Below the pieces are notes generated by a model, which saw nothing but the letters and a program-made list of their open reading frames with translations, was not told the DNA's origin and ran no database searches. Below, piece by piece: positions 1-20,003 of a DNA stretch of 20,003 bases (the first letter of the stretch is position 1; each line of letters opens with the position of its first letter). This DNA is from a virus. The position numbers were made by a program, and so were the translations under genes. The stretch spans positions 1 through 20,003 of IMG/VR virus record IMGVR_UViG_3300045051_001234; one strand, 5' to 3'.

Positions 1-141
1 TTGCCGGATGACGGTGTCCACCAGCGCGTTGACCTCTTCAATGGTGTCCTTGGACACCCGTTTGAACTTGTCAGCGCGATTGGTTTTGGAGCACAGCAAC
101 AGGTATTCCCGGCAGTGGCTCTCGACGATTAGGTCACTCAT
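1..141 (-). CDS. Small hypothetical protein, 3' end outside window
   Basis: The frame opens with ATG at 141 and stays open to base 1, so 47 residues are visible and the C-terminus is missing. The sequence is soluble and charged, with a basic patch (NRADKFKRVSKDT) followed by a helix-like acidic stretch. The start overlaps the end of the upstream 41-aa membrane gene by 8 bases, as is usual in this operon. I do not recognise the family and assign no function. That it is a gene rests on the overlap and the open frame. Confidence 0.6.
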   Translation of the reverse strand, partial: MSDLIVESHCREYLLLCSKTNRADKFKRVSKDTIEEVNALVDTVIRQ

Positions 142-259
142 GGTTGCAGCTCAGATAAATGACCCCCGCGGCGCAAAACATCAGCAGCGCAGCAGGACCT
201 TCGCCGCAGGCCCAGATGAAAAGCGCGGCCCCGAAGAAAATTGCAGCGAGAAGTCTCAT
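134..259 (-). CDS. Small membrane protein (41 aa)
   Basis: This short ORF starts at ATG 259 and ends at TGA 134-136. It is almost entirely hydrophobic, with two likely membrane segments: residues about 3-17 (LLAAIFFGAALFIWA) and about 21-38 (PAALLMFCAAGVIYLS), joined by a short CGEG turn. Its start shares an ATGA with the stop of the gene before it, and its stop overlaps the start of the next gene. Tiny membrane proteins are common in phage accessory regions (holin-like, superinfection exclusion), but nothing here singles out a role. Confidence 0.65.
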   Translation of the reverse strand: MRLLAAIFFGAALFIWACGEGPAALLMFCAAGVIYLSCNHE

Positions 260-447
260 GTGAGTGCGGGTCCGCGGTTCGTGATGCAGGTGATGGTGGA
301 GCCCGGCTTGTTTCGCTTGAAAACCAGCAGGGATTCTTCAATGGTCGCGGCGACCACGGTTTCCACCTCGGGCACGGCGGTCCGCAGATTCGGCCCCGGA
401 CCGGTGGTGTAGTGTGGCAGTATAAAGTGGTATTCGAAAAGGTTCAT
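256..447 (-). CDS. Hypothetical protein (63 aa)
   Basis: The ORF runs from ATG 447 to TGA 256-258. It shares ATGA overlaps with the genes on both sides, which is good evidence for a real, translationally coupled gene. The protein is soluble, with a likely beta-rich centre (TVVAATIEESLLVFKRN). No motif or family is recognised. Confidence 0.6.
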   Translation of the reverse strand: MNLFEYHFILPHYTTGPGPNLRTAVPEVETVVAATIEESLLVFKRNKPGSTITCITNRGPALT

Positions 448-659
448 CGGGGGGCTTGGTGTTCGGGGTTGATGTGGTGTCCGAGTTTTTTCGCGATTGC
501 CGGCCCAGAGGCACCGACTTTCGCGTGTTTGGACTTGCGGGGCTGGTGCCCGACGCGAGACGCTGTCTCCACGTCGCCGGGGACAGTCCGGCCGATTTTC
601 ACGCGCCCGAAGGCGTCGCGCGCGGCCTGGACTCGCCGCTTGGAGTTTTTATTCGCCAT
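444..659 (-). CDS. Small basic protein (71 aa)
   Basis: Starts at ATG 659 and ends at 444, with an ATGA overlap into the next gene. The composition is strongly basic (many Lys, Arg and His, very few acidic residues), with an N-terminal MANKNSKRRVQAARDAFGR and further Lys/Arg clusters near residues 37-46 and 57-58. Such proteins often bind nucleic acid, but no fold is recognisable. The upstream 40-aa gene overlaps its start by 11 bases. Confidence 0.55.
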   Translation of the reverse strand: MANKNSKRRVQAARDAFGRVKIGRTVPGDVETASRVGHQPRKSKHAKVGASGPAIAKKLGHHINPEHQAPR

Positions 660-771
660 GTGTGTTCTTTTTGTTTTCGGCCCGGCTGTATGCCTTGGCC
701 GAGGGTTTGACTTTGGTTACCGGCTTGAGAGTTCCCCAGGTCCGGCGAATCTTGATTGGTTTCGTCTTCAT
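649..771 (-). CDS. Very small basic protein (40 aa), first gene after the structured leader
   Basis: I chose ATG 771 over the longer frame opening at 846, because the longer start would lie inside the structured RNA element and reads as low-complexity filler. The product is Lys/Arg-rich with the string RRTWG-x6-KVKPSAKAYSR. Short phage proteins with a W-G, a KVKPS-like segment and a Y-S/N-R end are a recurring type in my memory, but I cannot name a family. There is no Shine-Dalgarno site. The start codon lies 9 bases after the 3' arm of the 781-880 closing stem, so the RNA structure could control its translation. Confidence 0.6.
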   Translation of the reverse strand: MKTKPIKIRRTWGTLKPVTKVKPSAKAYSRAENKKNTHGE

Positions 772-780
772 TCGAATCAG

Positions 781-880
781 TGACGGACGGCGGGCAGCAA
801 GCCCGATTTGCTCTGCCTTACCGGGTGCGACCCGGCATGTTAGCACGAGGTCGGGGCCTTACTTCGAACACCGTCCGTCA
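781..880 (-). ncRNA. Candidate structured RNA: 100-nt multi-branched element
   Basis: The ends form a perfect 10-bp closing stem: 781-790 (TGACGGACGG on the plus strand) pairs with 871-880. Inside lie a 6-bp hairpin at 821-835 (CCGGGT/ACCCGG, 3-nt loop) and an arm at 791-817 that can fold either as 5 bp (791-795/801-805) or as an 8-bp stem with a 2-nt bulge (793-800/808-817). A weaker 4-bp arm pairs 839-842 with 867-870. The overall shape is cloverleaf-like. A TTGACA-N17-GAGATT promoter at 887-915 would start transcription at about 880, the first base of the stem. It is not a tRNA: there is no T-arm consensus or acceptor end. It could be a cis-acting leader (riboswitch or attenuator) for the 40-aa gene, or a separate small RNA. 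Confidence 0.5.
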
Positions 881-886
881 CAAATC

Positions 887-915
887 AATCTCGCACACGG
901 TTGTCCTTCTGTCAA
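887..915 (-). promoter_or_regulatory. Promoter, element B type, reading into the structured RNA
   Basis: On the minus strand, TTGACA (910-915) and GAGATT (887-892) are 17 bases apart. The -35 matches the consensus; the -10 is weak (3 of 6) but resembles GATATT at the copy before 13941. It sits directly behind the terminator U-tract, so it would restart transcription for the last five genes. The predicted start is near 880. Confidence 0.5.
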
Positions 916-961
916 ACAAAAGAAAAAGCGGACCGAGGGGAAGAACGAACCCCCGGCCCGC
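914..961 (-). terminator. Intrinsic terminator after the 273-aa gene
   Basis: On the minus strand a GC-rich hairpin of about 12 bp (961-950 pairing with 940-928, including one G-U pair and a one-base bulge, loop of about 9 nt) is followed directly by a T-rich tract read from 927 to 914 (TTTTTCTTTTGTTT). It lies 18 bases after the stop of the 273-aa gene and just before the promoter at 887-915, so it separates two transcription units. Confidence 0.8.
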
Positions 962-978
962 CCGTGGCGACAGCGCGT

Positions 979-1800
979 TTACGCGCCGATGATTGATTTC
1001 AGGAACGTCTGGAACAGGTCGCTATTACGCGCCGAGGGCCGAAGCTTGGGCACGAAGTAATAGTTGTCGTCCTTGCTCTCCTTCTTCGTGGTGAGCGTCC
1101 AGGCGTGCGCGAGGTAGGTCTTGCGCAGGGAACCACACGCGCGCTGCGTGCGGATGACTTTCGCGCCTTTGGTGTAGGCGCTGCCCTTCATGCCCCAGAG
1201 TGCGAGCGCGAAGTAGCGGGGAGGCGTGGCGTCGTCCGGCTGGAACTGATACGGGAAAACGTATTGGTCCGGGTCGGCGAAGTCCGCGGGTTTTTCCACC
1301 AGCACCAGCGCGGTGGCCAGGGTCTGGAAGTAGGCGAGCGGTTTACCGCTCGCTTTCGAGGCGTCCCATTCTTTCCAGTTCAGCGTGCCATTGTTTTTCA
1401 CAACTTCGACATCGCTGTTGAAAAGACGGCCCTGCTTTCCGCCGGCCAGCTTCTCCGCATACTGCAGCGGGCGAAAACCGAGAACGGTGAAAGAGAGCGG
1501 TGCGGGCTGCTCGACGTCCTTGACGGGCGCCGGCAGGATTTCGTGTTCACCGCCGAGCACCACACTGCCGGGGATGAAGTCGCCCTCGGCCATGAGCTTG
1601 CCGACGAACTGGACGATGTTCAGCCGAGGAAACGCGATGTCCTCATAGCGGATGGCGTCCTCGTCGAAGTAGCTGGACTGCGCCGGGCGCGCCACTTCGT
1701 TGCCAGTCGTCGGTTCCGCCGACGGTGCGGATGTTTCCGGGGATACCGGAGTTGTGGAGTCTTCGACTCCGTCTCTTACAAAGCTAACACAGTCAGACAT
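979..1800 (-). CDS. Hypothetical phage protein, possible ssDNA-binding/recombination accessory (273 aa)
   Basis: ATG 1800 is the only sensible start and follows the upstream HNH gene by 7 bases. An acidic, low-complexity N-terminus (about residues 1-45, rich in Ser, Thr, Pro and Glu) leads into a mixed alpha/beta body starting at FPRLNIVQFVGKLMAEGDFIPG. That segment is reminiscent of conserved phage proteins found beside RecB-like nucleases and helicases, some of which bind or anneal ssDNA. This is the same neighbourhood (RecB/Cas4-like nuclease just upstream), so an ssDNA-binding role is a plausible inference from context, not from a diagnostic motif. The stop TAA lies inside a 14-bp palindrome (GCGCGT-TT-ACGCGC). 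It is the last gene before the terminator at 914-961. Confidence 0.75.
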   Translation of the reverse strand: MSDCVSFVRDGVEDSTTPVSPETSAPSAEPTTGNEVARPAQSSYFDEDAIRYEDIAFPRLNIVQFVGKLMAEGDFIPGSVVLGGEHEILPAPVKDVEQPAPLSFTVLGFRPLQYAEKLAGGKQGRLFNSDVEVVKNNGTLNWKEWDASKASGKPLAYFQTLATALVLVEKPADFADPDQYVFPYQFQPDDATPPRYFALALWGMKGSAYTKGAKVIRTQRACGSLRKTYLAHAWTLTTKKESKDDNYYFVPKLRPSARNSDLFQTFLKSIIGA

Positions 1801-1807
1801 ATTTTTG

Positions 1808-2326
1808 TCAGTTTGAGTTTTGGTTTTTGTTGTCGATTGGAAAATTCAAACAAGCGAATTCCCCAAAATGTTTGATGGCTGCCGCGTCATAAGCGCGGGC
1901 CGCGTCTTCCTCGTTCAAGAAACGCCCAAGAAAAATAATCGTTCTCTCCTTGGAGAGACGGGCCTGCCACAAGGCATCTCGTTTATACCAACAGACGCCC
2001 CGAAATTTCGAAGAAGTGCCCGTTTTCGAACGTCGAAAACCGGTTTTGTTTTGGCTGTCCGTTGCCTTTCGGAGATTGCTTTTTCGGTTGTCAAGCGTAT
2101 CTCCGTTTACATGGTCTACCTGTCGATTTTGCGGACAATGCATAACCTCCCGATGCAACAACATCAAGCGCGGTTTGCTGCCGGATGGGCGGTTGCGCGC
2201 GGCATAAACCGCGCCGCAGTTGGTTGTTTGAGCATACCATTTGACACGGCCAACCCGTTCGAAGTCATCAAAGTCGATGACCGCGACCAACCCGCGGGAA
2301 AGAGGAAGAAACACTTCTACACTCAT
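1808..2326 (-). CDS. HNH endonuclease with AP2 DNA-binding domain (172 aa), first paralogue
   Basis: A homing-type nuclease. The HNH core spans about residues 55-95: His58, then QVDHVNGDTLDNRKSNLR with Asp71-His72 and Asn84. An AP2/ERF-like domain follows at about 107-160 (SKFRGVCWYKR, LGRF, EEDAARAYD, LNFP). This is the standard order for HNH_3+AP2 selfish endonucleases of phages. Its start shares an ATGA with the stop of the RecB-like gene, and it ends 7 bases before the 273-aa gene, so it sits between two genes without breaking either. It is clearly paralogous to the endonuclease at 10431-10910: both share the PLS-x-G N-terminus, the DH-x-x-G-x-x-L-x-N core and the AP2 tail. Confidence 0.93.
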   Translation of the reverse strand: MSVEVFLPLSRGLVAVIDFDDFERVGRVKWYAQTTNCGAVYAARNRPSGSKPRLMLLHREVMHCPQNRQVDHVNGDTLDNRKSNLRKATDSQNKTGFRRSKTGTSSKFRGVCWYKRDALWQARLSKERTIIFLGRFLNEEDAARAYDAAAIKHFGEFACLNFPIDNKNQNSN

Positions 2327-3465
2327 TCTTTTTTCCCCGTATTCATGCGAAGATAGGCATAAGCCTCGCCCTCTTCTACGGCGCCGGAGTCGAGAAGTTG
2401 TTTCCCGAATTCTTCCACAGCATCCTCTTTTGAACCGCGCGGTGCGGCTGCAGAGATTAGTTTCTCCAGCGGCGTGATTGGAATATCAAACAACGCCTCA
2501 ACAAGCTTGTGCTGGTCTTCGGGCAAAAAGGTCTTCGCGATTTCGGCCATTTGCCGAGAGTTGCGAATGGACCGACGGACGGCAGGGACCAGCTTATACC
2601 CGTCCGGGATGAAGTTGTCGTCCATGATTGATTTGTTCGTGGCCTGCGCGCGATACGCCTCGGCCCAGGCCTTGAGCACTTGCGCGACCTGCAGCCCGAG
2701 CCCAACCATCTTCGGGTCCTGCATCAGCGACGGAGTCAGCGAAGCCGGGATGTCGATGGGACGATACTTGCGGCCCACACGCAAGGCCAGCTCGGCGACT
2801 TTCGGGCAGCGCCCCAGGCATCCGCAGAATGAGCATGCGGACACGCTGGGGGACGCTGTCGAAAAGTCCCCCACGCGGTTAGCACGGATAGCACGGTGAA
2901 CGACAGTTTTGACGCGAAGCAGCAATGCCGCAGCGTTGGTTAAGTCGAACGTGTGCTGGTCGGTTTCGTCTCGGTGGGGTAAAATGAAAGTGACCGTGCA
3001 GTCCTGCAGATTCGGAAAACGTTTGAGCAAGCCGAGAGCGTAGGCAATACCCTGCAGGTTGTTGTCGGTGGCCTCTACACCATGCTGGCCGAACTTATAA
3101 TCCACGATTTCGCCGTGCAGACCGTCCGCGGTCACAAGCGCGAAGTCCAAGAAGCCAGCGGTCGTGCCGGCCCAACCGTCCACGACCGCATCATCAACGG
3201 GCAGGTATTGCTCACGGAGGACTGTGCAGCCCGGGAACTTTTTCGCGAGGTCGTCGCAGAAAAGCCGGCACTGGGCGACCGCGGCTGCCTGTGCATCTGA
3301 CAGCCGCGGGTCGTCCAGGCCCGCCTCCGCTGCGTCGTGTTGAAGGGTGCCGGCCTCAGCGGCAGCGTTCGTTCCCCCTGTAGGAGTCCAGCACGGACAG
3401 GCCTCGCGGGCTTGTAGAGTGCTCGGAGAATAGGGGTGATGTTTTCTTGTCGCTGCGTCGCTCAT
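2323..3465 (-). CDS. RecB/Cas4-like PD-(D/E)XK nuclease (380 aa)
   Basis: Resembles the phage Cas4/RecB-type exonucleases (DUF2800-like). Visible elements in order: a GTLQHDAAE helix with His43, the active-site pair Asp107 (FLDF) and Asp122-x-Lys124 (EIVDYKFG), and the Q-x3-Y motif of RecB nucleases (Gln138-Tyr142). Cysteines C23 and C25 near the N-terminus plus C211, C214, C216 and C220 (CSFCGCLGRC) resemble the split Cys set that holds an Fe-S cluster in Cas4/AddB proteins. The likely role is 5' or 3' end resection in phage recombination, together with the split helicase and the possible ssDNA-binding protein. It overlaps both neighbours by ATGA, upstream being the HNH gene at 3462. Confidence 0.88.
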   Translation of the reverse strand: MSDAATRKHHPYSPSTLQAREACPCWTPTGGTNAAAEAGTLQHDAAEAGLDDPRLSDAQAAAVAQCRLFCDDLAKKFPGCTVLREQYLPVDDAVVDGWAGTTAGFLDFALVTADGLHGEIVDYKFGQHGVEATDNNLQGIAYALGLLKRFPNLQDCTVTFILPHRDETDQHTFDLTNAAALLLRVKTVVHRAIRANRVGDFSTASPSVSACSFCGCLGRCPKVAELALRVGRKYRPIDIPASLTPSLMQDPKMVGLGLQVAQVLKAWAEAYRAQATNKSIMDDNFIPDGYKLVPAVRRSIRNSRQMAEIAKTFLPEDQHKLVEALFDIPITPLEKLISAAAPRGSKEDAVEEFGKQLLDSGAVEEGEAYAYLRMNTGKKE

Positions 3466-3800
3466 GCTTTTCGATTTTTAGTTCGTAACCGATGACAACA
3501 AGCACATACCACATCACACTTCGCCATCTCTTCCTTCAGTTTGGAAAGCGGAACGTGCAACATTTGGTCACAAGATTTTTGAGTTCCTGGACGGTGGTCA
3601 AAGTCCATGCATACCGGGTCAAAGGACTTGCCGCAGTCCATACACGGAACTTGTTTCGCATCGTCCATAATTTGACGACACCGCGCCCGAACTTTTTTCT
3701 GCCCTTCACGCGCCTTCTGTCTAGCCTTTTCGGGATTCAAACGGCGCCATTCCTTGGCGCGCAATTTGGCGAGAGTCGGATTTTTCTGGTAAGCCGTCAT
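3462..3800 (-). CDS. HNH endonuclease, zinc-binding type (112 aa)
   Basis: The first half is a basic helical region (about residues 10-50, RLNPEKARQKAREGQKK). The second half carries the zinc-bound HNH core: CMDC (C53, C56), MDFDHRPG (Asp68-His69), the middle SKLKEEMAKC and the closing CxxCH (VCACCH, C99-H103) followed by RLRTKNRK. This matches small phage HNH proteins whose HNH motif is framed by two CxxC pairs. It is a third, different HNH lineage, without an AP2 domain. It is the first gene behind the element A copy at 3811-3839, and its stop overlaps the RecB-like gene start by ATGA, so it heads the recombination operon. Confidence 0.9.
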   Translation of the reverse strand: MTAYQKNPTLAKLRAKEWRRLNPEKARQKAREGQKKVRARCRQIMDDAKQVPCMDCGKSFDPVCMDFDHRPGTQKSCDQMLHVPLSKLKEEMAKCDVVCACCHRLRTKNRKA

Positions 3801-3810
3801 CTACACTTTA

Positions 3811-3839
3811 ACCAGTGGAGCCTTTTCCGGAAATGTTAA
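3811..3839 (-). promoter_or_regulatory. Element A, copy 1 (promoter-like)
   Basis: On the minus strand TTAACA (3839-3834) is followed after exactly 16 bases by CACTGGT (3817-3811), then 10 bases to the ATG at 3800. The same layout occurs at 8157, 17429 and 18337. The stop codon TAA of the 61-aa gene (3836-3838) is part of TTAACA. The N16 carries a conserved AAAA run. Confidence 0.7.
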
Positions 3840-4021
3840 GAGCCCATTACTCTTTTCTTCATCTTCTCGTGCCGAGGATGAAAGTCCGGATTATGTTCAA
3901 CGGCATTTAACAACCTCTCTTGAGCTTGGGCCTTCTCTTTGGTTGTATTTTTTGCCTTAATACCGTTCGGGGTTCGGACTTGATAGCCCCCGCCCTTTTG
4001 CTTTTTGATTTTAACTGGCAT
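3836..4021 (-). CDS. Small basic protein (61 aa)
   Basis: I chose ATG 4021 (MPVKIKKQKGG) over the ORF opening at 4114, because the upstream part is a shadow of the 52-aa gene and the internal ATG gives a short overlap of 11 bases. The protein begins with a beta-like, Gly-rich stretch (KKQKGGGYQVRTPNG, then IKAKNTTKEKAQAQ), followed by a helix and a basic tail with several His (HNPDFHPRHEKMKK). Phages often carry such 60-70-aa proteins with a VxTPxGxxAKxTT-like core. No function is known to me. It is the last gene of its unit before element A copy 1. Confidence 0.65.
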   Translation of the reverse strand: MPVKIKKQKGGGYQVRTPNGIKAKNTTKEKAQAQERLLNAVEHNPDFHPRHEKMKKRVMGS

Positions 4022-4169
4022 GATTCTCACCACCTTTCTTCGGAACGTAAATCCATCGCATCCCCCAGTCCTGGCCGTCACTGTAATCAGTGGCACATTC
4101 CCAGTAGTCTCCACGTTGCCCCAGCGCCACCCAGGCGGGGTTCAACCGCGCGTTGGCGCGGTATCTCAT
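4011..4169 (-). CDS. Hypothetical protein (52 aa)
   Basis: Starts at ATG 4169, sharing ATGA with the stop of the 81-aa gene, and ends at TAA 4011-4013, 11 bases inside the next gene. It is rich in aromatic residues (DYWECATDYSDGQDWGMRWIYVP). No recognised family. The overlaps on both sides support it as real. Confidence 0.55.
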   Translation of the reverse strand: MRYRANARLNPAWVALGQRGDYWECATDYSDGQDWGMRWIYVPKKGGENHAS

Positions 4170-4411
4170 ACAAGGCCACATAGGGGGAGTTCGAGTTGCT
4201 CGGGGTCTGGTTTGTAGTTGCGATAAAAGGCGCGGATGCCGCAGAGCACGGTATCTTTGCTGCCCACGGGCCGGAGAATTAGCAGATGGTCGAGGGGCGA
4301 AACCAAGCACACGTAAACTTGCTCCTTGGTCTTCTTGTCCTGCCACCGCGAATACTGCCGCGGGTATTCCGGCTCAGTATTCGAGTCGGATGACTTCGAT
4401 ACTACCTTCAT
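4166..4411 (-). CDS. Hypothetical protein (81 aa)
   Basis: ATG 4411 (MKVVSKSS) gives an 81-aa soluble protein; another in-frame start lies 15 bases upstream. Either start overlaps the end of the secreted protein gene by 38-53 bases, which is longer than other overlaps here, so the true start is uncertain. The centre (QVYVCLVSPLDHLLILRPV) looks like two beta strands and the C-terminus is PDPEQLELPLCGLV. No family recognised. Confidence 0.5.
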   Translation of the reverse strand: MKVVSKSSDSNTEPEYPRQYSRWQDKKTKEQVYVCLVSPLDHLLILRPVGSKDTVLCGIRAFYRNYKPDPEQLELPLCGLV

Positions 4412-4937
4412 AAATAAAGGACGCAACCGGTGCGATTTTCGCGGTCTGCGGTTCGAAGAAGAACACCTCGCCGTCGTTGCGCACGATGAAAATGATAACG
4501 TGGAGCCCGGTCACCCACGGCTCGTCGTCCCGACTGAAAAGTGAATAAGGCCCGTCCAGCTTCACGTAGGCCTTGCCGACTAGCGCGCCGGGCAGCTCGC
4601 CATGCCAATGACGCACGGACCAGCAGGCCGCGAGGTATTTGAATTCGGTTGCCTTGTCGTCGCAGTCGAACACTTCCTCTATCCAAGGGAAGGTCTCTTT
4701 GCGGGCTGCCCAAAACTTCACGAGGTCGTCGATTTCCGATTGGCTCAATGTCATGTAAACCCCGTCCTCCGGCCCCAGCAGATACGGGTTGGGGTCCGGT
4801 GGGCACCAGTTGACCTTGTGCGCCAGGAGTTCCACAGTCTCCTCCCAGGTCATAATGGGGGAAAACTGTTCGGGTGGAAGGGGGTCGTCGGCCAGGAGTG
4901 TCCCCGCCGCCAGTAGCAAAGCTAAAAATGTCTTCAC
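4374..4937 (-). CDS. Secreted papain-like cysteine peptidase-like protein (187 aa)
   Basis: GTG 4937 gives an N-terminal signal peptide (MKTFLALLLAAGTLLA, likely cut before DDPLPP). The mature part has the pattern FDCDDKATEFK (Cys92), then about 50 residues later GLHVIIFIV (His146), then GEVFFFEPQT (Glu162). This Cys...His...(E/N)PQT order is seen in papain-fold domains related to the agglutinin C-terminal peptidase and in similar phage-borne proteins. The assignment comes from the motif pattern alone. A secreted protein is unusual in an operon of cytoplasmic small genes; it could act in the periplasm or cell wall (lysis, exclusion). An alternative ATG upstream (4946) is out of frame. Confidence 0.6.
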   Translation of the reverse strand: MKTFLALLLAAGTLLADDPLPPEQFSPIMTWEETVELLAHKVNWCPPDPNPYLLGPEDGVYMTLSQSEIDDLVKFWAARKETFPWIEEVFDCDDKATEFKYLAACWSVRHWHGELPGALVGKAYVKLDGPYSLFSRDDEPWVTGLHVIIFIVRNDGEVFFFEPQTAKIAPVASFIYEGSIEVIRLEY

Positions 4938-4973
4938 GTTCTTTCATAAGAAGTGACGGCAGAGGCAGTTTTG

Positions 4974-5291
4974 TCAAGACATCAATTTGCGCAGAGCGTG
5001 GTAAAGTCCTCGGACATGCATCTCGCCCAAAATGGCGAGGTGCAGGTCAAACCAGCGCGGCTTGTGGTTCGGGTAGCGCAGATGGGCCAGCTCATGCGCC
5101 AGCGTGTCAATGAGGTGATACGGATAAATGCGGTAACCCCGCCGGCGCAGCTGGATTCGAATGCGACCGTTCTTACAGTCCCCGAAAAACTTTCGGCGGG
5201 GACCCAACCATTCGACTCGCTTCAGTGGCAGTCCGAAGCTGCGCGCGTAATAACGCAGCTCCCCCTCGATGAATTCCTGGAAGGATTTCAT
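4974..5291 (-). CDS. SprT/WLM-like zinc metalloprotein (105 aa)
   Basis: ATG 5291 is preferred because it forms an ATGA with the upstream stop; the longer frame to 5447 is a shadow. The active-site helix IDTLAHELAH contains HExxH (His66, Glu67, His70), followed by LRYPNHKPRWFDLH, where His76 or His84 may be the third ligand. The beta strands before it (GRIRIQLRRRGYRIYPYHL) fit the minimal metallopeptidase fold of SprT and WLM proteins, which in cells process DNA-protein crosslinks. Phage versions of about 100 aa are usually uncharacterised. Its stop TGA is part of a TTGACA (4972-4977) that could be the -35 of the next gene. Confidence 0.8.
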   Translation of the reverse strand: MKSFQEFIEGELRYYARSFGLPLKRVEWLGPRRKFFGDCKNGRIRIQLRRRGYRIYPYHLIDTLAHELAHLRYPNHKPRWFDLHLAILGEMHVRGLYHALRKLMS

Positions 5292-5611
5292 GCGCCGGGC
5301 ACGTGGAGTTTCCCGCGCACTACGCGGCCGTCCGCACAGCGGGTGATGCCGTGTTCGGCGCTGTAGCAGCCGGCCTTGGGGGCGGGCGCCACTTTCACGT
5401 TGCGGTCGTCTGGGTCCCAGCGAGGCCACAGCTTTTCTGAGAGCCACTCGCTGGGGAACAGCAGCATCAACAATTCCTTCGGATTCGGAATGCCGTAGCT
5501 CCGGTAAAAACTACGGAGCCGGCCCCAGCGCGTGCCGTAGAGGGAGGGCACCGCGTATCCGCGCTCCCGCTCCGCACGAGACTTAAACCGATTCTTGAAC
5601 CACGCCTTCAT
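5288..5611 (-). CDS. Hypothetical protein (107 aa)
   Basis: Runs from ATG 5611 to TGA 5288-5290 and is coupled on both sides (TGATG with the fusion gene, ATGA with the SprT-like gene). The N-terminal 40 residues are basic and aromatic (KNRFKSRAERERGY, WGRLRSFYRSYG), the middle is PKELLMLLFPSEWLSEKLWPRW, and the C-terminus holds two Cys (AGCYSAEHGITRCADG). No recognised family. Confidence 0.65.
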   Translation of the reverse strand: MKAWFKNRFKSRAERERGYAVPSLYGTRWGRLRSFYRSYGIPNPKELLMLLFPSEWLSEKLWPRWDPDDRNVKVAPAPKAGCYSAEHGITRCADGRVVRGKLHVPGA

Positions 5612-6525
5612 CAGCTTTTCTCAGTGAGTTGTTTGAGCAACGGAGCAACATTGCCGCTTTTGTTTCGGTCGTCGATAAGCTTGCCACACGCCTTGGCGTC
5701 AAGCTTGATTGCCATGCAGGCCATGATGTGCGCCTCATGCGGCAGGCCGGACTCCTCGTCAAGGTCCTGCCCATCGAGCAGCGCAAAAAGATGACGCAGC
5801 GCGGCCTCGTCGTAGACGGTTGCGCGCACCGCGGCGTCTCGCCAATTCCAAGGCCCATACTTTTTCGCACCGAGGGCCATGACCTTCGCGAGGTAAATAA
5901 GCCCGATGGTCGGCAGCAGCCGCAGTGGCGGTTTCTTAGTGCCGGCAATGTCCTTCGGGTTGGACGAAACGGTGGGCGGCTTATCGTTGGGGATTTTCAC
6001 GAATAGGCCATTAGCATCTGGTTCAAAACGCGTCGCGCAGCGCCAGTCGAAAACTGCCTTCTCGGCTTGCGCACCTTTGGACTTCTCGTAACCAGGAAGC
6101 GCAACGTAGCCAGCGCAAGACATGATAGCGCGCAAGTCGCGACGCACGACCGACTCCGCGTCCATGCCACTGGGGTAGGTCGTGAAGTCGTGGTCCTTGG
6201 CCAGCGACTCGATTCGAAAACCGTCTTCGCGGTCGAGCTGAGCCGGGTTCACTGGTTCGAAGCCCGCGAGCGCCAGTTTTTCTTCCATCGCGTAAAACGC
6301 CGGGAAGTTGTATTGGTCATGTCCCCGCATTGGGCCGAGGATGTAGATACGGGAGGGGTTCACTTGCGTCGGTAACTCCAGCGAGTCGCTTCCATTCGGC
6401 GAACCACTCGGAGTCAAACCAGGATTCGTGATACCCGCGCCGAGGTCTGCCTTCGCTATCGGGGTGAAGGCCGCTTGTTCCGCTTTCAGTTTCGCGATTA
6501 GGTTGTCCAGTTCGGTCGTGTTCAT
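5611..6525 (-). CDS. Fusion of DUF4406-like (deoxyribosyltransferase-type) and dATP/dGTP diphosphohydrolase-like domains (304 aa)
   Basis: The start is ATG 6525, forming TAATG with the upstream stop; an earlier TTG at 6531 is less likely. After a low-complexity N-terminus (1-55), residues 59-162 match the DUF4406 type: RIYILGPMRG, NFPAFYAMEEKLALAGFEPVNPA, a helix with VVRRDLRAI, then GYVALPGYEKSKGAQAEKAVFDW. This fold is that of nucleoside 2-deoxyribosyltransferases. Residues 188-277 match the phage dATP/dGTP diphosphohydrolase N-terminal type: NPKDIAGTKKPPLRLLP, LGAKKYGPWNWRD, LRHLFALLDGQD, DEESGLPHEAHIMACMA. The second family includes proteins that trim dNTP pools, known from phages that alter their DNA bases (MazZ of cyanophage S-2L). 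Joined here, they point to nucleotide-pool control. No PurZ-like gene is visible. Confidence 0.82.
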   Translation of the reverse strand: MNTTELDNLIAKLKAEQAAFTPIAKADLGAGITNPGLTPSGSPNGSDSLELPTQVNPSRIYILGPMRGHDQYNFPAFYAMEEKLALAGFEPVNPAQLDREDGFRIESLAKDHDFTTYPSGMDAESVVRRDLRAIMSCAGYVALPGYEKSKGAQAEKAVFDWRCATRFEPDANGLFVKIPNDKPPTVSSNPKDIAGTKKPPLRLLPTIGLIYLAKVMALGAKKYGPWNWRDAAVRATVYDEAALRHLFALLDGQDLDEESGLPHEAHIMACMAIKLDAKACGKLIDDRNKSGNVAPLLKQLTEKS

Positions 6526-6740
6526 TAGCAAGTTGGTCCGGTGACGTCATTGTCGGAGTTGGGTTGAGAGACACGGGGACGGTCGAGCGACGGGCAAGAG
6601 GCGATACGGGGGTCCTCTTCGCCGCAGGTCGCAATGAGACGGCCGTTCCAGGTTGCACAAACCGCCGCCGCGAATTGTCGGTTGCGACGGTGGGCTTCGA
6701 GCACAAGCTCGCGGAGGTCACGATAGAATTTTTGGTTCAT
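6525..6740 (-). CDS. Hypothetical protein (71 aa)
   Basis: Starts at ATG 6740 and ends with TAA 6525-6527, overlapping the next ATG by one base. The N-terminal half is an amphipathic helix (NQKFYRDLRELVLEAHRRNRQF) followed by AAAVCATWNGRLIATCGEEDP. The rest looks disordered. The leader has no Shine-Dalgarno site but three tandem CCAAAA units ending at the start codon. Confidence 0.6.
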   Translation of the reverse strand: MNQKFYRDLRELVLEAHRRNRQFAAAVCATWNGRLIATCGEEDPRIASCPSLDRPRVSQPNSDNDVTGPTC

Positions 6741-6757
6741 TTTGGTTTTGGTTTTGG
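6740..6757 (-). repeat. Three tandem TTTTGG (CCAAAA) hexamers at a start codon
   Basis: On the plus strand TTTTGG occurs three times in a row (6740-6745, 6746-6751, 6752-6757). The last A of the minus-strand repeat is the A of the ATG at 6740. A-rich, unstructured leaders can replace a Shine-Dalgarno site; whether this one does is inference. Confidence 0.5.
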
Positions 6758-6773
6758 TTCGAAAAAATTTTCA

Positions 6774-7166
6774 TTAACCTACTTTTGCCAGCCGCTGGAT
6801 ACGGCGCGGCCGGGAGTCGCGCCGGGCGGGGGTCAGGGTCCGTTTTGCTATAACTCCTTCAACGATAGCAAGTAAGCGTTGCCAGCGCGCCGCGTCGTGT
6901 TGCACCATGCGGCCCACCGCGGTGGTTTCTCCACCATATTCGGCGGACAGCCGGTCAGCGTTTCGGAGTAGACACTTCAGCCGGCGCTGGAAACGGCCCA
7001 GGTAAACAATGCCGCGCTTTTCCAGCCGGGCCAGAAAACTCTCCTCGCTAAAGTGTGTCGGAAATAGACGGCACGGGCGGCGGACGCGCGCGGCGCGTTC
7101 GGCCTTGGCTTGCCGTTTGAGATAAAGCGCGCGGGCGATAACAGGGCAGGTGGTCTCAGCGTGCAT
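6774..7166 (-). CDS. Basic hypothetical protein (130 aa)
   Basis: From ATG 7166 to TAA 6774-6776; the start lies 11 bases inside the upstream gene. It is very rich in Arg and Ala (KRQAKAERAARVRRPCR, ARLEKRGIVYLGRFQRRLKCLLRNADRL) and predicted mostly helical, with a basic tail (ARRDSRPRRIQRLAKVG). It might bind nucleic acid, but no family is recognised. Confidence 0.6.
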   Translation of the reverse strand: MHAETTCPVIARALYLKRQAKAERAARVRRPCRLFPTHFSEESFLARLEKRGIVYLGRFQRRLKCLLRNADRLSAEYGGETTAVGRMVQHDAARWQRLLAIVEGVIAKRTLTPARRDSRPRRIQRLAKVG

Positions 7167-7383
7167 TCTGGGCGCCTTTCTTGGTTGATGGCCCTCCGAA
7201 CCCGCCCAACGCGTAATTGCGCCGCAGGGCGGCTATGGCGGCTTCCTGCGTGGCACCGTGGCCGGACAGGTCCAGCTTGGTTTCTAGTTCGGTGACTATC
7301 CAGCATCGGCCGAATTCCGGCCGGCACCGGCCGATTCCTTCAACCGTTATGGTTGTGTCCTTCTTCTCGTTTGTCGGTCTCAT
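7156..7383 (-). CDS. HicB-like small antitoxin-type or unknown protein (75 aa)
   Basis: I chose ATG 7383 (MRPTNEKK); the frame upstream of it overlaps the zinc-binding gene. The segment TITVEGIGRCRPEFGRCWIVTELE ... LDLSGHGATQEAAIAALRRNYALGG has the strand-strand, 'TQEAA..AL' helix layout of HicB-type partial RNase H folds, where a short beta sheet is followed by GxGxTxxEAxxxL. There is no HicA toxin partner beside it, and the HTH of full HicB is absent. I therefore regard the resemblance as weak and functional meaning as open. Confidence 0.55.
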   Translation of the reverse strand: MRPTNEKKDTTITVEGIGRCRPEFGRCWIVTELETKLDLSGHGATQEAAIAALRRNYALGGFGGPSTKKGAQNAR

Positions 7384-7576
7384 GTTTTGGTTGTTCGTTC
7401 GCCATGGCCACGGCGTTAGCGCACACTTCGCAAAAGCGAAGGCGCCTGCCCGTGGCTGAATCAACTATCGTAAACTGCCGGACCTCGACTTCCCGGGCGC
7501 CGATTATTCGGCGCAGCCGGTTATTCTCGCCGCCTTCCAGGTGAAACACACAGAGCGGATTCTCGCAAAACTTCAT
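7340..7576 (-). CDS. Zinc-ribbon-like small protein (78 aa)
   Basis: ATG 7576 overlaps the stop of the 29-aa gene (TGATG). Two Cys pairs frame the protein: CENPLC near the N-terminus and FCEVCANAV near residue 52, a spacing typical of small treble-clef or zinc-ribbon proteins. Between them is a beta-like segment (REVEVRQFTIVDSATGRRLRF). The C-terminus is polar and overlaps the next gene by 44 bases. The likely role is zinc-dependent nucleic acid or protein binding; no specific family. Confidence 0.65.
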   Translation of the reverse strand: MKFCENPLCVFHLEGGENNRLRRIIGAREVEVRQFTIVDSATGRRLRFCEVCANAVAMANEQPKHETDKREEGHNHNG

Positions 7577-7665
7577 CAGGCGTAGGTATAAATCCAGAAC
7601 CCTCCGGCTCTGCCAACAATTCTCCAGATTGCCCAATGAGCGTTGTAGGCCATGCACGCGCTCAT
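7576..7665 (-). CDS. Micro-protein (29 aa)
   Basis: ATG 7665 shares ATGA with the stop of the 161-aa gene, and TGA 7576-7578 shares TGATG with the next start, so a 90-base ORF exactly fills the gap between two genes. The peptide is aromatic and amphipathic (AYNAHWAIWRIVGRAGGFWIYTYA). The perfect coupling on both sides is the main reason to call it. Confidence 0.5.
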   Translation of the reverse strand: MSACMAYNAHWAIWRIVGRAGGFWIYTYA

Positions 7666-8147
7666 TTGATGCGCAGCGTTAGGTTGCGCGCCGTGGCACC
7701 CAGCAGAGCCGTGATGGACTCTGCGAGGTTCGACGCCAGGGAACCGCCCAGGACAAAACCCCCGGTGATGTTGACGGGCGTCCCACGCAGCCGGTCGCGC
7801 AGCGTGATATGGCAGCGGTCCTGCCCGCGGCTGAACCGCAGAACGATGTCGCATGACGCGCCGTGAAAGAACACCTGCCCCACGTGCAGCGCCAGAGACT
7901 TCTCGTCCCCGTCGTGCGGGAACAACTGGCGGACGGTCTGGCCTTCCGTCAAACGGATAGACGCGGCGTCCCGCTTCTCGATTTTCGAACCGACACGCCG
8001 AACGCTCTGGGCGCCCGGGAAGAGTCGATACACCTCCGCTTCGAGGGCCGCGTATGTCTCGCGCGCCGACGCACCGGGTTTGCCGCAGGGGACTTCGACA
8101 GTGACTAAGCCACCATCGACCATAAACGAGCCAAGCATGACATTCAT
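7662..8147 (-). CDS. Hypothetical protein (161 aa), first gene after element A copy 3
   Basis: ATG 8147 lies 9 bases behind the CACTGGT core of element A; an in-frame ATG at 8138 is possible. The protein is soluble and mixed alpha/beta: an N-terminal strand pair (GSFMVDGGLVTVEVPCG), a helix (SARETYAALEAEVYRLFP), a long beta region with His/Cys (LHVGQVFFHGASCDIVLRF) and a C-terminal amphipathic helix (LASNLAESITALLGATARNLTL). No recognised motif. Confidence 0.75.
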   Translation of the reverse strand: MNVMLGSFMVDGGLVTVEVPCGKPGASARETYAALEAEVYRLFPGAQSVRRVGSKIEKRDAASIRLTEGQTVRQLFPHDGDEKSLALHVGQVFFHGASCDIVLRFSRGQDRCHITLRDRLRGTPVNITGGFVLGGSLASNLAESITALLGATARNLTLRIK

Positions 8148-8156
8148 TCTACCTAT

Positions 8157-8185
8157 ACCAGTGGGCCGCTTTTCCGATTTGTTAA
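8157..8185 (-). promoter_or_regulatory. Element A, copy 3 (promoter-like)
   Basis: Minus strand: TTAACA (8185-8180), exactly 16 bases, CACTGGT (8163-8157), then 9 bases to ATG 8147. The TAA stop of the 57-aa membrane gene (8182-8184) lies in TTAACA, so the element starts in the tail of one gene and drives the next. Confidence 0.7.
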
Positions 8186-8355
8186 GGAAAGAATTCGGAC
8201 TTGATAGCCATCACAACTCCAACGAACACCCCCGCCGCACCAAGCAGCGGGAAAACAATCGGCCAGCGGGCACCGGCCCAGCCGAGCGCCGAGACCAACA
8301 TAACAAAACCGAGGGCGCACCCAACCGCCGCACACCATTGAAGAAATTTTTTCAT
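8182..8355 (-). CDS. Small membrane protein (57 aa)
   Basis: ATG 8355 shares ATGA with the upstream stop. After MKKFLQW come two membrane helices, about residues 6-24 (WCAAVGCALGFVMLVSALG) and 32-52 (IVFPLLGAAGVFVGVVMAI), with a short AGARWP turn and a KSEFFP tail. The N-terminal Lys pair suggests a cytoplasmic N-terminus. Function unknown. Confidence 0.7.
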   Translation of the reverse strand: MKKFLQWCAAVGCALGFVMLVSALGWAGARWPIVFPLLGAAGVFVGVVMAIKSEFFP

Positions 8356-8558
8356 TCGACTTTGAAAGTGCACGCGTAAATTTTCTGATGCCCAGGCTGC
8401 CGGTAGTCCACCACGAGCGTGTGCCCGTGATAGAAAAGGCCCAGCGCCTCCACAATTTTTTCCCGTTGCGGCGGCGTGATGCAGGCGTTCTCCGGTTCGG
8501 GGAACCCTATCTCCTTCAGCCGCTCGTCGATTTGTTTTTCCAGTTCAGTTTTTTTCAT
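8352..8558 (-). CDS. Hypothetical protein (68 aa)
   Basis: ATG 8558 (MKKTELEKQIDERL) is preferred because it gives an ATGA overlap with the 82-aa gene. An N-terminal helix (LEKQIDERLKEIGFP) is followed by a mixed region with PPQREKIVEALGLFYHGHTLVVDYRQPG. No recognised family. Confidence 0.65.
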   Translation of the reverse strand: MKKTELEKQIDERLKEIGFPEPENACITPPQREKIVEALGLFYHGHTLVVDYRQPGHQKIYACTFKVE

Positions 8559-8803
8559 AGCTTTTCGTATCCCCACGGGCACCGTGCATAGATGCCTTCG
8601 TCGGCGCCTTCCGGGAATTCTTTTGGCGGTGTGTCCATGCGAGAAAAGTAGTCCCGCAGGTGGCCGGCAGACATCCTGCCGCCTATTTTGCTTTCCTCGA
8701 TTATTTCCAGCGCCCGCTTCGCGGTGCGGGCCACGACGGTGACGGACCTCCCGCGCGACGAGTCCACCATCAGATACCCGTTGAAATAGTTTTTAGGTCT
8801 CAT
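8555..8803 (-). CDS. Hypothetical protein (82 aa)
   Basis: ATG 8803 shares ATGA with the stop of the helicase C-terminal part, and TGA 8555 shares ATGA with the next gene. The first half has the layout of a small alpha/beta protein (NGYLMVDSSRGRSVTVVARTAKRALEIIEES), the second half is polar. No family recognised. Confidence 0.65.
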   Translation of the reverse strand: MRPKNYFNGYLMVDSSRGRSVTVVARTAKRALEIIEESKIGGRMSAGHLRDYFSRMDTPPKEFPEGADEGIYARCPWGYEKL

Positions 8804-10434
8804 GCGGCCCCCTTGGCCAGCTCGGCCTTCAAGTCTGCGATGAAGGCCGCACCCAGCTGGCGGTGATACTTGAAAAGGATACGCGCACCCAGAGCGGCCT
8901 GCTTCTGCGTGATAGTCGCCCGGTGCGCCAACGCGTGGCCAATGCGGACGTCCACGGCGGCGAAGCCCACGTCATCCAATTTCCGCGCGCCGTCGCAAAC
9001 ACCCGCGAGAGTTTTCATTCCCAGGTGCACAAGTTCCGCGCAGCGGTCCGTCACCAACCGCGCCTCCGCGGCCACCTTCTCGAAGGTCAGGCGGACGTTG
9101 GTCACCGGCTCGACCTCTTCCACCTCGGCCTCGGCCCAGTCGGTTACCTTGTCCAGACACGCATCGATGACCGCAAGCTTCTCCACGATGGTGCGCGACA
9201 TGTGCGCGTCAAGCGAACCCTCAAGCACGAGGTAAGAGCAGAGCACGCTGTCTTTCTGACCGATGCGATGGCAACGGTCCTCTTGTTGCGCCATTAAACC
9301 CGGAGTCCAATGCAATTCGACGAATACTACGTGTGAACTAGCAGTTAAAGTAATCCCTTCGGACGCGGCCAGATTCCCCACGAAAATATTGCACTCTGGG
9401 TCGTTCTGAAAGCGGTCTACTTGCTCCATGCGTTTGTTCGGCGGCGTGTTGCCAGTAATGACCGCGGCCTGCGGAAACTTCGCAACAATTTGAGCAATTA
9501 CATCCAGGTGGTGAGCGAAAACCACAGCCTTGCCAGATTCAAGCGCGTCTTCGATAAACGCGAGACACTGCGGGAGCTTGGCCAGTGCGACCTTGTGCCG
9601 TATTTCCGCGGCGTCTTCAAATGCCGCACCTTGCCCGCGGCGCAGCGCGTGGACGGCCTCGGCGTATTCTTCGCGAGACTCACCAGCACGCGCTAGTTCA
9701 ACGCGAGCGCGCAATTCAACCAGTGCGGCCTCGCGTTCGGCCACCATGGATTCCTCCAGTTCAAGCAATTCTTTGCAGCCGGCCGCGTCTAGCTCGATGA
9801 CCTGCCGTTGTTTAGCCGGCAGTTCAGTCAGCACGTCCTTTTTCAGGCGGCGCACCATGATTGTCGAACGGAGTTTATGCTGCAGTTCGGCTTCATTACT
9901 ATGGCCGGAAAAATCCCACCCAAAAGAAGATTGTTTTCCGGCACAGTAACGACGGGCAAACTGGAAAAAATTTGTCTTTGGCCAATTCCTCGGGTCCAAG
10001 TCATTCAACACGGGCCAGATTTCGATAGGACGATTACAAATCGGCGTCCCCGTCAGCGCAAGTTTGTAACGCGCCGGAATTGACAGCGCACACTTGGTGC
10101 GGCGCGCCTTCGGATTTTTTACGTAGTGTGCCTCATCTATGGCACGGAGGTCCCACGAACGGTTCTTGATATCCGCCAGAAACTTGAAGAGACAATCGAA
10201 ATTCACGATAACTACGTCCGCGCGAGAAAAAGGCCGGTCACTGTGTTGCACTTCGACGGAGAGTGGACGCACCAGCCACTTTTTCAATTCTCGCAACCAG
10301 TTCAATTTCAAGGTGTTAGGACAGATAATCAAAACTTGTTTGATATCCGGGCAGGCGTTAATCGCACCAATCGTCTGAATACTCTTGCCTGTGCCCATCT
10401 CATCGGCTAGGAGACAACCTTTTATTTCATTCAT
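8800..10434 (-). CDS. SNF2-family helicase, C-terminal part of a split gene (544 aa)
   Basis: Carries the SNF2/SMARCAL1-like motifs in order: motif I DEMGTGKS (residues 11-18), motif II DEAH (100-103), motif III LTGTP (127-131), and motif VI QQEDRCHRIGQ (383-393), with a helical insertion (about 220-280) between the lobes and a 130-residue C-terminal tail. It starts at ATG 10434 only 6 residues before GCLLADEMG, so it lacks the Q-motif and N-terminal region. These are found on the other side of the HNH-AP2 gene, in the 128-aa ORF ending PFQKAGIAFILNCWGRA. SNF2-type phage helicases normally have both in one chain. The enzyme would translocate on dsDNA or anneal strands during replication or recombination. 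The start overlaps the HNH stop (ATGA), so both parts could be made from one mRNA. Confidence 0.93.
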   Translation of the reverse strand: MNEIKGCLLADEMGTGKSIQTIGAINACPDIKQVLIICPNTLKLNWLRELKKWLVRPLSVEVQHSDRPFSRADVVIVNFDCLFKFLADIKNRSWDLRAIDEAHYVKNPKARRTKCALSIPARYKLALTGTPICNRPIEIWPVLNDLDPRNWPKTNFFQFARRYCAGKQSSFGWDFSGHSNEAELQHKLRSTIMVRRLKKDVLTELPAKQRQVIELDAAGCKELLELEESMVAEREAALVELRARVELARAGESREEYAEAVHALRRGQGAAFEDAAEIRHKVALAKLPQCLAFIEDALESGKAVVFAHHLDVIAQIVAKFPQAAVITGNTPPNKRMEQVDRFQNDPECNIFVGNLAASEGITLTASSHVVFVELHWTPGLMAQQEDRCHRIGQKDSVLCSYLVLEGSLDAHMSRTIVEKLAVIDACLDKVTDWAEAEVEEVEPVTNVRLTFEKVAAEARLVTDRCAELVHLGMKTLAGVCDGARKLDDVGFAAVDVRIGHALAHRATITQKQAALGARILFKYHRQLGAAFIADLKAELAKGAA

Positions 10435-10910
10435 GTCTTAGGATAGTTTAGCCGAGCAAACTTGTCAAATTTTTCATACATAAACTTGTCGTAAGCCCGT
10501 GCCGCAGCTTCTTCCGAATCGAAGCGGCCCAGACTGGTTGTCCTGCCGCTCTGTTGAACTTGCGCCACCCATTTTTTTCGTTCTTTCGACCAGCTAACCC
10601 CCTTAAAGCGAGAAGTAAGCCCGGGCCGCTTTCGCATGTTAGCCAAGTTTTGACTGTTCGTAGCCTGTCTCAAATTATTCCGACAGTTGTTCAACCCATT
10701 CCCATCCTTGTGGTCCACACCCGCACAACCCATAATCTGTTGATGCATTTTTATCGTGGTGGTTCGACCATCCTTTTTTATATTTCGAACCGCATAAAAA
10801 GTATGCTTTCTTGGGTCTTTGTGGGCATACCACTTGTTCTGTGTGAGGACAGCAAAATCCTCCTCGGATACTAGTGCAACCTTTCCTTGTGAAAGGGGTA
10901 TCTCTTTCAT
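10431..10910 (-). CDS. HNH endonuclease with AP2 domain (159 aa), second paralogue, inserted in the helicase gene
   Basis: Starts at ATG 10910, sharing ATGA with the stop of the helicase N-terminal ORF; the frame further upstream is its shadow. The HNH core is at about residues 54-90 (KMHQQIMGC, VDHKDGNGLNNCRNNLR, with His56, Asp66-His67 and Asn79), followed by an AP2 domain at 101-157 (RFKGVSWSKE, LGRF, EEAAARAYD, LNYP). Its stop TGA overlaps the ATG of the helicase C-terminal part. The ORF fills the whole gap between the helicase halves, so there is no room for an intron ribozyme. It resembles the free-standing homing endonucleases that split phage genes, as in the genes-in-pieces ribonucleotide reductase of phage Aeh1. 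Confidence 0.93.
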   Translation of the reverse strand: MKEIPLSQGKVALVSEEDFAVLTQNKWYAHKDPRKHTFYAVRNIKKDGRTTTIKMHQQIMGCAGVDHKDGNGLNNCRNNLRQATNSQNLANMRKRPGLTSRFKGVSWSKERKKWVAQVQQSGRTTSLGRFDSEEAAARAYDKFMYEKFDKFARLNYPKT

Positions 10911-11293
10911 GCGCGGCCCCAACAATTCAAAATAAACGCAATACCCGCCTTCTGAAAGGGCAGATACGCCAGCCCCGGAGGGCACGGCACCTCTAAATTC
11001 GCGGTGATAGCGCGCGACGCCTCGACCGCCACGGCGCGCTTTTCCTGGTCCGCCTTCGCCTGCATCGGGTCAGGGTGCGCCCACCAATTGCAAACCCAAG
11101 AACCATCGCTCTGGCGTTTGGGCGCTATCCCAGCCGCGCGCAAGGTTTCCTTGTTTTGCTTCCACGCATCCCAGAACGAAGCCGGGACGGTGAAGGACGT
11201 GCGCAAAATCCTGTCCGTCCCGTCCTGCAGGCGCACCTTCCTGGGCGCGCCCCAGGGCAGAAGCTTTTCAATATCGATATTTTTTTCGGTCAT
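10907..11293 (-). CDS. SNF2-family helicase, N-terminal part of a split gene (128 aa)
   Basis: ATG 11293 is preferred because it shares ATGA with the upstream membrane gene. The first 100 residues (KVRLQDGTDRILRTSFTVPASFWDAWKQNKETLRAAGI, CNWWAH, a KADQEKRAVAVEASRAI helix) look like the domain that precedes the helicase core. The last 20 residues (GLAYLPFQKAGIAFILNC, then WGRA) are the Q-motif segment that comes about 8-15 residues before motif I in SNF2 proteins. The chain stops there, and the missing motif I begins in the ORF at 10434. Joining the two would restore a standard helicase of about 670 aa. Confidence 0.85.
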   Translation of the reverse strand: MTEKNIDIEKLLPWGAPRKVRLQDGTDRILRTSFTVPASFWDAWKQNKETLRAAGIAPKRQSDGSWVCNWWAHPDPMQAKADQEKRAVAVEASRAITANLEVPCPPGLAYLPFQKAGIAFILNCWGRA

Positions 11294-11451
11294 AGACGCG
11301 CCTTGATTCGGTCGGCAATCCGGTCCGCCATTTTTTCCTCTTCTTTGGTCGCGAACCATCCAAGCAATGCCAAAAGCGCGATAAATGGAGCAATCGTTAT
11401 AAACCCCTCAATGCCCAAGATTATTAGCCCGCCGATAAGTTTTAGGTCCAT
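11290..11451 (-). CDS. Small membrane protein (53 aa)
   Basis: ATG 11451 to TGA 11290-11292, sharing ATGA with the helicase N-terminal ORF. One long or two short membrane helices (about residues 3-34, KLIGGLIILGIEGFITIAPFIALLALLGW broken at the EGF) are followed by a charged tail (ATKEEEKMADRIADRIKARL). A membrane anchor with a helical tail; function unknown. Confidence 0.6.
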   Translation of the reverse strand: MDLKLIGGLIILGIEGFITIAPFIALLALLGWFATKEEEKMADRIADRIKARL

Positions 11452-11455
11452 GGAA

Positions 11456-11713
11456 TTAAACAGTTTCGAGAACCAGGAAATTGCTGCCCTCGGGGAAAAG
11501 GGTGAGACGGCCCCAGTCGGCGCGGCTCAGCGTGGCATAGACCGGAGTCTTTCCGGCGGGAAAGTAGCTGATGCGGACCGTGTAGTCACGCAGGGGGATG
11601 CCCGTGTCGCGGACATCCACGATGGTGGCGCTGTAGCTGCCGCCGTCAAATCCGGCGAACACCACTGCCGCGCCGATGTCTTTCTTGCTGAACTGATATG
11701 ATGTTTTATTCAT
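11456..11713 (-). CDS. Hypothetical protein (85 aa), predicted leaderless
   Basis: ATG 11713 lies 5 bases behind the -10 (TATATT) of an element B promoter, so the mRNA would begin at or within a base of the start codon. The protein is beta-rich (VVFAGFDGGSYSATIVDVRDTGIPLRDYTVRISYF), suggesting a small beta-barrel. No recognised family. Confidence 0.65.
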   Translation of the reverse strand: MNKTSYQFSKKDIGAAVVFAGFDGGSYSATIVDVRDTGIPLRDYTVRISYFPAGKTPVYATLSRADWGRLTLFPEGSNFLVLETV

Positions 11714-11718
11714 GGCTG

Positions 11719-11747
11719 AATATAAGGCCGGTCGTTGCCTTTGTCAA
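11719..11747 (-). promoter_or_regulatory. Element B promoter before 11713 (best match)
   Basis: TTGACA (11747-11742), 17-base spacer, TATATT (11724-11719), 5 bases, then ATG 11713. This is a near-consensus sigma70-type promoter at leaderless distance. Confidence 0.75.
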
Positions 11748-11755
11748 ATGGCAAA

Positions 11756-12136
11756 TCAACTAAGTTTTTCCAAAACAGAAAGGGCGGCAGCCGCCGGGCA
11801 ATCCGCGTCGAAAACCTGGACCGCGGCAGACCGGACCAGGAACCCCTTGTCATTCAAAAGCTGGACCGTCACGAAGTCGAAGTCCTCGGCGTGGTCTTCA
11901 AGCAGCCGGCTAATGGCGCGCTTAACCGCGCCGCGGAAGGACAGAGCATGCACCTCGACCGTAAGCTTGCCACCATATTGGCGACAGCGCGCGAAGCCGC
12001 GGTTCAGTGCCAGCTGGCGGACGTCGGCGCCCGTGTTGTCATGAACGTCCGTGTTGGCTTCCAGCCAGCCCTCATGGCATTCGCCGTCCAGGGGTTTAAA
12101 CTTGCCAGCGGGCGTTATCCAGCCGGAGATTGTCAC
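11756..12136 (-). CDS. Hypothetical protein (126 aa)
   Basis: Starts at GTG 12136, sharing GTGA with the stop of the 42-aa membrane gene. The centre alternates strand and helix (GGKLTVEVHALSFRGAVKRAISRLLEDHA, then DFDFVTVQLLNDKGFLVRSAAVQVFDAD). No family recognised. It is cotranscribed with the membrane gene from the element B copy at 12271. Confidence 0.6.
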   Translation of the reverse strand: MTISGWITPAGKFKPLDGECHEGWLEANTDVHDNTGADVRQLALNRGFARCRQYGGKLTVEVHALSFRGAVKRAISRLLEDHAEDFDFVTVQLLNDKGFLVRSAAVQVFDADCPAAAALSVLEKLS

Positions 12137-12261
12137 AGGGACCCCGCTTTCAAAAGAAGGAACAGGAACGCCAGGAAAGCTAGCCCGATAAGGACGGGAA
12201 ACAAAAACGAGTCCAGAAAATCGCGCCGGCCGGTCAATGGGTTTTTATCAAATAGATTCAT
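12133..12261 (-). CDS. Small membrane protein (42 aa)
   Basis: ATG 12261 to TGA 12133-12135. The N-terminus is polar and basic (NLFDKNPLTGRRDF) and is followed by one membrane helix of about 20 residues (FLFPVLIGLAFLAFLFLLL). The arrangement suggests a single-span protein with a cytoplasmic N-terminus. It shares GTGA with the downstream gene and sits right behind an element B promoter. Confidence 0.65.
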   Translation of the reverse strand: MNLFDKNPLTGRRDFLDSFLFPVLIGLAFLAFLFLLLKAGSL

Positions 12262-12270
12262 CGTGGTGAT

Positions 12271-12299
12271 ATTGTCGCACCGGCGTGGCGTAGTGTCAA
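12271..12299 (-). promoter_or_regulatory. Element B promoter before 12261
   Basis: TTGACA (12299-12294), 17-base spacer containing GCCACG, GACAAT (12276-12271), then 9 bases to the ATG. The TGA stop of the 121-aa gene (12296-12298) is part of TTGACA. Confidence 0.65.
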
Positions 12300-12661
12300 G
12301 GTCCTTGCACATATTTTTTCCGGTCTAAACTCCGGTGATTATCGTCCGCCCTGTTCACCCAAACCGTCCGCACGAGCATGTCTGGCACGCCAATTGCTAA
12401 CACCAGATGCAGCCGGGGGTCTACCTGCATAGGCCGGCGGATAAGGATGCCGCTGGGACGGCCGGAAATGGTTTCCACCTTGACCAGCGTCCAATCGGCC
12501 AGCAGCAAGGACCGCGGCAGCTCCCGCGGCGGCACGCGGTCTTCGAGGGCCGCGGCTCGGGCGTGCTTGCCATAGTGCAGCATTGCAAAGTCGTGGATGG
12601 CCACCGCGGCGACCAGCGCCGGCGGCAAGAAGACGTCCCGGTGATATTCGTGCGGGGTCAT
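12296..12661 (-). CDS. Hypothetical protein (121 aa)
   Basis: ATG 12661 follows the TAA of the 78-aa gene with no base between. It contains a helix (PPALVAAVAIHDFAMLHYGKHARAAALEDRV) and a beta-rich second half (DWTLVKVETISGRPSGILIRRPM, LHLVLAIGVPDMLVRTVWVNRA). No known family. Confidence 0.65.
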   Translation of the reverse strand: MTPHEYHRDVFLPPALVAAVAIHDFAMLHYGKHARAAALEDRVPPRELPRSLLLADWTLVKVETISGRPSGILIRRPMQVDPRLHLVLAIGVPDMLVRTVWVNRADDNHRSLDRKKYVQGP

Positions 12662-12898
12662 TTAGTCCCCCAACGACCGCCAGCCGTCGGCTGCCGCGGT
12701 CTTCTCTACGTGGTTAAGGACGCCAGCCAACAGTTCCGGGTGAATCTGTTCATGCACATACGCGCGAACGATATACGCCGTTGGCTCCTCACGGCGAAAC
12801 TTGGCCAAGGCCTCCGCGAGGCTTGCCATATTGTCCAGGTCCCGGCGAAAGGTCACCGCCCCGCCTTCTCGAATCTTCCAAACAATCGAATAGTTCAT
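12662..12898 (-). CDS. Hypothetical protein (78 aa), predicted leaderless
   Basis: I prefer ATG 12898 (MNYSIVWKIREGG) to the GTG at 12913, which would lie inside the promoter. A beta hairpin (NYSIVWKIREGGAVTFRRD) is followed by a helix (MASLAEALAKFRREEP) and a strand-helix end. This is a simple alpha/beta layout with no recognised family. Confidence 0.65.
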   Translation of the reverse strand: MNYSIVWKIREGGAVTFRRDLDNMASLAEALAKFRREEPTAYIVRAYVHEQIHPELLAGVLNHVEKTAAADGWRSLGD

Positions 12899-12903
12899 GG
12901 TAT

Positions 12904-12932
12904 ACTGTGCCACAAGTGTGGCGTGTTGTCAA
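12904..12932 (-). promoter_or_regulatory. Element B copy with perfect palindrome before 12898
   Basis: TTGACA (12932-12927), 17-base spacer, CACAGT (12909-12904), 5 bases, ATG 12898. The -10 is poor, but the spacing equals that of the other copies. The perfect palindrome GCCACA-AG-TGTGGC (12909-12922) fills the spacer and looks like an operator. Confidence 0.5.
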
Positions 12933-12940
12933 CTCACGTT

Positions 12941-13174
12941 TTAGTTCCAGGTTGAGACGGTCCAGCCGACGTCGAAGCCAAGCCAAACGGCCAGCTTTTT
13001 ATACCACTGGATTTTGGCGACGCCATAGCGCGACAGGGTCAGCTCGATGCGGCTCCAGGTGCACCAGTCCGCGACGCTTTTGCCATTGACGCGGACGATA
13101 ATCGACTCGCGGAACCCTACGGGGGCGAGCAGTTCGATTTTGTTTCGTTGACCGACTTGAATCGTTTTATTCAT
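12941..13174 (-). CDS. Hypothetical protein (77 aa), predicted leaderless
   Basis: ATG 13174 is 5 bases behind the -10 of an element B promoter. The protein is beta-rich at the N-terminus (NKTIQVGQRNKIELLAPVGFRESIIVRVNG), with a Trp-rich C-terminal half (DWCTWSRIEL, KIQWYKKLAVWLGFDVGWTVSTW). No family recognised. Confidence 0.65.
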   Translation of the reverse strand: MNKTIQVGQRNKIELLAPVGFRESIIVRVNGKSVADWCTWSRIELTLSRYGVAKIQWYKKLAVWLGFDVGWTVSTWN

Positions 13175-13179
13175 GGGTG

Positions 13180-13208
13180 AATTTAGCCCGTCCGTGGGCG
13201 ACAGTCAA
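13180..13208 (-). promoter_or_regulatory. Element B promoter before 13174
   Basis: TTGACT (13208-13203), 17-base spacer with GCCCACGGACGGGC, TAAATT (13185-13180), 5 bases, ATG 13174. Confidence 0.7.
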
Positions 13209-13217
13209 GGGTGAGAA

Positions 13218-13406
13218 TTACTGGTTAGGAGGTAGGGGGTTTTCCGGGGCTGGCGCGCCTACGCTGACCGCCTTGCATAGGCTGTCCTGCAGGATGCCGG
13301 CGGAACAGCCGGTGAGACGTTGCTGCATGGCCACGCTAATGGTTGCCATTTTCGAAAACCACTGAGCCAGCTCAGCGGTGGGAAACTTGATAGTTACAGA
13401 GTGCAT
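13218..13406 (-). CDS. Hypothetical protein (62 aa)
   Basis: ATG 13406. The first 45 residues form a likely helical domain (TAELAQWFSKMATISVAMQQRLTGCSAGILQDSL), followed by a Pro-rich tail (VGAPAPENPLPPNQ). There is no element A or B upstream; instead a GGGGG/CCCCC hairpin lies 12 bases before the start. Unknown function. Confidence 0.5.
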   Translation of the reverse strand: MHSVTIKFPTAELAQWFSKMATISVAMQQRLTGCSAGILQDSLCKAVSVGAPAPENPLPPNQ

Positions 13407-13417
13407 AGAAAAGAGTC

Positions 13418-13435
13418 GGGGGCGTCCATTCCCCC
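13418..13435 (-). terminator. Possible weak terminator or leader hairpin
   Basis: Minus strand GGGGG (13435-13431), 8-nt loop, CCCCC (13422-13418), followed by GACTCTTTTC. The stem is short and the T-run is interrupted, so it may end transcripts from the 70-aa gene or just precede the 62-aa gene. Confidence 0.35.
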
Positions 13436-13449
13436 TGCATTAAGAATGT

Positions 13450-13662
13450 TTAGCGGGAGGCGCCGACGCGAGTCTCGGAGATACCGCAGGCGTTGAGGAA
13501 CCGCCGGTCATCAAACCGCGGATTGTCGTTGGCACAGGCGCGTGCGATGGACCCGGCCAGCCGGGCGACAGCGTCACGGGCATCAGAATTCTGCCCGTCC
13601 ACAGCGAGTTTGTAATTTTCGGCGATTGCGGCGGCCAATGCTTCGAAGTGTTTTCTGCTCAT
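13450..13662 (-). CDS. Conserved-type small phage protein (70 aa)
   Basis: ATG 13662. The pattern SRKHFEALAAAIAEN ... DAVARLAGSIARACANDNPRFDDRRFLNACG matches a recurrent small phage protein (an xRxxFxxLAxAL helix, then a second helix and NPRFDxxRFLxAxG). I recognise the pattern but know of no assigned function. It is the one element B gene with a normal 5' leader, about 33 nt and rich in A/T. Confidence 0.75.
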   Translation of the reverse strand: MSRKHFEALAAAIAENYKLAVDGQNSDARDAVARLAGSIARACANDNPRFDDRRFLNACGISETRVGASR

Positions 13663-13701
13663 GGTTTGTTGAATCTTTAAGTTTAAGTTTACCGCCAGGA
13701 T

Positions 13702-13730
13702 ACTATCGGCCCTCCGTGGCCGGTTGTCAA
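13702..13730 (-). promoter_or_regulatory. Element B promoter before 13662
   Basis: TTGACA (13730-13725), 17-base spacer with GGCCACGGAGGGCC, GATAGT (13707-13702), then 39 bases to ATG 13662. It differs from the copy at 13947 in only a few bases but has a long leader. Confidence 0.65.
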
Positions 13731-13734
13731 ATTT

Positions 13735-13941
13735 TTATTGGCCCGCGGGGTTAATAAAGTCGCGGCCACAGTTCTGAGTGACGCGGCAAATTTGGCAGCG
13801 CGGAATCTGCACAGTGAACCCTGCGGCAAAAGTTACCCAGTAGAGGTTCTTGCCGGCGCGTTTGGCGACCACCGCGAAGTCCGCACAATTCGGGATGGCG
13901 ACCTTGCTGCCTTCGACGAGGGCGGGAATCTTAATTTTCAT
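13735..13941 (-). CDS. Small Cys-containing protein (68 aa), predicted leaderless
   Basis: ATG 13941 is 5 bases behind a GATATT -10. The fold is likely a small beta-barrel (KIKIPALVEGSKVAIPN, FAVVAKRAGKNLYWVTF, AGFTVQIP). The C-terminal CQICRVTQNC has three Cys in ten residues, which could bind a metal. No family recognised. Confidence 0.65.
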   Translation of the reverse strand: MKIKIPALVEGSKVAIPNCADFAVVAKRAGKNLYWVTFAAGFTVQIPRCQICRVTQNCGRDFINPAGQ

Positions 13942-13946
13942 ACGGG

Positions 13947-13975
13947 AATATCGGCCTTCCGTGGCCGTTTGTCAA
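13947..13975 (-). promoter_or_regulatory. Element B promoter before 13941
   Basis: TTGACA (13975-13970), 17-base spacer with GGCCACGGAAGGCC, GATATT (13952-13947), 5 bases, ATG 13941. Confidence 0.72.
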
Positions 13976-13977
13976 AT

Positions 13978-14412
13978 TTATTTCGCAGCTTTTTTCGCGT
14001 CGATATACGCCTGCAGCTCAAGCTTCCCGGCCTCGCACAGCCGGCACAGGTTCACAATGTCATCCAGGTCCACGTTCACATTGTGGTCCTCCAGGGTGCA
14101 GAAAACGCCGTCGGGGTCCGAGGGCATCAAGTTGATTGCTTCGGCCAGCATCCAACGATGCCGGCGGTCCACAGCCGCGCACAGGCCACGCACGAACGCG
14201 TCGTGGCTCGGGCACGCGGCGCGCCGGGTGTTGAAGCTTTCGGTTCGCAGGCGCGCCAGCTCGGCGCCCGTGATGCCCGGCTTGGCCTTGCGGTAGCACT
14301 TCCAGCCGTGGCCGTCATTGCGCAAAACATGGCCGTCTTCCATGACGGCCAGCGTGTGTGTTACGTATTCGAATCGGGCGAGTTCAGCCCCATGTTTTTT
14401 CAGTGTAGCCAT
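13978..14412 (-). CDS. Hypothetical protein (144 aa)
   Basis: ATG 14412. The N-terminus is a beta-type segment (ARFEYVTHTLAVMEDGHVLRND), the centre is basic with Cys/His (CPSHDAFVRGLCAAVDRRHRWMLAEAI), and the C-terminus is helical with two Cys (DDIVNLCRLCEAGKLELQAYIDAKKA). No recognised fold. Confidence 0.7.
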   Translation of the reverse strand: MATLKKHGAELARFEYVTHTLAVMEDGHVLRNDGHGWKCYRKAKPGITGAELARLRTESFNTRRAACPSHDAFVRGLCAAVDRRHRWMLAEAINLMPSDPDGVFCTLEDHNVNVDLDDIVNLCRLCEAGKLELQAYIDAKKAAK

Positions 14413-14415
14413 TGG

Positions 14416-14446
14416 ATTATGTTAGTTAAGTTTATCGACTTGTCAG
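14416..14446 (-). promoter_or_regulatory. Possible promoter before 14412
   Basis: CTGACA (14446-14441) and CATAAT (14421-14416) are 19 bases apart, and only 3 bases separate the -10 from the ATG. This is an atypical spacing and it lacks the GCCACGG core, so it is a weaker relative of element B. Confidence 0.4.
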
Positions 14447-14509
14447 TTGAGAGGGCCGCAGGTTAAACGCGCAGGGGGTTTCGTTTCGAGCGTCCTGCGG
14501 CGTTCTCAA
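14447..14509 (-). other. Long imperfect inverted repeat in a gene-free gap
   Basis: TTGAGA (14447-14452) and CCGCAGG (14456-14462) pair with CCTGCGG (14494-14500) and TCTCAA (14504-14509), giving 13 bp around a 3x3 internal loop and a 31-nt apical loop. The apical part contains a second GCAGG (14471-14475), so the far arm could pair with either copy. There is no U-tract, so it is not a standard terminator. The 167-base gap 14413-14579 holds no gene that I can support. Confidence 0.5.
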
Positions 14510-14579
14510 CCGACGCCCCAACATACCACAGCCTCACAAAGTGGCAAGCAGAACCGCTACGGTACGAAAGATAGGGGAA

Positions 14580-14927
14580 CTACGGAACGCGGGCCAGGAT
14601 ATACGCCTCATCTCGGCGGGTGAAGTGCCGCTGCACCGGGCAAAACTCGAACACGTTGGCCTCGCGTCCGGCTCTTTCAAAGAAAGGCTGCAAAGCTTGA
14701 TACACGTAGCCAGGGACCCGGTGTGGGTTGTCGAGCGTGAACAGAGCAACGCCACAAAACTGCGCGGCCTCGGTCGCAGGCAATGGGAACGAATGAAAGG
14801 TTGAAGTCCCGCCGGCGAGCAACCAGCACGCGCGTAGCTCCGCGTGAGGCGTCACTACGTAAACGTCAACGCGCTGTTCCGTCGGGATGGGAAGAGTCTT
14901 TGCGTTTAATTCACCGGCGAGTTCCAT
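14580..14927 (-). CDS. Hypothetical protein (115 aa)
   Basis: I chose ATG 14927 (MELAGELNAKT) over a TTG at 14957. The protein is mixed alpha/beta (RVDVYVVTPHAELRACWLLAGG, AAQFCGVALFTLDNP, GYVYQALQPFFERAG). It is the last gene of the operon that begins at 17417; no terminator is obvious after it apart from the inverted repeat at 14447-14509. No family recognised. Confidence 0.65.
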   Translation of the reverse strand: MELAGELNAKTLPIPTEQRVDVYVVTPHAELRACWLLAGGTSTFHSFPLPATEAAQFCGVALFTLDNPHRVPGYVYQALQPFFERAGREANVFEFCPVQRHFTRRDEAYILARVP

Positions 14928-14985
14928 CTTGAAAAAGAATTGAGCACAGCAACGCAACGAAAAAAATTGTGATTAGCCACCCCAT
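14911..14985 (-). CDS. Membrane micro-protein (24 aa)
   Basis: ATG 14985 to TGA 14911-14913, preceded by AGAGG 5 bases before the start, one of the few Shine-Dalgarno-like sites in the window. It is a single hydrophobic helix (WLITIFFVALLCSILF) with a short polar tail. It overlaps the next start by 17 bases. The call is tentative because of the short length. Confidence 0.45.
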   Translation of the reverse strand: MGWLITIFFVALLCSILFQDGTRR

Positions 14986-14992
14986 GATGCCT

Positions 14993-15094
14993 CTACCAAA
15001 GCCAGTGAACCCAGAGAACGATTAGGGCGGCCCAGAAAGCCAGCCAGCACCACTCGTCGATATCAAACGGGCCAAGTTTCGTTGGTCTGCTCAT
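14993..15094 (-). CDS. Membrane micro-protein (33 aa)
   Basis: ATG 15094 to TAG 14993-14995. After a polar start (SRPTKLGPFDIDE) comes one Trp-rich membrane helix (WCWLAFWAALIVLWVHWLW). The start lies 32 bases inside the 83-aa gene, and the 24-aa micro-gene begins 7 bases after the stop. This tight packing and the clean polar-then-hydrophobic layout support it. Confidence 0.5.
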   Translation of the reverse strand: MSRPTKLGPFDIDEWCWLAFWAALIVLWVHWLW

Positions 15095-15314
15095 ATTTTT
15101 TCTGTGCGGTGCCGTAGGACTTGATGTAGCGTCCGGATTTCACGCGCCGGAATTCGGGGTCCTCGTTCGCCGGCACGCGTGGAAAGTTCACCTCGCCGAG
15201 GTGCGTGTTATAGGCGACTGCGTCGGTCGTGCGGTCAGCACTACCTTTGCCGGCACCCACTAAGCCGAAGTTGCGGTTGCCACCGCGTTGTCCGGACCTG
15301 ATGTGAGAGTTCAT
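15063..15314 (-). CDS. Hypothetical protein (83 aa)
   Basis: ATG 15314 shares ATGA with the membrane gene upstream. The sequence is polar and Gly/Asn/Arg-rich at the start (SGQRGGNRNFGLVGAGKGSADR), then VAYNTHLGEVNFPRVPANEDPEFRRVKSG. It may be largely disordered. No family recognised. Confidence 0.65.
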   Translation of the reverse strand: MNSHIRSGQRGGNRNFGLVGAGKGSADRTTDAVAYNTHLGEVNFPRVPANEDPEFRRVKSGRYIKSYGTAQKKYEQTNETWPV

Positions 15315-15559
15315 CGCTTAAAGATTCCCTTGATGAAGTGGTAAACGAACGCGCCGACAAAAGTCCCCGCCGTGATGACCACGGCCAACACGCAGGGCAC
15401 CAGGAAAAACAGCGCGACGATTGCAGTGCCGGCCCAGAGAGGACACGTGACCCACCACCAGCTCCAGGTGATGACGTGCGTTAGCTTCAACGCGAGGAAA
15501 ACCAGGAACAGAAGGAACGTCGGCGCGATGCCGCTGCGCTGGGTTACTTGGTTGGACAT
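15311..15559 (-). CDS. Two-helix membrane protein, phage 'fragile-X-F-like' type (82 aa)
   Basis: ATG 15559 (MSNQVTQRSG) is used, because the frame upstream is a shadow of the MazG-like gene. The segment FLLFLVFLALKLTHVITWSWWWVTCPLWAG is followed by a second long hydrophobic stretch (IVALFFLVPCVLAVVITAGTFVGAFVYHF). The 'LKLxxVIxWSWWWVxxPLW' string is typical of small phage membrane proteins often labelled transmembrane Fragile-X-F-associated, whose role is unknown. The C-terminus is basic (KGIFKR). Confidence 0.8.
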   Translation of the reverse strand: MSNQVTQRSGIAPTFLLFLVFLALKLTHVITWSWWWVTCPLWAGTAIVALFFLVPCVLAVVITAGTFVGAFVYHFIKGIFKR

Positions 15560-15951
15560 AACACGGGCTCGGGTTTGTTGATAAGCCACTGCTCACGCTG
15601 CCGGCGTTCGGCGGCTTTCAGCTTCAGGCATTCCGCCCACGCCGTGGCCACCGCGGCCACCTGCACCAACTCTTCGAGCAGTTTCGCGTCACTGGCCTCC
15701 GGACTTTCCGGTTTGCACACACGCTCACACAGCACACGCTCACACAGCACGCGCGCGACCTCGCCGACTTCCTCGGTCAACACGCACAACTTGATTGACT
15801 CGCTGAGACCGTGGTCCGCACACGTCGCAGGAAACTTCCCCGCGGCCTTGAGTGATTCCTGGCGGTTGCGCTCCTTGGAAATGTCCGTGAGGACTTCGAA
15901 CCGGAACCACTCAGGCCCCACCGCGCCGTAGCCGTCAATGCAAAAACTCAT
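15544..15951 (-). CDS. MazG-like NTP pyrophosphohydrolase (135 aa)
   Basis: Matches the all-alpha MazG/NTP-PPase layout: ISKERNRQESLKAAGKFP, then KLCVLTEEVGEVARVLCE with the metal-binding ExxE-type set (Glu60, Glu61, Glu64), then LLEELVQVAAVATAWAECL, the second metal helix. The usual ExxD of the second helix reads ExxQ here. It would cleave (d)NTPs to monophosphates and trim the nucleotide pool, alongside the diphosphohydrolase fusion at 5611. The stop overlaps the next gene by 16 bases. A 15-bp tandem repeat adds a duplicated CERVL segment between the two helices. Confidence 0.8.
   Translation of the reverse strand: MSFCIDGYGAVGPEWFRFEVLTDISKERNRQESLKAAGKFPATCADHGLSESIKLCVLTEEVGEVARVLCERVLCERVCKPESPEASDAKLLEELVQVAAVATAWAECLKLKAAERRQREQWLINKPEPVLCPTK
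15718..15747 (-). repeat. Perfect 15-bp tandem duplication inside the MazG-like gene
   Basis: 15718-15732 and 15733-15747 are identical. They encode a repeated five-residue block in the loop between the metal-binding helices. The frame is kept. Confidence 0.9.
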
Positions 15952-16766
15952 ACGCTGGGCAGTTCGTCGGTTGGGTTGATTGGTTCGCCGGTGATGGCGT
16001 CCACTTCGTCTGTGCCCGTGGGGAGCGCGTCAAAAGCGTTGGCGTCCGATTGCGCAGCGTCTCTCGCGGCTTTCGCCGCCGCGGCCTCGGCCTGTTGCTG
16101 CAGCATTGCGTTGAAGTAGACGTTGATGGCCTGCGCAATGAGGTCCGCGCAAAACTTATCGCGCGCGATGGCGAAGGGCGTATTGTCGTGCGTGGCCAGA
16201 TACTTCTGTGTCCACACACTGCCGGCCGGCAGGTCCTTGGGCGCGGGCCGGTCCGCCACCTTGACGAACGTGCCGTCAGGCGCGGGATTGAAAACAAGTT
16301 TCGGCGGCGCGGGTGCGGGCCGCGGGTCTGCGATGGGCTGGCCCTGCGCGTTGACTGGTTGAATTAAGTTACTCACTGGTTTTGTCTGTTGGGTTAGTTC
16401 GTTTAACTGGCGTTGCAGAGCCGCTATCTGGTTCTGCAAAGATTGGTTCCCACTGGGCGCCGGGCTCGTCGCCACGCTTTTGGTAGGCGTAAGGTCGCGG
16501 ACCGGAGCGGCGGGGCGCAGCGGCATTTGTTGTTGCATCGTCTGGCGTGCTCGCAACGGTGCCGGCGCTCTCTTGCTGCCCGGGATTGGTTCCCGTTGAT
16601 TGAAGGCTGCCGCCGAGGACTTGATTAGCTCCCTGGCTGATGGCGGCGTTACTTTTTCTGCGAGTGCTCGTAGGTTTCGCCTTTCGCGTTCGAGTTGTTC
16701 GACAGAGTCATTGAATATAGGCTGGATGCCTCCAGGTGGAGGAGGTCCTTTGAGGTCATCACTCAT
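15948..16766 (-). CDS. Pro/Ala/Gln-rich hypothetical protein with coiled coil (272 aa)
   Basis: ATG 16766 shares ATGA with the collagen-like gene, and the stop shares ATGA with the MazG-like gene. Mostly low complexity: a helical stretch near the start (SVEQLERERRNLRALAEKV), Pro-rich linkers, a short coiled coil (NQIAALQRQLNELTQQ), a folded-looking part (LVFNPAPDGTFVKVADRP, SVWTQKYLATHD, FCADLIAQAINVYFNAML), then an Ala-rich helix and an acidic tail. No known family. It may be a scaffold-like or membrane-edge protein, but that is speculation. Confidence 0.75.
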   Translation of the reverse strand: MSDDLKGPPPPGGIQPIFNDSVEQLERERRNLRALAEKVTPPSARELIKSSAAAFNQREPIPGSKRAPAPLRARQTMQQQMPLRPAAPVRDLTPTKSVATSPAPSGNQSLQNQIAALQRQLNELTQQTKPVSNLIQPVNAQGQPIADPRPAPAPPKLVFNPAPDGTFVKVADRPAPKDLPAGSVWTQKYLATHDNTPFAIARDKFCADLIAQAINVYFNAMLQQQAEAAAAKAARDAAQSDANAFDALPTGTDEVDAITGEPINPTDELPSV

Positions 16767-16975
16767 AAAGGTTTTCGCCCGGTCATGCGGAACTCAAGAA
16801 ACTTGAAGTTTGATTCCAAAACGCGTTGACGGTGCACGAGGTTCAGCACTGCAGTAACACCAGATTCACCTTGCGGCCCCTGCGGTCCAGGTGGGCCGGG
16901 CGTTCCTTGCGGGCCTTGTCTGCAGAGCAGACAGCCGGCGATGCAGCCGAAGAGGAAAAAGAAAAGGATGGTCAT
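16763..16975 (-). CDS. Membrane peptide with collagen-like repeats (70 aa)
   Basis: I chose ATG 16975, which shares ATGA with the upstream stop; the longer frame to 17257 is a shadow. The first 18 residues (TILFFFLFGCIAGCLLC) look like a membrane helix or signal anchor with a CxxxC. Six Gly-X-Y triplets follow (GPQGTPGPPGPQGPQGES), then a helical basic tail (LVHRQRVLESNFKFLEF). Collagen-like repeats in phages usually sit in tail fibres; here they are on a tiny early-type membrane protein, where they may form a trimer. Confidence 0.75.
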   Translation of the reverse strand: MTILFFFLFGCIAGCLLCRQGPQGTPGPPGPQGPQGESGVTAVLNLVHRQRVLESNFKFLEFRMTGRKPL

Positions 16976-17172
16976 AGCTTCGGAAAACCCTGCGGAAATT
17001 TGCGCGCGTGGTCGCGGTCGTCCAGTGTAGTGGCAAGCCAAAACACAAGGGCTGTGAGGCGCGAGTAACACCAAGGCCCGGTGCACACGCCACGCTTGGC
17101 CAAGAATGCGCCAGGAGTGACGCGGAACATTTTGATTCCGGGAGTGAAGCCGAAGGTGTATTCGATTGTCAC
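16972..17172 (-). CDS. Hypothetical protein (66 aa)
   Basis: Starts at GTG 17172, sharing GTGA with the stop of the 82-aa gene, and ends with ATGA overlap. Residues 1-25 are beta-like (IEYTFGFTPGIKMFRVTPGAF), followed by a Cys/Trp-rich, moderately hydrophobic stretch (GPWCYSRLTALVFWLATTL). No recognised family. Confidence 0.6.
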   Translation of the reverse strand: MTIEYTFGFTPGIKMFRVTPGAFLAKRGVCTGPWCYSRLTALVFWLATTLDDRDHARKFPQGFPKL

Positions 17173-17417
17173 AGGTCGTCAGCGTTAAGGGAATAAAGAG
17201 TGCCGCGGTGATACATCGTGCCGCAGTCTTCACGCGACCACAGCCACCACACGCCACGCTTGTGAACGTCCGGCACTACTTTCCATCCAGCCACGCGTTG
17301 CAGGCCCTCCATAAAGTGTTGCGGATTCTTCGAAAAAGATTGAGGCCGCGTCTCGCCCTTCCACCAAACCTTGAATTGGATTAAACCAACCGGCTCGTAA
17401 TATCTTTTTTGTTTCAT
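17169..17417 (-). CDS. Hypothetical protein (82 aa), first gene after element A copy 2
   Basis: ATG 17417 lies 11 bases behind the CACTGGT core. The protein is basic and rich in Trp, Tyr and Lys (KQKRYYEPVGLIQFKVWWKGETRPQ, GWKVVPDVHKRGVWWLWSRE). It has a beta-rich look but no recognised family. It heads the operon that runs to 14580. Confidence 0.7.
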   Translation of the reverse strand: MKQKRYYEPVGLIQFKVWWKGETRPQSFSKNPQHFMEGLQRVAGWKVVPDVHKRGVWWLWSREDCGTMYHRGTLYSLNADDL

Positions 17418-17428
17418 CTTCTATTCTA

Positions 17429-17457
17429 ACCAGTGGACCGTTTTTCGAAAATGTTAA
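17429..17457 (-). promoter_or_regulatory. Element A, copy 2 (promoter-like)
   Basis: Minus strand: TTAACA (17457-17452), exactly 16 bases, CACTGGT (17435-17429), 11 bases to ATG 17417. It sits in the 43-base gap after the stop of the 288-aa gene. Confidence 0.7.
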
Positions 17458-17460
17458 GCA

Positions 17461-18327
17461 CTAACTTGCATCCGGCGCGTTTGACAGCGCGGTTGCAAAC
17501 TTCTCGGCCTCTTTGCCGGACAAGGACGTCATGCGTTTGTGCCTCGCATCATACCAAGCTTGCTTTTCGAAACGCTTGAAGGTGTCCGGAATTCGCCCAT
17601 TGCGCTGCGCCTCCATGCAATGCTTGGCATACTCTGATTGGTCCTTGAGCCAGCAAACAAGGTGCGCGTAAAAAGGCGGCGCGATTCCGAGAACATCATC
17701 AGAGTCCAACGCATCCCCTTGTTGGGCTTCGAGCAGTTTGAGGTTGAACGCGACCATCGTCTTATCGTTCCATGCGCCCACTCGCAGACGGCCGTCCAGG
17801 TGCCCGCGGAAAACAAGGTGCGCTTTGATGCGGTCCACTTCATCCGCCAGCTCGGCCGGCGTTAAGTTGTGCGTGTTGGTGTTGACATATTCACCCAGGC
17901 GGGTGCGGAAACGAATTGCCCAGCGGTTCAGCTTGCCGCACCATCGAAGGCCAACCACGCGGCGCGGCTGGCCCTGCCCATCGGGGCCGTGCCACAGCGG
18001 CAAGCGGTTCTCATGCGCAATGTATTCGGTCCGGGTTCGGGGTGTGGATGGCTTGCGCTCCGCGGGTGCCACTGCCGCCGGCTCCAGCGAGGCCTCGTCT
18101 ATCTCCGCATACCACTTGGCCTTGTTCTCCGGCTTCATCCGTCGAACCTCGCTTATCATCAGGCGCAGCCGATAGGCCATGCGTTCGGCCTGCTCCCGGC
18201 GTTGCTGCACCAGCGGATGGTCAGGACCCCAGTCAGCAGAGTATCGACGGATATCGGCCCACAGCAGGCGTATCCTGTGGATTTCGGACTTCCAACCGCA
18301 ATACCGGGACATTTCACCACGTCTCAT
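17461..18327 (-). CDS. Hypothetical protein (288 aa), first minus-strand gene after the divergent region
   Basis: I chose ATG 18327; the frame open to 18357 lies in element A. The N-terminal 90 residues are helical and basic (WKSEIHRIRLLWADIRRYS, QQRREQAERMAYRLRLMISEVRRM). After a Pro-rich linker comes a segment (VVGLRWCGKLNRWAIRFRTRLGEYVNTNTHNLTPAELADEVDRI) whose strand-strand-strand-helix order recalls AP2-type DNA-binding domains, though it lacks their signature residues. The C-terminal third is helical with many charged residues. As the first gene of the leftward unit it could be a regulator or replication initiator, but nothing proves this. Confidence 0.8.
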   Translation of the reverse strand: MRRGEMSRYCGWKSEIHRIRLLWADIRRYSADWGPDHPLVQQRREQAERMAYRLRLMISEVRRMKPENKAKWYAEIDEASLEPAAVAPAERKPSTPRTRTEYIAHENRLPLWHGPDGQGQPRRVVGLRWCGKLNRWAIRFRTRLGEYVNTNTHNLTPAELADEVDRIKAHLVFRGHLDGRLRVGAWNDKTMVAFNLKLLEAQQGDALDSDDVLGIAPPFYAHLVCWLKDQSEYAKHCMEAQRNGRIPDTFKRFEKQAWYDARHKRMTSLSGKEAEKFATALSNAPDAS

Positions 18328-18336
18328 GTCATCTTT

Positions 18337-18365
18337 ACCAGTGTGCCCTTTTGCCAAAAAGTAAA
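18337..18365 (-). promoter_or_regulatory. Element A, copy 4 (promoter-like)
   Basis: Minus strand: TTTACT (18365-18360), exactly 16 bases, CACTGGT (18343-18337), 9 bases to ATG 18327. It is the most divergent copy at the TTAACA end, but spacing and core are identical. It is the promoter-like site closest to the inverted repeat region. Confidence 0.65.
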
Positions 18366-18375
18366 GCCCAAAAGG

Positions 18376-18502
18376 CTAGGTGGAAACCTCAAAGAGATTT
18401 TGGCCAGCCCGGTTTTGTCAATCCCTATTATATAAATTCTTTCCTAATGTAATTAGAATAACAAAGTGAACTGGTCAAAATCTCTTTGAGGTTTCCACCT
18501 AG
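18376..18502. repeat. Large inverted repeat (2 x 32 bp, one mismatch) around an AT-rich core
   Basis: The left arm 18376-18407 and the right arm 18471-18502 are reverse complements over 32 bases except one (third position of TGGCC/TGGTC). The 63-base core (18408-18470) is strikingly AT-rich for this genome and contains a perfect minus-strand TATAAT (18427-18432) and a minus-strand TTGACA (18417-18422), though not at promoter spacing to each other. It lies between the leftward and rightward gene sets. Candidates are a replication origin, a divergent promoter/operator region, or a short non-autonomous element with 32-bp ends (CTAG at both tips, no clear target duplication). The gap 18328-18635 otherwise holds element A copy 4 and the operator-like repeats at 18584-18626, and no gene that I can support. 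Confidence 0.85.
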
Positions 18503-18583
18503 AAGTCTAAGTCGTTGATGATGGAGTTAGACGAACCTATATCCCAAGGTGAGCAGACGGCAGCAGTATACACTTTTTCCCCG

Positions 18584-18626
18584 TGCATTTTGCAAGGGAG
18601 AACCGAGGTCATGCATTTTGCATGAC
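18584..18626 (+). promoter_or_regulatory. Operator-like direct repeat and palindrome before the rightward genes
   Basis: The 11-mer TGCATTTTGCA occurs at 18584-18594 and again at 18612-18622, start to start 28 bases. The second copy sits in the perfect palindrome GTCATGCA-TTT-TGCATGAC (18608-18626). The palindrome ends right before the GAGGT Shine-Dalgarno-like site (18627-18631) of the 88-aa gene, so a repressor or an RNA hairpin here could block its expression. Confidence 0.6.
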
Positions 18627-18635
18627 GAGGTCCGC

Positions 18636-18902
18636 ATGACCGGGTCAGAGGTTATCGTGCATAATGCCCGAATTGACTTGCAGGTTGCGAATCAACTTGC
18701 CAGCTTGACTTTTGACCGTAGCGCCCCACTTATTCCTTGTATGGACCCGAAAGACATCGAACGCCGGCTGTTCAGCTGCGCACCACAAGCTGCCAAGGAC
18801 CTGAACGCAAAGGCCAAGAAGTTGATACGCGCTCAGAAACGAGCCGACTGGTGGCACCGAAATGCCGACACCCGAAGCAGAAAGCCTCTGAATGAGAAGT
18901 GA
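18636..18902 (+). CDS. Hypothetical protein (88 aa), first rightward gene
   Basis: I chose ATG 18636 because GAGGT lies 4 bases upstream; the longer frame from GTG 18549 runs through the operator-like repeats. The first half is MTGSEVIVHNARIDLQVANQ, the middle MDPKDIERRLFSCAPQAAKDLN, and the C-terminus is a basic helix (KAKKLIRAQKRADWWHRN). The stop overlaps the endonuclease VII-like gene by 11 bases. It may bind DNA, but no family is recognised. Confidence 0.6.
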   Translation: MTGSEVIVHNARIDLQVANQLASLTFDRSAPLIPCMDPKDIERRLFSCAPQAAKDLNAKAKKLIRAQKRADWWHRNADTRSRKPLNEK

Positions 18903-19311
18903 AGCCTCCCTAGCTAGAATGCGTGCCTATAGCAAGTTGTGGCGTGCCAAGAATCGAGACCTTATCCGTCAGCGAAAGCTGGCATCCCGTCACAAGAATC
19001 CAGAACGATATCGGGCGCAGCGCAATGCGTGGAATCGGGCGAATGCAGAGAAAGTTCGGGCGATGTTTTTGCGCCAAAAATACGGCTTGGAATGGGCTGA
19101 ATATCAACGACTTTTGGCGATGCAGAACGGCAAGTGCGCCATTTGCCAGCAAGCGTTTTCGAAGACTCCGTGTGTAGACCACGACCACACGACTGGAGAA
19201 GTGCGGGGCTTGTTGTGCAAAGACTGCAACATCTCCCTCGGGCTTATGCAGGATAACCCCACGCGTCTTCGTGCCGGCGCAGACTATTTGGAATCACATG
19301 AAGCTGAATAA
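18892..19311 (+). CDS. Endonuclease VII-like HNH protein (139 aa)
   Basis: A typical phage recombination-endonuclease VII protein. After a basic helical region (1-75, with RAYSKLWRAKNRDLIRQRK) comes the zinc-binding core: NGKCAICQQ (C82, C85), VDHDHTTGEVRGLLCKDCN (His97, His99, C109, C112, Asn113) and SLGLMQDNPTRLRAGADYL, the conserved closing helix. T4 endonuclease VII resolves branched DNA before packaging. Small relatives beside terminase genes are common and may act in DNA processing for packaging. The start overlaps the upstream stop, and the stop overlaps the next gene by 14 bases. Confidence 0.92.
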   Translation: MRSEASLARMRAYSKLWRAKNRDLIRQRKLASRHKNPERYRAQRNAWNRANAEKVRAMFLRQKYGLEWAEYQRLLAMQNGKCAICQQAFSKTPCVDHDHTTGEVRGLLCKDCNISLGLMQDNPTRLRAGADYLESHEAE

Positions 19312-20003
19312 GAACCGCATCGACGTGAGCCAATGCCTGCTCGTGTTTGTCGCAATGGTGGGCGATGTCCACCGCACGGCAGCAGCGTTAGACATGGACC
19401 CGGCTATCGTGCGAAAGCTCGCAGACCAAGAGGGATGGGATGCGAAAATTCAGCGTGTGACTATGCTCTCAAAGTCCGGCCGTCCAGGCGATTGGGAGAA
19501 AGCCCAAAACCGTGCGCTTGCATTTGTTCAGGGCCACCGCATTCGCTCGCTTGTTGACCGCGTCATCACGCATTTCGATGGGATGACCGAAGCGGAGATT
19601 GTCAACGAGATAACCGCAGTTGGCAAAAACGGAGTGCGTCATGTGTCGGCCCGATTTTTCACTGACTTGGCCGCGGCGGCCGAGAAGGCAAATAACCTCA
19701 CATTTGTGGCGCTGGATGACACCGTGACGGCTCGCGCCGGCCGGGACGACGAACCAGACCAGATGAATGCAAGTGCTTTGCACGCCGCCGTAATGGCCTC
19801 GCTGAACACGCCCGGCGGCACGACCAAGGCCGCGGATGTAATCGTTCGGGAGTTGGCGGACGAAACGGCACAGGTGTGTCAGAATGTCACACCTATAGCT
19901 GAGCGAAGCGAGGTCGAGACCGCGCCGCCCGAGTGTCCTATTGTCCAAATCCCTGTCCCCGAGCCCGTTATCGCTAAACCTAGCACCCCGGTCCTGGGCA
20001 TTC
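19298..20003 (+). CDS. Terminase small subunit-like protein, 3' end outside window
   Basis: The frame opens with ATG 19298 and stays open to the window end (235 residues visible). Residues about 20-50 form a helix-turn-helix (GDVHRTAAALDMDPAIVRKLADQEGW), the DNA-binding N-terminus typical of small terminases and related phage proteins. A helical middle follows (RALAFVQGHRIRSLVDRVITHF, DGMTEAEIVNEI, FFTDLAAAAEKANNL), then a Pro/Glu-rich C-terminus (ETAPPECPIVQIPVPEPVIAKP). The position after an endonuclease VII-like gene, at the start of a rightward module, fits packaging genes; a large terminase would be expected downstream. Another HTH protein is possible. No large subunit is visible in the window. 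Confidence 0.7.
   Translation, partial: MKLNKNRIDVSQCLLVFVAMVGDVHRTAAALDMDPAIVRKLADQEGWDAKIQRVTMLSKSGRPGDWEKAQNRALAFVQGHRIRSLVDRVITHFDGMTEAEIVNEITAVGKNGVRHVSARFFTDLAAAAEKANNLTFVALDDTVTARAGRDDEPDQMNASALHAAVMASLNTPGGTTKAADVIVRELADETAQVCQNVTPIAERSEVETAPPECPIVQIPVPEPVIAKPSTPVLGI

What the first reader, a model, noticed from the sequence alone, without database searches (positions are those of the whole stretch)
8800..11293. SNF2 helicase gene split by an HNH-AP2 endonuclease between the Q-motif and motif I
The N-terminal ORF ends in PFQKAGIAFILNC-WGRA, and the downstream ORF begins MNEIK-GCLLADEMGTGKS, so both borders fall in the short loop before the ATP-binding motif. The 480-base endonuclease ORF fills the gap and overlaps both halves by ATGA, leaving no room for intron or intein sequence. 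In phage Aeh1 an HNH insertion made a split ribonucleotide reductase that still works. Here the cut separates the Q-motif from the P-loop of one ATPase lobe, so function would need the two chains to reassemble very closely.
Basis: partly seen in the sequence, partly recalled or inferred. Interest (0 to 1): 0.85.

Follow-up and report, generated by a model that had tools for sequence, protein, structure and literature searches.

The report
Phage helicase gene split by endonuclease
In this uncultured phage a selfish DNA-cutting gene has inserted cleanly into the gene for a DNA motor protein, dividing it into two separate proteins that probably have to reassemble to work; it is a new example of a known but rare kind of gene fission.

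Summary
On the minus strand a 128-aa N-half (11293-10907), a 159-aa HNH-AP2 endonuclease (10910-10431) and a 544-aa SNF2 C-half (10434-8800) are joined by two 4-nt ATGA overlaps. Syntenic relatives carry one intact 668-670 aa helicase. In none of about 130 related loci examined, some duplicated, is the gene interrupted at this site by a separate ORF. In a predicted model of the intact relative, the cut falls in the short turn between the Q-motif helix and the strand leading to Walker A. No group I intron, intein or split intein is present: the insert is about 490 nt, of which 480 are the ORF. The flanks (about 110 nt upstream, 460 nt downstream) come from outside the recipient's clade, as co-conversion during homing would leave. 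All motifs are intact and constraint is normal; no relative's record holds a second SNF2 gene. The same phage group also carries a conserved split family-A DNA polymerase. Best reading: a free-standing homing endonuclease split the helicase, and two translationally coupled chains probably reassemble. Reassembly and activity are inferred, not shown. It resembles Aeh1 nrdA/mobE and T4 topoisomerase; the split site and enzyme class are new as far as I could find.

The parts
10907..11293 (-). N-terminal half of the SNF2 helicase: family-specific N-terminal domain plus Q-motif helix (Q114 codon at 10954-10952)
   Evidence: aligns to residues 1-125/129 of intact 668-aa relatives
10431..10910 (-). 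free-standing HNH-AP2 (IPA-HNH type, I-HmuI-like) homing endonuclease ORF, 159 aa
   Evidence: family context (PMC10448857)
8800..10434 (-). C-terminal half of the SNF2 helicase: Walker A (10395-10381) through motif VI and C-terminal domain, 544 aa
10907..10910 (-). ATGA stop/start overlap, N-half to endonuclease
   Evidence: sequence
10431..10434 (-). ATGA stop/start overlap, endonuclease to C-half (new start codon for the C-half)
   Evidence: sequence
10919..11030 (-). upstream flank tract of foreign ancestry
   Evidence: aa identity 57-62% to relatives against 68-88% just upstream
9960..10419 (-). downstream flank tract of foreign ancestry, lower GC3
9281..9358 (-). separate short foreign patch over motif V/VI, GC3 0.36

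Best explanation
A free-standing HNH-AP2 homing endonuclease gene sits inside a phage SNF2-family helicase gene and has divided it into two genes. It was inserted in the turn between the Q-motif helix and the strand of Walker A, as little more than its bare ORF. Its own stop/start overlaps make the halves translatable: N-half termination feeds endonuclease initiation, and endonuclease termination feeds C-half initiation. The split allele most likely reached this phage by homing from a phage outside the recipient's clade: nicking or cutting of the intact allele, then repair from the split donor with co-conversion of the flanks. The two chains most likely assemble non-covalently into one ATPase lobe and keep the motor function. 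Shown: the split, the insertion point, foreign ancestry of the flanks, intact motifs, absence of intron or intein. Inferred: homing as the cause, translational coupling, assembly and activity.
For: Intact single ORFs in relatives with synteny across about 15 kb. No separate ORF interrupts the helicase at this site in any of about 130 related loci examined. Each record of eight relatives has one SNF2 gene, so no obvious backup. No intron; insert about 490 nt with a 480-nt ORF. Predicted model of intact L002: helix 112-126, turn 127-130, strand 131-135, so the cut falls between elements; the C-half alone is predicted with the same elements as the rest of the intact protein (mean pLDDT 81.6). Flanks: 29 of the 51 window-private changes at clade-invariant columns lie in 125 of 537 columns around the split, 0 of 20,000 shuffles. 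In the flank the window falls outside the clade; elsewhere it is sister to L002/L003. dN/dS 0.04-0.08 in the native segments. A close relative carries six HNH-AP2 matches, and members of the family elsewhere overlap the next gene in the same way. In the same phage group a split family-A DNA polymerase persists with dN/dS about 0.08 and 0.12. Known precedents keep function (PMC2988022).
Against: One metagenomic contig; no second split copy was found, so persistence of the split allele after insertion is not directly shown. The low dN/dS may mostly reflect time before the split. No strong ribosome-binding site precedes the C-half (by eye), so its supply would depend on coupling. The Q-motif contacts ATP in this superfamily (established knowledge), so the split is demanding. 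Foreign ancestry of the flanks could also come from ordinary recombination, and the isolated motif VI patch (9358-9281) is not explained by one simple conversion tract.
Confidence: 0.68

Rival explanations
1. Recent inactivation: the insertion destroyed the helicase, the gene is dispensable or replaced by a host protein, and the halves have not yet decayed.
For: Only one split copy known; an SNF2 helicase may be non-essential for a phage; the split lies in a demanding place.
Against: All motifs intact, no frameshift or stop, normal constraint. Both junctions are precise overlaps that preserve a start for the C-half. Foreign flanks around the insert suggest the split allele was already carried by another phage. 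An analogous polymerase split is conserved in the group.
Confidence: 0.22
2. The insert is a spliced element: a minimal group I intron or a split-intein 'fractured gene', giving one continuous helicase.
For: HNH endonucleases often sit in introns; fractured phage genes with split inteins around an endonuclease are known; some relatives of this helicase carry sequences with an intein C-terminal signature (HN before T or C) at the P-loop, a few codons downstream.
Against: No Rfam intron at the gathering threshold or at E up to 10; only about 10 nt of insert lie outside the ORF; nothing like an IntN after the Q-motif or an IntC before GCLLADEMG; no Hint domain match.
Confidence: 0.03
3. Assembly artefact joining an endonuclease copy to a helicase gene.
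For: Single metagenomic contig; several HNH-AP2 genes per phage could confuse assembly.
Against: The copies in the relative G001 are at most about 61% identical at protein level, too far for misjoining; both halves are in order on both sides; exact ATGA junctions; divergence extends beyond the insert into both halves.
Confidence: 0.04

Closest known systems
Aeromonas phage Aeh1 nrdA-a/mobE/nrdA-b (genes-in-pieces ribonucleotide reductase)
   Same: Free-standing HNH endonuclease without intron inserted inside a conserved enzyme gene, giving two polypeptides; the enzyme stays active (as reported in PMC2988022 and PMC3653736; the original paper is not held)
   Different: Different enzyme, different HNH type (MobE, not HNH-AP2); here activity is untested and the cut lies inside one ATPase lobe
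T4 topoisomerase genes 39/60 (mobA) and Aeromonas phage 25 gene 43A/43B (seg)
   Same: Homing endonuclease beside a split replication gene whose parts assemble (PMC2988022)
   Different: Other enzymes and split sites; endonuclease as cause is uncertain for gene 43
'Fractured genes' with split inteins (Dassa et al. 2009; title seen, paper not held, details from memory)
   Same: Gene broken in two around a free-standing endonuclease gene; helicase examples from memory
   Different: Those halves are joined by trans-splicing split inteins; none is present here
IPA-HNH homing endonucleases (HNH + C-terminal AP2; PMC10448857)
   Same: Domain order, location near or within replication genes, many copies in some phages
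   Different: That survey's main text does not mention helicases
Split DNA polymerase of MEP401-like phages (PMC10580990)
   Same: Phage replication gene in two ORFs, with a small ORF between them
   Different: Different gene; it parallels the polymerase split noticed in this phage group rather than the helicase

Membership tests
SNF2-family ATPase/helicase | SNF2-rel_dom and Helicase_C domains with motifs I, II, III, V, VI | tested here: met
   PF00176 E 2.7e-36 and PF00271 E 1.8e-14 on the C-half; DEMGTGKS, DEAH, LTGTP, QEDRCHRIGQ present
SNF2-family ATPase/helicase | Q-motif and Walker A in one ATPase lobe on one chain | tested here: not met
   Q-motif on the N-half, Walker A on the C-half; it can act as a complete SNF2 lobe only after assembly
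HNH-AP2 (IPA-HNH) homing endonuclease | N-terminal HNH and C-terminal AP2 domain | tested here: met
   PF00847 over its cut-off; PF13392 E 5e-05, just under its cut-off; PHROG HNH families E down to 1.8e-32; 1u3e (HNH homing endonuclease, I-HmuI) weak match E 0.0014
HNH-AP2 (IPA-HNH) homing endonuclease | cleaves the intact (empty) allele and spreads to it | not testable with these tools
   empty allele found in relatives and flanks look co-converted, but cleavage needs an assay
HEG-created split gene (Aeh1 nrdA type) | relatives have the uninterrupted gene and the insert is absent | tested here: met
HEG-created split gene (Aeh1 nrdA type) | no intron or intein | tested here: met
   insert size
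HEG-created split gene (Aeh1 nrdA type) | halves assemble into an active enzyme | not testable with these tools
   the complex could not be modelled here; constraint and motifs are consistent
Group I intron | catalytic core RNA | tested here: not met
   no Rfam intron match at the gathering threshold or E up to 10; no space
Split-intein fractured gene | IntN after the N-half and IntC before the C-half | tested here: not met
   N-half ends NCWGRA, C-half starts MNEIKGCLL

The most novel reading that the evidence does not exclude
An SNF2 motor works as a two-chain enzyme whose Q-motif is delivered in trans to the P-loop, in a phage group that tolerates genes in pieces at active-site borders of replication proteins (helicase before Walker A, polymerase before motif A).
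Probability: 0.5. Interest if true: 0.72.

Novelty: new variant of a known kind. Interest (0 to 1): 0.55.

Why it matters
Only a few genes are known to have been split by a free-standing homing endonuclease and still to work, and I found none reported for an SNF2 motor. The site separates two nucleotide-binding elements of one ATPase lobe, so it offers a direct test of how close to an active site a natural split can be tolerated, and a natural two-piece SNF2 design. The foreign flanks around the insert suggest that a homing endonuclease can carry a gene fission from one phage to another. The conserved polymerase split in the same group suggests that fission is recurrent there.

Tried and rejected
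Group I intron and intein or split intein (sequence of both borders): rejected. Frameshifting to fuse the frames: both overlaps are -1 related, but by eye there is no slippery heptamer at either junction; rejected. Direct searches for other split copies with degenerate junction patterns found none. The genome collection gave no relative. One search translated the endonuclease one base out of frame and is superseded; for the same reason the HNH GC3 of 0.41 is wrong and the right value is 0.49. One tree run failed on a thread setting; FastTree was used instead.

Full report
Observation. The window is a whole 20,003-base virus record. On the minus strand lie an N-terminal ORF (11293-10907), an HNH-AP2 ORF (10910-10431) and a C-terminal SNF2 ORF (10434-8800), overlapping by ATGA at both borders.

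The two ORFs are one gene in relatives. A search of viral contigs gave eight close relatives; the seven with enough upstream DNA encode one ORF of 668-670 residues (one runs off its contig) that matches both halves, at 80-86% identity over the C-half. At the junction the intact proteins read CW-SVGR-GALIGDEMG where the window reads CW-GRA-stop and MNEIK-GCLLADEMG. The window is syntenic with relative G001 over about 15 kb, with the endonuclease missing there. In about 130 related loci listed (several are overlapping records of the same virus), the frame upstream of Walker A continues without an interrupting separate ORF at this site; a few are too short or too diverged upstream to judge. Some relatives instead show an intein C-terminal signature (HN before T or C) at the P-loop a few codons downstream (L059, L061, L064, L065, L161, L168), so this conserved stretch is a repeated target of mobile elements.

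No splicing element. The 499 bases between the last shared codon on each side replace about 12 in relatives; 480 are the endonuclease ORF. Rfam gives no intron, and neither border carries an intein half.

Where the cut falls. A model of the intact relative (mean pLDDT 80.9) has the Q-motif helix at 112-126, a turn at 127-130 and the strand to Walker A at 131-135; the cut is in that turn. The C-half alone is predicted with the same secondary structure downstream (mean pLDDT 81.6). The intact model matches SNF2-family remodellers in the PDB. Whether the two chains assemble could not be modelled here.

Foreign flanks. DNA identity to relatives falls from about 80% to about 55-68% for about 110 nt upstream and 460 nt downstream of the insert, then recovers. 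Synonymous change in those tracts is mostly saturated. In the downstream tract the window is 68-73% identical in protein to every member of the clade, whose members are 82-99% identical to L002. There the window branches outside the whole clade; in the rest of the C-half it is sister to L002/L003. At columns invariant in three relatives, 29 of 51 window-private changes fall in 125 of 537 columns around the split, which no shuffle of 20,000 reached. GC3 is 0.49 for the endonuclease and 0.56 in the nearest downstream flank, against 0.71-0.79 in the same segment of relatives. This is what co-conversion in homing leaves (described for phage endonucleases in PMC2988022), though ordinary recombination is not excluded. 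If it was homing, the donor already carried the split allele. A second short foreign patch at 9358-9281 over motif VI is unexplained.

Constraint and backup. All SNF2 motifs are present. Outside the foreign tracts dN/dS against the nearest relative is 0.04-0.08, like intact pairs. No second SNF2 gene was found in the window or in the eight relatives' records, which may be incomplete.

A second gene in pieces. In the same phage group the family-A DNA polymerase is also in two ORFs, cut just before motif A. In G001 the halves overlap by ATGA and G007 looks the same; in G003 a 54-residue ORF with ATGA overlaps on both sides lies between them; in G009 the N-part has a longer tail before the C-part. 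In all six records with a match the C-part sits in an open frame of 309-362 residues, whereas distant relatives have a continuous frame with 338 more codons upstream. The junction itself was not read in G010 and G011. Between G001 and G003 the halves have dN/dS of about 0.08 and 0.12. This shows that the group tolerates such splits, but does not prove that the helicase works.

Comparison. The closest known cases are Aeh1 nrdA/mobE (active as two chains), T4 genes 39/60 and Aeromonas phage 25 gene 43, and split phage polymerases. The endonuclease belongs to the HNH-AP2 type named IPA-HNH, reported near or within essential genes including replisome genes. I found no report of an SNF2 gene split this way, within an open-access library only. 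Verdict: confirmed; new variant of a known kind; function as a two-chain motor likely but unproven.

Noticed in passing
L093 (G001), reverse complement 15389-16528 and 16525-17451; L096 (G003), reverse complement 16395-17468 and 17632-18555; L201; L204: Family-A DNA polymerase split into two ORFs just before motif A in this phage group; in G003 a 54-residue membrane-like ORF with ATGA overlaps sits between the halves. Both halves are under constraint.
   Followed up: partly
9281-9358: Isolated 78-nt foreign patch over motif V/VI of the helicase, GC3 0.36, about 600 nt beyond the main foreign tract.
   Followed up: partly
1808-2326 and 3462-3800: Two further HNH endonuclease genes, one of them HNH-AP2, overlapping neighbouring genes at stop/start; they lie between genes, on either side of a DUF2800/exonuclease-like gene.
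   Followed up: partly
L059, L061, L064, L065, L161, L168: Sequences with an intein C-terminal signature at the P-loop of related helicases, a few codons from the window's split site.
   Followed up: no
5611-6531: Fusion of a DUF4406 domain and a dATP/dGTP diphosphohydrolase N-terminal domain.
   Followed up: no
18892-19311: Recombination endonuclease VII-like ORF on the plus strand, opposite to the minus-strand gene block.
   Followed up: no
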